Source of the DNA: Candidatus Gastranaerophilales bacterium
GTDB lineage: Bacteria > Cyanobacteriota > Vampirovibrionia > Gastranaerophilales > Gastranaerophilaceae
Direction: 5' to 3'
Assembly (NCBI GenBank): GCA_947588745.1
Contig: CANPYW010000001.1
Coordinates: 1-64,000, forward strand
Length of the DNA: 64,000 bases
The translations under genes and the position numbers were made by a program. The notes below the pieces were generated by a model. It made no database searches, was not told the origin of the DNA, and worked only from the letters and a program-made list of their open reading frames with translations. Positions 1 through 64,000 of this stretch are shown here, one piece after another. Within the stretch, counting starts at the first letter, position 1, and every line of letters starts with the position of its first letter.

Positions 1-98
1 GTTGCAGACGGTCATGTTCTTAATTTTCAAGTTCTAAATCCCTTTACAGGTTCAGCCGTTCGTGCAACTCTTGTAGGTTTCTTTGAATGGAAATCGGG
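1..98 (+). pseudogene. Mu-type transposase core fragment (left copy)
   Basis: Frame 1 reads VADGHVLNFQVLNPFTGS and continues to FFEWKSG, where similarity stops at about base 97. The stretch closely matches the second transposase remnant near 6231-6340 (IADGHNLNFQV, then TPFTGQECRATLIGFLDWKS). The ADGH motif looks like the first catalytic Asp region of a MuA-family DDE integrase core. Only about 32 codons are present; the gene begins outside the window and is cut off by a piece of an oppositely oriented gene. It is a dead fragment. Family assignment is from motif memory; the match to the second copy is seen directly. Confidence 0.6.
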
Positions 99-301
99 AA
101 CACTTCTAATTCTGATTCTTTACTATCAAAAAGGTTAATAGCCCATTCAGGTTCACTTTGTAAACCCTCATAATTTCTTTCAACAAAAATATTAGAATCT
201 TTATTGTTCCATTCAGTTGAAGGAACTAAATAAATTGTTTCAGGTTTTCCTCTGTTAAACCAAACAATTGCAACATAAATATCTTCTCTTAATTCAGGCA
301 A
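99..301 (-). pseudogene. truncated coding fragment, unknown product
   Basis: On the minus strand about 67 codons read as normal protein, from PELREDIYVAIVWFNRGKPE to WAINLFDSKESELEVF. The only available start at 301 is a TTG without a ribosome-binding site, and the reading frame ends by running into antisense of the transposase fragment. Both ends therefore look broken. I do not recognise the family. It sits back to back with a DUF2971 fragment on the plus strand, joined with no spacer. Exact junctions are uncertain by a few bases. Confidence 0.45.
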
Positions 302-627
302 GCATGAGATTAGCTTCTCCTAAATTGGAAAAAATGATTGATGATTCCATTCGAGATTGTATCCAATATAAAAACTATCAAAATATTGCCTGTTTTTCAG
401 AAACTCAAACTTCGCCGACAATGTGGGCATATTATGCAGACTCACATAAAGGCTTTGTTGTTGAGTATGATTTTAAAAATTATCGCACTCCTTGTTTAAA
501 TTGTTTACATAAATGCACCTATCAACACTATGAAACGTTGTTTCCCGTTATCTACTCGGATGAAAGATTTGATGCGAAAGATTTCGTTGCCGCATTTTGG
601 TCAAACCAAATGCTGATAAATAGTCCC
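302..627 (+). pseudogene. DUF2971 protein, internal fragment
   Basis: The plus frame encodes MRLASPKLEKMIDDSI, then ACFSETQTSPTMWAYYADSH and KGFVVEYDF, then FPVIYSDERFDAKDF. The pattern CFSE..(x)MW.YYADSHKGFVVEYDF is the hallmark of DUF2971 proteins, which are often linked to mobile elements or defence islands and whose biochemical role is not established. Upstream codons (268-301) are antisense of the neighbouring fragment, and downstream of about 627 the frame is antisense of another gene's start. Both ends are missing, so this is a relic. Confidence 0.6.
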
Positions 628-776
628 GTTAAAGTTTTTATACCAAATTCTTCTATTTCCTGTTGTGTAGCACAAAAATAATCAATCACAACGGCTATGT
701 TATAAACAGCTTCTGCTTTTCTGCTTAATAACTTAAATTCTTTATCGGTAATATTAAAACCCGTAACCTCTTTCAT
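628..776 (-). pseudogene. truncated 5' end of a small gene
   Basis: A start codon at 776 on the minus strand is preceded by a strong Shine-Dalgarno sequence (AAGGAGG seven bases upstream). The first about 49 codons read MKEVTGFNITDKEFKLLSRK and continue to QEIEEFGIKTL, a plausible soluble N-terminus; beyond that the frame is only antisense of the DUF2971 fragment. So a genuine gene start has been cut off. The product is unknown to me. It is the fourth broken piece in 780 bases. Confidence 0.45.
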
Positions 777-914
777 AATCTATCCTCCTTTTTGACACAC
801 AACACATTAGCTTGAAAGCAGGCAAAAAGCATCCAAATCTTTACATAGCAACATATTCGGTTGATTTTAAATGGGAAGTAATCGATTAATGTATATGATC
901 GAAAGGTGCATATT

Positions 915-1115
915 ATGACTGAAAAAGACTACAAACTTTATGGAACAAAGATTTTGAATTTAAAAACACAAGAAATTGGTTTATTAATTTGCATTTGGAA
1001 AAATCAGTTTGCTGATAAAACAGTTGATTTTGCAACCTATGTAGACAAAACCGGTAAATAATACAACATCGAACTTGATAACATCAGAGGCTTTGAAGAT
1101 GATTTTGAGAAATAA
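915..1115 (+). pseudogene. small protein gene interrupted by an in-frame TAA
   Basis: An ATG at 915 with AAAGG upstream encodes 48 residues (MTEKDYKLYGTKILNLKTQE to DFATYVDKTGK) ending in TAA at 1059-1061. Without any frame change the reading continues YNIELDNIRGFEDDFEK to a second TAA at 1113-1115, and this end overlaps the ATG of the next gene in normal operon style. A single AAA to TAA change in a 67-codon gene explains this. No family recognised. A functional 48-residue product remains possible. Confidence 0.45.
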
Positions 1116-1335
1116 ATTAACTAAAGAGAAATTGGATATTCCTTATTCTGAATTTAGAAAAAAGTTTGCAAAGGATATTCAGGATGCGTTTGAAAGTTAC
1201 CGAAAAACCCAGTTAAATAAATATTCTTATAATTTCAAAGACGATAATTCAATGGAATTCAACTTTTACTTTGAACTATATTGGAACTTCAACCACCATG
1301 CCTGTTCGGATTGGTATATAGAGAAATTTAACTAA
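1099..1335 (+). CDS. hypothetical protein (78 aa)
   Basis: This small soluble protein begins MILRNKLTKEKLDIPYSEFR and ends HHACSDWYIEKFN. I prefer the ATG at 1099 over the one at 1075 because AGAGG lies eight bases upstream and because it overlaps the end of the preceding interrupted gene by 17 bases. The protein is charged, with many aromatic residues in the C-terminal half; no known domain recognised. Its 3' end meets the end of the convergent restriction gene with a four-base overlap. It belongs to the accessory region and may be a phage or plasmid relic. Confidence 0.45.
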   Translation: MILRNKLTKEKLDIPYSEFRKKFAKDIQDAFESYRKTQLNKYSYNFKDDNSMEFNFYFELYWNFNHHACSDWYIEKFN

Positions 1336-3413
1336 ACTATTTTACGAATAAATTCATCTCGCCAATTTAAATCAAAATTATTTTTTTCAACTTCAAACAA
1401 GTTATGTACATTATTTATAATTTCATCATATTTATCTGACTTACCAGTTAATGCAGACAATTCAGCTGAATTTATCGGCATAATTACAACATTATCAGTA
1501 AAACTTTCTCTATCTGCTGAAGATTGCATTGGAACAGCGGCTACAGCCTTCCATATATTAATTGTATTCAAATCAAATTCATCCGCAATAAAAAATGTGG
1601 TTACTTGTCGCTGTGTACCATTCATTTCTTCTTCAACTTTTAAATTAACAGAATGTCTTAATACAGGTTCCCATTCTCCTCGCTTTTGACTACTTGAATT
1701 CATTAGTGTAGCTTCCAACATAACAACTTTGCTATCTTCGTAAATAACAATATCACCCTGTCCACCACCGGCATGTACCAATGGCTCAAAATTAGCTGAT
1801 AATGTAAGATTATAGCTACTTAAAAGATCAATTCTTTTTCCTGCAAAGTAATACCAAGCAATGCCTACAACAAATTCATATATTGTTGGAACAGTAGCAT
1901 CTGAACTTACATATTCCTTGAGTTGTGAATCATTACTGCGATCACTAAATAAACCTAATAGTTCTTTAACTTTTTCAAGAGGATATCTATTTCTAATAAA
2001 TTCAGCAAATTCACGTTTCCTGTTCGCGACTACTTTTTCAGCTATTTGTCCCACATCAGAAACGCCAAATTCTTCTTTAACAGAATTTGTTATACTAAAT
2101 ATTTCTTCGTTTGAATATGATAAAATTTCTGCCAAAGAAGTTATTGAGCAAAAATAACTATCATATTCAGTTTCATATTCAACATAATCATTAGATTTAT
2201 CACAAATATTTTGACGTAATAATTGTCCCTTAAAAATATGCTTGCAGAGCTCTTTATAGGCTAATTCTACATAACCATTGTCAAAACTGATTACACCAGT
2301 TGCTCTAAATATTCTTTTTGTTGTATCAGAGTACTCTCTAATTTGGTCTAAACGTTTTGAGAGTTCAAACTGTGTATATAGATATTTATTTAAAGATAAT
2401 TCAAATATTTTTTTATTTTTTCTTACAAACTCTTCTGGTGCGGGTCTTTCTCCATTTCTTGCAATAAATATATTTTTACCACATCCAAAAGCCTTGTTGA
2501 GCATTGGCTTATTATCTTCATAATATTGTAATAGCTCATTTAACCTTGCAGAATTTCTTTCATTATTAAATTTATATAACATATTATAAAATGCCATATA
2601 AACATCGACTGTAGTAGAACTTTTCTGATTTTTGAAATATTTTCTGAAAGTGGACTCATTTATAATAGAGTCTTCTATATCATCAGGAATATTGATATGT
2701 ATATTTTCAACAACATTTCCTTCTTCATAATTGTCAACATAACGATCTATTTCTGTAAAATCACAATACGGATTTAATCCCTGTACTAATTCAAAAAATT
2801 CATTTTCAGAAATTCTATTCCTATGAATTAGAATATATAGAGCAAACAAAAAAGGAGCATAAAAATTTTGTCCTTGAGCATCATATATACGCAATTTCAA
2901 TAACTGTCGTAAGTATATGATATTAATATTATCCACAGGAAGCAGACTTTCCAATTCATCTTTATTTAACTTTATTTTATCTAATAAAAGTTGCCCAACA
3001 CTTGTAATTTCTCTTTTTTGTGTGGCAAAGCCTAATTTTACCAAATTACTTGTATAATGTCTTGCTCTATCCTCTATTCCTTGATCAAATTTCCCTAAAA
3101 GTTCCCTATACGAATCTTGATTATTTTGAATCCAAGTTAAATCATTGTTTTCAATAGCATTTTTAAATTCCGAATTTCTATTTATCTCTGCTTGCAAATT
3201 ATCATACGGAGTATGTATAGAAAACACATCAGGAGACAATTCTATTGCTTTTTTATAAAATAAATATTGCGATAAGCTATTTGGTAGATTATCCCATTCC
3301 CCATTCAAATTTGACAAAATTGATAGATAGCCCTGCAAGGCATTTATAACATCATTACGTCTGCCGTTTGTATCCATTAGATTGAATATTTGCTTTTCGT
3401 TATTTAATTTCAT
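1332..3413 (-). CDS. AlwI-family Type II restriction endonuclease
   Basis: The 693-residue protein resembles the AlwI restriction endonuclease family, whose members cut at a fixed distance outside short asymmetric sites. The C-terminal part carries a PD-(D/E)XK-like core: GGGQGDIVI with Asp 554, then MLEATLM with Glu 567 and, close behind, QKRGEWEPVLRH, the family's most typical stretch. The N-terminal two thirds should hold target recognition. It is last in a minus-strand operon, nine bases after a Dam-like methyltransferase gene, which protects the host DNA. AlwI itself recognises GGATC; the site here cannot be read from sequence. Frame is intact, so the enzyme may be active. Confidence 0.8.
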   Translation of the reverse strand: MKLNNEKQIFNLMDTNGRRNDVINALQGYLSILSNLNGEWDNLPNSLSQYLFYKKAIELSPDVFSIHTPYDNLQAEINRNSEFKNAIENNDLTWIQNNQDSYRELLGKFDQGIEDRARHYTSNLVKLGFATQKREITSVGQLLLDKIKLNKDELESLLPVDNINIIYLRQLLKLRIYDAQGQNFYAPFLFALYILIHRNRISENEFFELVQGLNPYCDFTEIDRYVDNYEEGNVVENIHINIPDDIEDSIINESTFRKYFKNQKSSTTVDVYMAFYNMLYKFNNERNSARLNELLQYYEDNKPMLNKAFGCGKNIFIARNGERPAPEEFVRKNKKIFELSLNKYLYTQFELSKRLDQIREYSDTTKRIFRATGVISFDNGYVELAYKELCKHIFKGQLLRQNICDKSNDYVEYETEYDSYFCSITSLAEILSYSNEEIFSITNSVKEEFGVSDVGQIAEKVVANRKREFAEFIRNRYPLEKVKELLGLFSDRSNDSQLKEYVSSDATVPTIYEFVVGIAWYYFAGKRIDLLSSYNLTLSANFEPLVHAGGGQGDIVIYEDSKVVMLEATLMNSSSQKRGEWEPVLRHSVNLKVEEEMNGTQRQVTTFFIADEFDLNTINIWKAVAAVPMQSSADRESFTDNVVIMPINSAELSALTGKSDKYDEIINNVHNLFEVEKNNFDLNWRDEFIRKIV

Positions 3414-3422
3414 AGCAATTCC

Positions 3423-4367
3423 TTAATAATTTATAATTAAAACTTCTTCAGTAATAGAATCTTTATCCTTAACTTGATAATTTGAATTATTATAATCATA
3501 ATTCAAGTTAATAACTCTGTATTTATTATAATTTTTATTAGCCCAATTTATAAGTATTAAATTTTCTTTTCCTTTGCACCTCAAAACATTTGATAGTGCA
3601 AATTTAATATTATTTGAGTGCAATTTATCAAGGAATTCTAACAGATCTCTTTCATCTTGTTCATTCCAACCACCTTGTTCATTGTAAGTAGCACAAGTAA
3701 TTAAGTATGGTGGATCAGCATAAACAAAACTGTTTGAATTCAGCTGGGATATATCAAAATTTCTAAAATCATAATTCGAAAATTCGTATTTTTTTGAAGC
3801 CAGTCTTGTTATAAATTTATTCAATTTATCCTGCATTTTTTCATTAAAATCTCTTTTCCCAACAGGTAAATTAAATTGCCCTTGTCTGTTAAAACGAATT
3901 TGATTATTAAATGAATAAATTATTAGCACATATAACATCGCATAGTGGTAGTAGCCGAGATCTGGACTATTGTTGTAATCTTCTCTTAATTTTAAGAACT
4001 TGGCTTTATTATACGGTGCTAATCCGTTTCCGCTATCACAACCATAATATCCATATCCATATTTTGCACTTTGAGATAATCCATATTTTTCAATGATTTC
4101 ATCAAGTAAAGGTAAACAATCTGCACCTAGATTTTTAAACATATTAAAAAGGTATGTTAGGTTATCATCAGTATCGTTTAGTATCGCCCTATTACTTTTT
4201 ACATTAACACCTACATTTGCTCCTCCGCAGAACAAATCAACAAATATATCAATGTTTTTTGGAAATAATGGTAATAACTGCGGAAGCAATTTAAACTTTC
4301 CCCCTGTATAATTCAAGGGAGATTGTATAATTTCTAAGTCTGAATCTTTATCTAAAAGCATTGACAT
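3423..4367 (-). CDS. Dam-family DNA adenine methyltransferase (modification subunit 2)
   Basis: This is a 314-residue D12-class N6-adenine methyltransferase. The SAM-binding region is PLNYTGGK at residues 17-24 plus VDLFCGGANVGV around 43-54; the catalytic motif DPPY is at 218-221. Length and order match the Dam family. Its first codons overlap the end of the upstream methyltransferase gene by 16 bases, so translation is probably coupled. Two adenine methyltransferases are expected for a Type IIS enzyme with an asymmetric site, one per strand. Predicted role: protection of one strand against the AlwI-like nuclease encoded next. Confidence 0.85.
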   Translation of the reverse strand: MSMLLDKDSDLEIIQSPLNYTGGKFKLLPQLLPLFPKNIDIFVDLFCGGANVGVNVKSNRAILNDTDDNLTYLFNMFKNLGADCLPLLDEIIEKYGLSQSAKYGYGYYGCDSGNGLAPYNKAKFLKLREDYNNSPDLGYYHYAMLYVLIIYSFNNQIRFNRQGQFNLPVGKRDFNEKMQDKLNKFITRLASKKYEFSNYDFRNFDISQLNSNSFVYADPPYLITCATYNEQGGWNEQDERDLLEFLDKLHSNNIKFALSNVLRCKGKENLILINWANKNYNKYRVINLNYDYNNSNYQVKDKDSITEEVLIINY

Positions 4368-5455
4368 ACAAAAAGTCTTTCTGCATTTTCTTCAATATTT
4401 GACTTCCCTGTTGAAAATGCTTTGTAATCTTGTGAAAATTGCTGAACATTACCTTTTGCACTTAAAATTCGTATAATATCTTCATCTGATAATTTAGCAT
4501 TTGAACGATCATTACCCTTATTTGCCATATTGTTATATGAAAGAACAATATATTTTGCTTTTATATTTTTAACCAAATCTTCAAATGCATTTGTAGCACT
4601 AATAGTACAATAATCGCTTTTTAGTGCTGTTCTATCCATTTTTTTTGCAACACCCATAACCTTTGGTTTTTCCCAACGGGCAACATTTTCTAATAAATGA
4701 TATGCATCGCAATATTGTCTTGAATTATAAGGCGGGTCAAGATATACAATATCAGCAGAAATAACCTTTACCAGTTTGTTTATATCCTCGTTGTATATTT
4801 TGTTTTTAATATTAGATTTCTCAATTTTAGGCATTTGTAATTCCAGATTTTTATTTAATTCACCATTTTTTCTATATGCATCATAATGTCCACAAGTATT
4901 TGCAATCTTATCCATAGCATACAATAACGATGTGATTAAAATACATTTTTCTCTGTTATTTAATGTCCCATTATTATAATTTTTCTCAATATCTTCTCTA
5001 ATATAGCCGATTTTACGACAATTTTTCTTGCTAAAATAAGTATCACCATAATTTTTAGACATATAATTATCTGATGATACAGAAATTGTATTGTATCTCT
5101 TTATAAAACTGGCAATTTTTGTTTTGGAGTATTTTTCAGTTCCAAACCAAGTCTGATGGCATACATAATTGCTATACAAAATATCATTAACAATAAGGTG
5201 TTTATCCTGGTAAATAGAAGCAACTGAGCCTGTTCCTGCAAACAAATCCGCAAAAGATTCAAAATCCCCGCAAACTTTTGATATTGTTGATTCAATAAAA
5301 TTATTCAACTTGTATTTATTGCCTAAATAACGACGGTTATTTATTGAAAAATAATCTATAGAATAAATTGCATTGTCAACAACAAGCTCTAAATCCATAT
5401 TTTCGGAACTTATCCTAATTCTTTTATTTTGCCCTTCTATAGTTTGAACAGACAA
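4352..5455 (-). CDS. N6-adenine DNA methyltransferase (modification subunit 1)
   Basis: The protein has 367 residues with RRYLGNKYKL near 41-50, the SAM-binding FADLFAGTGSV at 68-78 and the catalytic LDPPYNSRQY with DPPY at 240-243, all typical of D12-class adenine methyltransferases. The start is a TTG at 5455, supported by AAAGGAG seven bases upstream; no ATG fits. It opens the operon MTase1-MTase2-endonuclease, so modification is made before restriction. It likely methylates the opposite strand of the same asymmetric site as the Dam-like partner. Confidence 0.85.
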   Translation of the reverse strand: MSVQTIEGQNKRIRISSENMDLELVVDNAIYSIDYFSINNRRYLGNKYKLNNFIESTISKVCGDFESFADLFAGTGSVASIYQDKHLIVNDILYSNYVCHQTWFGTEKYSKTKIASFIKRYNTISVSSDNYMSKNYGDTYFSKKNCRKIGYIREDIEKNYNNGTLNNREKCILITSLLYAMDKIANTCGHYDAYRKNGELNKNLELQMPKIEKSNIKNKIYNEDINKLVKVISADIVYLDPPYNSRQYCDAYHLLENVARWEKPKVMGVAKKMDRTALKSDYCTISATNAFEDLVKNIKAKYIVLSYNNMANKGNDRSNAKLSDEDIIRILSAKGNVQQFSQDYKAFSTGKSNIEENAERLFVCQCF

Positions 5456-5792
5456 AGCAATACTCCTTTAGCTGTCTACATTGTAATATAAACAGGTTCT
5501 GTATGTCTAATTTATTGAGAACTCTTAAGTAAAATATCAAATATATTAAGTTTTGTTGATTTAAAAGTAAATAAAAATATTCATAGATAATTAACATAGG
5601 AATGAGATGTACTTATCAAAATAATTAAAGAATCTGAATGAGGAAAAAGATTATCTGAATGAAGAACTAGTATAATTATGAAAAAGAGTTACTCAAAAAA
5701 TAACTGAAAAATATAGAAACAATTTTATGTTGTTTTTTCCTAATATTGTTTTATAACCAAATTTTCTGATATTTCTTTCTTCTTTGTTAAAA
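5456..5792. other. gene-poor, AT-rich spacer
   Basis: Between the restriction-modification operon start and the right-hand transposase remnant I see no convincing gene. The first about 70 bases must hold the promoter of the minus-strand operon; candidate boxes (TTAGAC and TATTAC, spaced 16) are weak. The rest is rich in stop codons in all frames and could be eroded transposon DNA. Confidence 0.4.
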
Positions 5793-6490
5793 TAAGGAGA
5801 AGGCTTTGATGTCTTATACATTGATACAAATGATAATTGTATTAGGTATGGAAAGGTAAAATCTGGGGAGTTACATGTGGGAAAAACAATAACTCAAACG
5901 AACAATGATTTACGTTTATCAATGCATTGGTTTAGCTTTTACCGTCAAAAAAAATTTAAATTTATCAACAATAGATTTTATTAAAACATACCGTGATATT
6001 TTATCCCCAAGTGCATTTTCAATCGGAAAGTCCATTTCGCTTACGAAACATATATTAAAAGAGCGTGGTTATGACATACTTCCCAAAGATGTAACATTTA
6101 GAAGATACGCAGAATGGTTCAGGGACAACAACTTTGACAAGTGGACACTTGCACGACATGGAGAAAAAGCATTAAAAGATAAAGTTTCGCCATATATCGT
6201 AAGAAACGCATCATTACTTAAGCCGGCACAAGTTTTAATTGCCGATGGTCATAATCTCAACTTCCAAGTTTAACCCCATTTACAGGCCAAGAATGCAGAG
6301 CAACTTTAATCGGATTTTTGGATTGGAAGTCGGAGGCTCTTGTCGGATTTGAAATAATGCTTGAAGAAAATACTCAATGCATAGCCAGTGCATTAAGAAA
6401 TTCAATAATAAATTTAGGTAAAGTACAAAAATTTGTTTATCAAGATAACGGCAGAGCATTCAAAGCAAAATACTTTTTGAAAACGGCTTA
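5793..6490 (+). pseudogene. Mu-type transposase remnant with frameshifts (right copy)
   Basis: The main frame (from about 5950) reads NLSTIDFIKTYRDILSP, then FRRYAEWFRDNNFDKWTLAR and LLKPAQVLIADGHNLNFQV. At 6264 one base is missing; after correction it continues TPFTGQECRATLIGFLDWKS, EIMLEENTQCIASALRNSI and KFVYQDNGRAFKAKYF before TAA at 6488. ADGH and YQDNGRAF fit the first two catalytic Asp positions of a MuA-like core; the Glu region is gone. Upstream (5793-5945) another frame reads DVLYIDTNDNCIRYGKVKSG and may join through a shift at the A8 run 5947-5954. A dead mobile-element gene. Confidence 0.6.
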
Positions 6491-6770
6491 ACAGTTTTAT
6501 TTGCAAATCTTTATAAATATCCTTCAATATCTTGATAAAATCTTTTAATTGCTCTATTTTATCGTTTAACCTTATGTACAAATAACATTCAAATTTTTCC
6601 TCGCATTCAAAAGGTATCCGAACAAATTCGTTTGTGTAATCTTGAAAAAATCCTGGGGTTAGGCAAATTCCTTTATCCGCTAAAATATTTGTCATTGTGG
6701 TTTCGTGGGTTTCAGAGTTAAAATAATCAATATTAATACTGTTTATTATTCTTTTTTGTAATGCTTATAA
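6480..6770 (-). pseudogene. truncated coding fragment, possibly aminotransferase-like C-terminus
   Basis: On the minus strand an open frame begins right after a TAA at about 6770 and reads ALQKRIINSINIDYF, then TNILADKGICLTPGFFQDYT, NEFVRIPFECEEKFEC and LNDKIEQLKDFIKILKDIYK, before running into antisense of the transposase remnant. ICLTPGF..(x)..FVRIPF loosely resembles the C-terminal domain of class I PLP aminotransferases; this is weak. It lies just downstream of bioG on the same strand, so it could be a decayed operon partner. The 5' part is missing. Confidence 0.35.
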
Positions 6771-6807
6771 TTACACAGGCGAGCCGCCGCCTACCATTAA
6801 AGTAAAA

Positions 6808-7458
6808 TTAATTAAAATCAAATATTTGTTCGTAATTTTTTATTTTAAAAAATATATTATGACGTGCATTTTTTATATAATGCAATCTGTTTTGATAATA
6901 TTCTTTTTGAGAGGATACATTGAAAATAGGGTCGTCATCGCCAAATATTGCCTCATTATATATATCTTTAATATTTTGTTTATTTGTTTTATAAAGTTCT
7001 TTTAAATTGCTGAATTCTTTTTTGCAGCTTTCGATTGTTCTTTTTGAATGGTGAAATTTTTCCCATTCTTCGTCTGTTTTTATCAAATAGTTTCTTGCGA
7101 ATTCATCCGCATTGTTTTCATTTACGCTATAAAGCAGTTCTTGTATTTTTTTTGAAAGTCCTAAGTGTTCATCAAATAAATAAGGGTTTCCGGATATTGC
7201 TATTTTTTTATCAATTTTATGTATCTTAAAACTGCTAAAATTGAAAATTGATGCAACAAAAACGCCCGCAGAAAACGCAGTTAAATTGATTTTTTTGTAT
7301 TTGGAAAAATCAAAATTAAAACTTAAATCCGAATAATCATACAAAAGTAAAACATCACATTCGGATTCAAGATGCTCAAATTCATATTCATCACAGCCCC
7401 AGCCTGTAAAAAACAGTAATAATTCATCTGAATTTTTATTTATTAAATATTGTTTCAT
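6808..7458 (-). CDS. bioG: pimeloyl-ACP methyl ester esterase, BioG type (DUF452)
   Basis: BioG-type esterases hydrolyse the methyl ester of pimeloyl-ACP at the end of the BioC route to the biotin precursor. The 216-residue protein has the family's N-terminal LLLFFTGWGCDE (residues 13-24), a nucleophile elbow TAFSAGVF with Ser 63, an acidic GDDDP near 172-176 and a C-terminal His 200 in NARHNIFF, giving a complete Ser-Asp-His set. No bioC or bioF is visible beside it; only a broken frame follows downstream. Biotin is relevant to the accB-accC genes later in the window. Family assignment is fairly firm, pathway use is inferred. Confidence 0.75.
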   Translation of the reverse strand: MKQYLINKNSDELLLFFTGWGCDEYEFEHLESECDVLLLYDYSDLSFNFDFSKYKKINLTAFSAGVFVASIFNFSSFKIHKIDKKIAISGNPYLFDEHLGLSKKIQELLYSVNENNADEFARNYLIKTDEEWEKFHHSKRTIESCKKEFSNLKELYKTNKQNIKDIYNEAIFGDDDPIFNVSSQKEYYQNRLHYIKNARHNIFFKIKNYEQIFDFN

Positions 7459-7683
7459 ATAAGTCCTTAATTTATTATCGCAATTTTTATAACATTGTCA
7501 AGCTTATTTTTAAATATCAAATAAGGCAAATATTAATAAAATATTAATTTATAATCCCTGATATGTTTAATCACCGGATTATAATTTATGACACATATTT
7601 TATTGCTTAAAAATTTTTAATGGCATATCAATTTTTTTGTTTTAAAACCATTTATATATAAAGAAGGTTGAAGGAGTGGTGTG

Positions 7684-7848
7684 TATGACATTAAATGCAG
7701 TCAATTTACCAAATTATAATTTGGTGACAGAAGTTAACAAACACAATACCGTCAAAAAAGATAATGATAAAATTATCAAGACTGACCCAAAATATGATAA
7801 ATTTACAAGTATTTCAAAGAGTAATTCGGAACAAAAAGTAAGCTATTA
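7684..7848 (+). CDS. small hypothetical protein (54 aa)
   Basis: An ATG at 7684 preceded by AAGGAG opens a 54-codon frame (MTLNAVNLPNYNLVTEVNKH to SISKSNSEQKVSY) ending TAA at 7848. The protein is hydrophilic, Lys/Asn/Ser-rich, with no membrane segment or domain I know. It stands alone upstream of a very strong hairpin terminator that it shares with the convergent autotransporter gene. A clean ribosome-binding site and the terminator argue for a real gene. Confidence 0.5.
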
Positions 7849-7916
7849 AAAAAGACATCAAATTAAGTTCGTGATATTTCAAGCTAAAATCATTAGTAGC
7901 GATGTAATCAAGTAAA

Positions 7917-7953
7917 ATTCGGGGCGGGGCGAAAAATTCGCCCCGCCCCGAAT
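7917..7953. terminator. strong intrinsic terminator, probably bidirectional
   Basis: A perfect 17-bp GC-rich stem (arms 7917-7933 and 7937-7953, loop of three A) is followed by a T run at 7955-7960 on the plus strand and by TTTT on the minus strand. It lies between the small plus-strand gene and the end of the autotransporter gene and can end both transcripts. It is by far the most GC-rich hairpin I noticed in the window. Confidence 0.9.
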
Positions 7954-7974
7954 ATTTTTTCATTATTTTGCCTT

Positions 7975-10902
7975 TTATTTATTCAGACTTAATTTTATTT
8001 GTGTTTTCGGTAATTCGGGAGTATGAGCTTTTGTAATTGCACTTTCATCTTTACCAAGGGTTATTCTTAATCCTGCTTGAAGCCCGATACCGTTTCTTCC
8101 GCCATTTGTGATATAAGTTTGGAAAAATCCGGTGAGTCTTTCGCCTATGGTCTTACGAACGCCAATGCCGTATTTTACAAACGGTTTAACGCTTAACTCG
8201 GGAAGTGTTGCATCGGATGCCCGGAATTGAGTTTTATCCATAACGTTCCAAACAACGCTTACGCCCGCATAAGGCTGCCATCCGTTATTTAAGTTACCGA
8301 TAAACTTTAATCCGGGTTCGAAAGTAATAGCATTAAGAGGATCGGAATTTACTCTTATTCCTGCAGCATTTGTATAATCAAAAGTATTAACAAAAGAATA
8401 AGACATCATATAATTTGGTTGGATAATAAATTTTCCGTCGGCAAGTTCCCAATTGTAGCCCGTTTTAGCTGCGATACCCGACATTAAAAGAGTAAAATCA
8501 TCAGAACCGTACATAGTATCAGCATTAGCTATGTTAGAGCCGACGTTAGCGGTTAAACCCGCAAAGTAATTATCTTTATAAGCCATACCGACTACACCCA
8601 GCGTAGCACCGTTTTGATAGATATCAATTCCGTTATAAGCCTGATGAGAGCCGTTATAACCCAAGTAAGCCCCGAACATACCGTCCCATCCGTGTCCTAA
8701 ATCAATAAGTTCGGAGTCAGCACCGAAGAAAGAACCCCAAGCCACGTTAGAAACTTCAGTTCCACCTTTTAATCGGACATTTTCAAACGTTCCGTAAGGT
8801 CTAAACCAGGCCGAGGTATTATCATAAGGAGTATTAGTCGGGTCAAATACCAAGTTAGAATCAGCAGCCGCATATTTGTTTTTGTTTTTCAATGTTTGAC
8901 GTTGAGATTTAGTCATTAACATATACATATCCATATTACGGAATGCTTCATCGTATGAATTTAACTGATTTAAGTAGCCTCCGATTTGAGCCGCTATCGG
9001 AGCCGCCATAACGGCAGGGTTAAAGTCATTATAGCTGTTACCCGTAGGTGCAAAGCTGATACCGTTTGTGCTGCTTGTCGCATTTAACCATCTTAAAGGC
9101 GATAAAGCTTTATGTGATACCCCGTCTTTAATATTCAACTGACTTGAGTATAATCCCATATTCTTCGCCAATTGTTCTTTTGAAATATTACCGTAGCTTA
9201 AAAGAGTATCGGGAATAAAGTTAAAGTCCTCTAACGTAACACCTCTTATTGCCCATAATTTATCAGTTTGACCGGTAGCGGAACTTATATCTACGGATAC
9301 GGAAGTTCCGGGACGCATCAAGCCAAGATTAGCCCTGAAATCATCAAAATGGTCGTTCATTAAATCCAAATGACCACCCATGTTTACCTTAGCATCTTTA
9401 TCAAATTGTGTATTAGCACCAAGGTGAAGATAGCTATTGTTATCAACGGTGATAATTCCCGAAATAAGACCGTCGTTATATACGCTGCTGCCTTGTGTAA
9501 GATTTGTATTACCCGTAATTTTACCGTCAATATTGTTATTAACGATTGCACCGCCCTGTATATTTGTGTTTTCCATTGTGCCGCTGTTATTAACGGTTGT
9601 TTCGCCTTTAACTGTTCCTGAAATTTTTCCGTCTTTACGGTTATTAACGGTTAATCCGCCGCCTTCTGCAGCTTCTACGGTTCCCGAAACGACACTCGAA
9701 TTGTTCACCGTTGAGCTGCTTCCCGTAATTGAACCTAATTTACCTTCGGCATTATTATTAACAACCGCTCCGTTGCTCAATGAGACAGACTCTATCTCTC
9801 CGCTGTTATTTACGGTAGCGTTGTCATTGTCAATTTCGCCCGATACTTTATTTTTTGAAGTGTTATTGAAAACACCGCCGTTTTTATTTGTAAATTTTTT
9901 ACCTAACTTGCCGTTATCCGTATTATTAAAGATGGCGTTATCGTTTGTAACTTCTCCGGTAACTTCACCCGAATTGGTAAAATTACCGCCTGATGAGTTA
10001 GTAACGTTACCGGATACTATTCCCGTGTTTTTAAAAGTCGAGCCGTCTTTATTTTCTGCGGTAGTCAATTGGGAATTTTCCGAGTTAACAAAAAGTCCGC
10101 CATTTTGGTTGACAACTTTATCCATTGTACCGCCTATGTTTGATGCAGTACCTCCGTCATTTATAAGCCCGCCGGTATAACTTCCGTCATTTGTAAATGT
10201 ACCGGTGTTTATCATTTCCGTTTCGCTTTTATAGGTACCGGAGTTATGGAATTGTCCCGAATTGGAAATATCGGCTTCTCCCTTATTTGTAAATTCGGTT
10301 CCTTTACTTATAAAGAAAAGTCCGTCTGTTTCTATATCTTTATTATTGGTTGTATTTTCAGTAAGAAACATAGTAGCTTCTTTAAGATTTTTAAGCAATC
10401 CATCGTTTGTAAAACTGCCGTTAAAGAAGCCTGAATTAGTAAAATTACCTTTATTTGTAAGACTTCCGCTACTTACAAAATTTCCGTCGTTAACTAAAGC
10501 TCCGCCTTCATTGACGGTAATATTTCCATTGTTAACAAATCCGTCTTTGTTATCTATGCTCCCGCCTTCATTAACTGTAATATTTCCATTGTTCAAAAAT
10601 TTGCCCTTGCTGTTTTCTATTTTATCATTTTCGCCTTTAGCGTTTTTGCCGACAACAACATTTCCCGAGTTTGTAAAATTACCATTGCCCGAGTTCTTTA
10701 ATGAACCTGTGAATGTATTTCCATTAGTAGTATTTACGGAAACATTTCCATTCCCCGAATTTGTAACTGAACCTGTACTTTGTCCTGAGAATGACACGTT
10801 TTTGTCACCATGGTCAAAATTTATATTATATTCCCTAGACATTGCAGCTTGGCTTATCATGCATGAAAGCAACACGACAGCAAGAACTCTTTTTCTTTTC
10901 AT
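7975..10902 (-). CDS. autotransporter adhesin (type Va secretion)
   Basis: A 975-residue surface protein. Residues 1-22 are a signal peptide (MKRKRVLAVVLLSCMISQAA). Residues about 25-560 are a low-complexity passenger of repeats such as GGxFxNSGxVxGxVxN, rich in Asn, Gly, Ser and Thr, expected to fold as a beta-helix. A linker with NPAVMAAPIAAQIGGYLNQL follows. The last about 280 residues (from SAWFRPYGTFENV) look like an autotransporter beta-barrel, with GWDGMFGAYLGYNGSHQAY. An extra 25-residue tail (KDESAITKAHTPELPKTQ...) follows the final strand GLQAGLRITLG, which is unusual since barrels normally end in an aromatic residue. The start is set by AAAGGAG. Transcription starts from a promoter with a homopolymer spacer. 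Confidence 0.85.
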   Translation of the reverse strand: MKRKRVLAVVLLSCMISQAAMSREYNINFDHGDKNVSFSGQSTGSVTNSGNGNVSVNTTNGNTFTGSLKNSGNGNFTNSGNVVVGKNAKGENDKIENSKGKFLNNGNITVNEGGSIDNKDGFVNNGNITVNEGGALVNDGNFVSSGSLTNKGNFTNSGFFNGSFTNDGLLKNLKEATMFLTENTTNNKDIETDGLFFISKGTEFTNKGEADISNSGQFHNSGTYKSETEMINTGTFTNDGSYTGGLINDGGTASNIGGTMDKVVNQNGGLFVNSENSQLTTAENKDGSTFKNTGIVSGNVTNSSGGNFTNSGEVTGEVTNDNAIFNNTDNGKLGKKFTNKNGGVFNNTSKNKVSGEIDNDNATVNNSGEIESVSLSNGAVVNNNAEGKLGSITGSSSTVNNSSVVSGTVEAAEGGGLTVNNRKDGKISGTVKGETTVNNSGTMENTNIQGGAIVNNNIDGKITGNTNLTQGSSVYNDGLISGIITVDNNSYLHLGANTQFDKDAKVNMGGHLDLMNDHFDDFRANLGLMRPGTSVSVDISSATGQTDKLWAIRGVTLEDFNFIPDTLLSYGNISKEQLAKNMGLYSSQLNIKDGVSHKALSPLRWLNATSSTNGISFAPTGNSYNDFNPAVMAAPIAAQIGGYLNQLNSYDEAFRNMDMYMLMTKSQRQTLKNKNKYAAADSNLVFDPTNTPYDNTSAWFRPYGTFENVRLKGGTEVSNVAWGSFFGADSELIDLGHGWDGMFGAYLGYNGSHQAYNGIDIYQNGATLGVVGMAYKDNYFAGLTANVGSNIANADTMYGSDDFTLLMSGIAAKTGYNWELADGKFIIQPNYMMSYSFVNTFDYTNAAGIRVNSDPLNAITFEPGLKFIGNLNNGWQPYAGVSVVWNVMDKTQFRASDATLPELSVKPFVKYGIGVRKTIGERLTGFFQTYITNGGRNGIGLQAGLRITLGKDESAITKAHTPELPKTQIKLSLNK

Positions 10903-10966
10903 ACTTCTCCTTTATTTTTAATCTATTCTTAATCCCGGTTGTTTGACTATCTCATAAGACAAATAA

Positions 10967-10993
10967 ATTATAAGGGGGGGGGGAAAATGTCAA
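10967..10993 (-). promoter_or_regulatory. consensus promoter with a C10 tract in its spacer (phase-variable type)
   Basis: Read on the minus strand, TTGACA (10988-10993) is followed by TTTT, ten C (plus-strand G run 10974-10983), T, then TATAAT (10967-10972). The spacer is 15 bases; two extra C would give the optimal 17. It lies 65 bases upstream of the autotransporter ATG and points at it. Homopolymer-spaced promoters of this kind switch expression through slipped-strand mispairing in Neisseria (porA, opc). Boxes and tract are seen directly; switching is inference. Confidence 0.85.
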
Positions 10994-11048
10994 GATATGA
11001 TTTTTGACAAAGACTTCAAGTTAAATTTAAATAAACGAAAATATCATC

Positions 11049-11082
11049 AAAATACCCGAGGACAGGTGCCTTGGGGTATTTT
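11049..11082 (-). terminator. intrinsic terminator after the 11098-11589 gene
   Basis: Arms AAAATACCC (11049-11057) and GGGTATTTT (11074-11082) pair, and the inner GAGG/CCTT can extend the stem. On the minus strand a T-rich stretch follows. It sits directly downstream of the minus-strand gene ending at 11098. Confidence 0.65.
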
Positions 11083-11097
11083 TGATATTCGATTTTA

Positions 11098-11589
11098 TTA
11101 TTTTATCGTATCATCTTTCATTCGAAAAGTGCGTACCATGGTAAATTTAGGCTTATCACCCCGGGGTGATAATTTTGCAACCCGGCCGACTATTTCGCCG
11201 TTGCCATCCGCCAAGTCATAAACATCGTCGGAATTGTTGTCGTTATATTTTATTCGATAGGCACAGGGATAATTTACGGGTAAATCAACGGAATTTTTTA
11301 ATATATTATCCGTATCATCCCGCATGTCGGCTGTCCAATTTATTGCGAAATGAGGTTTTTCATCTCCCGTATTTTCTATAACACCCACATCATAGTGCCT
11401 GCCCGGTTCTAAATCGTTAAATTCGATTTGTTCGTTGTTTCCTTTCACAAAATCGCTGACTTGAGTACCCGTTACGGTATCAAAAAGCCCGTAAGCTCTT
11501 TGCGAAAGTGTACAATCTATTACAATTCTTCTCGGTTGCGGAACTAACACAACTTCAGGCATTTCATCAGTAAATTTTTCTTGTTTCAT
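11098..11589 (-). CDS. hypothetical protein (163 aa)
   Basis: The start at 11589 has AGGAGAAGTT immediately upstream. The protein begins MKQEKFTDEMPEVVLVPQPR and has no signal peptide or membrane helix. Central segments such as FNDLEPGRHYDVGVIENTGD look like beta-strands of an immunoglobulin- or fibronectin-like fold, but this is only an impression. The C-terminal part has an Asp-rich stretch (NDNNSDDVYDLADGNGE). Not recognised. It is followed by its own terminator and lies upstream of the adhesin on the same strand; the adhesin has a separate promoter. Confidence 0.6.
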   Translation of the reverse strand: MKQEKFTDEMPEVVLVPQPRRIVIDCTLSQRAYGLFDTVTGTQVSDFVKGNNEQIEFNDLEPGRHYDVGVIENTGDEKPHFAINWTADMRDDTDNILKNSVDLPVNYPCAYRIKYNDNNSDDVYDLADGNGEIVGRVAKLSPRGDKPKFTMVRTFRMKDDTIK

Positions 11590-11848
11590 AACTTCTCCTT
11601 TTTGTTATTTTTTGCTTAACCGACACAAAGTTTAATAATCGTTATTTTATTATCACTCATCTTCAATGGAACTAAATGCATAAATAAATCTTTCCAAACT
11701 TTAACTTGTTGAGAGTTAATTTAATTGCGGTATTTAAAATATTTTCCGGCATAGTTTATTATGCAATAAAATGACTACGGGCAATGACTTTTGGTCATTA
11801 TATTTTTTAATTATTAAATCGGACATAAACTTTATAAACAGCAATTTC

Positions 11849-11876
11849 TTGACAACAATCTAATTCCGATTATAAT
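11849..11876 (+). promoter_or_regulatory. sigma70-type promoter for the SnoaL-like gene
   Basis: A perfect TTGACA (11849-11854) and a perfect TATAAT (11871-11876) are separated by 16 bases. The start codon of the plus-strand gene follows at 11935. The remaining spacer 11590-11848 shows nothing else clear apart from the upstream region of the divergent gene. Confidence 0.8.
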
Positions 11877-11934
11877 GCTTTTATAAAAAATCTGTTGTCA
11901 TTAATCTTTAAAATTTACAAAAAAGGAAACGGAT

Positions 11935-12351
11935 ATGAATTTAATCGAGCGCAATAAAGAATTAATGAAAAAATTTGAAAAAATGATAAATACGGCTGAT
12001 GATAAATTAGCACGGGAATTGGTTGCACCGGAAGCGGCATTTTATACCCCGGCAAGCCCCGAGCCTCTTTATGGCGGCAAAGGTTATTTATCCGTAGTTC
12101 ATTGGATGCGTGAGGGTTTTAGTGACGTGCAGTGGCATATAAAAGATATGGTAGCGGATGAGGATAAAGTTGCGGTTAAATGGGATTTAACGGGTACACA
12201 CGATGGCGAATTTATGGGAATAAAACCGACAAACAAAAAAATTTCCGTTTGCGTCATGAATTTTTATTATTTTAATAAAGACGGTCAAGTTATAAATGAT
12301 ATTGCAGCAGAAGGAATGATAGGAATTCTTCGTAGAATTGGAGCAATGTAG
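11935..12351 (+). CDS. SnoaL-like polyketide cyclase / ester cyclase family protein
   Basis: A 138-residue protein with the NTF2-like cone fold pattern of SnoaL-type ester cyclases: helix (MNLIERNKELMKKFEKMINT), Leu-Val region AAFYTPASPEPLYGGKGY, then FSDVQWHIKDMVADEDKVAV, GTHDGEFMGIKPTNKKI and a final GQVINDIAAEGM. In this family short acidic and His residues in the pocket act on small hydrophobic substrates; the substrate here is unknown. AAAGGAAA precedes the ATG and a consensus promoter lies 59 bases upstream, so it is a strongly expressed single gene. Confidence 0.7.
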   Translation: MNLIERNKELMKKFEKMINTADDKLARELVAPEAAFYTPASPEPLYGGKGYLSVVHWMREGFSDVQWHIKDMVADEDKVAVKWDLTGTHDGEFMGIKPTNKKISVCVMNFYYFNKDGQVINDIAAEGMIGILRRIGAM

Positions 12352-12413
12352 TATACGAATTACAAAAAATTCGACAATTCCGCATATATAAATTACCGTT
12401 TGGGATTTATAAA

Positions 12414-12549
12414 ATGATTATAAATACAGGCGGAAGAAGGACACCGTTTAATATTACGGCGAATGGCTTTTAAACAGATTTAAAGAGGGGTTTGTGTATT
12501 CAAGAAACCCTTTTTACCCTGCAAAAATTACAAGATACGAATTAAAATA
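12414..12549 (+). pseudogene. truncated, frameshifted copy of a DUF1848 gene start
   Basis: These about 135 bases align with the first about 135 bases of the intact DUF1848 gene at 25285: both begin ATGATTATAAATAC and share GCGAATGGCTTTTAAA and ATTTAAAGAGG. The copy has lost a base after GGAAGAA, so the frame breaks, and similarity stops at GAATTAAAA. It is a diverged relic. It and the intact gene border the accessory stretch between them. Confidence 0.7.
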
Positions 12550-12794
12550 AAAGGCTTTGCTGACTTTTGCAACGGAATTTCCAAATGTGATATAATAATT
12601 TCAAAGCAGAATCAAAAGAAGTATAAAAAATTTTTCAGATGAATTTGAGAAAAATTTAAGCAGATTTTAAAACTAATGTTGCCCAAAATTCCTAAACTGT
12701 CTGATTAAAATTCCTAAACCGTCTGCTCATTTACAACAATGTTGTACTTATTAAGAGAAAACTTTGAACAAACAAAAAAAGAATTTTAAAAAAA
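12550..12794. other. gene-poor spacer
   Basis: No convincing reading frame. It contains two near-identical stretches, CCTAAACTGTCTGATT and CCTAAACCGTCTGCTC, 26 bases apart, each preceded by AAATT; their meaning is unknown. The stretch joins two decayed gene copies. Confidence 0.35.
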
Positions 12795-12795
12795 T

Positions 12796-12979
12796 AATTT
12801 AACATTTGAATATGTTATATACACTTATATGTTTGACCATCAAAGAAGATTATATGTCAATATTAACCCGAATAATATACCATACTATAAAATCAGAATA
12901 CAAATTATTAGATAATCATCCAAACGCAAAGGCTTGGCAGGTTATTGTTCCTGCTTTGGCTAAAGAATTAAATTTATAA
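12796..12979 (+). pseudogene. internally deleted copy of the SGNH-like gene
   Basis: The frame around 12805-12890 reads TFEYVIYTYMFDHQRRLY, matching NIEYFIYTYIYDHKRRLY of the intact gene that follows. After a jump and frame change the last 66 bases are identical to the 3' end of that gene. So a tandem paralog has lost its 5' part and its middle. The event is probably recent for the 3' end (perfect identity) or maintained by gene conversion. Confidence 0.7.
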
Positions 12980-12981
12980 AA
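12916..12981 (+). repeat. 66-bp exact direct repeat, copy 1
   Basis: Bases 12916-12981 are identical to 13821-13886, 905 bases apart. Both encode the C-terminal HPNAKAWQVIVPALAKELNL of the SGNH-like protein plus its stop codon. Recombination between them would delete the intact gene. Confidence 0.9.
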
Positions 12982-13011
12982 CTTAATTTTTAAATTTAAA
13001 GGATTTTATTT

Positions 13012-13884
13012 ATGATTAATAAAAAAATACGAAATAGAATAATTAAAATAATTGTAACTAACATTTCACTTATAATTCTGGTTGTAATAGGAACAGAATT
13101 ATTAGCTTCAAGTATATTTGACCATTTTAATTATTATTATCCTCCTGAATATTTTAGCATTAATAATGATTTTAGATATCCGGCAATATACCCTGAGAGT
13201 GAAGGGAAAAAAGATATTGTTATCGCAGGATGTTCATTTACTTATGGTGATAAATTAAATACTAATGAAATTTTTTCGAGTATATTATCAAACTTCACGC
13301 ATAGAAATGTATATAATATAGGACTTTCAGGCGGTTCTCCCAGAGACATTTTATATATTCTTAATAATACTGAAATATTAAACAAATTAATTATTAATAA
13401 AACTAATATTGAATATTTTATTTATACATATATTTATGATCATAAAAGACGTTTATACAGTAATACAAGACCAACCGTTCCATTTTTTATTCCAATAAAA
13501 AATTATAAGAAATTACAATATATTTATTTGCCACTTTTAATAAATCATTCTTATATAATTAATTATATAAATTATTTTTTATATAACAAAGGTTTTTTTG
13601 TAAATAAAAATAAATTATTCAAACTTTATATGCAAGAAATAAAAAATAAAATTAAAAGTGTATGTAAAAGTTCTGAATTTATAATATTAGTTTACGATTA
13701 TGAAGTTTCAGATATTCAAATGTTTACAGAACTAGAAAAAGCTGGATTCAAAGTAATATATCTTGATAAAATTTTAAATTTTAATATCAATGATGACCAA
13801 TACCAAGTGCCGGATAAATTTCATCCAAACGCAAAGGCTTGGCAGGTTATTGTTCCTGCTTTGGCTAAAGAATTAAATTTATAA
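13012..13884 (+). CDS. membrane-anchored SGNH-hydrolase-like protein
   Basis: 290 residues with one N-terminal membrane helix (about 12-32) and the rest probably outside. A block-I-like motif IAGCSFTYGD places Ser 75 as the nucleophile; the C-terminal KFHPNAKAW places His 271 as the DxxH-type base. Between them YIYDHKRRLY is shared by all four paralogs of this window (18717, 55028, 55975). SGNH enzymes act as esterases or acyltransferases on lipids or glycans; the substrate here is unknown. AAAGGA precedes the ATG. A broken tandem copy lies directly upstream. Very AT-rich codon use. Confidence 0.65.
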   Translation: MINKKIRNRIIKIIVTNISLIILVVIGTELLASSIFDHFNYYYPPEYFSINNDFRYPAIYPESEGKKDIVIAGCSFTYGDKLNTNEIFSSILSNFTHRNVYNIGLSGGSPRDILYILNNTEILNKLIINKTNIEYFIYTYIYDHKRRLYSNTRPTVPFFIPIKNYKKLQYIYLPLLINHSYIINYINYFLYNKGFFVNKNKLFKLYMQEIKNKIKSVCKSSEFIILVYDYEVSDIQMFTELEKAGFKVIYLDKILNFNINDDQYQVPDKFHPNAKAWQVIVPALAKELNL

Positions 13885-13886
13885 AA
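13821..13886 (+). repeat. 66-bp exact direct repeat, copy 2
   Basis: 3' end of the intact SGNH-like gene; identical to 12916-12981. Confidence 0.9.
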
Positions 13887-14042
13887 TTTATTTTTTTGTT
13901 ATAATAAAATACGATATAAATTTTAAACTTAAATAGGCCAATATAGTGTAGTTGGATTGGTAGCAGGTTTTTAATTAATCCTTTGTAATAATATAAGCAA
14001 TTCTTTTTTTAGCTTAGTTTTATAATAAACAGAGCTAAAAAT

Positions 14043-16130
14043 ATGAATATAAATTTTTCAAAATCCGTTCAAATTCCCCAAATTATAAATAAATTCTGCA
14101 CCAATCCGATAAATTTTAAAGGCAGAAGCAAACAAGATTGTCTTGAATTACAAAAATTAACCCCCGAGGCTGAAGCTCAATATCAAGAACAAAAAGCACA
14201 AACAAATGCGGAAATAAAAGCATATCTGGAAAGAAAATCTTATCTTGAAGCTCGTAAATCAGCTTGTGAAGAAGAAAAAGTCTTTTACGAAGATATTATA
14301 AATCCGGATAAACCCTATTATCAACAACTAAACGATTTAATTGAAACGCTGAAACCGTTTGAGGCACAGGAAGAAGAATACAAAGCCAAAAGACAAGAAG
14401 TTCACGATTGTATAACATACAATGCATTTATGGAGCCTAATTGGAGGGAAAATATTATCAGGATATTAAACAAATACAAACCTGATTATCAAACTTCTAA
14501 AGATTCAAAAAGTACATCTAAAACATTTTTAAAAGCTTTGGTTCTTGAAACAATGAAAGAACTTGATAATGATTACAATGATAAAAGGGAAAAAGAATTA
14601 TCAAGATTCTCGCAAAGTTGTAATCGAATTTTAATTTCGTATTTTTCGGATAAACAAAAAGACACTGAAGATATTTATTCTTCTTGGAGAAATCATGTAA
14701 TAACAACTGCGTTTGATTCCGGAAATATTAATTCTCTAAATGAAAGAATAACAAACTGTAACAAAGAAATAAATTATTATAATTCTGACATTTCCGATTT
14801 AAATAAAGGAATAGAAAGATTAAAAGAAAAATTATTATTATATAGAAAATATTTGGTATCCAATCCTCAAACCGCTCCTTTTTACAAACCTTTTCAAAAT
14901 GAGGATCAAACCTATCAGGAATTAATTCGTTCGGGGTTCTGTATCGACGCTGAAGATATATTAGATGAACACTTTGATAATTCATATTTAAAAGAACTGA
15001 AAAATATGGGATTAATAAAACTGTTACCAACTTGGAATTACACTTTAGTTGATTTAACAGATGAAACCTCAATACAAACAACTCAAACCTTAAAAGCAAA
15101 AAAAGGCAAATTAAGAAGCCTAAAACAAATTAAAAAAGAATATAATCTTCCTGAAAGTTATATTATTAATGCTAATTTGCCAATGATTGAGTTTGTATCA
15201 CGTAATAAGGATTATAACAAGAGCTTAACTTTTTTCGAAATAGATGATACAAGCGAAAAATCACTGGAAGAACAAATAGCAAGATATCAAAGAACCAAAT
15301 GCGTTCCTATGGATAAATATTATTGCAAAGGATTTTCTACACCTCCGAAAGAAAGGTTTATTTCTGCAACATTATTAAAGAAGTTAGGCTTTTTCAGTGC
15401 GAACGGACTTATACAACTGGTAAAAAACGGGAAATTAGAAGGTTATATCAAACAAGTTGAAACAAAGCAAGGTCCAAAAACTCAAGCATATATAGATTTA
15501 AGCGTCCCCGAAAATATAGATAAATTAACAGAATTAAGAGATAAAAATAAAACCACTCTTTCTTTAAGTGAATTTGCAAAAGCCTCAGGCATCTCCCAAA
15601 AAAATCTTATGGAAAATATTAAAGACGGAAATGTCGATATAATAAAAGATATTATTTTAAATATGGATTTAGACCATATTTATATTGATTTAAATGTTGA
15701 AAAAAACCGTCAATTTTTATTTGAAAAAGAATTTGAACAGCAATTAAAAAGGGAACAAACACAACAAGAAAGACAAGAAAAAGAACTACAAAGAATAAAT
15801 AACAAAGATTTAAGAGAAAAATATGCTTCCCTAAGAATGAAACTTGTATGGTATTTTTGTCCAAAAACAAAACAAATAGCCTCACAAATGGCTTCAAAAG
15901 ACGGTTATTTATGTAAACTGCTTGAAAAAGATACTAATGATGAAGAATTAACTCAACATGAAAAAATAAAAATAAATTCATACCGAAAAAATTTATGGTT
16001 AACAGCCGGCAATGATGAATTAAAAGAAGGATTTAAAAAAGCTAATGAAATTCTTAAACAATTAAACAACTCAGGTGTTGACTCCATTGATGATGAAGAA
16101 ATAAGAAATATTATTAAAATGTATTCTTAA
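14043..16130 (+). CDS. hypothetical coiled-coil protein, lineage-type 'NFKG' N-terminus
   Basis: 695 residues. The N-terminus (MNINFSKSVQIPQIINKF, then NPINFKGRS) has the short tag I associate with proteins of gut Melainabacteria. Residues about 35-330 are largely alpha-helical and rich in Glu, Lys and Gln, with likely coiled coils. Around 440-540 two segments resemble small helix-turn-helix units (LLKKLGFFSANGLIQLVKNG and LSEFAKASGISQKNLMENI). A second coiled coil (EFEQQLKREQTQQERQEKEL) and a helical end follow. No signal peptide. Function not recognised. Weak ribosome-binding site (AGAG). Confidence 0.65.
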   Translation: MNINFSKSVQIPQIINKFCTNPINFKGRSKQDCLELQKLTPEAEAQYQEQKAQTNAEIKAYLERKSYLEARKSACEEEKVFYEDIINPDKPYYQQLNDLIETLKPFEAQEEEYKAKRQEVHDCITYNAFMEPNWRENIIRILNKYKPDYQTSKDSKSTSKTFLKALVLETMKELDNDYNDKREKELSRFSQSCNRILISYFSDKQKDTEDIYSSWRNHVITTAFDSGNINSLNERITNCNKEINYYNSDISDLNKGIERLKEKLLLYRKYLVSNPQTAPFYKPFQNEDQTYQELIRSGFCIDAEDILDEHFDNSYLKELKNMGLIKLLPTWNYTLVDLTDETSIQTTQTLKAKKGKLRSLKQIKKEYNLPESYIINANLPMIEFVSRNKDYNKSLTFFEIDDTSEKSLEEQIARYQRTKCVPMDKYYCKGFSTPPKERFISATLLKKLGFFSANGLIQLVKNGKLEGYIKQVETKQGPKTQAYIDLSVPENIDKLTELRDKNKTTLSLSEFAKASGISQKNLMENIKDGNVDIIKDIILNMDLDHIYIDLNVEKNRQFLFEKEFEQQLKREQTQQERQEKELQRINNKDLREKYASLRMKLVWYFCPKTKQIASQMASKDGYLCKLLEKDTNDEELTQHEKIKINSYRKNLWLTAGNDELKEGFKKANEILKQLNNSGVDSIDDEEIRNIIKMYS

Positions 16131-16145
16131 GTTGTAAAGAGTAAT

Positions 16146-16304
16146 TTGATATTTACGGTTAGTTTTATAAAGCAAATTATTGAGCTGAAGGCGAAATCAA
16201 TGAGCCTGTATGCGTTAGTTGATTATTTCGGAAAAGACCGTTTTGTAGATTCTGAACAACTTTTTACTTGTTTATCCGGAAAATTGCAGTACCTGATTAA
16301 ATTA
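16146..16304 (+). pseudogene. possible C-truncated coding remnant
   Basis: The plus frame reads FIKQIIELKAKSMSLYALVD, then YFGKDRFVDSEQLFTCLSG before colliding with the end of a minus-strand gene at 16302. The composition looks protein-like rather than random, but there is no proper start (TTG without ribosome-binding site) and no family match. It may be a scrap of a lost gene. Confidence 0.25.
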
Positions 16305-17288
16305 TATACAAAGCAGACTTGCTTTTCTATTTTCCTGAATGATTTGAGCACATATTTTATCCGTTTTATCTCTTATTTCGCTGCATGGTATCTCATTATT
16401 AAAGAAATAAAGATACAGCTGATTAAACAAATCATTAAAATTATAAGATCTACCCTGAATTTTTAATTTCTTAACACCAATATTTATAACTTGTTCAATT
16501 TGTTCTTGTGACAAAAAAACAGAACGAGATTCCTTGTTATTTACATTATTTTTAGGACATAAACTAAAAATATCATTTGATTCAGAATTGTTTGCAAACT
16601 TTTGTTGTACTTCTTTCGGTAATTCAACATTATTATATTTATAATTTTCAATTTGTGAAAGAAAGTTATAATGCTCTTTATGCATTTCACAATTATACTT
16701 ACAATATTGATTTATTAATACCTCAACTCTTGATATATCTTTAATTAATTTATCAAGTTTATTTATATTTTCCATTGTATATTCGGGTCTGATTATAACT
16801 ATTTCATATTTATCAAGCATTTTGTTGTAAAATCTTGTTTCATCAAAACTTTTTTCATCTATTCTTTTTATACTTGGAACAATTACGGAACAATGCATTT
16901 TTGCCTCGTGATAACGTGATTTGATATGATTATACAATTCTTCCGTTGCAACAATAAAATGAGCACCATTATCATAGGCAATATCAAGCAGATTGTTTGA
17001 ATATTCGTCATTAAGCTTGTCTTTTACACATAAATTTGTAAATGTAAAAGTCGGAATTACTTTATATTTTTTTAATTGTTCCAAATAATTATTTACTCGA
17101 TGCAAATTTGATAACTTAAAATTACAAATTCTCCCGCCTCCCCAGGCACAAAATAAACTGCCATATACATATCTTATTGGGTTAACCTCATCTTTCAGCA
17201 GTTTATTTAAGACAGGAATATAAATATCATTACAAAATAAAAAAGGCATAAAATATTCAATATTATTATATTTTATTAACTGACTCAT
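16302..17288 (-). CDS. U32-peptidase-like TIM-barrel protein
   Basis: I choose the ATG at 17288 (MSQLIKYNNIEYFMPF), which has AAGG five bases upstream, over the upstream ATG at 17405 that lacks one; this gives 328 residues. Segments such as YVYGSLFCAWGGGRICNF, VIPTFTFTNL and ARYDNGAHFIVATEEL-like order suggest a TIM barrel, and the Cys sets NQYCKYNCEMHKEHY and SLCPKN recall the cysteine-rich centre of U32-family proteins (UbiU/UbiV, TrhP), several of which bind iron-sulfur clusters. Similarity is by pattern only. Neighbours are a divergent glycosyltransferase and SGNH genes. Confidence 0.4.
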   Translation of the reverse strand: MSQLIKYNNIEYFMPFLFCNDIYIPVLNKLLKDEVNPIRYVYGSLFCAWGGGRICNFKLSNLHRVNNYLEQLKKYKVIPTFTFTNLCVKDKLNDEYSNNLLDIAYDNGAHFIVATEELYNHIKSRYHEAKMHCSVIVPSIKRIDEKSFDETRFYNKMLDKYEIVIIRPEYTMENINKLDKLIKDISRVEVLINQYCKYNCEMHKEHYNFLSQIENYKYNNVELPKEVQQKFANNSESNDIFSLCPKNNVNNKESRSVFLSQEQIEQVINIGVKKLKIQGRSYNFNDLFNQLYLYFFNNEIPCSEIRDKTDKICAQIIQENRKASLLCI

Positions 17289-17448
17289 ATTTACCTTAAT
17301 AAGGATTAAAAACGTATAATTAATTTTATTTTTATAAAAAAGATTGCCATGATTTAACATATTTGTCAATAATAATCTTCCATAATTTAACATTAATGTA
17401 TCCATAAATAAAAGCTATCCTTATATTATCATTCCTTTGCTTTATGAC

Positions 17449-17477
17449 TTGACAAATGAACAAATAAATTATATCTT
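17449..17477 (+). promoter_or_regulatory. promoter of the GT2 gene
   Basis: TTGACA (17449-17454), a 17-base spacer and TATCTT (17472-17477) lie 42 bases upstream of the glycosyltransferase ATG. Confidence 0.65.
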
Positions 17478-17518
17478 TTCAGTATCTAAAAAGTTTTTTT
17501 AAAGAGAGATTTGAGTAG

Positions 17519-18448
17519 ATGAACAGAACATTAATATCAGTAGTTTCACCAATATATGGTGATAAAAGGAATGTAAAATTATTATATGATGCAATATGTA
17601 ATACATTAAATAACAAAGATTTTGATTATGAAATTATAATGGTAAATGATTGCTGCCCTTATGGTTCTGGTGAAGAGATAGAAAAGATAGCTGAAACCGA
17701 TAAAAGAGTAAAATTTATTGACTTAAGCAGAAATTTTGGTCAGCATAATGCTATAAAAGCAGGTGTTGATTTTTCAAAAGGCGATTTTGTAGTTGTTATG
17801 GATTGTGACTTGCAGGATAATCCAGATGACATATTGGCTATGTACCAAAAAATTCAAGAAGGATATGATATAGTTTTTGGAATAAGAAAAGAAAGAGTTG
17901 ATAAATTATCTAAAAAACTCATTTCAAAAAGTTTTCGTTTCGTTGAAAGATATTTATCCGAATATGTATCAAAATATGACCACGGGAATTTCAGTATAAT
18001 AACGAAACAAGTTGCTGATGAATTTAAAAAAATAAATAATGTTAATTTTAATTACAGAACAATACTTTATTATCTTGGATTTAAAACTGGGTATGTTGAT
18101 ATTATAAAAAATAAACGTGCGGAAGGCAAAAGCACATATAATATTATAAAAGGCTTTAAGCTTGCAGTAAGAAGGATTATAGCTAATTCAAACAAGCCGT
18201 TGTTATTTGGATTGCCTATTATTATCATACTGTTTTTTGCTTCAGCATTTTTTGGAATAAGAATAATTATAGATTTGATATTAAAATTATCATCACATTT
18301 CGATTTGATGATGTTTTCAATATACTTTTCTGCGTTATTGATAATAAGTTATTTAACGGTGATAAGTATATATATTGGCGGGATATTCAGTGAAGTAAAG
18401 CAAAAACCTCTGTATGTTGTTAAAAGAACTATGAATATAAAAGAGTAA
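17519..18448 (+). CDS. family 2 glycosyltransferase, GtrB/polyprenyl-phosphate type
   Basis: 309 residues. The N-terminal GT-A domain has LISVVSPIYGDK, a nucleotide-binding Asp 44 in MVNDCCP, and the metal-binding DCDLQDNP with Asp 95 and Asp 97. SRNFGQHNAIKAG and FKTGYVDIIKNKRAEGKSTY follow, as in GtrB, DPM1 and ArnC relatives. Two membrane helices (about 224-250 and 263-290) end the protein. Such enzymes move a sugar from UDP- or GDP-sugar to a polyprenyl phosphate at the inner membrane, for later use by a membrane glycosyltransferase. The gene for that partner seems to have decayed just downstream. Confidence 0.85.
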   Translation: MNRTLISVVSPIYGDKRNVKLLYDAICNTLNNKDFDYEIIMVNDCCPYGSGEEIEKIAETDKRVKFIDLSRNFGQHNAIKAGVDFSKGDFVVVMDCDLQDNPDDILAMYQKIQEGYDIVFGIRKERVDKLSKKLISKSFRFVERYLSEYVSKYDHGNFSIITKQVADEFKKINNVNFNYRTILYYLGFKTGYVDIIKNKRAEGKSTYNIIKGFKLAVRRIIANSNKPLLFGLPIIIILFFASAFFGIRIIIDLILKLSSHFDLMMFSIYFSALLIISYLTVISIYIGGIFSEVKQKPLYVVKRTMNIKE

Positions 18449-18453
18449 CCCAA

Positions 18454-18722
18454 ATAATACAAAAAATTATTAATAAAAAAAATTTAATCGTATTTGTTAA
18501 TATATGCATTATTTTTTTAACCTTTTTAATAATTTTAAATTATCAAAAATATAGTTTTTTATATAAACACGATAATTATTTATTCTGGGAAAATCAAATA
18601 CCGGATTTAAACAAAGAATTATCAATACACTAGGTTATTACTTCATTAACATAAAGTTTAAAAACAATCTTTTTGAACTTTTCGATTTATCCTGGATAGT
18701 TATAATAACCAAAGTTTTATAA
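18454..18722 (+). pseudogene. decayed membrane protein gene after the glycosyltransferase
   Basis: The frame from 18454 reads IIQKIINKKNLIVFVNI with a hydrophobic helix (CIIFLTFLIIL), then NYLFWENQIPDLNKELSIH and a stop at 18631. One frame over, the text continues LGYYFINIKFKNNLFELFDL, then SWIVIITKVL and a stop at 18720-18722. This fits the truncated and frameshifted start of a multi-helix membrane glycosyltransferase, the usual partner of GtrB-type enzymes. No start codon is visible, so it may have been coupled to the preceding gene. Confidence 0.5.
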
Positions 18723-19694
18723 ATCAGGATACATTTCCTTAAGTTTTGGAATTAATAATTTCCATAATTTTCCATTAGGATGAGGACTATTTTCAGGCTC
18801 AAAAAGACCCAATTTTAAATCATCTAAACCATAAATATTTATAGTATCAGCTATATCAATAATCTTTATTCCATCCTTCTCAAGTTCAGAAGCCCAATAT
18901 TGCGGCTGATTTTCTTCAAAATTTAATATTACTAATTGAGGATATTTTCCATCTACACCCCATCTAGCTTTTATAAACTCATTAATTTTTTTAAAATGCA
19001 AAATAATATAATTATAATAATTTTTATTTGGCTTTTTATATAAATTATAATCTACATATTTATCAATTAATTTATTCTGTATATGCCTAAAAATTGCGAA
19101 ATTATAATATAAATTAAGAAGAGGTTTTCTTACTATCAGTTTATTTTCTCTTTTTTTGTATGAAAGATAATAATTGTCATTGGCTATTGAAGGAAAACAA
19201 GTATAAAATAACCTCTTAAAATGATCGCAATTAGGCATTAAAACATAAAAAATATATTTAGGTTTTGTTTTTATATCGGTAAGTAAGTTTTTATTTTCTA
19301 ACTGATATAAAGCATGCTGAATACCCCAACCGTTTATCGCTCTATTATATATTGGTCGTTTCGAATATTTTGATAAAATATAAGAAATTGTTTGTTCATT
19401 ATTAAAAACATAACCATAAGCATAAGAACAACCTAAAATTAATATTGAATCCATTTTGCTTTTAGGGTTCATTACAGGTCTAAAGTCATTAACAGATTCT
19501 TGATATGTAACTTCAATCGGTTTTAATTTTATAAAATAATTTGGAAAATGTATTTCACTATTCTTATATTCTGTTGCCGATAAAACGACTTTAAAATCTT
19601 TTTTTTCTATAAAATAAAAGAATCCAATATCACAGCATATAAAAACAACTAATGATATGAATATTATTAGAAAAAGTTTTCGGAATTCTTTCAT
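18717..19694 (-). CDS. membrane-anchored SGNH-hydrolase-like protein
   Basis: 325 residues, one N-terminal membrane helix (7-29). Block I is ILGCSYAYGY with Ser 90, the family-specific middle motif is NCDHFKRLFY, and the C-terminal SPHPNGKLWKLLIPKL holds His 305. IYNRAINGWGIQHALYQLEN is shared with the two paralogs at 55-57 kb (YNRAQAGWSIQHML), which therefore group closer to this one than to the 13012 gene. Probably exported and acting on surface glycan or lipid. It overlaps the decayed plus-strand gene by six bases end to end. Confidence 0.65.
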   Translation of the reverse strand: MKEFRKLFLIIFISLVVFICCDIGFFYFIEKKDFKVVLSATEYKNSEIHFPNYFIKLKPIEVTYQESVNDFRPVMNPKSKMDSILILGCSYAYGYVFNNEQTISYILSKYSKRPIYNRAINGWGIQHALYQLENKNLLTDIKTKPKYIFYVLMPNCDHFKRLFYTCFPSIANDNYYLSYKKRENKLIVRKPLLNLYYNFAIFRHIQNKLIDKYVDYNLYKKPNKNYYNYIILHFKKINEFIKARWGVDGKYPQLVILNFEENQPQYWASELEKDGIKIIDIADTINIYGLDDLKLGLFEPENSPHPNGKLWKLLIPKLKEMYPDL

Positions 19695-19766
19695 AGACTT
19701 ATTATACTACAAAGTTTTGAAATATCAATTTTCGAAAAAAGTTAAAATAAATATAATAACAAATAT

Positions 19767-19877
19767 CCGACTGTTCCAAATGATGAACTGGTTTCAGAAT
19801 TAGAAGAAATGTCCTACAATAAACTGATTAAAAACTACAAAAATAGCTTGAAATTAACTAAAAATATCAAGCATTAA
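19767..19877 (+). pseudogene. 3' remnant of an unknown gene
   Basis: An open stretch without start reads PTVPNDELVSELEEMSYNKL, then IKNYKNSLKLTKNIKH and stops at 19875-19877. It looks like the charged C-terminal tail of a lost protein. The following DUF4236 gene has its own extended -10-like box (TGATAAAAT, about 19900-19908) and begins 46 bases later. Confidence 0.3.
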
Positions 19878-19923
19878 TAAAACGCTTAAACTATTTTTAT
19901 GATAAAATCAAATCAGGGTATAT

Positions 19924-20406
19924 ATGGGTTACAGGTTTAGAAAAAGCATAAATTTAGGCGGCGGATTTAAAATAAATTTAAGTAAATCCGGCATTGGCTA
20001 TAGTTGGGGAATTCCGGGCATTCGATATTCTAAATTAGCGAATGGGAAAGAAAGGCATACTTATTCTATTCCCGGAACCGGAATATCCTATGTGAAAGAT
20101 ATTTCGTCAGGTAAAAAGCAGCAGAAACAAACTTATGAAGCCCCATCTTCTGTTAGAGTAATTGAAGAAAAAGTTAGTAATACAGATTTTGAAGTAAATT
20201 CAGATTATGATGAATTTATAAATAGAATTAATGAATTTAGGAAAAAGGATACAGGTATTAAAATAACCATAATACTTTTATCTGTAATATTACTGTTAAT
20301 ATCAGCAAAACCAATTGTTATTATTATCGGAATACTTACTTTAGTAATTTATTTAATTTACCGAAACAAAAAAATGTACAAATTGTGGGAAAAAGATATC
20401 TATTGA
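19924..20406 (+). CDS. DUF4236 membrane protein (zinc-ribbon end out of frame)
   Basis: The first about 55 residues (YRFRKSINLGGGFKINLSKS, then GIPGIRYS, IPGTGISY) are a clear DUF4236 domain, a small glycine-rich module of unknown function. A linker and two membrane helices (about 112-145) follow. As written, the frame ends IYRNKKMYKLWEKDIY at 20406. However, an A7 run at 20368-20374 lies just before, and with six A the frame would continue into a perfect zinc ribbon ending at 20443. The protein is thus probably a frameshifted form of a 173-residue DUF4236-TM-zinc-ribbon protein. The helicase gene follows 14 bases after that longer end, as in an operon. Confidence 0.75.
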   Translation: MGYRFRKSINLGGGFKINLSKSGIGYSWGIPGIRYSKLANGKERHTYSIPGTGISYVKDISSGKKQQKQTYEAPSSVRVIEEKVSNTDFEVNSDYDEFINRINEFRKKDTGIKITIILLSVILLLISAKPIVIIIGILTLVIYLIYRNKKMYKLWEKDIY

Positions 20407-20443
20407 TGCAAATTTTTGTAAATATTGCGGTACAAAACAATAA
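20375..20443 (+). other. out-of-frame zinc-ribbon coding tail of the DUF4236 gene
   Basis: Frame +1 relative to the DUF4236 gene reads CTNCGKKISIDANFCKYCGT, then KQ and TAA at 20441-20443: two CxxC knuckles spaced like a treble-clef zinc ribbon. It closely resembles the zinc ribbon that opens the next protein (CVFCKREISEDSKFCEYCGT). Access would need loss of one A from the A7 run, by mutation, transcript slippage or sequencing correction. Confidence 0.75.
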
Positions 20444-20457
20444 CGGAGTAATGATAA

Positions 20458-23400
20458 ATGCAATGTGTATTTTGTAAAAGAGAAATAAGCGAAGATTCAA
20501 AATTTTGTGAATACTGTGGAACAAAAGTTGAGATAGAGGAAAAAAACGAAAAACAAGCCATTGAGGAAATGCAACACAATACACATGAATCAACAGAAAC
20601 AGTTGAAGCCGCTAAATCGGATGAAAATTTAAAAATTGAAAAAAGTATTGATAAAAGAATTTATAAATGGAAAGAAAAGCTTATTGACTTATCTAAGAGA
20701 AATCGATTGTTAAGTTTTAAAACTGCAAAATATTCAACACTGCGTATTATTGACGAACAACCTCCGGAAATATATAGATCTTTAGTACAAAATACACAAA
20801 CAATGGAATTTTTACCGGTTAATGTCAACGAAGAAGATATTCCGGAGGAAGAGAAAAAGTCATTAGAAGAATTAAATGAAGGAATAGAATTTAAAGCACA
20901 AGAATTCAAAGAATATGAAGTGGAAAATCTTGCAAAAAAACATGTTGATAAATATTTGCAAACAAAACTTTCATTACAAGACTTGAATAAAACTTTAAAC
21001 AAAATCAGTACTACAGCAAAGTCTACAAACGATGATCTTGGATATAATGTATTATTTTTATCTTTAGGAAGTGTCATTTGGTACGAAACTGATAATAGTG
21101 ATGAGAAAATGGAAGCTCCGGTAATACTGGTTCCTGTTGAAATTAAAAGAAAAAGTATTGGGCAGCCATATACAATAAAATACAATGAAGATTCCGTAAT
21201 TTTAAATCCGGCATTAACACTAAAACTCAAAAGAGATTTTGGTATTAATTTAGCAGATATTGGTTTTGATGAAGATGGCATAAATCCCATCGAAGTATTT
21301 GCAAAAGTCCAAGAAAAAATTAAAGATAAATCACGTTGGAAACTCTTAAATAACATATATATCGGATTATTTTCATTTGCGAAATTTGTAATGTATAAAG
21401 ATTTGGATGAATATCAAAGCCTGATTAAGAGCAGTAAACTGGTTGAAACAATTTGTGGCTTGAACGATGAAAAACAAGTTTCAACAGACAGTATATGTCC
21501 GTTATCTGAATTGGATAAACGAGTTCAACCTAAATCTACATATCAAATATTAGATTCTGATTCTTCGCAGCAACAAGCTATACAAGTTGTTAAATCCGGC
21601 AATAATCTGGTAATAGAAGGTCCTCCGGGGACAGGAAAAAGTCAAACCATTGCAAACATCATTGCTGAATTATTATCACAAAATAAAAAAGTTTTATTTG
21701 TAAGTCAAAAAATTGCGGCATTAGATGTTGTTAAAAGCCGTTTGGATATGAATGGACTTGCTCCATATTGCCTTGAATTACATAGTAATAAGACCAATAA
21801 GAAACGTGTTGTCGATGAATTGATTAATACTCTCGAATACAATTTTATAGGAAACTATGATGCAGATAGTTTATCTAAATTATATGATGACATTAAAACT
21901 TTGAAAACATATTCAAAAGAATTGCATAATCCGATTGGTACATTACAATATTCACCATTTAAGGCATTGGGCATTGTTTTAAATAATAATCAAATTCCGG
22001 ATTTAAGATATATTTTTGACAATTATGACAAATGGACAAAAGAACAATTATATGCAAACAAAGCATTATTTACAAATGCAAAAGAAATCCTTAAAAAATT
22101 AGGAAATCCAAAAGATTTTGCCTTGTACGGGGCAGAAATAAGAGAATTAGGATATGAAGAAAAAAGCCAATTACAAGATAAAATAGACTCTTTTGTTAAA
22201 AGCATTGATAATCTTAACCATTGTATCAAAGATTTATCAAGTGAAATTTTATTTAAACAAATATTAAAACCTTCTGAAATAAATACATTGCTTGATATAA
22301 CGGATACTATATTAAATATACCGGCAACGGCTGTACCGACTATTGTATATGACGATACAAAATTGGAAAATGATATTAAAACCGTTTGTGATAATGTAAA
22401 GCAATTTAATTTATTCAATAACAGAATTAAAAATAAATATAATTTAGGTATTTTAAACGAAGATATAGATAATTTAATTTTTAAATTCGGATTATACAAA
22501 GAAAAATTCTTTTCAAGAATATTCTTTAAATTTTATAAAGACTACAAGTATGTAAGTCAATATTTCAGTGGCACTTACAGGGCTAATTTGGATGAACTTG
22601 TTAATGATTTTCAAAATCTAAAAGAACTGAACTTATCAATTGCGAAATTAGAAGAATGTAATAATATAGCAACGGAATTATATGATAAAATTTGGAATAA
22701 AAAAGAGCCGGATGAATTCGCTATACAAACACAAAGTAATTATTTGCTTAAATTTAAAGAACTTGTAAATACAGGTAAATATTTTACAAACAATATATTA
22801 GATAAAATCAATTCTCATAGTATAGATTATGAAAAAATAAAACAGCTTGTTAATAAAATTAATAAATTACAAGTTGATGTAAAAAATGAATTTGACTCAA
22901 TTTCAAATATATTACAATTAGATTGCAATAAGGCATTTTCAACTGATTATAATAATATTGAATTTCAGCAATTGAAAAGTAAATTTGTAGCCATATCGGA
23001 AAATGCAGATGATTTAACTTTGTGGTTTAAATATTTACAATCTGTTGATGCTATTAAAAATGCAAATTTGAATAAATTTTGGGATAAATGTGTTGAAAAC
23101 AATATTGAGCTAAATAACTATGATACAGCTTTAGAAACCCAATTTCTCCGTATATGGTTAAATGGTTATGTCTTAAAGAATAATAATGTTTTGAAATCAT
23201 TCAATTCTTTAGATCAAGATGATTTAGTAAAAGAATTTAAATACCTTGATAAAAATCAGATATATTCAGCAAAAGAGCGACTATTGACAATATTATCTTC
23301 AAATGCAATGCTGGCGAAAGAAAAATATTCAAAAGAAGCAACCGAATTAAAAAGACAGGGCAAATTACAACGAATGCGAAAATCATTAAGACAAATAATT

Positions 23401-24774
23401 CGCAGTATTCCAAATCTATTCTTATCTTTAAAGCCTTGTTTAATGATGAGTCCGTCAACTGTTGCACAATTATTAGATCCGGAAGTTTTTCATTTTGATG
23501 TGGTAATTTTTGACGAAGCCAGCCAGTTAACAACAGAAGATTGTATCGGTTCGGTCATTCGAGGTGATAAATTGGTTGTTGCAGGCGATACAAAGCAATT
23601 GCCGCCCACTTCATTCTTTAAAACCGTTGTAGAAGAAGATGAAATGGAAGATGAAAACGAAGATAGTACTGATGAATATGAAAGAACTGATTTAAGTAGT
23701 ATCTTAGATGAATGTACTACATCCGGATTTCCGCAATGTATGCTTAAATGGCATTATAGAAGTAAACATGAATACTTAATTGCTTTTTCTAATAAGCATT
23801 TATATCAAGAGTTGTATACTTTCCCAAGTTGTATAGAGGATAGCGAAACTCTGGGTATAAAATTTTTATACCACCAACCATCAGATACCACTAAAGAAAA
23901 TAAACGATTAGAAGAAGCACAAATTGTTGCACGTGCAGTTATGCAACACGCAAAAAAACATCCTGATATGTCTTTAGGGGTTGCAACTTTAAATATTAAA
24001 CAAAAAGGTTTAATAGAATCTGAAATAGAAAAATTAAGAGAAGAAGATCCATCTTGCGAAGATTTCTTTAATGATAATAATCAGGAATATTTCTTTGTTA
24101 AAAATTTGGAATCTATACAGGGTGATGAACGAGATGTAATAATGATTAGTGTAGGATACTTTAAAAACCAAAACGGTGTTCTGCCTATGAACTTTGGGCC
24201 TATTAATAAGGACGGTGGAGAAAGAAGATTAAATGTTTTAATTACCAGAGCAAGATATATGGTAGAAGTATTTAGTGGTATAAAAGCAATTGATTTTAAT
24301 ATGGATAAATCAAAGAGCAGAGGAGTTCAATTACTTCAATGGTATTTGGATTTTGCGGAAAGAGGAGAAGCGGCACTCAATCAAACAGCAAAAGCAGGAT
24401 ATGATGATTGTTTTGACTCTCCTTTTGAAGAAGCTGTTTGTAAAGCATTAAGGCACAAAGGTTATTCTGTAAAAACTCAAGTCGGTTGTTCAGGTTATAA
24501 AATTGATTTAGCAATCAGGGATAAAAATAATCCGGGGCAATTCTTATTAGGTATAGAATGTGACGGAGCGGCATATCATGCCTGTGCTACAGCAAGAGAT
24601 CGTGATAGATTAAGACAAGAAGTATTAGAAAAACTCGGTTGGAAAATTTACCGAATATGGTCTGCTGATTGGTTTAAAAATCCGCAAAAGCAATTAGATA
24701 AACTCGTTAATTATATCAATAATATAAGCGGAAATAAGGAACTTGTATCAAGTTCCGAAAACATTATGGAATAA
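20458..24774 (+). CDS. DUF4011-type SF1 helicase with C-terminal PD-(D/E)XK nuclease (probable anti-phage protein)
   Basis: 1438 residues. Order: zinc ribbon (Cys 3, 6, 17, 20); acidic linker; DUF4011-like region (YKWKEKLIDLSKRNRLLSFK); SF1 helicase with Walker A GPPGTGKS at 388-395, a long helical insertion, Walker B VVIFDEASQ (Asp 1019, Glu 1020), GDTKQLPP, HYRSKHEYL, QGDERDVIM at 1221 onward and LNVLITRAR; and a Vsr/DUF559-like nuclease with SPFEEA (Glu 1324), KIDLAI (Asp 1350), IECDG (Glu 1367, Asp 1369), KLGWKIYRIWS. All key residues are present. DUF4011-helicase-Vsr proteins form a single-gene defence family (Hhe, as I recall). Preceded by GGAG nine bases upstream; likely co-transcribed with the DUF4236 gene. 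Confidence 0.85.
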   Translation: MQCVFCKREISEDSKFCEYCGTKVEIEEKNEKQAIEEMQHNTHESTETVEAAKSDENLKIEKSIDKRIYKWKEKLIDLSKRNRLLSFKTAKYSTLRIIDEQPPEIYRSLVQNTQTMEFLPVNVNEEDIPEEEKKSLEELNEGIEFKAQEFKEYEVENLAKKHVDKYLQTKLSLQDLNKTLNKISTTAKSTNDDLGYNVLFLSLGSVIWYETDNSDEKMEAPVILVPVEIKRKSIGQPYTIKYNEDSVILNPALTLKLKRDFGINLADIGFDEDGINPIEVFAKVQEKIKDKSRWKLLNNIYIGLFSFAKFVMYKDLDEYQSLIKSSKLVETICGLNDEKQVSTDSICPLSELDKRVQPKSTYQILDSDSSQQQAIQVVKSGNNLVIEGPPGTGKSQTIANIIAELLSQNKKVLFVSQKIAALDVVKSRLDMNGLAPYCLELHSNKTNKKRVVDELINTLEYNFIGNYDADSLSKLYDDIKTLKTYSKELHNPIGTLQYSPFKALGIVLNNNQIPDLRYIFDNYDKWTKEQLYANKALFTNAKEILKKLGNPKDFALYGAEIRELGYEEKSQLQDKIDSFVKSIDNLNHCIKDLSSEILFKQILKPSEINTLLDITDTILNIPATAVPTIVYDDTKLENDIKTVCDNVKQFNLFNNRIKNKYNLGILNEDIDNLIFKFGLYKEKFFSRIFFKFYKDYKYVSQYFSGTYRANLDELVNDFQNLKELNLSIAKLEECNNIATELYDKIWNKKEPDEFAIQTQSNYLLKFKELVNTGKYFTNNILDKINSHSIDYEKIKQLVNKINKLQVDVKNEFDSISNILQLDCNKAFSTDYNNIEFQQLKSKFVAISENADDLTLWFKYLQSVDAIKNANLNKFWDKCVENNIELNNYDTALETQFLRIWLNGYVLKNNNVLKSFNSLDQDDLVKEFKYLDKNQIYSAKERLLTILSSNAMLAKEKYSKEATELKRQGKLQRMRKSLRQIIRSIPNLFLSLKPCLMMSPSTVAQLLDPEVFHFDVVIFDEASQLTTEDCIGSVIRGDKLVVAGDTKQLPPTSFFKTVVEEDEMEDENEDSTDEYERTDLSSILDECTTSGFPQCMLKWHYRSKHEYLIAFSNKHLYQELYTFPSCIEDSETLGIKFLYHQPSDTTKENKRLEEAQIVARAVMQHAKKHPDMSLGVATLNIKQKGLIESEIEKLREEDPSCEDFFNDNNQEYFFVKNLESIQGDERDVIMISVGYFKNQNGVLPMNFGPINKDGGERRLNVLITRARYMVEVFSGIKAIDFNMDKSKSRGVQLLQWYLDFAERGEAALNQTAKAGYDDCFDSPFEEAVCKALRHKGYSVKTQVGCSGYKIDLAIRDKNNPGQFLLGIECDGAAYHACATARDRDRLRQEVLEKLGWKIYRIWSADWFKNPQKQLDKLVNYINNISGNKELVSSSENIME

Positions 24775-24869
24775 TATAATGAATTTACTAATTGGGGTTA
24801 TTGGTGCTGCCTTTATTGATATAACAAAAAATCTGATTAATTACTTTTAAGTTATTTGTCACCCTTTTT

Positions 24870-25106
24870 TTAATTTTGTCCAATTATATCAGCTGCCGTT
24901 GTTGATAGAGAAATATTGATGATTGCCTCCATTGGTATTTTTTCTTTTACAGTATATGTTGAATATTCATGTGTAGAATTATTTAATTCTATTTCGGACT
25001 GAACTTTGCTCAGTTCGTTTTGCATTGTCTTTAGCTGATTTGCCAACTCTTCATTTTCAGGATGATTAAAGAGCTGTATCTTCTTTTTTAAATAAAAATC
25101 TAACAT
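24870..25106 (-). CDS. small coiled-coil protein (78 aa)
   Basis: Begins MLDFYLKKKIQLFNHPENEE, with a predicted coiled coil across ELANQLKTMQNELSKVQSEI and a Thr/Ile-rich end. A purine-rich stretch (AAGAGAAAAAGAAG style) precedes the ATG. No domain recognised. It lies between the helicase and the DUF1848 gene, in reverse. A 23-codon plus-strand frame at 24779-24850 (MNLLIGVIGAAFIDITKNLI) also exists, probably a relic. Confidence 0.45.
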   Translation of the reverse strand: MLDFYLKKKIQLFNHPENEELANQLKTMQNELSKVQSEIELNNSTHEYSTYTVKEKIPMEAIINISLSTTAADIIGQN

Positions 25107-25284
25107 CTTCTTTTTCTCTTTGAGCTATATTAGAAGGTTTAAATTAATTTGCGATAGCTTTTAATCCCGATTTTAATAGCAATTTTAGCAATGTCATGTT
25201 AAAATCTTATTAAGGCAACAAAAACTAACTGTTATAAATAATTAAACTATCTGTATTAAGCCGAATGCAACATGGAATTCATAA

Positions 25285-26229
25285 ATGATTATAAATACGG
25301 GTGGAAGAACAGACACTGTTCAATATTACAGCGAATGGCTTTTAAATAGATTTAAAGAGGGTTTTGTTTATTCAAGAAATCCGTTTTATCCATCTATTAT
25401 TACACAATATGAATTAAAACCCGAAATTGTTGATTGTGTTGTTTTTTGTTCTAAAAATTATGAGCCGATTTTAGACAGATTAAAAGAAATAACGGATAAA
25501 TTCAATACTTATTTTTTCTATACAATAACAGCTTATGAAAATGACATTGAACCCAAAGTACCATGTATTGAAAAAAGTATAGAAACTCTTTTAAAATTAG
25601 AAAGTATTATAGGTAAAAACCGCATTGCGTGGCGATATGACCCTATTTTATTAACGCAAAAATATAATATAGATTATCATATAAACACTTTTGAAAATAT
25701 GTCTAAACAACTGTCAAATCATATTAATAGGTGCATTTTCAGTTTTGTTGAAATGTATAAAAAATTATCTATAAATATGCCGGAACTAAAGCCCATGCAA
25801 GAAAAAGATAAAATTATAATTGCCAAAAGTATAGGCGAAATTGCACAAAAATATAATATCTATCTTCAAACCTGTGCAGCTCAATACGACTTTGAAAAAT
25901 ACGGTATTCACACATCCGGTTGTATAACATTAGATATTTTAGGAGAAGCTAATCATATAAAATTCAAGAAGCTAAAACACCATGGTATGAGAAAAAATTG
26001 CAATTGCATAGAATCAAGAGATATCGGATTTTATGACACATGCCCGAACGGGTGCAAATATTGTTATGCTAATTCAACACCTAAAAAAGCAGAAGAAAAC
26101 TATCAATTGCACAACCCGAATTCACCCATTTTATTTGGTACAATAAAAGAAGGTGATATTATTCAAAAAGGAAATCAAAAAAGTTTTATTAATAAAAAAG
26201 TTTCGTTTGAGAACTTGAAACTATTCTAA
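25285..26229 (+). CDS. DUF1848 protein, radical-SAM-like
   Basis: 314 residues. The start MIINTGGRTDTVQYYSEWLL and GFVYSRNPFYP are typical of DUF1848, as is a C-terminal cysteine cluster DTCPNGCKYCYANS with Cys 253, 257 and 260 in the CxxxCxxC spacing of radical SAM enzymes, plus upstream MRKNCNCIESRDIGFYDT. In this family the cluster is at the C-terminus, unlike ordinary radical SAM proteins. Substrate unknown. A truncated copy of the 5' end sits 13 kb upstream at 12414. No strong ribosome-binding site is visible before the ATG. Confidence 0.8.
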   Translation: MIINTGGRTDTVQYYSEWLLNRFKEGFVYSRNPFYPSIITQYELKPEIVDCVVFCSKNYEPILDRLKEITDKFNTYFFYTITAYENDIEPKVPCIEKSIETLLKLESIIGKNRIAWRYDPILLTQKYNIDYHINTFENMSKQLSNHINRCIFSFVEMYKKLSINMPELKPMQEKDKIIIAKSIGEIAQKYNIYLQTCAAQYDFEKYGIHTSGCITLDILGEANHIKFKKLKHHGMRKNCNCIESRDIGFYDTCPNGCKYCYANSTPKKAEENYQLHNPNSPILFGTIKEGDIIQKGNQKSFINKKVSFENLKLF

Positions 26230-26262
26230 ACACTAAATGATAGATAAATAAAGGAAATGAAG

Positions 26263-26862
26263 ATGCAATCACAAGAAAAAGAGATAACAATAGACAAATT
26301 CAGGAAATTAATGGCAGAAGGAGTACACGTTGAATTAGGTTCAGACTTATTTTTGTCTTTTCATAAATTCAGCCAAAATGCACTTAGGATAACACATGAA
26401 TTAAATAATCAATATCATACTCCGGATGAAATCAGAAAACTATTCTCAAAACTAATCCAAAACGATGTTCCTGATAGTTTTGGATTGTTTCCGCCATTTT
26501 ATACTGATTGCGGTATCAATATTAAAGTAGGAAAAAATGTCTTTATAAACGCTTGCTGTCGTTTTCAAGACCAGGGAGGAATTGAAATTGGTGATGGTGT
26601 ACTAATAGGGCATAATGTAACTATCGCAACCTTAAACCACGATTTTCATCCGGAGAAAAGGCAAAATATCACTCCAAAATCCGTCAAAATTGGAAAAAAT
26701 GCCTGGATAGGTTCAGACAGCACAATTCTGCCCGGGGTTAAAATAGGTAACGGGGCAATCGTCGGAGCAGGAAGTGTTGTTACGAAATCAATACCTGAAA
26801 ACACAATAGTAGCAGGAAATCCGGCAAGAATTATAAGAAAAATAGAGCTAAATAGCAAATAA
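26263..26862 (+). CDS. maltose/galactoside O-acetyltransferase-like (left-handed beta-helix)
   Basis: 199 residues from the ATG at 26263, which has AAAGG eight bases upstream; the ATG at 26257 is too close. An N-terminal helical domain with FHKFSQNALRITHELNNQYH is followed by hexapeptide repeats (INIKVGKNVFINACCRFQDQ, IEIGDGVLIGHNVTIATLNH, VKIGKNAWIGSDSTILPGVK, IGNGAIVGAGSVVTKSIPEN). The His in TLNHDFHP is the expected acetyl-transfer base. Such enzymes acetylate sugars with acetyl-CoA; exact acceptor unknown. It follows the DUF1848 gene by 33 bases on the same strand. Confidence 0.8.
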   Translation: MQSQEKEITIDKFRKLMAEGVHVELGSDLFLSFHKFSQNALRITHELNNQYHTPDEIRKLFSKLIQNDVPDSFGLFPPFYTDCGINIKVGKNVFINACCRFQDQGGIEIGDGVLIGHNVTIATLNHDFHPEKRQNITPKSVKIGKNAWIGSDSTILPGVKIGNGAIVGAGSVVTKSIPENTIVAGNPARIIRKIELNSK

Positions 26863-26873
26863 AAAATTAAAAA

Positions 26874-27308
26874 TTAAATTACATAATCATTGATAAATAG
26901 TTCATGTTTTTTATCAATAATATCTTTGAGTGTAATAGAGTCAAGATATTCATTAATAACTTTGTTTAAACCACGCCAAATAATTTCCGTTGCACAATCT
27001 TTACTTTTGTTACAGAAATCGGAATTATTAATACAATCTATATTTAAAAGATTTCCTTCCGCACACCTTAAAACATCACCGATTGTATATTCATCAAGAG
27101 AACGCAGCAACTTATATCCGCCTTGAGAACCCCGGCTTGTAATCAAAAAATTAGCATTATTTAACAGAGCAACAATTTGTTCCAAATACTTTTTTGATAT
27201 ACTTTGCCGTTTTGCAATATCTTTAAGCGGAACAAAACCATCTTCCTGATGTTCTGCAAGGTCAATAAGCATTCTAAGAGCGTATTCGCCTTTTGTTGAA
27301 ATCTTCAT
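26874..27308 (-). CDS. Rrf2-family transcriptional regulator, IscR-like
   Basis: 144 residues. A winged helix-turn-helix (MKISTKGEYALRMLIDLAEH, then IAKRQSISKKYLEQIVALLN and SRGSQGGYKL) is followed by three cysteines at 92, 99 and 105 (DCINNSDFCNKSKDC), close to the Cx5Cx5C of IscR that holds a [2Fe-2S] cluster; here the first gap is six. It probably senses iron-sulfur status or redox. No isc or suf genes are near. It is convergent with the acetyltransferase gene. Confidence 0.85.
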   Translation of the reverse strand: MKISTKGEYALRMLIDLAEHQEDGFVPLKDIAKRQSISKKYLEQIVALLNNANFLITSRGSQGGYKLLRSLDEYTIGDVLRCAEGNLLNIDCINNSDFCNKSKDCATEIIWRGLNKVINEYLDSITLKDIIDKKHELFINDYVI

Positions 27309-27348
27309 ACAAAGATAATACTATGATTATATATTATATTCAAGAATA

Positions 27349-29496
27349 TTAAAATTCGGGATATTTTAATTCCATATCCATTATTTCTTCAATATCTTCT
27401 ATTTTCTTGTTATTAAAAATCTTATTCAGCTCAACATCAATTCTTGGTGATATTTTTTTCGCAGCTTCAATTGTTTCTTTTGCCTCTTCATTTCTTCCTA
27501 AATGAACCAATATATTAGCTTTATTTAAATGCATTGCATACATTTTATTATTAACATCCAACATTTTATTTACCAAATCAAGTGATTTTTCATAATCATT
27601 ATAATTATCAAAATAAATAGAAATTAAATTATAATAAAATTTTAAATTTGCATTATCTATTTTTAAAAGTCTTAAATATATATTTTCTTCATCTTTTATC
27701 TTTTTTTCATTATGAAAAATATCAGCTAATTTCATAAGCGAATCCAAATCGTCGGGATTATATTTTTCCAAATACTCTGTATACAACTTTTTTGCTTCAT
27801 CAAAATTTTTATTCTTATAGTTAATAAATGCCCTGGCCTTCAACTCAACATCGGATAAATCCATATTTATTGAAGTGTGTATATCTTTATCTGAAAGCTT
27901 TATATTATGAAATTTCTTATACAGAGATTTAAAATTTATTTTTTTATGTTTCGTTGAAGCTTTATAATTCAATAAAACCAGCCTTTTAACTAATTCTTTT
28001 TGTGCTTTTTCATCAGATACCCACATTATACCGACTAAATCCATTCCATAAGTACTTTTAAAATAATTCATATAAGGTGCATAGAAGAAATAATCATAAA
28101 CTCTATTATTCTCAAAAGTATATGGTCTTATATTCGGATTAAAAGGGAAAATAGAGCCATTAGATAACTCGCCATTATTTTTATAAGACTCAGGTAAAAG
28201 CGTAATTTCGCCAAGTGAATTAAAGACTGCACATCTTAAATCTATGTTATATGACAAATTCCTTAGTTCAAACATTTTTTTAGCCGAAACGTTATAGAAA
28301 TTAACGTAAAAAAACAATAAAGGAATCATGCCGGCAATAAGAAATAAGTATAAATATTTACATTTATCTTTATAATTATAATATAGAGTACCTGCCAACA
28401 TCAATATAATAAATTCAAAAACATTTACATTTAGCACTTCAATCTCGGCTTTTTCAAACAAGAAAGAACTTCCTTCATATATACTTGTATACATAATCGT
28501 CGAAACATTGGCTAAAAACAACCCCGTTAATATAGACATTGAATATAATAAAATATACTTATTGTATTTATTTTTACCTATTAATAGTAATACCGCTAAA
28601 ACTATCATAGTAATAACAAATGCAATTTTTTTCATAAATAAATTATTAATTAAAACCTTAATAAAAGGTATGATATCTTTTAAATTGTGATTAATTTTTT
28701 CCATCATGGAATATTTATCAAAAAATAAATAAAAACATACAGTTCCGATTATAAACGGTATAATCAAATATAATAAATTTTTATTACGCAGAAGCTTTCT
28801 GTCGAAAATTAACAATAACAGAAATAAAGCAGCTAAAGAGAATAATATATTTGTTTGAAAATACTCATTATATGAAGAAATAATAAATGAATTTATGCCG
28901 CATAAAATTAACTGAAAATAATTTAATTTTTCATTATTAAAAACAATATAATAAAGCATTATAAAGAATGAAAAAAAGAAAATACAAGGAAAAAAATACT
29001 CTGATGAAATTGCCGAATCTAAAATTCTGGTTGCATTATGATAATTGCTGACATGATAAAAAGGTATACCTATAAATAAAAAAGATATTGTAAAAATTAT
29101 AGAAAATTCTTTAATTTTGATTAAACTAACTTTCTCTTTTAAATTAAAGAAAAATGATTTTGAAAAAATCCAGCATATAAGAAAATATATCAAAGGGAAA
29201 ATAACGACACCGCCAAAACCAATAGATTTAAAATCATTGGGATTAGAGTGGAACAACTTAGGCAAATAGTTTATGAATAAATAACTTCCTGCTTGAGTAG
29301 GAAATAATCCTTGTCTTGACGTAAAATAAGGATATACAAAATCCAAAACAGATAAAAATGCAAATTTTACCAAATTTATAAGCACAAAATACAATATAAA
29401 AACAGTAAATAAATTTATTATAACAGCCCATAAACCATTATTAAATTTACCCTTTTCAGACGTTGAATTGTCTAATACAGAATTATCTTCACTCAT
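27349..29496 (-). CDS. multi-pass membrane protein with C-terminal TPR repeats
   Basis: 715 residues. About eleven hydrophobic segments fill residues 20-430, with a loop GLFPTQAGSYLFINYLPKLF after the first; the layout resembles membrane glycosyltransferases of the PMT/O-antigen type, but no catalytic motif is clear. Residues about 560-700 form tetratricopeptide repeats (FINYKNKNFDEAKKLYTEYL, DSLMKLADIFHNEKKIKDEE, KANILVHLGRNEEAKETIEA). Possibly a surface glycan or protein glycosylation enzyme. AAAGGATATT precedes the ATG. A separate TPR gene lies 45 bases upstream on the same strand. Confidence 0.65.
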   Translation of the reverse strand: MSEDNSVLDNSTSEKGKFNNGLWAVIINLFTVFILYFVLINLVKFAFLSVLDFVYPYFTSRQGLFPTQAGSYLFINYLPKLFHSNPNDFKSIGFGGVVIFPLIYFLICWIFSKSFFFNLKEKVSLIKIKEFSIIFTISFLFIGIPFYHVSNYHNATRILDSAISSEYFFPCIFFFSFFIMLYYIVFNNEKLNYFQLILCGINSFIISSYNEYFQTNILFSLAALFLLLLIFDRKLLRNKNLLYLIIPFIIGTVCFYLFFDKYSMMEKINHNLKDIIPFIKVLINNLFMKKIAFVITMIVLAVLLLIGKNKYNKYILLYSMSILTGLFLANVSTIMYTSIYEGSSFLFEKAEIEVLNVNVFEFIILMLAGTLYYNYKDKCKYLYLFLIAGMIPLLFFYVNFYNVSAKKMFELRNLSYNIDLRCAVFNSLGEITLLPESYKNNGELSNGSIFPFNPNIRPYTFENNRVYDYFFYAPYMNYFKSTYGMDLVGIMWVSDEKAQKELVKRLVLLNYKASTKHKKINFKSLYKKFHNIKLSDKDIHTSINMDLSDVELKARAFINYKNKNFDEAKKLYTEYLEKYNPDDLDSLMKLADIFHNEKKIKDEENIYLRLLKIDNANLKFYYNLISIYFDNYNDYEKSLDLVNKMLDVNNKMYAMHLNKANILVHLGRNEEAKETIEAAKKISPRIDVELNKIFNNKKIEDIEEIMDMELKYPEF

Positions 29497-29541
29497 AATT
29501 TAATATCCTTTATTCAAAACAATAAAATTGCAAATGATGTA

Positions 29542-29868
29542 TTATAAACAATCGATTTCTTCTTTTATTTTATGAGTATGTTCTACCTGATTATTCAATT
29601 CAAGTGCTTTATTTATATCATCCAAAGCCGATTGTTTATCTCCAAGAGCTTTATATGCCAATGCTCTTGTTACATAATACATATCATTATCCGGTTCCAG
29701 TTCAATAGCTTTAGTCATATTTTCTATAGCTTGTTTAAAATTCCCGCTCTGACGGTCTGTTTCACCATCCAAAGCATAAAAAATAGCCGTTTTATTACCA
29801 ATTTCATTGTTAGAAACCAAACTGACCATTTTTTCTTTTTGAAATATATTTTTGAAAAAATCCCACAT
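29542..29868 (-). CDS. small TPR protein
   Basis: 108 residues. After a short N-terminus (MWDFFKNIFQKEKMVSLVSN) two TPR units follow: FYALDGETDRQSGNFKQAIE with MTKAIELEPDNDMYYVTRAL, and AYKALGDKQSALDDINKALE. TPRs mediate protein contacts. It is transcribed towards the membrane TPR gene, probably as one unit, and is divergent from the radical-SAM array. Confidence 0.7.
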   Translation of the reverse strand: MWDFFKNIFQKEKMVSLVSNNEIGNKTAIFYALDGETDRQSGNFKQAIENMTKAIELEPDNDMYYVTRALAYKALGDKQSALDDINKALELNNQVEHTHKIKEEIDCL

Positions 29869-29959
29869 AATATTAAATTATAAAGCTAAAATATAAAATT
29901 ACAATTATTTGCATTAAAAAAATTTTATTTGTATTATATCAATTAGACTGGAGTTTTTA

Positions 29960-30994
29960 ATGGTAAACAAATGCTGCGAGTTTATGCTTCATCAAATTGC
30001 ATTTTATAAAGATACAATAAGACCTTGCTGCTCATTTTCCATTCAAGGTGATATTACGCCGTTTATTAATAATTATAACGGAGAAATTAATGAGATTAAA
30101 AACTACCTTGAAAAAAGACAGAACTTTATTAAAATATTTCAAGACGGCGGTAAACCGGAATGTTATAATGGCTGCACAACATATCAAGAATGCAAAGATA
30201 ATGATGAAATTAGTTTTAAACTAAATAACATCATTATTTCAAATCATACAAAATGTTCATGTAATTGTATGTACTGCGAGCAAGCCGAATTCGGACAGAA
30301 TAAAAAATTAAAAACTTATTTGAATACCAGGATACCTTATGATATTAAGCCAATTTTATTACACTTAAGAGCAAATAATTACATTGAAGAAAATTGCAGA
30401 TATATCATCTGCGGCGGTGAATGCAGTGAGTATCCAAAAGGTGAGCTTGAATGGCTTATATACTTTTGTATGCATACAAAAGGAAATTTACTTCTTTTAA
30501 GTTCCGGAATTAATTATTCTAATGCGATTGAGAAGGCATTAAAATCTTCAGAATCAATTTTAAAGATTTCCGTTGATTCAGGTACAAAACCGACCTATGA
30601 ACGCATTAAAAGAGTAAAAGCTTATGACAGAGTGTGGAAAAATATTAAAAATTATATAAAAAGTTCTGAAAATAATTCCAAATCAAGAGTGGAATTAAAA
30701 TATATTTTGCTTAAAGATATTAATGATAATAAAAATGAAATTGATAAATTTTTAAAGAAGTGTGAAGATGTTAATTGCAGGTTTATTATTCTTGATGTTG
30801 AACATCAATACATAAAAGCCAATAAATATAACGAAACAGCAAAAAAAGAAATATCCGAATTATTGAACTATTTCTTTTCTGAAGTTTCAAAATATCCCAA
30901 TCATCCGTTTATCAGCTTAGAAGGTGTTGAAGAGGACTGGCTTTGGTCATTAGTAGATGATAAATACAACTATAAAAATGGTAAACAGAAATGA
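29960..30994 (+). CDS. radical SAM protein, tandem array copy 1
   Basis: 344 residues. An N-terminal cysteine module (NKCCEFMLHQIAFYKDTIRP with CC at 23-24, then PECYNGCTTYQEC at 67-78) precedes the radical SAM triad Cys 99, Cys 103, Cys 106 in TKCSCNCMYCEQ. Further on are CGGECSEYPKGELEWLIYF (GGE at 152-154), LKISVDSGTKPTYERIKRVK and KYILLKDINDNKNEIDKF, all positions of a SAM barrel. The extra cysteines before the triad suggest an auxiliary cluster. GGAG lies seven bases before the ATG. It ends in an ATGA overlap with copy 2. Substrate unknown. Confidence 0.85.
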   Translation: MVNKCCEFMLHQIAFYKDTIRPCCSFSIQGDITPFINNYNGEINEIKNYLEKRQNFIKIFQDGGKPECYNGCTTYQECKDNDEISFKLNNIIISNHTKCSCNCMYCEQAEFGQNKKLKTYLNTRIPYDIKPILLHLRANNYIEENCRYIICGGECSEYPKGELEWLIYFCMHTKGNLLLLSSGINYSNAIEKALKSSESILKISVDSGTKPTYERIKRVKAYDRVWKNIKNYIKSSENNSKSRVELKYILLKDINDNKNEIDKFLKKCEDVNCRFIILDVEHQYIKANKYNETAKKEISELLNYFFSEVSKYPNHPFISLEGVEEDWLWSLVDDKYNYKNGKQK

Positions 30995-31953
30995 AATTCA
31001 ATTGTTGTGATTATTTATTACACGAACTAGTTTTCGCCCAAGATACAATTATTCCATGCTGCTGTGCCCCACGACATGAGTATGAAACAAGATTTATCCG
31101 GAATTTTAACGGTATAGATTTTGATGCGGAAGAATATATCACAACAAGAAACAAATACGTTGAGTTATTCAAATCAGGCAGTGCTCCGGACTGCTGTAAA
31201 GGGTGTTCTTTTATAAAAAACAGCGAATGGGATGAAAGTCTTTATATTAAAAGAATTATTATAACGAACAGAACAAAATGCTCTTGTAATTGCATTTATT
31301 GCTCGCTTATAACAACAAGCACGCAAACAAAACAAGAATTAAATACAAGAAAGACTTATAATATAATCGAAGTTCTAAAAAATTTAAGGGAAAAAAATCT
31401 TATAAATAAGAACTGCGAATTAGTTATAGCCGGTGGAGAATGCTGTGAATATCCTAATGGCGAGCTGGAATTTATAATTTATTTTGCATTGCTTATAAAC
31501 TGTAAATTAGAAATTTTAAGTTCAGGAATTATATACTCTAAAGCCATAGAGAATGCACTTAAAACAGGTGAATGTGTCCTAAAAATTTCAGTTGATTCCG
31601 GAAGAAAATCAACTTATGAAAAAATAAAAAGAGTAAAAGCCTACGAAAAAGTATGGAAAAATCTTGGCGATTATATTAATGTTTCCCAAAATAATCTACT
31701 AGCCAAAGTAAAAATTAAATATATACTTTTACCGGGCATTAATGATAATATAAAAGAAGCAAAGGTCTTTGTAAAAAAATGCAAAGAAATAAACTGTAAA
31801 TATATTGAACTTGCAGTCGAATATTTATGGTTTGATAAGAATAAAGATTATCCTATTCCTGATTCAATCAGACGAACCGTAAAATGCATAAAGCAATCCG
31901 GAATGAATATATCCTATGAAGGTCAGTGTATAGAATATCTTGAAAAAATATAA
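30991..31953 (+). CDS. radical SAM protein, tandem array copy 2
   Basis: 320 residues, same plan as copy 1: FNCCDYLLHELVFAQDTIIP with CCC at 23-25, PDCCKGCSF near 67-73, triad Cys 97, 101, 104 in TKCSCNCIYCSL, GGECCEYPNGELEF, LKISVDSGRKSTYEKIKRVK and KYILLPGINDNIKEAK. The start overlaps the stop of copy 1 by four bases, so translation is coupled. Closest to copies 1 and 3. The C-terminus is shorter than in copy 1. The role cannot be told from sequence. Confidence 0.85.
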   Translation: MKFNCCDYLLHELVFAQDTIIPCCCAPRHEYETRFIRNFNGIDFDAEEYITTRNKYVELFKSGSAPDCCKGCSFIKNSEWDESLYIKRIIITNRTKCSCNCIYCSLITTSTQTKQELNTRKTYNIIEVLKNLREKNLINKNCELVIAGGECCEYPNGELEFIIYFALLINCKLEILSSGIIYSKAIENALKTGECVLKISVDSGRKSTYEKIKRVKAYEKVWKNLGDYINVSQNNLLAKVKIKYILLPGINDNIKEAKVFVKKCKEINCKYIELAVEYLWFDKNKDYPIPDSIRRTVKCIKQSGMNISYEGQCIEYLEKI

Positions 31954-31964
31954 AGAGATACAAA

Positions 31965-32945
31965 ATGAGATATAAATGCTGTGATTATTTACTTCACCAA
32001 ATAGTTTTTGACCAAACAGATATCAAGCCTTGTTGTGCAACATCAATGAATAAAGAATCCGCAAAATTCATTGATAATTTCAACGGTGGAGATTTTGATA
32101 TAGATGAATATATAAAACAAAGAAATCAGTATATAGAAATGTTCAAACAAGGCAACATTCCTAACTGCTGTAAAGATTGTCCTATGATTAGAGAAGATGA
32201 TTGGGATGAAAAAAATCTTTATTTTGACAGAATAATAATGGCTAATATAGCGAAATGCTCTTGTAATTGCATTTATTGCGTATATACATACAATAATCCT
32301 GAATTAAAACAGTATTATAATACAAAAAAATCTTATGATATTAAGCCTATCTTAAAAAAGTTAAGAGATAGCAACCTGTTAAACAACAATATATTGCTGA
32401 TAATAGGCGGCGGAGAATGCAGCGAATTTCCGAAAGGTGAGCTTGAATGGCTTATTTATTTTACTTCTTTTAACAACGGTAGAATACAAATTTTAAGTTC
32501 AGGAATAAAATATTCAAAAGCAATAGAACAAATATTACGCTATGGAAAAGCAGAATTATCAATTTCACCTGATTCAGGAACAAAAAAGACTTTTGAAAAA
32601 ATCAAACGAGTAAAAGCATTTGAACAAGTATGGGAAAATCTAACACGATATATTAACGCTGCCAATACAAATAAAAACGCAATGGCTGAAATTAAGTATA
32701 TTATAATTCCAAACATTAATGATAATATTTCAGAAGTAAAAAGCTTTTTAAACAAATGTAAAAAAATCAACTGCAAAAATCTGCACATAGATGTAGAACA
32801 TCACTGGTATGCCGAAAATAAAAACAAACCCGTACCTGAAAAAATAAAGACTATCATTAAATATATAAACCAAAATAAACAGGATATGTATGTTTCATAT
32901 TCGGTTGAAACTAATAATTGGCTAAATCAGTGCAACGGAGATTAA
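31965..32945 (+). CDS. radical SAM protein, tandem array copy 3
   Basis: 326 residues: YKCCDYLLHQIVFDQTDIKP with CC at 23-24, PNCCKDCPM near 67-73, triad Cys 98, 102, 105 in AKCSCNCIYCVY, GGGECSEFPKGELEWLIYF, LSISPDSGTKKTFEKIKRVK and KYIIIPNINDNISEVK. It differs from the others in having SPDSG where they have SVDSG or SVDAG. Eleven bases separate it from copy 2. Strong resemblance to copies 1 and 2 shows recent duplication. Confidence 0.85.
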   Translation: MRYKCCDYLLHQIVFDQTDIKPCCATSMNKESAKFIDNFNGGDFDIDEYIKQRNQYIEMFKQGNIPNCCKDCPMIREDDWDEKNLYFDRIIMANIAKCSCNCIYCVYTYNNPELKQYYNTKKSYDIKPILKKLRDSNLLNNNILLIIGGGECSEFPKGELEWLIYFTSFNNGRIQILSSGIKYSKAIEQILRYGKAELSISPDSGTKKTFEKIKRVKAFEQVWENLTRYINAANTNKNAMAEIKYIIIPNINDNISEVKSFLNKCKKINCKNLHIDVEHHWYAENKNKPVPEKIKTIIKYINQNKQDMYVSYSVETNNWLNQCNGD

Positions 32946-32951
32946 TAACTT

Positions 32952-33989
32952 ATGAAATATATGAGCTGCGGATTTATTCAATACGGAATTGAATTTAGAT
33001 TTGAAAATGAAATTAGACTTTGTTCTCAAGTAAGCCACATAGGCGGAGGGAAAATATATTTATTAAAAAATTTTGACCCCCAAAAACCTGACATAGATAA
33101 AATTATAAAAACCAGAGAAGAGATAATTAACAGTTTTAAGCAGGGCATTATATATCCTAATTGTAAAGGATGTATGGACTTAAAAGAAATGGACATGCCC
33201 GAAGATATTCCTAAAATTAAAATATTAGTGCTTCAATATTGGACAAAATGCAATTCAAAATGCAGCTATTGTTATACAAATCAGGATAAAGAATATTTTA
33301 ATTCACTCAAAAACTATGAAATTTATCCTATTTTAAAAGAAATGCATAAAAAGGGTATTTTAGATAACAACGGAATAGCTAACTTTTCAGGAGGCGAAGT
33401 TTCCTGTTTAAAGGAGTTTTCTAAAGTAGTTAAATTTTTAGATAAACTTAATTATTACATTATAATTAATACATCAGGCGTAAAATACGAAAGAATAATA
33501 GAAAAAAGATTGAAAAAAGGCAATGGCTGCATAGTTATTTCCGTTGATGCGGGGTCAAAGAAAGTTCACGAGAAAATAAAGCAAGTAAAAAGTTATGATA
33601 AAGTTTGGTCAAACATTAAAAATTATGCAAAACACCAAAAACTATCTCATCTTGTGAATATCAAATATATAATAGTTCCGGGAATAAATGATAATGAAGA
33701 AGAAATCAATCTATGGCTTGCTAAATGCAAAGAAGCAGGAGTTCATAATGTTGTTTTAGGTATTGATGCCAACTATTTTGAACCAAACAGAAACAATATT
33801 TTCCCTCATATATTTGATTTATTTCACAAAGCAAGAGAACACGCAGAACAAATAGGACTTCGTTTTTACATAGCAAACAGAGCAACTACAATGCTGACAA
33901 AGGGTAAATACGCAGATTCATTCTGGGAAAAATACAGATATGATGAAGGACCTTATACCGATATTTATTTTAAAGATTGCAGGATATAA
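32952..33989 (+). CDS. radical SAM protein, tandem array copy 4
   Basis: 345 residues, a more diverged member: MSCGFIQYGIEFRFENEIRL with Cys 24, PNCKGCMDL at 69-77, triad Cys 100, 104, 107 in TKCNSKCSYCYT, FSGGEVSCLKEF, VISVDAGSKKVHEKIKQVKS and KYIIVPGINDNEEEIN. The N-terminal module has single Cys where copies 1-3 have Cys pairs. GGAG is 12 bases upstream of the ATG, and copy 3 ends seven bases before it. Confidence 0.85.
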   Translation: MKYMSCGFIQYGIEFRFENEIRLCSQVSHIGGGKIYLLKNFDPQKPDIDKIIKTREEIINSFKQGIIYPNCKGCMDLKEMDMPEDIPKIKILVLQYWTKCNSKCSYCYTNQDKEYFNSLKNYEIYPILKEMHKKGILDNNGIANFSGGEVSCLKEFSKVVKFLDKLNYYIIINTSGVKYERIIEKRLKKGNGCIVISVDAGSKKVHEKIKQVKSYDKVWSNIKNYAKHQKLSHLVNIKYIIVPGINDNEEEINLWLAKCKEAGVHNVVLGIDANYFEPNRNNIFPHIFDLFHKAREHAEQIGLRFYIANRATTMLTKGKYADSFWEKYRYDEGPYTDIYFKDCRI

Positions 33990-33991
33990 TT

Positions 33992-35065
33992 ATGTTTAAA
34001 TACTTTAATAATCTAAAAATAAAACAAAATAGCGATAATTCAGCAGATAAACAATTTGTTTCCTGCGAAGCATTAAATTCAAGACTTGTTTTTTTCGGTA
34101 AAAAAATAGCATTTTGTTCAAATGGAAATCCGGCACAAAACAGAGCCTATCCAATTATTTATGATAATATTAATCCTAATAATTTTGAAAAGACTTTTGA
34201 TATTAATAAAATAATAAACTTTATAAGAACAAACAGAAAAAACCTTGAAAACGGTATAATTCCAGCAAGCTGTGAAGGCTGTAATAATCTTGATTCTTAT
34301 CATTATCATAGTGATATAACGAACTTAAAAAATTTTATTGAATATATCCAATTTTCAGATTGGGGATTATGTAATTCAAAATGCATATATTGTAATGCCT
34401 GGACAAACACAAAACAACTTCCCTCCGGTGAATATACAACAAAAAATGCAGAAAAAGATACGTATTTAATCCTTCCGATAATAAAACAGCTTGTTAATAA
34501 TGAAGTAATAACAAAAGATACCACAATTGATTTTGCCGGCGGTGAACCTACTTTATACTGCCAGTTTGAAGAAGCATTAAAATATTTTATTAAATTCGGA
34601 ATAAAAAATATACTGGTTTTTTCAAATATTATCAAATATTCGCCCATTATAGCGGAAGGAATAAAAAAAGGCATTATAACATTAATAGTATCTGTTGATG
34701 CGGGTACAAAAGAAGTTCATCAAAAAGTAAAAGGTGTTGAAAGTTATGACATTGTTTATAAAAATTTAAAACAATATGTACTTTGCGAGAAAAATAAAGG
34801 ACAGGTAGAATCTAAATACGTAATTGTACCTGAAATTAACGATTCTATAGAAGAAATATCTTTCTGGATAGATAAATCAAAAGAAACAGGCATAAACAAA
34901 TTAATACTAAACTTAGATAACAGAGTATTTGAACATGGGACGCCAAACATAGAATTAGTTAAGAAAATAAAAACTTTAACCGATTTTTTTATTGAAAAAA
35001 CTTCTAAACTCAATATTGAAAACGCACTCTATTCAAATATAAAGTTTATTAATCAAATAAAATAA
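33992..35065 (+). CDS. radical SAM protein, tandem array copy 5
   Basis: 357 residues from the ATG at 33992, which has AGGA seven bases upstream and lies two bases after the stop of copy 4. VSCEALNSRLVFFGKKIAFC, PASCEGCNNL at 91-100, triad Cys 127, 131, 134 in GLCNSKCIYCNAW, FAGGEPTLYCQF, LIVSVDAGTKEVHQKVKGVE and KYVIVPEINDSIEEIS. Pairs with copy 4 in sequence (SVDAG, VH.K.K.V.SYD). GGEPTLY is the most canonical radical SAM GGE motif of the five. Last gene of the array. Confidence 0.85.
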   Translation: MFKYFNNLKIKQNSDNSADKQFVSCEALNSRLVFFGKKIAFCSNGNPAQNRAYPIIYDNINPNNFEKTFDINKIINFIRTNRKNLENGIIPASCEGCNNLDSYHYHSDITNLKNFIEYIQFSDWGLCNSKCIYCNAWTNTKQLPSGEYTTKNAEKDTYLILPIIKQLVNNEVITKDTTIDFAGGEPTLYCQFEEALKYFIKFGIKNILVFSNIIKYSPIIAEGIKKGIITLIVSVDAGTKEVHQKVKGVESYDIVYKNLKQYVLCEKNKGQVESKYVIVPEINDSIEEISFWIDKSKETGINKLILNLDNRVFEHGTPNIELVKKIKTLTDFFIEKTSKLNIENALYSNIKFINQIK

Positions 35066-35069
35066 CAGA

Positions 35070-36098
35070 TTATTTTGAAAAAGCCTCTGCAATCAAAGAA
35101 TAATAGATAGGAAAAGCATCAAGATTTATCGTCTTTCTTGTTTTTAAGAAATCACGTGCGAGATTTGCTTCTGTAGTATAAGCTTCAACTTCTTTTTTAG
35201 CTGCAAGGCTGATTAATTTTCTTATATTTTGTTTAAGCTCATCTGTTTTACCTTGTTCATCCATAAAACTAAAAAATTTTCCGCAATATTCTTCTTCTTT
35301 AGATTGCGGATGTGTAATCAATTGTTGTTTGATTTTATTAAACTCACTATCAAACTTTTCATTCACAACATTGTTAAAATTTTCTTCCGTTTTAAGAGGA
35401 GAACCAGCAATTAAATCCTCTTTTGTAATATTCCTTTTTGAAGGAACAATTCTATTATATTTTTCAAAAGCTTTCTTATCATGATAATTATTAAAAACAT
35501 GAAGTACGGTATTTGCTTGTAATTCATTATCATAATATTTGAACATCATATTTGACATATAGCACAATGGGTATGTATAAAGCGGATTATCAGACATCTG
35601 AGATAATAATTCTATTTCGCTGCATTCATTATCCTGTAAAAAGTGAGTGTATTCATGAGCTATTTCCATAGTTCTAAGCATTGCGGAAAGATTATCATTA
35701 ATATCCGATGTATCATTATTTATGTACATTTTCTGATTTACGGAAGTTCCGTCATTTAATACATCTTTTGTATAATATGCACAATATGAGTTTTCTCCAA
35801 GTTCCGATAAAGGTAAAACAGTCAATTTAGATGAATTTTGAGATACAAATGATATTAAATCAGTATTTTCAGGATTAAGACTAAGCTGTTCATATAACTT
35901 CCTACCAAATTCAGAAGCCGTTTTAACATTTTCGGGCAATTCATCAGCAAATTTAGCCCTTGCACTAAAACTTACGGTATCCCGGCTTAAAGGTTTCAGA
36001 TAATTAACTGTATTTGCACTTATACCCGAATTAGGATTTTTTCCTTTTATATTGTTTAAAACACAACCAAAATTTCCGCTTATACGATTTATATTCAT
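35070..36098 (-). CDS. predicted zinc metalloprotease (HEXXH), lineage-type N-terminus
   Basis: 342 residues when started at the ATG at 36098 (AAAGG upstream); the ATG at 36131 lacks a ribosome-binding site. The N-terminus MNINRISGNFGCVLNNIKGK to SRDTVSFSARAKF resembles the 'xxFSA/xxFKG' tag of Melainabacteria-type proteins. A zinc-binding HEYTH motif (His 148, Glu 149, His 152) lies in RTMEIAHEYTHFLQDNE, followed by acidic residues that could give the third ligand. No signal peptide. Protease activity is inferred from this motif alone. Confidence 0.6.
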   Translation of the reverse strand: MNINRISGNFGCVLNNIKGKNPNSGISANTVNYLKPLSRDTVSFSARAKFADELPENVKTASEFGRKLYEQLSLNPENTDLISFVSQNSSKLTVLPLSELGENSYCAYYTKDVLNDGTSVNQKMYINNDTSDINDNLSAMLRTMEIAHEYTHFLQDNECSEIELLSQMSDNPLYTYPLCYMSNMMFKYYDNELQANTVLHVFNNYHDKKAFEKYNRIVPSKRNITKEDLIAGSPLKTEENFNNVVNEKFDSEFNKIKQQLITHPQSKEEEYCGKFFSFMDEQGKTDELKQNIRKLISLAAKKEVEAYTTEANLARDFLKTRKTINLDAFPIYYSLIAEAFSK

Positions 36099-36168
36099 TA
36101 ATCCATTTACCTTTCGTACAAAAGAAAACACATAATAAAATTTTTTGCTATGTTTTAATACAAAAATA

Positions 36169-36198
36169 AAGCGATATTCTTATTAAAAGATATCGCTT
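36169..36198 (-). terminator. intrinsic terminator after the HtrA-like gene
   Basis: Arms AAGCGATAT (36169-36177) and ATATCGCTT (36190-36198) with a 12-base loop, followed on the minus strand by TATTTTTG. Confidence 0.65.
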
Positions 36199-36216
36199 AA
36201 GAGATAGCAAATTAAA

Positions 36217-36906
36217 TTACATATAAGACTTAATGAGTTTTTTTACTTCATTGGCGGGAACGGCAAAACCTATACCGATATTTGATTTGTTATTATCGGG
36301 GTTAAATATGGATTGGCTTATACCTATCACTTCACCATTGGCATTCAAAATAGGGCCGCCCGAAGACCCCGGATTAATTGCCGCATCCGTTTGAATTTTA
36401 TTTCTTTCATAATCAATCCTTGAAACTATGCCCGTTGTTAAAGTACCGTTAAACCCAAAAGGATTACCGATTGCAAGGACTTTTTGCCCCACTTTAACCA
36501 TTGAAGAATCACCAAGCCTTATTGTAGGCAAAGGTTTTGAAGGTTTTATTTTTAGCAGAGTCAAATCGCTGTTAACATTTTCTGATTTAACTATTTCCGC
36601 TTTATAAGTTTCTCCTTTTGATGTTGTAACTTCTATAAAAGAAGCATTGTCTACAACGTGGGAACTTGTTAAAATAATTCCACTCTTATTAATAACGCAG
36701 CCCGTTCCGCTGGAAACTCCATCGGGTAATTGAGCTTCAACAAGAACTATTGCCGGATTAATCCGCTCATAAACTGTGACATTAATGAGTTCATCGCCTA
36801 TATAATCATTGTCTTTAGAATATACATAATTGTAAAAAGATGAACATGATACGGCAGAAATAATTATTAATGACGTGATAATCAATGTTTTCATCTGTTT
36901 AAACAT
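36217..36906 (-). CDS. HtrA/Deg-like trypsin-type serine protease without PDZ domain
   Basis: 229 residues. The N-terminal hydrophobic segment ends SAVSCSS, a likely lipoprotein site at Cys 21, so the protein is probably membrane-anchored in the periplasm. The S1C protease domain has SSHVVD (His 83), SDLTLL (Asp 114) and NPGSSGGPI (Ser 182), with TDAAINPG and GIGFAVPANEVKKLI as in DegP/DegQ. The chain ends where a PDZ domain would normally start, so it cannot use PDZ-mediated regulation. Likely envelope protein quality control. Own terminator downstream. Confidence 0.85.
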   Translation of the reverse strand: MFKQMKTLIITSLIIISAVSCSSFYNYVYSKDNDYIGDELINVTVYERINPAIVLVEAQLPDGVSSGTGCVINKSGIILTSSHVVDNASFIEVTTSKGETYKAEIVKSENVNSDLTLLKIKPSKPLPTIRLGDSSMVKVGQKVLAIGNPFGFNGTLTTGIVSRIDYERNKIQTDAAINPGSSGGPILNANGEVIGISQSIFNPDNNKSNIGIGFAVPANEVKKLIKSYM

Positions 36907-37080
36907 AAATTTAACCTAATCTTTCATACCATTCAAATATATTAAACATTTCTTTTTAATTTTTCGCATTGGCATAAAAGCATATAACTTTGTTAATTAA
37001 ATAAGTTATTATAACTTCAAATTAAGTATAAAATATTGTTATAAAAATTTGTTTTATCTTATAATTTTTTTAGAGGAAAT

Positions 37081-38487
37081 ATGATAAAAACTACCGGAAC
37101 AAAAGAAAAAAATCTAAGAAAAGATATGGAATTAATTGTCGGAAAATACAATATATTATTTTCTTATGACGAATTATACACATACTCGACCGATTCCACA
37201 AATATTACCAATCCAAACGAACTTGCAGATGCGGTTGTATTTCCTCAAACAACCGAACAGGTAAGCAAAATAATGAAATACGCCAATGATAATTCAATTC
37301 CGGTTGTGGCAAGAAGTGCGGGTACAAACTTATGCGGAGCTTGTCTGCCAAAAAGAGGCGGGATTATTTTAAATTTTGCCAAAATGAACAGAATTTTGGA
37401 AATTAATAAAAATAATCTTATATGCAGAGTTGAACCCGGCGTTGTGATTGAAGATTTACAAAAAGCGGTTGAAAAATATGATTTATTTTATCCGCCTGAT
37501 CCTTCAAATCTTAAAGTTTCGATGATTGGAGGAAGTATAGGACTCTCATCCGGAGGCCCTCACACATTCAAATACGGTTCGACTAAAGATTACGTAATTG
37601 ACCTGGAGATTGTCTTAGCCGACGGAAAAATTATGCATACGGGTTCATCATGTTCAAAAGATGTAACAGGTTACAATTTAACCCAATTATTTGTAGGTTC
37701 TGAAGGTACACTCGGGATTGTAACACAGGCTGTTATAAGATTAATTCCAAAGCCCGAGGCTAAAAGAGTAATGCTTGCTTATTTTGATACACTGGAAGAT
37801 ACATCAAAAACGGCAAATGACATTATTTCCAATTTAATCACCCCGTCTGTCATAGATTTAATGGATAATAACACTCTGAAAACAGTGGAAAGTTTTTATC
37901 CGTCAGGTTTAAAAACAGATAAAACAGCTGCACTTTTAATAGAAATAGACGGTTTTAAATCAAATTTAGACAGTCAATACACAAAAATAATTGAAATCTG
38001 CAAAAAAAATAATTCATCTTATATTCAAACAGCAAGCACAAAAGAAGAAGAAGAAAGAATTTGGATATCAAGACGTTCTTCATTTGGTGCTACGGCAAAA
38101 CTTGCCCCCAACGTATTAACAGAAGATGTTGTTGTTCCAAGAGAAAACATTGTACCTCTCGTTAAAGGAATAAGAGAAATTTGCAATAAATACGAAATAA
38201 AAACATGCATAATGGGACATATCGGGGACGGAAACATTCATCCTAACATGGCAATTGACTTGAGAAATCCCAATGAAGTGAACAATTTCAACATCGTAAA
38301 AACTAAATTATTTGAACTTGCACTTTCTTTAAACGGAACATTATCGGGTGAACACGGTATAGGCTGCGAAAAATCATATTTTATTGCAAAAGCTGTTGAC
38401 CCTATAAAATTAGAGTTAATGAAACAATTTAAGTATATACTTGACCCTAAAAATATATTAAATCCGGGTAAAATATTTAAGGACTGA
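37081..38487 (+). CDS. glcD: FAD-linked oxidase, glycolate/D-lactate dehydrogenase GlcD-like subunit
   Basis: 468 residues. FAD_binding_4 motifs are clear: DAVVFPQTTEQVSKIMKYAN, PVVARSAGTNLCGACLP, IGLSSGGPHTFKYGST and VGSEGTLGIVTQAVIRLIP. The C-terminal FAD-oxidase domain has ILTEDVVVPR-like order, GHIGDGNIHPNMAI and LSGEHGIGCEKSYF. The enzyme oxidises a 2-hydroxy acid such as glycolate or D-lactate. No glcE or glcF is seen. It is first of a glcD-cutA-mnmE operon, with cutA two bases behind. The region before it also serves the divergent protease gene. Confidence 0.85.
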   Translation: MIKTTGTKEKNLRKDMELIVGKYNILFSYDELYTYSTDSTNITNPNELADAVVFPQTTEQVSKIMKYANDNSIPVVARSAGTNLCGACLPKRGGIILNFAKMNRILEINKNNLICRVEPGVVIEDLQKAVEKYDLFYPPDPSNLKVSMIGGSIGLSSGGPHTFKYGSTKDYVIDLEIVLADGKIMHTGSSCSKDVTGYNLTQLFVGSEGTLGIVTQAVIRLIPKPEAKRVMLAYFDTLEDTSKTANDIISNLITPSVIDLMDNNTLKTVESFYPSGLKTDKTAALLIEIDGFKSNLDSQYTKIIEICKKNNSSYIQTASTKEEEERIWISRRSSFGATAKLAPNVLTEDVVVPRENIVPLVKGIREICNKYEIKTCIMGHIGDGNIHPNMAIDLRNPNEVNNFNIVKTKLFELALSLNGTLSGEHGIGCEKSYFIAKAVDPIKLELMKQFKYILDPKNILNPGKIFKD

Positions 38488-38489
38488 AT

Positions 38490-38828
38490 ATGGAATTTTG
38501 TATTATAAACTGTACAATTGAAACAAAAGAACAGGCGGAAAAAATAGCAAAAGAGCTTGTAAATGATAAGCTTATCGCTTGCTGCAACATAATCGAAAAT
38601 ATCACCTCCGTTTATAATTGGAATAACAAACTTAATTGCGACAGTGAAGTTTTAATGGTCATGAAAACAAAAAAGAGTTTATATAAAAAAACGGAATCTA
38701 AAATAAAATCACTTCACCCGTACGAAGTTCCCGAAATTATATGTACTCCCGTTATTGACGGAAGTTCTGATTATTTGAATTGGGTAAACGAGCAAACGCA
38801 GAATTGTACTGAGGAAAAAAATGATTAA
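38490..38828 (+). CDS. cutA: divalent-cation tolerance protein CutA
   Basis: 112 residues, the usual length of CutA1. Typical features: FCIINCTIETKEQAEKIAKE, LIACCNIIENITSVYNWNNK, EVLMVMKTKKSLYKKTESKI and HPYEVPEIICTPVIDGSSDY, then LNWV. The protein forms very stable trimers; a link with copper tolerance is known, yet the molecular role is unsettled. It overlaps mnmE by eight bases. Confidence 0.9.
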   Translation: MEFCIINCTIETKEQAEKIAKELVNDKLIACCNIIENITSVYNWNNKLNCDSEVLMVMKTKKSLYKKTESKIKSLHPYEVPEIICTPVIDGSSDYLNWVNEQTQNCTEEKND

Positions 38829-40158
38829 AGGTTTTATTGAAGATACAATTAGTGCAATAGCCACCCCAATCGGAAACGGAGGAGTAAGCATAGTAAGAAT
38901 TTCCGGTTCAAAAGCATTTGAAATTTCGGATAAAATATTTTCGCATAAAAATTTAACGTCAGGGAAAATTTATCACGGCTGGATAACAGAAGAAGATAAA
39001 AAGATTGATGAAGTAATAGTTTTGCCGTTTAAAAACCCCAACAGTTATACGGGCGAGGATGTTATAGAAATTCAATGCCACGGAGGTATTTACATTACAA
39101 ATAAAATACTTGATTTGACGGTTAAAAACGGGGCAAGACTTGCTGAAAAAGGGGAGTTTACAAAAAGAGCTTTTTTGAACGGGAAAATGGATTTATCTCA
39201 AGCTGAATCGGTGCTTGATTTAATAGAAGCACGCAGCGAAAAATTTGCACTTGAGGGTGCAAAAAATTTATCGGGAAAGTTATCTTGCGAGATAAAGGAA
39301 ATAAGACGGCAAATTATGGATTTATTATCACGCATTGTGGCGGCAATAGATTTTCCCGAGGATGTAATAGAGCCTGAATATTCATTTATAGAACAAACTA
39401 TAGAAACCATAATTGAAAAAATCAATTATATATTAAGTTTTTCGAGATGTTCAAATATTTTCAGACAGGGGATTAAAATTGTGCTGGCGGGGCGTCCTAA
39501 TGTAGGGAAATCATCATTGTTTAATGAACTTTTACATAATGAACGGGCGATAGTAACAGATATAGCAGGAACAACAAGAGATATAATACAAGAAACAATT
39601 GATATTGAAGGTGTTGCTGCAACAATTACTGATACTGCGGGAATAAGGGACAGTGAAAATGTTAACAAAGTAGAAGCAATCGGTATTGATTTTTCAAAGA
39701 AATATATGCATGAGGCCGATATAATCTTATTTTTATACGATTTAAAATCGGGATTTAATAATGAGGATAAAGAAATTTTCGACTTTATTAAAGATAAAAC
39801 GTATATAAAAATAGCCACAAAATCCGATTTAACGGACAAAACGGATGAAAGTTCAATATGTATTTCATTAAAAACGGGGCAAAATATCGATAAATTAAAA
39901 TCCGAAATAAAAAAAGTTATTCAAAGTCAAAATTTAACCGAAGTAGAATTTGTTACGAATAAAAGACAGCAAAAATGTTTGGAACAAACAAAAGAAGCAT
40001 TAATTAATGCATTGATTGCAACACAAAATAAAGAAATTCAAGATTTGATATCAATAGATATAAAGTCAGCTTTAATGTATATTTCAGAGGTTTCGGGGGA
40101 AGTAATAACAGATGATATACTGAATAACATTTTTGATAACTTCTGTATAGGGAAATAA
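38821..40158 (+). CDS. mnmE: tRNA modification GTPase MnmE (TrmE)
   Basis: 445 residues. With MnmG it installs the 5-carboxymethylaminomethyl group on wobble uridine of certain tRNAs. N-terminal folate-binding domain (TISAIATPIGNGGVSIVRIS, NPNSYTGEDVIEIQCHGG), helical domain, and an inserted GTPase domain with P-loop GRPNVGKSSL from residue 224, GTTRD, DTAGIRD and ATKSD. It ends in FCIGK, the conserved CxGK motif. Complete and intact. Third gene of the glcD operon. Confidence 0.95.
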   Translation: MIKGFIEDTISAIATPIGNGGVSIVRISGSKAFEISDKIFSHKNLTSGKIYHGWITEEDKKIDEVIVLPFKNPNSYTGEDVIEIQCHGGIYITNKILDLTVKNGARLAEKGEFTKRAFLNGKMDLSQAESVLDLIEARSEKFALEGAKNLSGKLSCEIKEIRRQIMDLLSRIVAAIDFPEDVIEPEYSFIEQTIETIIEKINYILSFSRCSNIFRQGIKIVLAGRPNVGKSSLFNELLHNERAIVTDIAGTTRDIIQETIDIEGVAATITDTAGIRDSENVNKVEAIGIDFSKKYMHEADIILFLYDLKSGFNNEDKEIFDFIKDKTYIKIATKSDLTDKTDESSICISLKTGQNIDKLKSEIKKVIQSQNLTEVEFVTNKRQQKCLEQTKEALINALIATQNKEIQDLISIDIKSALMYISEVSGEVITDDILNNIFDNFCIGK

Positions 40159-40416
40159 CTACTCGTCAATTGTAAAAACCTCTTGTCCCGCTTCTTCTTT
40201 CATTGCGGTTTCAAGCAAAATATAGGTCATATAAGCACCAAGAGCAACGGCTTTAGGGTCTAAATCGGTATTTTGAGCAGCTTCTATAATTGCGGAATTG
40301 ATTTCGGGATTTTCATCCTTAATATAATGAATCATTTTTTTTCGCCACGAATGTACATCCTGAAAAATTTCGGCAAAGCATAAAGTTGATTGTTCTTGCG
40401 TTACAATTGGAAGCAT
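40159..40416 (-). CDS. hypothetical protein (85 aa)
   Basis: Begins MLPIVTQEQSTLCFAEIFQD and contains HSWRKKMIHYIKDENPEINS and LDPKAVALGAYMTYILLETA. Soluble, helical, acidic at the C-terminus. No known family. AAGGATAAT lies upstream of the ATG. It is convergent with mnmE, ending at the next base. Confidence 0.55.
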   Translation of the reverse strand: MLPIVTQEQSTLCFAEIFQDVHSWRKKMIHYIKDENPEINSAIIEAAQNTDLDPKAVALGAYMTYILLETAMKEEAGQEVFTIDE

Positions 40417-40510
40417 TTTTATTATCCTTATTATTCAAATTAGATTATAAATAAAAAAGAATTTAGTTTCATCATATAATAAGCTGAAAAATTAGGAATT
40501 TTTAAGTTTC

Positions 40511-40539
40511 TTGACTATATACCTTGTAGGAACTAAAAT
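40511..40539 (+). promoter_or_regulatory. promoter of accB-accC
   Basis: TTGACT (40511-40516), a 17-base spacer and TAAAAT (40534-40539), 30 bases before the accB ATG. Confidence 0.65.
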
Positions 40540-40569
40540 AAAATAAGTCTTAATGTTAAAAGGGATTGT

Positions 40570-41025
40570 ATGAAAGAATTTGAAGCAGATTATATCGAAA
40601 AATTAATAGATATAATGAAAAAAAACGAGCTTACGGAAGTAACGCTTGAAGATGATAATAAATCAATAGTCATAAAAACAAACGGATTTACACCTGTTAT
40701 AAAAGAAACACCGAAAACGGAAGAAGCGGAAGTACAAGAAGTGAGTGCGGATGAGCCTGAAGAAAAACAGGAAGAAAAGAAAAACCTTGTACCGATTATT
40801 TCCAATATGATAGGGCTTTATTATTCAAGACCAAAACCAAATGCCGAGCCTTTTGTAAAGGTCGGAGATGAAGTCAAAGAAGGACAGGATATCTGTATTA
40901 TTGAAACAATTAAACTTGTTAACAAAATAACTTCGGATGTTGCGGGCAAAGTGGCCGAAATATGTATTGAGGACGGAAAACCCGTTGAATACGGACAGGT
41001 TATAATGTATATAGAAAAGAATTAA
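40570..41025 (+). CDS. accB: biotin carboxyl carrier protein of acetyl-CoA carboxylase
   Basis: 151 residues. The N-terminal helix (YIEKLIDIMKKNELTEVTLE) leads through an acidic linker to the biotinyl domain (PKPNAEPFVKVGDEVKEGQD, then IETIKLVNKITSD). The biotin attachment Lys is 115. The usual EAMK context is ETIK here, with Ile 114 in place of the almost invariant Met. The carrier presents carboxybiotin to the transferase for malonyl-CoA formation. accC follows 12 bases later. Confidence 0.9.
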   Translation: MKEFEADYIEKLIDIMKKNELTEVTLEDDNKSIVIKTNGFTPVIKETPKTEEAEVQEVSADEPEEKQEEKKNLVPIISNMIGLYYSRPKPNAEPFVKVGDEVKEGQDICIIETIKLVNKITSDVAGKVAEICIEDGKPVEYGQVIMYIEKN

Positions 41026-41037
41026 TGGTAAATAAAT

Positions 41038-42387
41038 ATGTTTAAAAAAGTATTAATAGCAAACAGAGGTGAAGTTGCAGTCAGAATAATAAGAGCATGC
41101 CGGGAAATAGGCATACCCACTGTAGCGGTATATTCACAGGCAGATGCAAATTCACTGCACGTAAGTCTTGCAACGGAAGCATATTGTATAGGTGCAAACG
41201 AGAGTTCAAAAAGTTACCTTAATATACCAGCAATAATATCAGCCGCACTAATTTCCGGTGCCGATGCAATTCATCCGGGCTATGGTTTTATGTCGGAGCG
41301 TGCCGATTTTGCCGAAATATGTAAAGAACATAATATTAAATTTATAGGCCCGTCGCCTGAATCTATGCAATTAATGGGAGATAAAGCCACGGCAAGAAGA
41401 ACAATGATATCAAAAGACGTACCGGTTACCCCCGGTATAGGAATAATTACAGATATTAATGAAGCGAAAGCGGCAGCAAAAAAATTCGGATACCCCGTTA
41501 TAGTAAAAGCAACAGCAGGCGGAGGCGGTAAAGGTATGCGTGTTGCAAATAACGAGCAGGAATTAGAGCAGAATATAGTTTTATGCAGGCAAGAAGCCGA
41601 AAAATTCTTCGGTAATCCGGATGTATATTTAGAAAAATATCTTGTAAATCCACGCCATATTGAAGTACAAATAATTGCGGACAGCTTTGGAAATGTTGTA
41701 TATTTGGGCGAAAGGGACTGTTCAATTCAAAGAAGACACCAAAAACTTGTGGAAGAGGCACCTTCACCGGCAGTTGATGAATTTACAAGAAAAAAATTAG
41801 GCGAAGCAGCGGTTCGTGCGGCAAAAGCAGCTAATTATGAAGGCGTTGGTACAATAGAGTTCCTGCTTGATAAAGATAAAAATTTCTATTTTATGGAAAT
41901 GAATACAAGGCTTCAAGTTGAACATGGTATAACCGAGATGATTACAAATATTGATATTGTAAGAGAACAAATCAATATTGCTGCGGGAAATCCGCTATCA
42001 TTCAAACAGGAGGATATAAAAATAAGCGGGCATGCCATAGAATGCAGAATTAATGCGGAAGATCCCGATAGAAACTTCCTGCCTGCACCGGGGGAAATAA
42101 ACGGGTATATTACCCCGGGCGGTTTTGGAGTAAGGGTTGATTCTCACGTTTATTCCGGGTACAAAATTCCGCCGTATTATGATTCTTTAATAAGCAAATT
42201 AATGTGCTGGGCACCTACAAGGGAAGAAGCAAGAAGAAGGATGTACAGGGCATTAAAGGAGTATGTTATAACGGGAGTTAAAACAACACTGCCTTTCTAT
42301 CAGGAACTTATTGAAGATGAAGTATTTATAAGCGGTAAGTTTGATACAGGTTTTATGAATAACTACAAGATGAAAAAAAATCCATAA
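41038..42387 (+). CDS. accC: biotin carboxylase subunit of acetyl-CoA carboxylase
   Basis: 449 residues, full length. FKKVLIANRGEVAVRIIRAC begins the preATP-grasp domain; GGGGKGMR is the ATP-binding glycine loop; YLEKYLVNPRHIEVQIIADS, ERDCSIQRRHQK and FYFMEMNTRLQVEHGITEMI are catalytic-region hallmarks. The C-terminal domain has HAIECRINAEDP. It carboxylates biotin on AccB using ATP and bicarbonate, the first step of fatty acid synthesis. accA and accD are not in the window. Confidence 0.95.
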   Translation: MFKKVLIANRGEVAVRIIRACREIGIPTVAVYSQADANSLHVSLATEAYCIGANESSKSYLNIPAIISAALISGADAIHPGYGFMSERADFAEICKEHNIKFIGPSPESMQLMGDKATARRTMISKDVPVTPGIGIITDINEAKAAAKKFGYPVIVKATAGGGGKGMRVANNEQELEQNIVLCRQEAEKFFGNPDVYLEKYLVNPRHIEVQIIADSFGNVVYLGERDCSIQRRHQKLVEEAPSPAVDEFTRKKLGEAAVRAAKAANYEGVGTIEFLLDKDKNFYFMEMNTRLQVEHGITEMITNIDIVREQINIAAGNPLSFKQEDIKISGHAIECRINAEDPDRNFLPAPGEINGYITPGGFGVRVDSHVYSGYKIPPYYDSLISKLMCWAPTREEARRRMYRALKEYVITGVKTTLPFYQELIEDEVFISGKFDTGFMNNYKMKKNP

Positions 42388-42390
42388 AAC

Positions 42391-43251
42391 ATGCCAAAAG
42401 AACACATAAGATTGCCCCAATATCTAAAAAAGGGTTTAATAGATACCGAACAAACAAAAATAATAAGACACATTTTAAAGTCCAATTGCTTAAATACTGT
42501 ATGTGAAGCAGCAAGATGTCCAAACAAGGCAGAGTGTTATTCACATAAAACGGCAACGTTTTTAATATTAGGCAATAACTGTACAAGGGATTGCAGATTT
42601 TGTAATATTAAATGTGCTACTCCAGAACCGATTAACAATAATGAGCCTTTAAAAATAGCTGAGGCTGTTAAGGAACTCGGCTTGGAATATTTAGTAATTA
42701 CGTCTGTAACAAGGGATGATTTAAAAGATGGAGGGGCAAATCACTTTGCAAGAGTAATACGGGAAGTAAAAAGAAATACATCAAACGTAAAAGTAGAGGT
42801 TTTAACACCTGATTTTAAGGGCAATACCTCAAACATAGACATAATAATACAGGCAAAACCGGATGTATTTAATCATAATATAGAAACAGTTCCGTCTTTA
42901 TACGCAAAAGCAAGACCGCAAGCTGATTACAAGCGTTCACTTAATTTTCTTAAATATATAAAAAATAACTCTCAAATATTAACCAAAACAGGCTTAATGG
43001 TTGGACTGGGCGAAACAAAAGAAGAACTAATAAAAGTTTTTCAAGACTTGAATAAAATTCAATGTGATATAGTAACAATAGGTCAATATATTGCACCGTC
43101 AAAAGAACATCTTCCGGTCATTAAATATTATGAACCGCAAGAGTATGAGGAACTAAGCAAACTTGCCCAAGAAATCGGAATTAAACATACATTCTTTTCT
43201 CCTTTAGCAAGAAGCTCATATAAAGCATTTGAAGTATTTAATCACAATTAA
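42391..43251 (+). CDS. lipA: lipoyl synthase
   Basis: 286 residues. The auxiliary cluster ligands are in LNTVCEAARCPNKAECY and the radical SAM triad in NCTRDCRFCNIKC, both complete; SVTRDDLKDGGANHF, VEVLTPDF, NHNIETV and the final FFSPLARSSYKA are diagnostic. It inserts two sulfur atoms into octanoyl groups on carrier domains. It starts three bases after accC, so it is likely co-transcribed; linking lipoate and fatty acid supply makes sense because octanoyl-ACP is the precursor. Confidence 0.95.
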   Translation: MPKEHIRLPQYLKKGLIDTEQTKIIRHILKSNCLNTVCEAARCPNKAECYSHKTATFLILGNNCTRDCRFCNIKCATPEPINNNEPLKIAEAVKELGLEYLVITSVTRDDLKDGGANHFARVIREVKRNTSNVKVEVLTPDFKGNTSNIDIIIQAKPDVFNHNIETVPSLYAKARPQADYKRSLNFLKYIKNNSQILTKTGLMVGLGETKEELIKVFQDLNKIQCDIVTIGQYIAPSKEHLPVIKYYEPQEYEELSKLAQEIGIKHTFFSPLARSSYKAFEVFNHN

Positions 43252-43475
43252 ATTTGTTTTTCTCGTCTGTAATTTTCAATATATAGTATAATTTTATTTC
43301 TAAATGCGATAAAAAATACGCCGACAAGAACAAGCATAATTGAATTAACAAAAGCAAATAATACAACTTTATCTCCGGCTATCAAAAGAGGCATATTAAA
43401 ATATAATACACTAAATAACATAGCTAAAGATAGTAATATAAATATTACAGAAAAACATGCTGCAAACCTATGCAT
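43248..43475 (-). CDS. small two-helix membrane protein (75 aa)
   Basis: Two membrane helices (FSVIFILLSLAMLFSVLYF and VVLFAFVNSIMLVLVGVFFI) are followed by a positively charged tail (YIENYRREKQI). No family recognised. Its stop overlaps the lipA stop tail to tail. Ribosome-binding site only moderate (AGGCGG). The downstream gap to obg holds no clear gene. Confidence 0.5.
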   Translation of the reverse strand: MHRFAACFSVIFILLSLAMLFSVLYFNMPLLIAGDKVVLFAFVNSIMLVLVGVFFIAFRNKIILYIENYRREKQI

Positions 43476-43665
43476 ACAAGACCGCCTTTTCTTCTTATAA
43501 AAAACTAAAATCTAACAACAAAAAGTAAACACTCACTTCAGGTGTCAGATGAATAAGATGATAAACAGTCTAATAATATTTTTCTCATACTGATATTATA
43601 ACATTATTTTTTTAAGAAATAAAGCCCCCCGTTTTAGAAAATTAAACAAACAGAAAATATAGGCA

Positions 43666-44931
43666 TCAAAACCAATATTCAAATTCCAAATGACCTATTT
43701 TTACAATATCACCTTCCTGTATTCCGGAAGCCTTTAATGCATCAAACACACCCATTGATTTTAATATATTTTCAAACCTGTATAATTGTTCCGTATTAGT
43801 ACCGTCTGTAACATTAGCAAGCCTGAATATTTTTCCACCCTCGACTGCATAAGTACGTTTATCAAGCTTGTAAATACTGTATGCACTATCATCATTATCA
43901 AAAGCACCGTCATCTTCTTCCACTTCAACATTAATAAGAGGTTTAGGAATTTCATCTACTTTTTTAGAAATAAAGTGCATAAATTCATCAAGATTTTCGT
44001 GAGTGGCAGCAGATATCAAAAAAACATCATCAGAATATTTTTTAAATTCATTATAATATTTAGCTCTAATTTCTTCATTAACTGAATCAATTTTATTTAA
44101 AGCAATAATTTGATATACATTGGCTAATTGCTCGGAATGTTTTTTTAATTCCTGATTTATCAATAAATAATTTTGAACTGGGTTATCGAGGGTTAAATCG
44201 ACAATATGAACAAGAAAACGACATCTTTCAACATGACGTAAAAATTCATGTCCTAATCCGATACCATCGGAAGCACCTTCAATCAAACCCGGAATATCAG
44301 CAATAACATAAGCATCACCGTTATCTTTTTTTACAACACCTAAATGAGGAACGAGAGTAGTAAAAGGATAATCTGCAATTTTGGGTTTTGCTGAACTTAC
44401 GGCACTGATGAAGGTAGACTTTCCGGCATTAGGCATGCCAAGCAAGCCAACATCTGCAATTAGTTTTAATTCAAGTTCTAAAGTACGTTCAATACCATTT
44501 TCTCCTGGTTCGCAGAACTGAGGAGCACGTTTTTGTGCTGTGGCAAAGCAGGCATTACCTCTGCCGCCTCTCCCGCCTTTTGCAACCATAACTGTTTTAT
44601 CCGGCTGGTTTAAGTCAGCAATAATTTTGCCGGTTTCAAAATCTTTAACTATAGTACCTACAGGAACTTTTATATGGCAATCTTTACCACATTTGCCATG
44701 CTGAGTTTTTATATATCCGTTTTCACCGTTTTGAGCCTTAAAAACAGATTGAAATTTAAAATCCATTAACGTAGTTAAATCTTCTGTTGCAACAAGGTAA
44801 ACATCCCCGCCTTTACCGCCGTTACCGCCGGCAGGCCCGCCTTTATCCACATATTTTTCCCTACGCCAGGCAACAATACCATTACCGCCTTTGCCGGAAA
44901 GAACCTTAATTTTCGCTTTATCTAAAAACAT
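43666..44931 (-). CDS. obgE: GTPase ObgE/CgtA
   Basis: 421 residues from the ATG at 44931, which has AAGGG upstream; an ATG at 44958 adds nine residues without a ribosome-binding site. The N-terminal Obg fold is glycine-rich (GKGGNGIVAWRREKYVDKGG, PAGGNGGKGGDVYL). The GTPase domain has GMPNAGKSTF, DIPGLIEGA and ALNKID, and a C-terminal OCT domain ends the protein (YAVEGGKIFRLANVTDGTN). Obg binds the 50S ribosomal subunit and couples its maturation to stress and growth. An acidic insert (VEVEEDDGAFDNDD) joins the last two domains. Confidence 0.95.
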   Translation of the reverse strand: MFLDKAKIKVLSGKGGNGIVAWRREKYVDKGGPAGGNGGKGGDVYLVATEDLTTLMDFKFQSVFKAQNGENGYIKTQHGKCGKDCHIKVPVGTIVKDFETGKIIADLNQPDKTVMVAKGGRGGRGNACFATAQKRAPQFCEPGENGIERTLELELKLIADVGLLGMPNAGKSTFISAVSSAKPKIADYPFTTLVPHLGVVKKDNGDAYVIADIPGLIEGASDGIGLGHEFLRHVERCRFLVHIVDLTLDNPVQNYLLINQELKKHSEQLANVYQIIALNKIDSVNEEIRAKYYNEFKKYSDDVFLISAATHENLDEFMHFISKKVDEIPKPLINVEVEEDDGAFDNDDSAYSIYKLDKRTYAVEGGKIFRLANVTDGTNTEQLYRFENILKSMGVFDALKASGIQEGDIVKIGHLEFEYWF

Positions 44932-45116
44932 ATTTTGCCCTTTTACCCAATGTTTCAATTATAAAATAAAAACAAAACTTTTTTTATTTGTTAATTTTAA
45001 ACAAATATATATAATTTTGTAAAAAATATTAATAAGTAATACAATTTTTATTTTTATTGTATAATAATACCAACAGGTTTGGTAGAATTTATTTATAATC
45101 TGAAAGGAGATTAATA

Positions 45117-45314
45117 ATGAAAAGAACTTTAGTTTTAACAGCAATGGCTTTATTGCTTTGTGGTTGTGCATTTGTATGTACAGCTTGTGGTGGTGAAAAT
45201 GCAGAACCACAAGATCAAGCACAAGTTGAAGAACAAGCACAAACACCTGATGAAGGACAACCTGCACCTGAAGAAGGACAGCCTGCACCTGAAGAAGGTC
45301 AACCTCAAGAATAA
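45117..45314 (+). CDS. small lipoprotein with Pro/Glu/Gln repeats
   Basis: 65 residues. A signal sequence MKRTLVLTAMALLLCGCAFV suggests lipidation at Cys 17 (LCGC) or, less likely, Cys 24. The mature part is a short acidic tail with the repeat EEGQPAP, encoded by 21-bp units at 45253-45273, 45274-45294 and a partial at 45295. AAGGAG precedes the ATG and a TATAAT is at 45060-45065. A hairpin terminator follows, so it is a monocistronic small surface or envelope lipoprotein. Function unknown. Confidence 0.75.
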   Translation: MKRTLVLTAMALLLCGCAFVCTACGGENAEPQDQAQVEEQAQTPDEGQPAPEEGQPAPEEGQPQE

Positions 45315-45331
45315 TAGGTTCACAGAAATAG

Positions 45332-45358
45332 AAAAGGGTGACATAAAGTCATCCTTTT
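45332..45358 (+). terminator. intrinsic terminator of the small lipoprotein gene
   Basis: Arms AAAAGGGTGAC and GTCATCCTTTT with one G-T wobble, then a long T run to 45366. Confidence 0.8.
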
Positions 45359-45414
45359 TTATTTTTTAACTTAAAGGCAAAAGCCACTAAGGGGATATAA
45401 AAAAATAAATAAAC

Positions 45415-45651
45415 TTATTTATTGCTACAATATCCGTCATAATAAGTATAATATGAAGGATCAGAGGGATAGCAATTGCAATTATTTCCATATTTTGCAT
45501 AAGAATAATCGGTATGACAACATTCCCAGATATTCCCCTCACACATGCATCTATCAAATGCTAAAAACGAGGTGGAACTATCTTCAAGCACATCATCATA
45601 AATTTTTACGATATCGAGTTCTTCTAATCCTTCTATTTCAAAATCTTCCAT
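45415..45651 (-). CDS. small cysteine-rich peptide with acidic leader-like N-terminus (RiPP precursor-like)
   Basis: 78 residues. The first 33 are Cys-free and acidic (MEDFEIEGLEELDIVKIYDD, VLEDSSTS), like a leader peptide; the last 45 hold seven cysteines (35, 37, 44, 45, 58, 60, 75) among Tyr, Asn, Ser and Asp (RCMCEGNIWECC, NNCNCYPSDPSYYTYYDGYC). No signal peptide, so it is not a simple secreted disulfide protein. It follows a TupA-like ATP-grasp gene by 25 bases on the same strand. Possible readings: a modified peptide (RiPP) substrate, a metal-binding peptide, or an unrelated small protein. Ribosome-binding site is weak (AAAGAAA). Confidence 0.55.
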   Translation of the reverse strand: MEDFEIEGLEELDIVKIYDDVLEDSSTSFLAFDRCMCEGNIWECCHTDYSYAKYGNNCNCYPSDPSYYTYYDGYCSNK

Positions 45652-45676
45652 GTTAATTTCTTTTCTTTCTTATTTT

Positions 45677-46594
45677 CTATTTTAAATTCAGCATATTACC
45701 TAACTTTAAATTCAAAGATTTATCTTCAAATTCATAAAAGCCGGAAAAAGGTGTAAAAGTCATTTCATTAAAATACAAACAATTTTTATAAACCATCCAG
45801 TCAACTCTAACTAATTTAAACTCACGGCACAATCTATCAGATAAAGCAGCAGCAAGTTTTAAATTGTCATCACTTGGTTGAAAAACTATGTTATAATCAG
45901 CTTTAAATTTTATATCAAGCAGATTATAATGTTCATCATATACACAAACTTCTCTGGGATGAGAATACTTTATTTTTTGTAATATTTTCGGGCTGCCATT
46001 GAAACAATAAATTTCTATTTCATAGTCTTTTTCATTAACTTCATCCCGCAATAGGGGTTCAATTAATATTTGAGGTTCTATATTTTTATATTGTAATTCA
46101 AAACCGGCAAATGGGAAAAAGCTTTGCACCATCCAACCATTAAATCTGGAGCGTACAATCTCTTTCAATATTTTTTTTTCTAAAAAAACATCCTTATTTT
46201 TTATTATAAATTGCCACTTACAACCATTATTTGCTTTTATGATAAATCTATTGGGAAGTTCATCAAAAGGAATATCATCAAAATTTTTACCAATCCAAAG
46301 CACAGGCTTTAAATACTCATCGCCAATTTTTTTCTTAATCCAATCCCGAACTAAAACCTTATCAGTTAATTGTGTCTTTAAAAGAGTAGAATCATATAAC
46401 TTTAACCACTGAATTTTCTCATTAAAACTTTTGGGATTTTTCAAATTCAAATTTTCTTTCGTTATCTTCTTATATATTTTTTTTAAATACTTAGGATAAT
46501 CTTTTTCATCTAATCGTATTATTTCATCATAAGAATATGGTGGATCACCTATATTCTTAAATATATTCAATTTGCTTAATAAATCACTTACCAT
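45677..46594 (-). CDS. TupA-like ATP-grasp protein
   Basis: 305 residues. The pattern NPKSFNEKIQWLKLYDSTLL, LTDKVLVRDWIKKKIGDEYL, IPFDELPNRFIIKANNGCKW and LVRVDWMVYKNCLYFNEMTF is that of the TupA-like ATP-grasp family, named after a teichuronopeptide synthesis protein and common in capsule or polysaccharide loci. The late Asp and the E/N pair (FNEMTFTP) fit the ATP-Mg site. Such enzymes join an amine or amino acid to a carboxylate. Here no glycan cluster surrounds it; the partner downstream is a Cys-rich peptide gene. ATP-grasp assignment is fairly firm, substrate open. Confidence 0.75.
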   Translation of the reverse strand: MVSDLLSKLNIFKNIGDPPYSYDEIIRLDEKDYPKYLKKIYKKITKENLNLKNPKSFNEKIQWLKLYDSTLLKTQLTDKVLVRDWIKKKIGDEYLKPVLWIGKNFDDIPFDELPNRFIIKANNGCKWQFIIKNKDVFLEKKILKEIVRSRFNGWMVQSFFPFAGFELQYKNIEPQILIEPLLRDEVNEKDYEIEIYCFNGSPKILQKIKYSHPREVCVYDEHYNLLDIKFKADYNIVFQPSDDNLKLAAALSDRLCREFKLVRVDWMVYKNCLYFNEMTFTPFSGFYEFEDKSLNLKLGNMLNLK

Positions 46595-46628
46595 ATCTTA
46601 ATTCTCAGTTTAATAATTATATTATAAA

Positions 46629-46648
46629 GATATTATAATTATAATATC
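46629..46648. repeat. 20-bp perfect palindrome
   Basis: GATATTATAATTATAATATC reads the same on both strands. It lies between the ATP-grasp gene start and the AbrB-like gene, about 35 bases upstream of the former's ATG, where an operator could act on both. Being AT-only at its core, chance is not excluded. Confidence 0.4.
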
Positions 46649-46728
46649 TATGTCATGTCTAAGTATATTATGTTTCCTTGATTTTGTAAAGTAAAAATAA
46701 GTATAAAATCAAGGAGACTTACTAATAT

Positions 46729-46890
46729 ATGAAGAAGAAATTATCACGTTCTGGGAGCGGCTGGGCTTTATTTATGCCAAAAACATTGCTAGAACTTATT
46801 GATGTAGATCCTGAAAAAGATTTACTCCAAGTTAAAGTAGAAAACGATATTATAAAAATAACCAAAGCACAAAACAATAAAGAAAACTAA
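46729..46890 (+). CDS. AbrB/MazE-like small DNA-binding protein
   Basis: 53 residues: MKKKLSRSGSGWALFMPKTL, LELIDVDPEKDLLQVKVEND, IIKITKAQNN. The swapped-hairpin AbrB pattern is visible (SRSGSGWALFMPKTLLELI, then DLLQVKVENDIIKITKA). Such proteins are transition-state regulators or antitoxins. No toxin gene follows directly. AAGGAG is 12 bases before the ATG, and TTGATT/TATAAA boxes spaced 18 (46678-46707) form a promoter. Could regulate the divergent ATP-grasp/peptide pair. Confidence 0.7.
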   Translation: MKKKLSRSGSGWALFMPKTLLELIDVDPEKDLLQVKVENDIIKITKAQNNKEN

Positions 46891-47237
46891 AAATTTGTAA
46901 ATTTCATCTTTCGAGTCGGCTTTTGTTAATAATATTTTCAACCATAAGAACTTAAATAATAAAAATTTTGGCAATATTCCAATAAAATTCCCGCTAACTC
47001 GAATACTGCTTTATATCATAATTTTTGTCAAATTTTACCCGCATTATTTTATACTTAACAGTGTTTTCTTATCATACTAATGTTTAAACCTTCTTTCCGT
47101 TTTTCGTATTTTATATTACTTTTCGAAATAAATGTTATGTTTTGTAAAGATTTATTCCACAAACACTTTAATATCGACGAGAAATATATCATACTAATAG
47201 ATAGATACTTGTTAAAAAGAAAAGAAAGGAATAGAAA
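46891..47237. other. gene-poor spacer
   Basis: No reading frame of note on either strand. The last 20 bases (AAAGAAAGGAATAG) form the ribosome-binding site of the following gene. I see no tRNA, hairpin with T run or repeat here. Confidence 0.4.
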
Positions 47238-48506
47238 ATGAAAGATGAAAAACTAACATTATACGGAAGAATAGAAAAAAATGACACTCCGTTGTTTAAA
47301 TTACACGCAGAGGAAAACGTATCCTTGCCAAAAAGAAAACTATCTAATTATGAAAGTGAACCATTTGAGATTGATAATCAAATTATTGATGAAATAGAAA
47401 AAGAAAAAGCAATCAGAAACTTTCAAAAGAACATCCAAAAACTTCAATTTGAAGATCTGCCGTATGTACAAACTTTGAATGATAATTATAAACAAAAAAA
47501 ATTGTATAACGACACGAAAACGGATATAAGCAAAATTAATGTAAAAAGAAATAACAAAACAAATTTGTATGACAATCAGGATAATAGTGAGCAACAGGAA
47601 GTAACCTACATATATGATGACATGCAAAAATTGGAAAAAAGAGCAAATATTTTTTATGAAGATTATAAAACACTTGATAAAGAATACGAAGAGGAACAAA
47701 AACACAAAGAAGAACAGAAAGAAAAAAGAAAATCCATGTATGTTCCCGACAAAAATGCCCAAACCTATTATTTTGATATTTCGAAATATAAAAAAGTGAA
47801 CCGATTAGGCAATGAAAAGAATAAAAATAACAACAATTCTTGGCAGAACATTATAAATACTACCTTTAATAAAGTAAAACAACCGATAATTCATGCCGGA
47901 AGCCAAATTGGTATCGAGCATATTAATAATCCTTTGATCAGGTTGGGTGCAAAGTCCATAATGGGCACGGAAGCCACAGAACAATATTACATGGCACAAG
48001 CAGATCATTACCTGAATACCAAATTTGCAAAAAAACATCTAATTTTGGATAATTACAAAGATGTACCAAGCGAACTTCAACCACAACTAAAAAATAAAAT
48101 AATAGAACAAATCGGAGAAGATAAACTCTCAACCACAAAAGGAATATATATTGATTCAGATAGCTCTACCGCAAAAAATCTGGTGAAAACTTTATTAGCA
48201 AACAACGATTTTAATCTTATTCTTGCAAAAAATAAAGATAAACTAAAGCGAAATATACACATTAACAGCAGTATGGAATTTACTGACTTGAATTTCAACA
48301 ATGCAATACATTATGCCGATATTATTGATTTACACTACAACAAAAACGGAGAATTGGAATGTCTGATTGCAGATACATACGACTTTAACAAAAAGTCACT
48401 ATCCGAAAAGGTTAAACAAGCAAGAAAGCTACAGGAAGAAGGTAAACTTATTCCGTATTTTTCATATTATCATGTTATATTTCCCAAAGAGGCCTTAATA
48501 CAATGA
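47238..48506 (+). CDS. candidate polymorphic-toxin-like protein
   Basis: 422 residues, not recognised as a known family. The N-terminal 200 residues are hydrophilic and probably helical (EIEKEKAIRNFQKNIQKLQF, a Glu/Lys coiled coil near 140-165). A middle segment (INNPLIRLGAKSIMGTEATE) leads to a compact C-terminal domain ending IHYADIIDLHYNKNGELECL, IADTYDFNKKSLSEKVKQAR and KLIPYFSYYHVIFPKEALIQ. The toxin idea rests on what follows: its stop overlaps (ATGA) a broken copy of a small membrane protein, and remnants of its own last 25 codons recur before two intact copies. No secretion signal visible. Confidence 0.55.
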   Translation: MKDEKLTLYGRIEKNDTPLFKLHAEENVSLPKRKLSNYESEPFEIDNQIIDEIEKEKAIRNFQKNIQKLQFEDLPYVQTLNDNYKQKKLYNDTKTDISKINVKRNNKTNLYDNQDNSEQQEVTYIYDDMQKLEKRANIFYEDYKTLDKEYEEEQKHKEEQKEKRKSMYVPDKNAQTYYFDISKYKKVNRLGNEKNKNNNNSWQNIINTTFNKVKQPIIHAGSQIGIEHINNPLIRLGAKSIMGTEATEQYYMAQADHYLNTKFAKKHLILDNYKDVPSELQPQLKNKIIEQIGEDKLSTTKGIYIDSDSSTAKNLVKTLLANNDFNLILAKNKDKLKRNIHINSSMEFTDLNFNNAIHYADIIDLHYNKNGELECLIADTYDFNKKSLSEKVKQARKLQEEGKLIPYFSYYHVIFPKEALIQ

Positions 48507-48577
48507 AAAAATATCTTATTTATTTAAAAATATTACTTTTTGTGCTTTTCTATGAGAAATATTTACCGTTATTTTAA
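48503..48577 (+). pseudogene. broken first copy of the small membrane (immunity-like) gene
   Basis: The ATG overlaps the preceding stop codon (ATGA). The written frame gives 24 residues, but with one more A in the A6 run after ATG it would read MKKISYLFKNITFCAFL and stop, closely matching MKKIPHLFRNITFCTFL and MKKIKYLFKDITFCTLF of the two intact copies. So the coupled copy is frameshifted and truncated. Confidence 0.65.
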
Positions 48578-48648
48578 CAAAAGTTTTCTGCTATTTTTGT
48601 TGTATATATTATTTTCAAATGCTGCTAATATATAATGGAAAATATGAT

Positions 48649-48676
48649 AAAAGGCTTCTTTTAAAAGAAGCCTTTT
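48649..48676. terminator. palindromic terminator, twin of the one at 49687
   Basis: A 28-base perfect palindrome (arms AAAAGGCTTCTTTT and AAAAGAAGCCTTTT) followed by T and A. Its stem is nearly the same as that of the terminator at 49687-49716, consistent with segmental duplication. Confidence 0.75.
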
Positions 48677-48713
48677 TAGTTGTTATTATTCCTACAATAA
48701 TTCACTTTTCGAT

Positions 48714-48803
48714 TTGTTTCAACAAACAGAAAAGCTACAAAAAAGTAAAACTTTTTCTTATTTTTGTTATTATCATGCTATAATTCCAAAAGGAGCTGAG
48801 ATA
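48714..48803 (+). pseudogene. toxin C-terminal tail remnant B
   Basis: In frame with the following gene, the bases read EKLQKSKTFSYFCYYHAIIP, then KGAEI, matching RKLQEEGKLIPYFSYYHVIF, PKEALI at the end of the 47238 gene. Only the last 25-30 codons are present. Also provides AAGGAG for the next gene. Confidence 0.65.
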
Positions 48804-49127
48804 ATGAAAAAAATACCACACTTGTTTAGAAATATTACTTTTTGCACTTTTCTCATGGGATTATTAACTTTTATTATAATGAGATTTGTTTATAATTTCA
48901 CTTTGCTTGACGACACATTACTTGAAATGTGGTATACGTTCATTTGGGTATGCATCCTTTTTTCCTTTTGGATTTTAGCACGCATAATTCTGTTTATTAA
49001 ATCAAAACAAAAAAGTGAAAAAGTCCAAAAAATCTTGCAAGTTATAATTGTTATTCTTTGTTTTTTGCAATTCATTGTACATATGTTTTTACTATTTAGT
49101 TGCGAATTAGATTTTACAGAGGATTAA
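48804..49127 (+). CDS. small membrane protein, immunity-like, copy 2
   Basis: 107 residues with three likely membrane helices: FCTFLMGLLTFIIMRFVYNF, WYTFIWVCILFSFWILARII, and VQKILQVIIVILCFLQFIVH with MFLLF. AAGGAG precedes the ATG at 48804. A close paralog follows. Small multi-helix proteins that sit after toxin genes are typical immunity proteins against envelope-acting toxins; here this is inferred from the cassette layout only. Confidence 0.6.
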   Translation: MKKIPHLFRNITFCTFLMGLLTFIIMRFVYNFTLLDDTLLEMWYTFIWVCILFSFWILARIILFIKSKQKSEKVQKILQVIIVILCFLQFIVHMFLLFSCELDFTED

Positions 49128-49129
49128 AA

Positions 49130-49210
49130 AACAAAAAACTACAGACATAAAGTAAGAATTTTTCTTGTTTTTGTTATTATCATGCTATAATTGCAAGAGG
49201 AGCAGAGATA
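49130..49210 (+). pseudogene. toxin C-terminal tail remnant C
   Basis: In frame with the following ATG the sequence reads KNKKLQT, stop, SKNFSCFCYYHAIIARGAEI, again the eroded tail of the 47238 protein (KLQ...YYHVIFPKEALI). At the DNA level TTGTTATTATCATGCTATAA is shared with remnant B. Confidence 0.65.
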
Positions 49211-49525
49211 ATGAAAAAAATAAAATATTTATTTAAAGATATTACTTTTTGCACTTTATTCGCAGGAATATTAACTTTTATTATAATGCAATTTACTTAT
49301 CAAAAGGATTTTTTCCAATCTATCATAGAGGAAATTAAAAAATATTCACTATTTTTTTCACTATTTTTTGGACCTTTAATTCTTTCATGTATAATTCTGT
49401 TTATTAAATCACAACTAAAAAATGAAAAAATTCAAAAGATTTTGAACGTTATAAATGTCATTATTTGTTTTTTGCAATTTCTGATATATATGTTCATTTT
49501 AGCTTATTGCGAAGGGGTTTTTTAG
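49211..49525 (+). CDS. small membrane protein, immunity-like, copy 3
   Basis: 104 residues, three likely helices (FCTLFAGILTFIIMQFTY, FFSLFFGPLILSCIILFIKS, VINVIICFLQFLIYMFILAY). Clearly a paralog of copy 2: MKKI..LF..ITFCT, ILFIKS and KIL.VI.VI.CFLQF are shared. The connecting loops differ most, which fits a role of specific recognition of different partners. AGAGGAG lies before the ATG. Confidence 0.6.
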   Translation: MKKIKYLFKDITFCTLFAGILTFIIMQFTYQKDFFQSIIEEIKKYSLFFSLFFGPLILSCIILFIKSQLKNEKIQKILNVINVIICFLQFLIYMFILAYCEGVF

Positions 49526-49686
49526 ATAAAATACCATAAATTTTATATATTGTTTCGTAATCTTATTCTCTTAAACTTTATCTGATTAAGGAATGAAAAA
49601 AGACTTTTATATATGAACTTTTTCGTAGCCGATGAGATAATTGCAAATTTTATCCTTCGATATTAAATTGAAATCAAAACACAATG

Positions 49687-49716
49687 AAAAAGGCTTCTTT
49701 TGAAAGAAGCCTTTTT
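49687..49716. terminator. bidirectional terminator between immunity-like genes and the ribosomal operon
   Basis: Perfect 14-bp stem (AAAAAGGCTTCTTT / AAAGAAGCCTTTTT) with a two-base loop. It ends the minus-strand ribosomal operon after rpsI and can also end transcription from the plus-strand cassette. Confidence 0.85.
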
Positions 49717-49737
49717 GATATAAATATTGAAAAAATA

Positions 49738-50133
49738 TTAACGTTTTGAAAACTGAAATCTTTTTCTTGCTCTTTTTCTACCGTATTTTTTACGTTCTTT
49801 AACACGAGCATCTCTTGTTAATAATCCTTCAGTCTTTAATACCGATTTATATTCTTCATTGTATTTTAACAAAGCTCTCGAAATAGCATGTCTGATTGCA
49901 CCTGCCTGTGAGCTGACACCGCCGCCTACAGCCTTAACTCTTACATCAAAATTTTCCTGATTATCAGTTAATGCTAATGGTCTGTATACATTCATTTCCA
50001 ATGCGGGTCTGTTACCGAAATAATCTTCAAAAGTTCTGCCGTTAACAAATACACGACCTTTTCCTTTAACAAGCTTTACAACGGCAATAGCGGTCTTTCT
50101 TCTTCCGGTTGCCATAATTTCTTTTTCAGCCAT
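49738..50133 (-). CDS. rpsI: ribosomal protein uS9
   Basis: 131 residues: ATGRRKTAIAVVKLVKGKGR, RTFEDYFGNRPALEMNVYRP, KAVGGGVSSQAGAIRHAISR, and the basic tail ERKKYGRKRARKRFQFSKR whose last residues reach the ribosomal P site. Last gene of the alpha operon; it overlaps rplM by one base. Confidence 0.98.
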   Translation of the reverse strand: MAEKEIMATGRRKTAIAVVKLVKGKGRVFVNGRTFEDYFGNRPALEMNVYRPLALTDNQENFDVRVKAVGGGVSSQAGAIRHAISRALLKYNEEYKSVLKTEGLLTRDARVKERKKYGRKRARKRFQFSKR

Positions 50134-50573
50134 TATTTGACCTCCGTTTCATTGTATAAAATAGGCTTTTGAGCAGCATGAGGATGTTCACTGCCCGCAT
50201 ATATCTTTAATTTATTGAATTGCTCCTGTCCTAAAGTATTATGCGGCAACATTCCCTTTATAGCCTTTTCCAGAGGTAATACCGGATTTTTCTCCATCAA
50301 TTCGTTAAATGATGCAGATTTTAATCCGCCCGGAAACCCCGTATGATGATAATAAATTTTTCCTGTTTCTTTTTTACCCGAAACGCAGATTTTTGCAGCA
50401 TTGATAATTATTACAAAATCACCGGTATCTACGTTTGGAGTATATTGAGGTTTATGCTTTCCTCTCAATAGATTAGCGGCTAAAACTGCCAATCGTCCTA
50501 AAGTTTTACCTTCAGCATCGATTACATACCACTTTCTCTCTACTTCAAGAGGTTTAGCCGAATATGTTTTCAT
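50133..50573 (-). CDS. rplM: ribosomal protein uL13
   Basis: 146 residues: [60 protein letters not shown] and [20 protein letters not shown] are diagnostic. Early assembly protein of the large subunit. Overlaps truA by four bases, as in cyanobacteria-like and Gram-positive gene orders. Confidence 0.98.
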
Positions 50574-51352
50574 AAGCTTTCTCCATCTATATTGTTATTG
50601 TATATTACTTCCATTAATGTTAAACCCATTGGGCTTATCGTCGGTCCTGCTTTTGTATTATCCCTTGCTTCCAATATATCTTTAAGTGTTTCGGGGGCTA
50701 AAGATTTTCTCTGAATCAAAAGGAGAGTCCCAACTATTGACCTTATCATATTATACAAAAATCTGTCCGCCACAAAATCTATATACACATAATCTCCTTG
50801 TTTTGAAGCTTCTGCTTTATACATTTTACATATCTTCGCCGGATTTGATGTCCTCACTTTCTTAAATGAGCTGAAATCATGAACTCCAATTAAGTATCTT
50901 AACGCTTCATTCATTTTTTCAATGTCCAGCGGATATTTTATCAGCAGACAATTCGCATCCCATGCACTCCTTTGTTCTCTGTTCACAATTGTATATCTGT
51001 AATATCTTGCAACAGCACTCCTTTGAGCATGGAATGTATTTTCAACTTTCCTTAAACTCTTTACACTGATTGTATCAGGTAATATTCCGTTTAAAGAATT
51101 AACAAATTTCCTCGGTTCTATCTCCAAATTACAGTCAAAATGGACTGTTTGACCCTTTGAATGAACTCCGGCATCTGTTCTGCCTGAAAATATTGTTTTG
51201 ATTTTTGTCTTTGTCAATGTACTGATTGCGTCTTCCAATTCATCCTGTACTGTATTAATGTACTTTGATGTGTTAGACAATGTATGCGGTTGTGTCTGGC
51301 TTCCTGAATACATAGTGCCTATATATTCAACTACCAATAAGTATCTTTGCAT
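50570..51352 (-). CDS. truA: tRNA pseudouridine(38-40) synthase TruA
   Basis: 260 residues. The catalytic Asp is in [33 protein letters not shown] and [16 protein letters not shown] are further family motifs. It isomerises uridines 38, 39 and 40 in the anticodon arm of many tRNAs. It begins at the stop of rplQ and overlaps rplM, so all three are translated in tight coupling. Confidence 0.95.
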
Positions 51353-51780
51353 TATACCAGTTGGATTAATGCCATTTCTACACCATCACCGCGTCTTGGC
51401 GGCAAGTGATATATCCTTGTATATCCGCCGTTTCGGTTTTCATATTCTTTGCCGATTTGTGCAAACAATTTTCTTAATACTGTTAAAGGTATTAATTTTT
51501 TACCTTCTTTTTGTTCTGTAAGAATTTCGCCTGACTCCCTGTCAAAGAAATTTGGCGTTTTTACGTCATATATATACTTAGCAGCTTGTCTTCTTGAATG
51601 TAAATCACCTTTTTTTGCAAGTGTAATAATTTCTTCAGCATAAGGCTTTAATGCTTTAGCTTTTGAAATCGTTGTAGTGATTTCGCCATGTAAGAATAAC
51701 TCGGTTGCCAAAGATCTCAATAATGCTTTTCTTTGGTCTTGAGGTCTGCCAAGTCTGTTTCTGTTGCATTGGTGTCTCAT
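51352..51780 (-). CDS. rplQ: ribosomal protein bL17
   Basis: 142 residues: MRHQCNRNRLGRPQDQRKAL, LRSLATELFLHGEITTTISK and AKALKPYAEEIITLAKKG are the conserved N-terminal half; GGYTRIYHLPPRRGDGVEMA the C-terminal motif. A slightly long middle (NFFDRESGEILTEQKEGKKL) is a lineage variation. Follows rpoA by 42 bases. Confidence 0.97.
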   Translation of the reverse strand: MRHQCNRNRLGRPQDQRKALLRSLATELFLHGEITTTISKAKALKPYAEEIITLAKKGDLHSRRQAAKYIYDVKTPNFFDRESGEILTEQKEGKKLIPLTVLRKLFAQIGKEYENRNGGYTRIYHLPPRRGDGVEMALIQLV

Positions 51781-51822
51781 TTCATTTGTCCTTTTGTATT
51801 ATTTTTTAGTCTGTTTTGTAAA

Positions 51823-52797
51823 TTATACTTCTTCAAATTCTACACCTTCAGGATTCGGCTGTAATTCCAATCCTACTTGATGTAATTTTTCAATTACTTC
51901 ATCTGAAGATTTTTTACCGAAATTTTTAATGCTGAGTAAATCATGTTCCGATTTCTTCAACAATTCGGGTAATGAATTTATACTTGCTCTTTTTAAACAA
52001 TTATAAGCTCTTACTGATAATTCCAAATCTTCAATTGAAATACTTGGTGCTTGTACTTCTTCTTGAACTTCTTCAACAACATGTTGTACGGGTATTACTG
52101 CAGGTTGTCCGGAAATAGCGGCTATCTGCATAAAATGTTCAATTAATAAGTTTGCAGCCTGGCTTAATGCACTATTAACATCAATACTTCCGTTAGACCA
52201 AATTTCAAGAGTTAACTTATCATAATCAATTACATCACCAACACGTGTGTTTTCAACATTGTATGATACTCTCTTTATAGGCATAAACGAAGCATCTATA
52301 GGCAATAAGTCAATAGGAATATTACCCTTATTTTCTTTTAAAACATCAACTGTTCTATAGCCTTTGCCGGTTTCAATTGTAATATCAGCAGATATACTTC
52401 CACCGTCTGAAATTGTACAAATCAACCAATCAGGATTTACTACTTTAACACCTGCCGGTAATTGCAAATCACTTGCAAGTACTGGCCCCGGTCTGTCTAC
52501 TTCAAGTTTTAAATGTTGAGGCTCTTTATCTTCCGTTTTAACAGTCAAACCTTTTAAGTTCAACATTATATCAATTGCATCTTCAACAATTCCCGGAATT
52601 GATGTGTATTCATGCGTAATACCGTCAATTCTTATTGAAGTAGCAGCAGCACCCTCTAATGACGATAATAATACTCGTCTTAAAGCGTTACCGATTGTCA
52701 TACCAAACCCTTTTTCAAGCGGTTCAACCACAAATTTACCGTATTGTGAACCATCTGAACTGGTTGTTGTATTTATACATTTAATTTTCAATTCCAT
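51823..52797 (-). CDS. rpoA: RNA polymerase alpha subunit
   Basis: 324 residues. The N-terminal domain has VEPLEKGFGMTIGNALRRVL, LSSLEGAA and the NPDWLICTISDGG region; a linker rich in Glu and Val (VVEEVQEEVQAPS) joins the C-terminal domain (IEDLELSVRAYNCLKRASIN, IKNFGKKSSDEVIEKLHQVG) that contacts UP elements and activators. The dimer scaffolds beta and beta'. Placed between rpsD and rplQ. Confidence 0.98.
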   Translation of the reverse strand: MELKIKCINTTTSSDGSQYGKFVVEPLEKGFGMTIGNALRRVLLSSLEGAAATSIRIDGITHEYTSIPGIVEDAIDIMLNLKGLTVKTEDKEPQHLKLEVDRPGPVLASDLQLPAGVKVVNPDWLICTISDGGSISADITIETGKGYRTVDVLKENKGNIPIDLLPIDASFMPIKRVSYNVENTRVGDVIDYDKLTLEIWSNGSIDVNSALSQAANLLIEHFMQIAAISGQPAVIPVQHVVEEVQEEVQAPSISIEDLELSVRAYNCLKRASINSLPELLKKSEHDLLSIKNFGKKSSDEVIEKLHQVGLELQPNPEGVEFEEV

Positions 52798-52816
52798 TAT
52801 AATTAATCTCCTACAA

Positions 52817-53419
52817 TTATTTAGAATAATACTCGATTACAAGTTGTTCCTTAAATTCGGGGTCTAATTCATCTCTTTCGGGAATTCTATCGAATGTTAA
52901 TTTTTGTGCTTCTTTATCGATAGTTATCCAAGCAGGAGCTAATGCCAAATCGATTGATTCAGCAACTGATTTTAAATATTCGCTGCTGCCTGACTTAAAT
53001 GTGATAACGTCTCCGGGTTTTACTATATATGACGGAATGTCAACTCTTTTTCCGTTTACAAGCACATGCCCGTGATTTACAATTTGTCTTGCCTGTCTTC
53101 TTGTGATTGCAAAACCTGTTTTAAAAACAATATTGTCTAATCTTGATTCTAATAACTGTAAAAGAATAGTACCTGTAACACCTTTTCTTCTACTTGCTTC
53201 GTTGTAATACCTAACAAATTGCTTTTCGCTAAGTAGATATGTTAAACGAATTTTTTGTTTTTCATTTAAGTGAATAGCATATTCAGAAAGTTTTTTTCTT
53301 GCTGCACCATGCTGACCAGAAGCATTTTGTCTTAATGAAGAAACCAACTTTCTGTTTGATAAATCCGTAACACCATAGTTACGAAATAATTTATTTGATG
53401 GTCCTGTATATTTAGCCAA
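52817..53419 (-). CDS. rpsD: ribosomal protein uS4 (TTG start)
   Basis: 200 residues when started at the TTG at 53419, which has AAGGAG seven bases upstream and yields [20 protein letters not shown], matching the usual N-terminus of S4 (MAKYTGP). The longer open frame to 53473 would overlap rpsK and lacks support. The S4 RNA-binding domain ([33 protein letters not shown]) is intact. S4 nucleates 30S assembly and in many bacteria represses this operon. A TTG start for S4 may itself tune its level. Confidence 0.93.
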
Positions 53420-53442
53420 TTTTGACTCCTTACGTTTCTTAA

Positions 53443-53829
53443 TTATACTCTGCGTCTTTTGGGCGGACGACAACCGTTATGAGGGATTGGCGTTACGTCC
53501 TTTATTAATGTAATTTCAAGTCCGGCAGCCTGAATTGCTCTTATTGCTGTTTCTCTGCCTGAACCCGGTCCTTTTATATATACTTCAACCTTTTTCATTC
53601 CTTGGTCGATTGATTGCTTTGCTACTTTTTCTGCTGCCGATTGAGCTGCGAATGGTGTTCCTTTTCTTGCACCCTTAAACCCGCATCCGCCGGCAGAAGC
53701 CCACGCAATAGCATTACCCTGGGTGTCTGTTGAAGTTACGATTGTATTATTAAATGTTGATTGTATATGAACAACACCTTGTAATACATTCTTTTTTTCT
53801 TTCTTTTTAGTTTTTACCGGTCTAGCCAT
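53443..53829 (-). CDS. rpsK: ribosomal protein uS11
   Basis: 128 residues: [60 protein letters not shown] and the end [18 protein letters not shown] are all typical. Platform protein of the small subunit. Twenty bases follow rpsM. Confidence 0.98.
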
Positions 53830-53849
53830 TGTTTATATTACTCCTTCAA

Positions 53850-54215
53850 TTATTTCTTTTTGGCGATTGGGCCTGTTTTCTTACCGCGTCTTGTTCTTGC
53901 ATTCGTCTTTGTTCTCTGTCCTCTGACAGGCAACTTTCTTCTGTGACGCATGCCTCTGTATGAGTTTATTTCACTTAATCTTTTGATGTTTAATGATTCT
54001 TCTCTTCTTAAATCACCTTCGATTGTATAGTGTGAAATTTCTTCTCTTAATTTTTTTATGTTCTCATCGGTTAAGTCGTCAGTTCTTAAATCTTCGGATA
54101 TTCCGCAAGCTGCCAATATCTTTGCACTGCGAACCGGACCTATTCCGTATATATAGGTCAATGCGACTACCATTCTTTTATTACGAGGTAAATCTACCCC
54201 CGCAAGTCTTGCCAT
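53850..54215 (-). CDS. rpsM: ribosomal protein uS13
   Basis: 121 residues: [60 protein letters not shown] and [17 protein letters not shown]. Head protein contacting tRNA and 50S. The 190-base gap to rpmJ upstream is unusually long; it holds a small hairpin GCGAAATCATTTCGC followed by T6 on the plus strand (about 54277-54297). Confidence 0.98.
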
Positions 54216-54405
54216 AATTTCTCCTTTTGTCTTATATTATTTTACTTTGTCGGATTTTATATTTTGCGAAATCATTTCGCTTTTTTATTTCAGTTTCGGT
54301 TCAAATTTTATCTTTTTGTCAAAACCTTACAGATTTTTCCGTTTCGATTAATTTTAACCGTTAAGGGTTCGTTCGGTTACCCTCGCTCACCCGTCCGCAA
54401 TTTCG

Positions 54406-54519
54406 CTATCCCTGTCTTTGTTTATGCTTCGGGTTTTCGCATATAATTGCTACTCTCCCTTTTCTCTTTATAACTTTGCATTTATCGCAAAGCGGTTTTA
54501 CTGATGTTCTTACTTTCAT
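54406..54519 (-). CDS. rpmJ: ribosomal protein bL36
   Basis: 37 residues on the minus strand from the ATG at 54519: [37 protein letters not shown]. The four zinc ligands (Cys 11, Cys 14, Cys 27, His 32) are present, so this is the zinc-binding (C+) form. It lies directly after infA, as usual. Confidence 0.95.
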
Positions 54520-54529
54520 TTCTTTTCCT

Positions 54530-54745
54530 TTATTTTAATCTGTATGTTATTCTTCCTCTGGTTAAATCATAAGGTGTCATCTCTACTTTTACCTTATCTC
54601 CGGGCAGTATTTTGATAAAATTCTTCCTTATCTTTCCGGATATATGAGCCAATATCTCATGCCCGTTTTCTAAGCCTACTCGAAACATTGCATTCGGCAA
54701 TGATTCGATTATTGTTCCTTCAAATTCTATTACGTCTTTTGACAT
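54530..54745 (-). CDS. infA: translation initiation factor IF-1
   Basis: 71 residues: [40 protein letters not shown] and [29 protein letters not shown], the full S1-like OB fold. IF-1 occupies the A site during initiation. It is the first gene of this operon; secY, adk or map, which commonly precede it, are absent. AAGAGG precedes the ATG. Confidence 0.97.
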
Positions 54746-54770
54746 TTTTTCCTCTTTTTACAAACCATTA

Positions 54771-54798
54771 ATAATATCCTACATGTTAAATTTTTCAA
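54771..54798 (-). promoter_or_regulatory. promoter of the infA-rpsI operon
   Basis: On the minus strand TTGAAA (54793-54798), a 16-base spacer and TATTAT (54771-54776) lie about 25 bases before the infA ATG. The stretch 54800-55027 otherwise shows only AT-rich sequence and the upstream region of the divergent gene. Confidence 0.55.
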
Positions 54799-55027
54799 AT
54801 CAACCCCTTTTATCCCGTATTTACTATTTTTTTACCTTATTAAAAACTTTTTCTCATCAATTGTTTTTTAAAACTTAAGATACATGCTTCTTTTATGCCA
54901 CTTCCTCCAACTTCCCATTTTACACGTAAATTAGCCATTTTGTAAATTTTTCTTAACATTATAAAATGTTTTATATTTTTTTAAACAATCATAAGTGCTG
55001 TTTTTTATCTGTGGTATCATATTTGTT

Positions 55028-55978
55028 ATGAGAAAGTTTTTTAAAATTTTGCTTATAAATCTATGCCTTTTGGCATTTTTTATTCTGACTATCGAATTCG
55101 TTATTTGGAGCTGTGAAAATCTGCGTGTACTTTTATCAAAAGAAGAACATATCGGCAAGCTTCCTTTTCCTTTTCATCCGGGTGTTCGTCGTTTTGAACT
55201 CGTTGATTTACAAATGTTCAACAATCCAAAAGCATATTGGGTCAGAAGACCAGAAGGTTTAAATTATAAAAAAGGTTCAATTGTTATTTTCGGATGTTCT
55301 TTTGCTTTTGGTTTTGATTTAGAAAATAAACAATCTTTCTCATACAAACTATCACATCTGACAAAACGCCCCGTATACAATCGGGCTCAAGCTGGATGGA
55401 GCATTCAACACATGCTTAACCAAGTCAGGCAATCCGATTTTTTCAAGGATGTTCCGGAACCGGAATATGTTATTTATGTTATGATCAACGACCATTTCAG
55501 AAGATTATATGTTCCCACTTTTATGGCTTCTCATCTTATAAGAGAAGAACAAAATTTAAGATATAAATACCAAAATGGCGAATTAATTCAAAAAAAGGAG
55601 TATAATGAATTCATAAAGTTTATTCAGAGGCTATATTTATCTCAAAAAACCGAACATTTTTATATTAATAATATCCTTCTCAGAAAAAACAATTATCCGC
55701 AATACTTCAATTTTGCTCTTGAACATTTTATCGAAAGTAAAAAGGAAATGCAAAAACACTGGAAAAACACTAAATATATAGTTTTGTTATACCAATCATT
55801 CGATAATGATGAATTATTCATTAAAAAGCTGCAAGAAAACGGATTTATGGTAATTTCCTTGCGATATAATTATTTACTTAATCTTTCAAAACCTGAATAT
55901 GAATTACCCAATTTTCATCCGAATGAAAAAGCCTGGGATTTAGTTACATCCAAAATAATAGGAACTCTTAATTTATGA
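55028..55978 (+). CDS. membrane-anchored SGNH-hydrolase-like protein (tandem copy 1)
   Basis: 316 residues from the ATG at 55028 (MRKFFKILLINLCLLAFFIL); an upstream ATG at 54995 would add a second hydrophobic stretch and seems less likely. Nucleophile motif VIFGCSFAFGF with Ser 91, YNRAQAGWSIQHMLNQV, middle motif NDHFRRLYVP, and NFHPNEKAWDLV with His 297. Shares the full plan with the 18717 gene and the gene that follows. Probably exported; may modify surface glycans or lipids. It overlaps the next gene by four bases (ATGA). Confidence 0.65.
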   Translation: MRKFFKILLINLCLLAFFILTIEFVIWSCENLRVLLSKEEHIGKLPFPFHPGVRRFELVDLQMFNNPKAYWVRRPEGLNYKKGSIVIFGCSFAFGFDLENKQSFSYKLSHLTKRPVYNRAQAGWSIQHMLNQVRQSDFFKDVPEPEYVIYVMINDHFRRLYVPTFMASHLIREEQNLRYKYQNGELIQKKEYNEFIKFIQRLYLSQKTEHFYINNILLRKNNYPQYFNFALEHFIESKKEMQKHWKNTKYIVLLYQSFDNDELFIKKLQENGFMVISLRYNYLLNLSKPEYELPNFHPNEKAWDLVTSKIIGTLNL

Positions 55979-56940
55979 TTAAAAAGTTTGCAAAAATTGT
56001 ATTAATAAATATTTTTCTGTTTTTATTTTTGATTTTTATCTCAGATGTTGTTATATATTGCTATTATTCATACATATATTACAAATTACATAATGAAGCA
56101 TTTAAAAGACCAAAATTTTCTTACATACTAAAACCATATTACGGCATTAATTTTGAAACCTATTTTGACGGAAGTGACAATGTTTTTAGAGGAAGAAAAC
56201 CTGAAGGTATAGAGTATAGCGACAAACCTCCGATTGTTGTTTTCGGTTGTTCCTATGCTCATGGTCAATTTTTAAATAATAATCAGACCTTCGGCTACTT
56301 ATTAGCACATATTCTTAAACGACCCGTTTACAACAGAGCTTTTCCGGGAAGAGGTATAGGGCTTATGTACTGGCAAAGCACAGATGACGGTTTTTATAAA
56401 ACAGTCCCGCCTTGCGATTCCGCAATCTATATTTTTATTCCCGACCATTACAGACGGCTTTTAATTAATTTTATTGATGTTTTAGATTTACACTTAACAG
56501 GTCATTTCAATAAAAAGGGGAATAATCTTTATTTAGACGGAGATAATTATTTAAAAAATTTAATGATTTCTTCATACTCATACAAAGTTTTAAACAATAA
56601 ATATGTCAATTGGTATATTAATAATCCAAAACACGAAGAGGAACTTACGGATACTGTACTTTTATATTTTATTAAAACAAGAGAAAATTTGCAAAAACAT
56701 TGGAAGCACCCTGTTGATTTTACTATAGTTTACTATAATAATGCAATGCTTTTATACAAAGATACTCTATTTAAGAAACTAAAAGAAAATAATTTTAAAA
56801 TAATTGAAACAGATGAACTTACCAATGTCGACTTAAATTCACCTGAATTCTACAGCGTTGAAACATCTCATCCGACAGCAAAAGCCTGGGAGTTTTTAAC
56901 GCCACTTATTGCTAAAGAATTTCAAAAACAAAGTAATTAA
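55975..56940 (+). CDS. membrane-anchored SGNH-hydrolase-like protein (tandem copy 2)
   Basis: 321 residues. N-terminal helix MIKKFAKIVLINIFLFLFLI, nucleophile motif VVFGCSYAHGQF with Ser 93, YNRAFPGRGIGLMYWQ, middle motif PDHYRRLLIN and C-terminal SHPTAKAWEFLTPL with His 299. HPT replaces the HPN of the other copies. Translationally coupled to the preceding paralog by a four-base overlap, so the two are made together. It ends convergently with purB. Confidence 0.65.
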   Translation: MIKKFAKIVLINIFLFLFLIFISDVVIYCYYSYIYYKLHNEAFKRPKFSYILKPYYGINFETYFDGSDNVFRGRKPEGIEYSDKPPIVVFGCSYAHGQFLNNNQTFGYLLAHILKRPVYNRAFPGRGIGLMYWQSTDDGFYKTVPPCDSAIYIFIPDHYRRLLINFIDVLDLHLTGHFNKKGNNLYLDGDNYLKNLMISSYSYKVLNNKYVNWYINNPKHEEELTDTVLLYFIKTRENLQKHWKHPVDFTIVYYNNAMLLYKDTLFKKLKENNFKIIETDELTNVDLNSPEFYSVETSHPTAKAWEFLTPLIAKEFQKQSN

Positions 56941-58229
56941 ACATCAAATTTTTTATATATAAAATCAATATTTTTCAAATAATCATTTACATCAAAACAC
57001 TCGTCAATTTCGGTATTTGAAAGATATTGTTTTACATCTTCATCTTTCAATAAATTTTCTTTAAAACTGCCTTTATTATTAAACGCATCTAGTGCATTCC
57101 TCTGTGTCAGTTTATATGCTTCTTCTCTTAAAAGTCCTTTTGAACACAATTTCAACATAACTTTTTGTGAAAATACTATCCCGCCAAACAAAAAACTGTT
57201 TTTTAACATATTATCTTTATGAATAACTATATTTTCTATTGTTGTTTTAAGCCTCATGAGCATATAATCGACAAGTATTGACGAATCCGGCAAAATAATT
57301 CTTTCGGCACTGCTATGTGATATATCTCTTTCGTGCCACAAAGGGATATCTTCCATCCCCGCAATAGAATTTGAACGAACCACCCTTGCCAAACCCGATA
57401 AATTTTCACCCGATATCGGATTTTTCTTATGCGGCATTGCCGATGACCCCTTTTGCCCGCTAGAAAATCCTTCTTCAACCTCCAACACTTCTGTTCTTTG
57501 TAAATGTCTTAATTCAACTGCAATTTGCTCTATAATGCTTGCTATTAATGCCAGTGCCTGTAAATATTGTGCGTGTATATCCCTCGCAATTACCTGTGTT
57601 GAAAACTTAGCCGGATTTAAATTTAAATATTCGCAAGCCAAATGTTCCACTTCGGGGTTTATATTACTATATGTTCCCACAGGCCCCGATATTTGCCCCA
57701 CATTTGCTTCTTCCAATGCTTTTTTTAGATTTCTCGCATTTCTTTCCAATAAATCTATCCAACCACACAATTTAACTCCAAATGTCATAGGCTCGGCATG
57801 CACACCATGTGAACGACCTATACAAATTGTATGTTTATGTTCTTTTGCCTTTTCTCTTATTACTTTTATTAAAGAGTCAATATCGTTTAAAATTATATTA
57901 CCCGCATCTTTTATTTGAAGAGCCAATGCAGTATCAATCACATCGCTGCTTGTCATTCCCATGTGGATATATCTTGAATTTTCACCCACATTTTCATTTA
58001 CGTTTGTTAAAAATGCAATAACATCATGATGAACTTCTTTTTCAATCTCATCTATTCTTTCTACGGAAAAATCAGCTTTATTTATAATATCATTTAATGC
58101 TTCATCCGGAATTTGCCCTAATTTATTATATGCCCTGCAAACGGCAAGCTCTACATCCAAATAATAACGAAATTTAGAGTTTAATTCCCATATACGTTTC
58201 ATGTCTTGACGTGAATATCTGTCTATCAT
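56937..58229 (-). CDS. purB: adenylosuccinate lyase
   Basis: 430 residues, normal length. The fumarase/aspartase signature GSSAMPHKKNPISGENLSGL is intact, with catalytic His in GRSHGVHAEPMTFG and TSSDVIDTALALQ. It splits adenylosuccinate to AMP and SAICAR to AICAR in purine synthesis, releasing fumarate. Single gene, minus strand, after the clpC terminator. Confidence 0.95.
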   Translation of the reverse strand: MIDRYSRQDMKRIWELNSKFRYYLDVELAVCRAYNKLGQIPDEALNDIINKADFSVERIDEIEKEVHHDVIAFLTNVNENVGENSRYIHMGMTSSDVIDTALALQIKDAGNIILNDIDSLIKVIREKAKEHKHTICIGRSHGVHAEPMTFGVKLCGWIDLLERNARNLKKALEEANVGQISGPVGTYSNINPEVEHLACEYLNLNPAKFSTQVIARDIHAQYLQALALIASIIEQIAVELRHLQRTEVLEVEEGFSSGQKGSSAMPHKKNPISGENLSGLARVVRSNSIAGMEDIPLWHERDISHSSAERIILPDSSILVDYMLMRLKTTIENIVIHKDNMLKNSFLFGGIVFSQKVMLKLCSKGLLREEAYKLTQRNALDAFNNKGSFKENLLKDEDVKQYLSNTEIDECFDVNDYLKNIDFIYKKFDV

Positions 58230-58292
58230 AACCTAATTCCTCCGTTATTTTAGTTTACTATAAACTTAAATCTTTTACTATTACGACAAAAA

Positions 58293-58310
58293 ACCGCAAT
58301 TAATTGCGGT
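58293..58310 (-). terminator. intrinsic terminator after clpC
   Basis: The 18-base palindrome ACCGCAATTAATTGCGGT is flanked by A and T runs; on the minus strand TTTTTTGTC follows the hairpin, 29 bases after the clpC stop. Confidence 0.8.
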
Positions 58311-58338
58311 CTTTTGTTAATTTTTTTAATTATATTTT

Positions 58339-60777
58339 TTATTCTGCCGGCTCAAAAACAATTTTTTGATCTTTTAATCTCAGAACTATTTTATCACCTG
58401 GTTTATATTTACCCGATAATATTTCTTCTGCTAGACCATCTTCTATACGTTTTTGTATTAACCTTCTTAGTGGTCTTGCTCCGTAAGCTTCAGAATATCC
58501 TGCTTCGCCTAAATAATCTTTAACTTCATCAGTTACCTCAATATTCAAGTTTTGAGATTCTAAACGCTTAAATAAATCATTTAGCATTAAATCTACAATC
58601 TGACGAATTTCAGGTTTTTGCAGGTGAGCAAATACGATAATATCATCTATTCTGTTCAAAAATTCGGGTCTGAAAGACTTTTTCATTTCTTCCATGACCG
58701 TTTCTTTTAAACGTTCATATTTATCTTTCTTTTCATCATCTGCTACGGCAAAACCAAGCTTACTGTTGGTTGTAATCATACTTGCACCAACGTTACTAGT
58801 CATAATGATAATTGTATTTTTAAAGTTAATATGTCTGCCTTTTGAATCGGTTAAACGTCCGTCATCCAGTATTTGAAGCATTATATTAAACACATCCGGA
58901 TGAGCCTTTTCGATTTCATCAAACAGAATTACACTGTAAGGTTTTTTCCTGATAATTTCGGTTAAATGACCGCCGTCATCATAACCGACATACCCCGGAG
59001 GTGAACCAATCAATTTTGCTGTTGAATGCTTTTCCATATACTCAGACATATCAACACGAATCATATTATCTTCACTGCCAAATACAGCTTCCGCAAGTGC
59101 TTTTGCAAGTTCAGTTTTACCAACACCGGTAGGCCCTGAGAATATGAAACTTCCTATTGGACGGTTAGGTGATTTTAACCCGACTCTTGCTCTTCTTATT
59201 GCTTTAGATAAGGCTACAACTGCCTGTTCTTGACCAATTACACGTTTATGAAGTGTTTCTTCTAATTTTAGTAAGCGTTCACTCTCACCTTCAGTAATCT
59301 TTGTTGTAGGTATTCCGGTCATCATACTGACAACTTGTGCAACCTGCTCGGCTGTAACTGCCGGTTTATTTTCTTCATTATCTTCACGCCATTTTTGAGA
59401 TAATTCTCTGATTTTTTCTTTCAAATCAGCCTCATCATCTCTAAGGTTTGAAGCGGTTTCAAACTCTTGATTTCTTATGGCTTCTTCTTTCTGCTTTATT
59501 ATTTCTTTTAACTGTTTTTCAAGCTCTTTACCTTCAGGAGGAAGTGCACTTGTTTGTATTCTTAATTTAGAAGCAGCTTCATCAATTATATCGATAGCCT
59601 TATCGGGTAAAAATCTATCGGTAATGTACTTATATGAAAGCTCTGTTGCCGCAACAATCGCCTCATCGGATATTTTTAATTTATGATGTTCTTCATATTT
59701 AGGCTTTAACCCTTTAATAATTTCAATTGTATCATCAACAGATGGTTCTTCTATTATAATAGATTGAAATCTGCGTTCTAAGGCAGGGTCTTTTTCTACG
59801 TATTTTCTGTATTCATCTAATGTAGTAGCACCTATTACTTGAATTTCACCTCTTGAAAGTGCCGGTTTCAAAATATTTGCAGCATCTATTGCACCTTCGG
59901 CAGCTCCGGCTCCTATTAATGTGTGCATTTCATCAATTATGAGAATTATATTTCCAGCCTGACGAATTTCATCCATGATTTTTTTCAGACGTTCTTCAAA
60001 TTCGCCTCTATATTTTGTACCTGCAACAAGCAAGCCCATATCAAGCTGTATTACTTTCTTTCCTTCAAGAATATCCGGAACTTCAGAATTAACAATTCTT
60101 GCTGCAAGCCCTTCAACGACTGCTGTTTTACCAACACCTGGTTCACCTAAAAGAACAGGATTATTCTTTGTTCTCCTTGCAAGAATTTGTATTACTCGCT
60201 CAATTTCTTTTTCACGACCTACTACAGGATCTAACCTCTGTTCCTGAGCCGCTAATGTTAAATCTGTTCCAAACTCATCCAAACTTGGTGTTTTAGTCTT
60301 GCCTGACGAACTTCCGCCGGAAGTGGATGTTTGTGCCGGTTTTGTTTCACCCAGCATCTTTATTACATTACTCCTAACTTTATTTAAGTCAACCCCAAGA
60401 TTTTCAAGCACACGTGCAGCAACGCCTTCACCTTCTCTTATCAATCCCAAAAGAAGATGTTCCGTTCCTATATAATTATGTCCTAACTGTCTTGCTTCAT
60501 CCCAGGATAATTCCAATACTCTTTTTGCTCTAGGCGTAAAAGGAATTTCTACTGCAACAAACCCCGAACCACGACCTATAATTTTTTCAACTTCTACTCT
60601 GGCATCTTTTAAAGTTACACCCATTGCTTTCAATGTTTTTGCAGCAACTCCCGTACCTTCACCGATTAAACCTAGCAGAACTTGCTCTGTACCTACAAAA
60701 TTATGCCCCAGTCGTCTTGCTTCTTCTTGTGCAAGCATTATTACTTTTATAGCCTTTTCCGTAAAACGTTCAAACAT
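58339..60777 (-). CDS. clpC: ATP-dependent Clp protease ATPase ClpC
   Basis: 812 residues. Two N-terminal Clp repeats ([40 protein letters not shown]; then [20 protein letters not shown]), first AAA+ domain with [13 protein letters not shown] and [11 protein letters not shown], a UVR-containing middle domain ([20 protein letters not shown]), second AAA+ domain with [13 protein letters not shown] and [11 protein letters not shown], and a VGF-like loop KLGFAV for ClpP docking. It unfolds substrates for ClpP. Cyanobacterial and Gram-positive type (ClpC rather than ClpA). Confidence 0.97.
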
Positions 60778-60860
60778 TGCTTTACTTCTCCTAATAAGAC
60801 TCTATAATAATATTTTACACAATAATCGAAATTATACAATCAATTTATAGCTATATGATT

Positions 60861-61550
60861 TTACGAAATTTTCTTATAACTTATTATATCTTTAATTTTT
60901 TGTTCCGCAGGGTAATATCCGCTATTTACCTTTATTGCAGTTTCATATTGATATAAAGCTTCCTGCCTGTTTCCTTTTGCAAGATTTACTTCTCCCATTA
61001 AGTAATGTGTTTCGGGATCGTTATAACATATACTCAAACTATCTCTTAACATTATTTCAGATTGTTTATTATACCCGTTATTCAATAGGACTCTTGCACA
61101 ATATTTATACACTTCTCTGTTAAAATTTGCTATATATTCCGTATTCTGTATTATTTTTTCAATCTTATCATTCTGTTCATAAAAAAATAATAACTCTAAA
61201 TCCTGCTCGTAAAAATTTCTTACCTGAAAATATGTTGTATTTGTATAATTGCCTTCAACTAAATTAGTTAAGAAAATTAACCAATTTATATACGGACTTG
61301 CATTTTGTACCAAATTTAACAATATTTTGGCATTTTCAATATTCCCGCTCAAAAACTCGCAATACGCACACCCCGCTATATTATTTGCTTTTTCAAAACT
61401 TTCAAATGCATTATCTATTGATTTTTCATACAGTAATATTTTTCCGAGCATATTAAAACTCCAAGATTCTGTTGATGTTTGTAACATTTTCTTTATCTCG
61501 GAGTATTCCTTATCCTTGTAAAATATTTGATTTATCTGTCTTTTATCCAT
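60861..61550 (-). CDS. TPR-repeat protein
   Basis: 229 residues, soluble. Begins MDKRQINQIFYKDKEYSEIK; helical repeats include LGKILLYEKSIDNAFESFEK, AGCAYCEFLSGNIENAKILL and, most TPR-like, ETHYLMGEVNLAKGNRQEAL with YQYETAIKVNSGYYPAEQKI. Starts one base after the stop of the 61552 gene, so the two form an operon. Likely a scaffold partner of that secreted TPR protein. Confidence 0.65.
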   Translation of the reverse strand: MDKRQINQIFYKDKEYSEIKKMLQTSTESWSFNMLGKILLYEKSIDNAFESFEKANNIAGCAYCEFLSGNIENAKILLNLVQNASPYINWLIFLTNLVEGNYTNTTYFQVRNFYEQDLELLFFYEQNDKIEKIIQNTEYIANFNREVYKYCARVLLNNGYNKQSEIMLRDSLSICYNDPETHYLMGEVNLAKGNRQEALYQYETAIKVNSGYYPAEQKIKDIISYKKIS

Positions 61551-61551
61551 T

Positions 61552-62358
61552 TTAAAAATTTGGCAGCATATTCTGCATCATAGAATAATTTATCATTTCG
61601 GGCGTTATTTGCCTATTCCCGTTTTGATATGATTCAAGCAAATCCATATATCTGTTTGTGTCATTATAATTATTATCATTCAAGAACATAGCCATTGCAG
61701 ATATATCTTGATTTTGACGTTGTTTCATTAATAAAATTTCCTGTGCAAGCTTTTCATTCCTTTGGACATGTGCCTTACTCGGTGCTGTATTCATCTCAGA
61801 TTGTCTTGATTGAGTCTTTTGCTGCATGATAAAATCCTGTGCATCAGGATGTATACTTGTACCATACCCGCCTTTTATAAGCTTTTCTATTTCAACTACA
61901 TCCTTACCTTTAATTTCTCCTGCTTTTAATTTATCAAAATACTGAGTAAGAAATTCAGACGGATTTGCTCTCAATTCTCTTATTTCTTCGTTTGTAAAAT
62001 CTTGATATTTACATTGCTGTTTATTTTCCATACACATTTTTGCTTGTATAGAATATGATGTGAGTTTTGGAACAGAATTTATTTGTACCACCTTATCAAA
62101 TGCCTCATGTGCTTCTGTTTTCATTGAAATTTTCATATAGGCATTACCTAAATAATACCATGCAACAACATTCGACGGATCTTCTTCCAAATATATTCTT
62201 AAATCCGATATGCAACCTAAATAATTTCCTTCTTTATACTCGCTAATTGCGTCCTTTATCATGCTCACATCTTGAGAGGAGGCTGCAGCCGCATATTGCA
62301 TCGTCATTAAAGATACCATCACAGCTATCACAAAACTGAATTTTACAAACCTTTTCAT
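61552..62358 (-). CDS. exported TPR-repeat protein
   Basis: 268 residues. Signal peptide MKRFVKFSFVIAVMVSLMTM, QYAAAASS, cleavage near residue 27. TPR units follow: AISEYKEGNYLGCISDLRIY with LEEDPSNVVAWYYLGNAYMK and MKTEAHEAFDKVVQINSVPK. The C-terminal half is Gln/Met/Asn-rich (QKTQSRQSEMNTAPSK, LMKQRQNQDISAMAMFLNDN). Probably periplasmic. GAGGATAAAAG lies before the ATG. Confidence 0.65.
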   Translation of the reverse strand: MKRFVKFSFVIAVMVSLMTMQYAAAASSQDVSMIKDAISEYKEGNYLGCISDLRIYLEEDPSNVVAWYYLGNAYMKISMKTEAHEAFDKVVQINSVPKLTSYSIQAKMCMENKQQCKYQDFTNEEIRELRANPSEFLTQYFDKLKAGEIKGKDVVEIEKLIKGGYGTSIHPDAQDFIMQQKTQSRQSEMNTAPSKAHVQRNEKLAQEILLMKQRQNQDISAMAMFLNDNNYNDTNRYMDLLESYQNGNRQITPEMINYSMMQNMLPNF

Positions 62359-62617
62359 CTTTTATCCTCTGATTATTTCTTAAATCTATCTTTATATAAT
62401 TTGCATTATATAAATTATATACCCAAATTTATAAAAATATCTATACTATAAATATTATAGCAAACTTTTTTATAATTTTGCTCCTAATACTCATTTTATA
62501 CTAAATTAATATTTTTTTTCATTCATTAAAATGAATTATTGCACAAATATTATGTTAACTTTTGTAACATGTGTATAATATAATATATATTTGTTGAACA
62601 ATTTTTGCGGAGGATTT

Positions 62618-62848
62618 ATGAAAATTAAAATTAAAGAAACTGCTAAATTAAAAAAAGGCTGGAGTTTATATAAACTTGCAAAAGTTTTAAATCTTCCGCA
62701 GCAAACTGTTTATTCGTGGGCAAACGGACGCACTCAGCCTTCTTATGAAAATATGGACAGACTCTGCGAAACATTATCCTGTTCTATCGGAGAATTATTT
62801 GAAGCCGAACCGGTTCAGCAGAAATTAAATCTGGCAGTTAACCAATAA
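62618..62848 (+). CDS. small XRE-family DNA-binding protein
   Basis: 76 residues from the ATG at 62618, chosen because GGAGG is nine bases upstream; the ATG at 62591 lacks one. MKIKIKETAKLKKGWSLYKL, AKVLNLPQQTVYSWANGRTQ and PSYENMDRLCETLSCSIGEL form a complete Cro/C1-type helix-turn-helix domain with little else. TATAAT at 62574-62579 is a likely -10 box. Possibly autoregulatory. Confidence 0.85.
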   Translation: MKIKIKETAKLKKGWSLYKLAKVLNLPQQTVYSWANGRTQPSYENMDRLCETLSCSIGELFEAEPVQQKLNLAVNQ

Positions 62849-62852
62849 TTAA

Positions 62853-63317
62853 CTAACTGTTTCGTAAAAATGTTTGTACTTTGGTATTCATTGATTCTTC
62901 TTTGATTTTCCATTCCCCTTTACTATCTTTGCCTACTATAAAATAAGCCGGTACTTTATAATCACTTGTAGACGGTGTTCTCATTGCAACAATTTTATAG
63001 TCTTTACCATGCGGAAATATCTTTATATTTGAATAATAGTTCTTATACTTTCTTAATTTCATCAATTTTGTTGAACGCTTAGCTTCCGATTTATACCTTT
63101 CTAACGGTATATTTACAGCTTGCTGTGTTCCGTCGTCTTTTTCAACCACCCTTATTATCTTCGCATCATCAGTATAATAATTAAAATACCCGTTGTCATA
63201 ACTGTTTGCGGCTGTTACGTATTGATTAAAAAACTGTTCCACATCATCAGTTTCACTAGCTTTCACGCCTAACCCTATTACAATCAGCAACATTAATATA
63301 AATAAATTCCTTTTCAT
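62853..63317 (-). CDS. exported NTF2/SnoaL-like protein
   Basis: 154 residues with a signal peptide (MKRNLFILMLLIVIGLGVKA). The mature part starts TDDVEQFFNQYVTAANSYDN and runs GYFNYYTDDAKIIRVVEKDD through VPAYFIVGKDSKGEWKIKEE, the helix-then-curved-sheet order of NTF2-like folds. No catalytic residues identified. GGAGAAATT precedes the ATG. Convergent with the XRE gene. Confidence 0.6.
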   Translation of the reverse strand: MKRNLFILMLLIVIGLGVKASETDDVEQFFNQYVTAANSYDNGYFNYYTDDAKIIRVVEKDDGTQQAVNIPLERYKSEAKRSTKLMKLRKYKNYYSNIKIFPHGKDYKIVAMRTPSTSDYKVPAYFIVGKDSKGEWKIKEESMNTKVQTFLRNS

Positions 63318-63477
63318 AATTTCTCCATATCAATAATTCTTAAACACAAATCACTGATATTTTTATCGAAATTATTATCTCTTTCATCCGTTAACAGATT
63401 AATACTTCGTTACATATTATCAATTTTTATCTCTGATTTTTCTTTTTTTAATAGCAACTACAAAAAAAGGAGTCCGC

Positions 63478-63915
63478 ATGAATAATATCCCCAATGAAAC
63501 CCTTCCTGCAATCAGAAACAAACAGGAACTTACTGTACTTCCAAAAAGAAGTAAAGCTGTCGTTATAAGCCAATCGACGGATACTTTTAATCCTAAACCT
63601 AAAATCACTGTTCAAGGATATGCCGCAGCAGGACTGGGTGCAGCAGGATTTGCCGGCTCCGTTTATAAACTATCAAAAGGGGTTATTGAAAAAGGTACAA
63701 ATTGGATTGAAAAAGAAATCACCAATTATTTTCGTGAAATGGGTAAAAATTACAAAGGACTTCCTAACGGTTTAAAAGTTAATTCAAAATATTTTGGTGC
63801 GGGAATTGCCGCAATCGCAGCTGGTCTTTTATTCTTTAAAGATTCCGATAAAGACGGACAACTGGATATTTTAGAAGCCGGCAACAAATTTGCCAATCCA
63901 GATTCTGGCAATTAA
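63478..63915 (+). CDS. hypothetical membrane-associated protein (145 aa)
   Basis: AAAGGAG lies before the ATG. After a hydrophilic start (MNNIPNETLPAIRNKQELTV) there is a glycine/alanine-rich segment QGYAAAGLGAAGFAGSVYKL and a second (YFGAGIAAIAAGLLFFKDSD). The end DSDKDGQLDILEAGNKF resembles a calcium-binding dockerin or EF-hand loop (DxDxDGxxD). Not recognised beyond that; it looks like a lineage-specific protein. A strong terminator follows. Confidence 0.6.
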   Translation: MNNIPNETLPAIRNKQELTVLPKRSKAVVISQSTDTFNPKPKITVQGYAAAGLGAAGFAGSVYKLSKGVIEKGTNWIEKEITNYFREMGKNYKGLPNGLKVNSKYFGAGIAAIAAGLLFFKDSDKDGQLDILEAGNKFANPDSGN

Positions 63916-63929
63916 TAATTTTATAAATA

Positions 63930-63959
63930 AAAACAGCTTGCAGATTTGCAAGCTGTTTT
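63930..63959 (+). terminator. strong intrinsic terminator
   Basis: Perfect 13-bp stem (AAAACAGCTTGCA / TGCAAGCTGTTTT) with a four-base loop, then T run to 63962. Ends the 63478 gene. Confidence 0.9.
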
Positions 63960-64000
63960 TTTATTGAAGTTGATTTTCTACTCGATTGTATAATCGGTTA

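Follow-up and report, generated by a model that had tools for sequence, protein, structure and literature searches.

The window analysed here is a 64-kb stretch of DNA (64,000 nucleotides) from a Gastranaerophilales genome, which is available as a 63-contig draft assembly of 2.0 Mb. On the minus strand it contains an open reading frame for a 975-residue protein (positions 7975–10902, ATG at 10902) with a signal peptide, Asn/Gly-rich passenger repeats of the type NxGxFTNxG and a C-terminal barrel. For residues from about 696 to 949 (8056–8817, minus strand) AlphaFold2 predicts a 12-strand translocator beta-barrel (mean pLDDT 76.6), which was matched by Foldseek to EspP, BrkA, Hbp and AIDA-I with E-values of 1e-12 to 1e-14; the NalP translocator domain was also among the best matches to solved structures. 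In the model the barrel is preceded by a helix, as in the type Va autotransporters EspP, BrkA and AIDA-I, which likewise have a signal peptide and a repeat passenger. Unlike them, the 975-residue protein has no match to the PF03797 profile, which was found nowhere in the genome, or to the NCBIfam models, and the identity to these proteins is 13–18%. By its predicted fold, rather than by sequence profiles, the protein is an autotransporter, as the preliminary description of the locus had proposed. Its role in adhesion is inferred. Members of the adhesin family are numerous in the genus, and the closest named records come from Candidatus Gastranaerophilales metagenome-assembled genomes, several of them from the isolate series 'Lapin'.

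The adhesin gene appears to be monocistronic. A hairpin (11050–11084, minus strand; -20.4 kcal/mol for the surrounding stretch) closes the upstream gene for a 163-residue protein (11098–11589), and a strong hairpin terminator (7917–7953, minus strand; -37.1 kcal/mol) follows the adhesin, which suggests a single-gene unit depending on its own promoter. A search of the window against Rfam found nothing, and phage records gave no match.

Read on the minus strand, positions 10993 to 10967 are TTGACA-TTTT-CCCCCCCCCC-T-TATAAT, that is, a -35 box (10988–10993) and a -10 box (10967–10972), both matching the consensus in 6 of 6 positions, and between them a spacer of 15 nt with a tract of exactly ten C residues (C10, 10974–10983), the proposed switch. 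For a tract of n residues the spacer is n+5, so that C10 gives 15 nt and C12 gives 17 nt. A ribosome-binding site AAGGAG (10907–10912, minus strand) stands 4 nt 5' of the ATG, and the distance from the end of the -10 box to the ATG is 64 nt, which is longer than the 31–43 nt common among promoter sites of homologous genes. The letters and positions given for this arrangement in the preliminary description are correct. No other strong promoter candidate was found in the 150 nt 5' of the adhesin, the runner-up having 8 of 12 matches, and the C10 tract is the sole C/G run of at least 7 in the window. As in porA and fetA of Neisseria, the homopolymer lies wholly between the -35 and -10 boxes, and its length is over chance and within the mutable range (at least 8).

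Perfect TTGACA and TATAAT pairs with spacers of 12–22 nt occur 17 times in the genome, versus 15 times for the reversed pattern. Since such pairs are at background level in this AT-rich genome, the boxes by themselves prove little. Their placement around the tract is a separate matter: among the 29 C/G tracts of at least 8 in the genome only the one in the window has a perfect box on either side, and the runner-up reaches 9 of 12 matches. With simulated flanks a 12 of 12 match was obtained for 6e-5 of tracts, i.e., approximately 0.002 are expected for 29 tracts. A perfect box pair bracketing a tract is above background.

The spacing preferred by this gene family was surveyed in 39 distinct regions upstream of adhesin homologues, of which 33 had a best sigma-70-like site with at least 9 matches. 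A 17-nt spacer was found in 17.7 of these 33 cases, compared to 3.0 in shuffled sequences, which indicates that the genes of the adhesin family use putative sigma-70-type promoters with a preference for 17 nt. As the homologous promoters peak at this value, C12 should be optimal and C10, being two nucleotides short, should be weak; the spacer range of the candidate promoter takes in the 17-nt optimum of the organism's promoters, as expected of the porA/fetA type. The preliminary description had assumed that C10 is weak and that C11 and C12 are strong. The predicted weakness of C10 stands, while the optimum is moved to C12, with C11 and C13 near to it.

The indirect tests all favour the interpretation given in the preliminary description, and the locus is probably a phase-variable promoter of the porA/fetA type, which would act as a transcriptional switch of the autotransporter. 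Slipped-strand mispairing would add a single C to the tract or remove one, altering the distance between the two consensus sigma-70 boxes. With C12 (17 nt) the boxes would be optimally aligned and transcription of the autotransporter strong. With C10 (15 nt), the length seen in the assembly, the boxes would be too close to each other and out of rotational register, leaving the gene weak or off. Because tract length would set the register of the boxes and hence transcription, a population would contain cells with high and cells with low adhesin levels side by side.

Several well-studied systems resemble this arrangement. In Neisseria fetA (frpB) a poly-C tract between the -35 and -10 boxes varies from C10 to C14 among strains and the expression of the outer-membrane protein changes (PMC5320596). 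The window locus shares with fetA the poly-C tract in the promoter spacer and the gene for a surface protein downstream; in fetA, however, length variation and expression have been measured, whereas the window locus is known from sequence, belongs to another phylum and precedes an autotransporter. Neisseria porA and Treponema pallidum tp0126 also have homopolymers between the two boxes, with an optimum at 17 nt, in tp0126 of total spacing (PMC7864442). Both have been studied experimentally and differ from the poly-C of the window in that their tracts are poly-G (plus T in porA); tp0126 in addition codes for another class of protein. Together with porA, Neisseria opc had been named as an example of a homopolymer between the boxes, which is right for porA. 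In opc the poly-C tract extends over the -35 region and has been suggested to work via a regulator (PMC7864442). It remains a weaker analogue, in which poly-C length also governs transcription of an adhesin, and the proper models for the window locus are porA and fetA.

The window tract has many counterparts in the rest of the genome. The 29 C/G tracts of at least 8 compare to approximately 0.9 expected from composition, and they are distributed as C8 (4 tracts), C9 (12) and C10 (13), with none longer. Tracts of exactly 7 are represented once, versus 4.9 expected. The lengths thus do not decay but peak at 9–10, which the tail of a random distribution would not do. Many of the tracts are harboured by surface-polysaccharide, adhesin and prepilin genes: four TupA-like ATP-grasp genes, four polysaccharide pyruvyl transferases, a CDP-glycerol glycerophosphotransferase fusion, an AlgX-like acetyltransferase, a methyltransferase, an autotransporter with Chlamydia PMP repeats and, recognised from their sequences, a prepilin and further autotransporter-like genes. 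Some tracts are found where switching looks irrelevant (C8:50537, C12:32693 and those of contig C31), and others are intergenic or in 5' leaders without promoter boxes (C6:6436, C61:7992). One stretch of 73 pyrimidine-rich bases (G000:C31:17245-17317; L045:4001-4073) contains three C9 tracts for which no coding explanation was seen.

Many of the coding tracts have one length that opens the full gene and neighbouring lengths that truncate the frame. At C10:63145 the frame ends 3 codons past the tract with C8 and continues for more than 500 codons with C9; the prepilin gene at C41:8442 is off with C10 and on with C9, and a TupA-like gene at C4:25688 is off with C9 and on with C8. As assembled, C51:5305, C36:1649 and C19:3435 are in the open state and C10:63145, C41:8442, C4:25688 and C16:36153 in the closed state. 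Many tracts outside the window thus have the appearance of translational contingency loci. A phasome is characterised by many over-long C/G tracts that cluster in genes for surface structures and have on and off frames, and the 29 tracts resemble the 29 poly-G/C tracts of at least 7, mostly in surface-structure genes and with lengths of 8–12, reported for Campylobacter jejuni NCTC11168 (PMC4965091), which is, however, of an unrelated lineage and in which the variation has been measured. The proposed switch in the window therefore does not stand alone but belongs to a large number of contingency loci in the lineage. In addition, three autotransporter genes have a G9–G10 tract a few bases 5' of a TTG start (L046:1628-1660, G000:C36:1649; L051:3990-4010, G000:C61:7992; and L113 in genome G030), the length of which could alter ribosome-site spacing or the frame.

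In the other 40 genomes of the genus no strict TTGACA..C7+..TATAAT arrangement was found, and in the order-wide search both perfect boxes were present in no other genome among the matches listed. DNA of the same promoter gave only short AT-rich matches in the genus outside the window, so that there is no orthologous tract for comparison. A loose poly-C promoter pattern showed no clear excess over the reversed control across the order, which indicates that promoter tracts are a minority of the tracts; on inspection, several of the loose C-sense matches turned out to be leaders inside prepilin genes. The G-sense pattern gave 9 matches in the genus versus 0 for the reversed control. One genome (G032) has TTGACA-A-G10-AATGC-TATAAT with a 16-nt spacer 5' of a gene for 337 residues, and another (G035) has three TTGACA-[G9]-TAnnAT sites with spacers of 15, 16 and 17 nt 5' of genes for Cys-rich proteins, the one scanned being radical-SAM-like. 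Homopolymers in putative promoter spacers are thus recurrent in the lineage as a minority of its tracts. As to the comparison with related genomes suggested in the preliminary description, promoters with a tract in the spacer do exist there, and the nearest adhesin homologues have tract-free promoters, meaning that the switch itself is not conserved.

Two sites, G036:C85 (20-nt spacer) and G065:C28, were not counted as clear analogues. The same applies to a noncoding repeat of genome G322, TTGACC-CGC-Gn-TGAC[AG]-TATAAT (L243, L254, L260, L265, L266), in which the tract is 10–18 long, the spacers are 15–24 nt and mostly no gene is close. The window itself contains, at 29960–35065, five adjacent paralogous Cys-rich proteins with CxxxCxxC motifs, which are radical-SAM-like and of the same general type as the protein encoded behind the tract promoter in G035. 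Tract numbers vary widely. Family f1 (43 genomes) has a median of 48 C/G tracts of at least 9 per genome, compared to a median of 3 for the larger genomes of family f8, which belongs to the same class; within the genus 0–119 tracts per genome were counted, and some tracts in other genomes (11–14) are longer than those seen here.

Explanations other than a spacing switch have to be considered. The promoter may be real and its tract effectively fixed, or varying without consequence, if C tracts are tolerated for mutational reasons. The tracts at seemingly irrelevant places would agree with this, but the tract genes are largely surface genes, the frame tracts separate on from off states and the lengths peak at 9–10, and we regard such a neutral tract as unlikely. 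Alternatively, a hypermutable tract could modulate transcription by DNA bending or by the placement of a regulator instead of by the spacing of the sigma boxes. Phase-variable promoters of this sort are reported for nadA and sabA of other bacteria (PMC2791445, PMC4081817), and the box-less intergenic and leader tracts of this genome could be accommodated in the same way. The tract in the window, in contrast, is wholly enclosed by perfect hexamers and its C12 optimum fits the 17-nt preference of the homologues, for which reason a bending or regulator effect is likewise judged unlikely at this locus.

It is also conceivable that the length of the tract, or its position between the boxes, is an error of assembly or a coincidence. 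The genome is indeed a draft, and the absence of tracts longer than 10 could partly reflect assembly. Tracts of the same kind are nevertheless present in dozens of genomes from different projects, as the family f1 median and the longer tracts illustrate, and the placement between perfect boxes has the very low chance expectation given above. This last explanation is therefore considered very improbable, and the porA/fetA-type promoter is the reading preferred here.

Most of the known homopolymer contingency loci are those of host-adapted pathogens. A search of one open-access library for phase variation or adhesins in Melainabacteria or Gastranaerophilales yielded nothing relevant, in line with the earlier remark that no contingency promoter is known in gut bacteria of the Melainabacteria type; a search of this scope does not prove priority. 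The mechanism is already known, and what appears to be new is its probable occurrence in this lineage, as part of an extensive poly-C phasome. More surprising than the promoter switch is how large the phasome of these commensals is. The same contingency logic, translational as well as promoter-based, appears throughout an entire family of uncultured gut commensals, and gut metagenomes would offer a direct read-out in the form of tract-length mixtures at named loci, from which it could be learned which surface structures face fluctuating selection in the host.

The autotransporter-like paralogues at C10:63145 and C51:5305 have 237 identical upstream bases (L037:3764-4008 and L049:5068-5313) followed by C8 (off) and C9 (on), respectively. 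The identity comprises the promoter, the ribosome site and the first codons and stops exactly at the C tract, beyond which the sequences are unrelated. With leaders so nearly identical, the difference between C8 and C9 implies that tract length changed between the copies. In related genera, short leaders centred on a tract recur 5' of many prepilin genes. It is possible, if rather doubtful, that the poly-C tract also serves as a joint or crossover point for the exchange of phase-variable leaders between genes, in which case the tracts would both switch genes and mediate the exchange of regulated leaders. In several genera the first codons of prepilin-like genes contain a poly-C/G tract, 5' of the FTLAEVLITLG motif (L048:4001-4010, i.e., G000:C41:8442, and L136, L137, L140, L246, L248, L249 and L253); these tracts are often situated in repeated leaders, and with its C10 tract the gene of the present genome is in the closed state.
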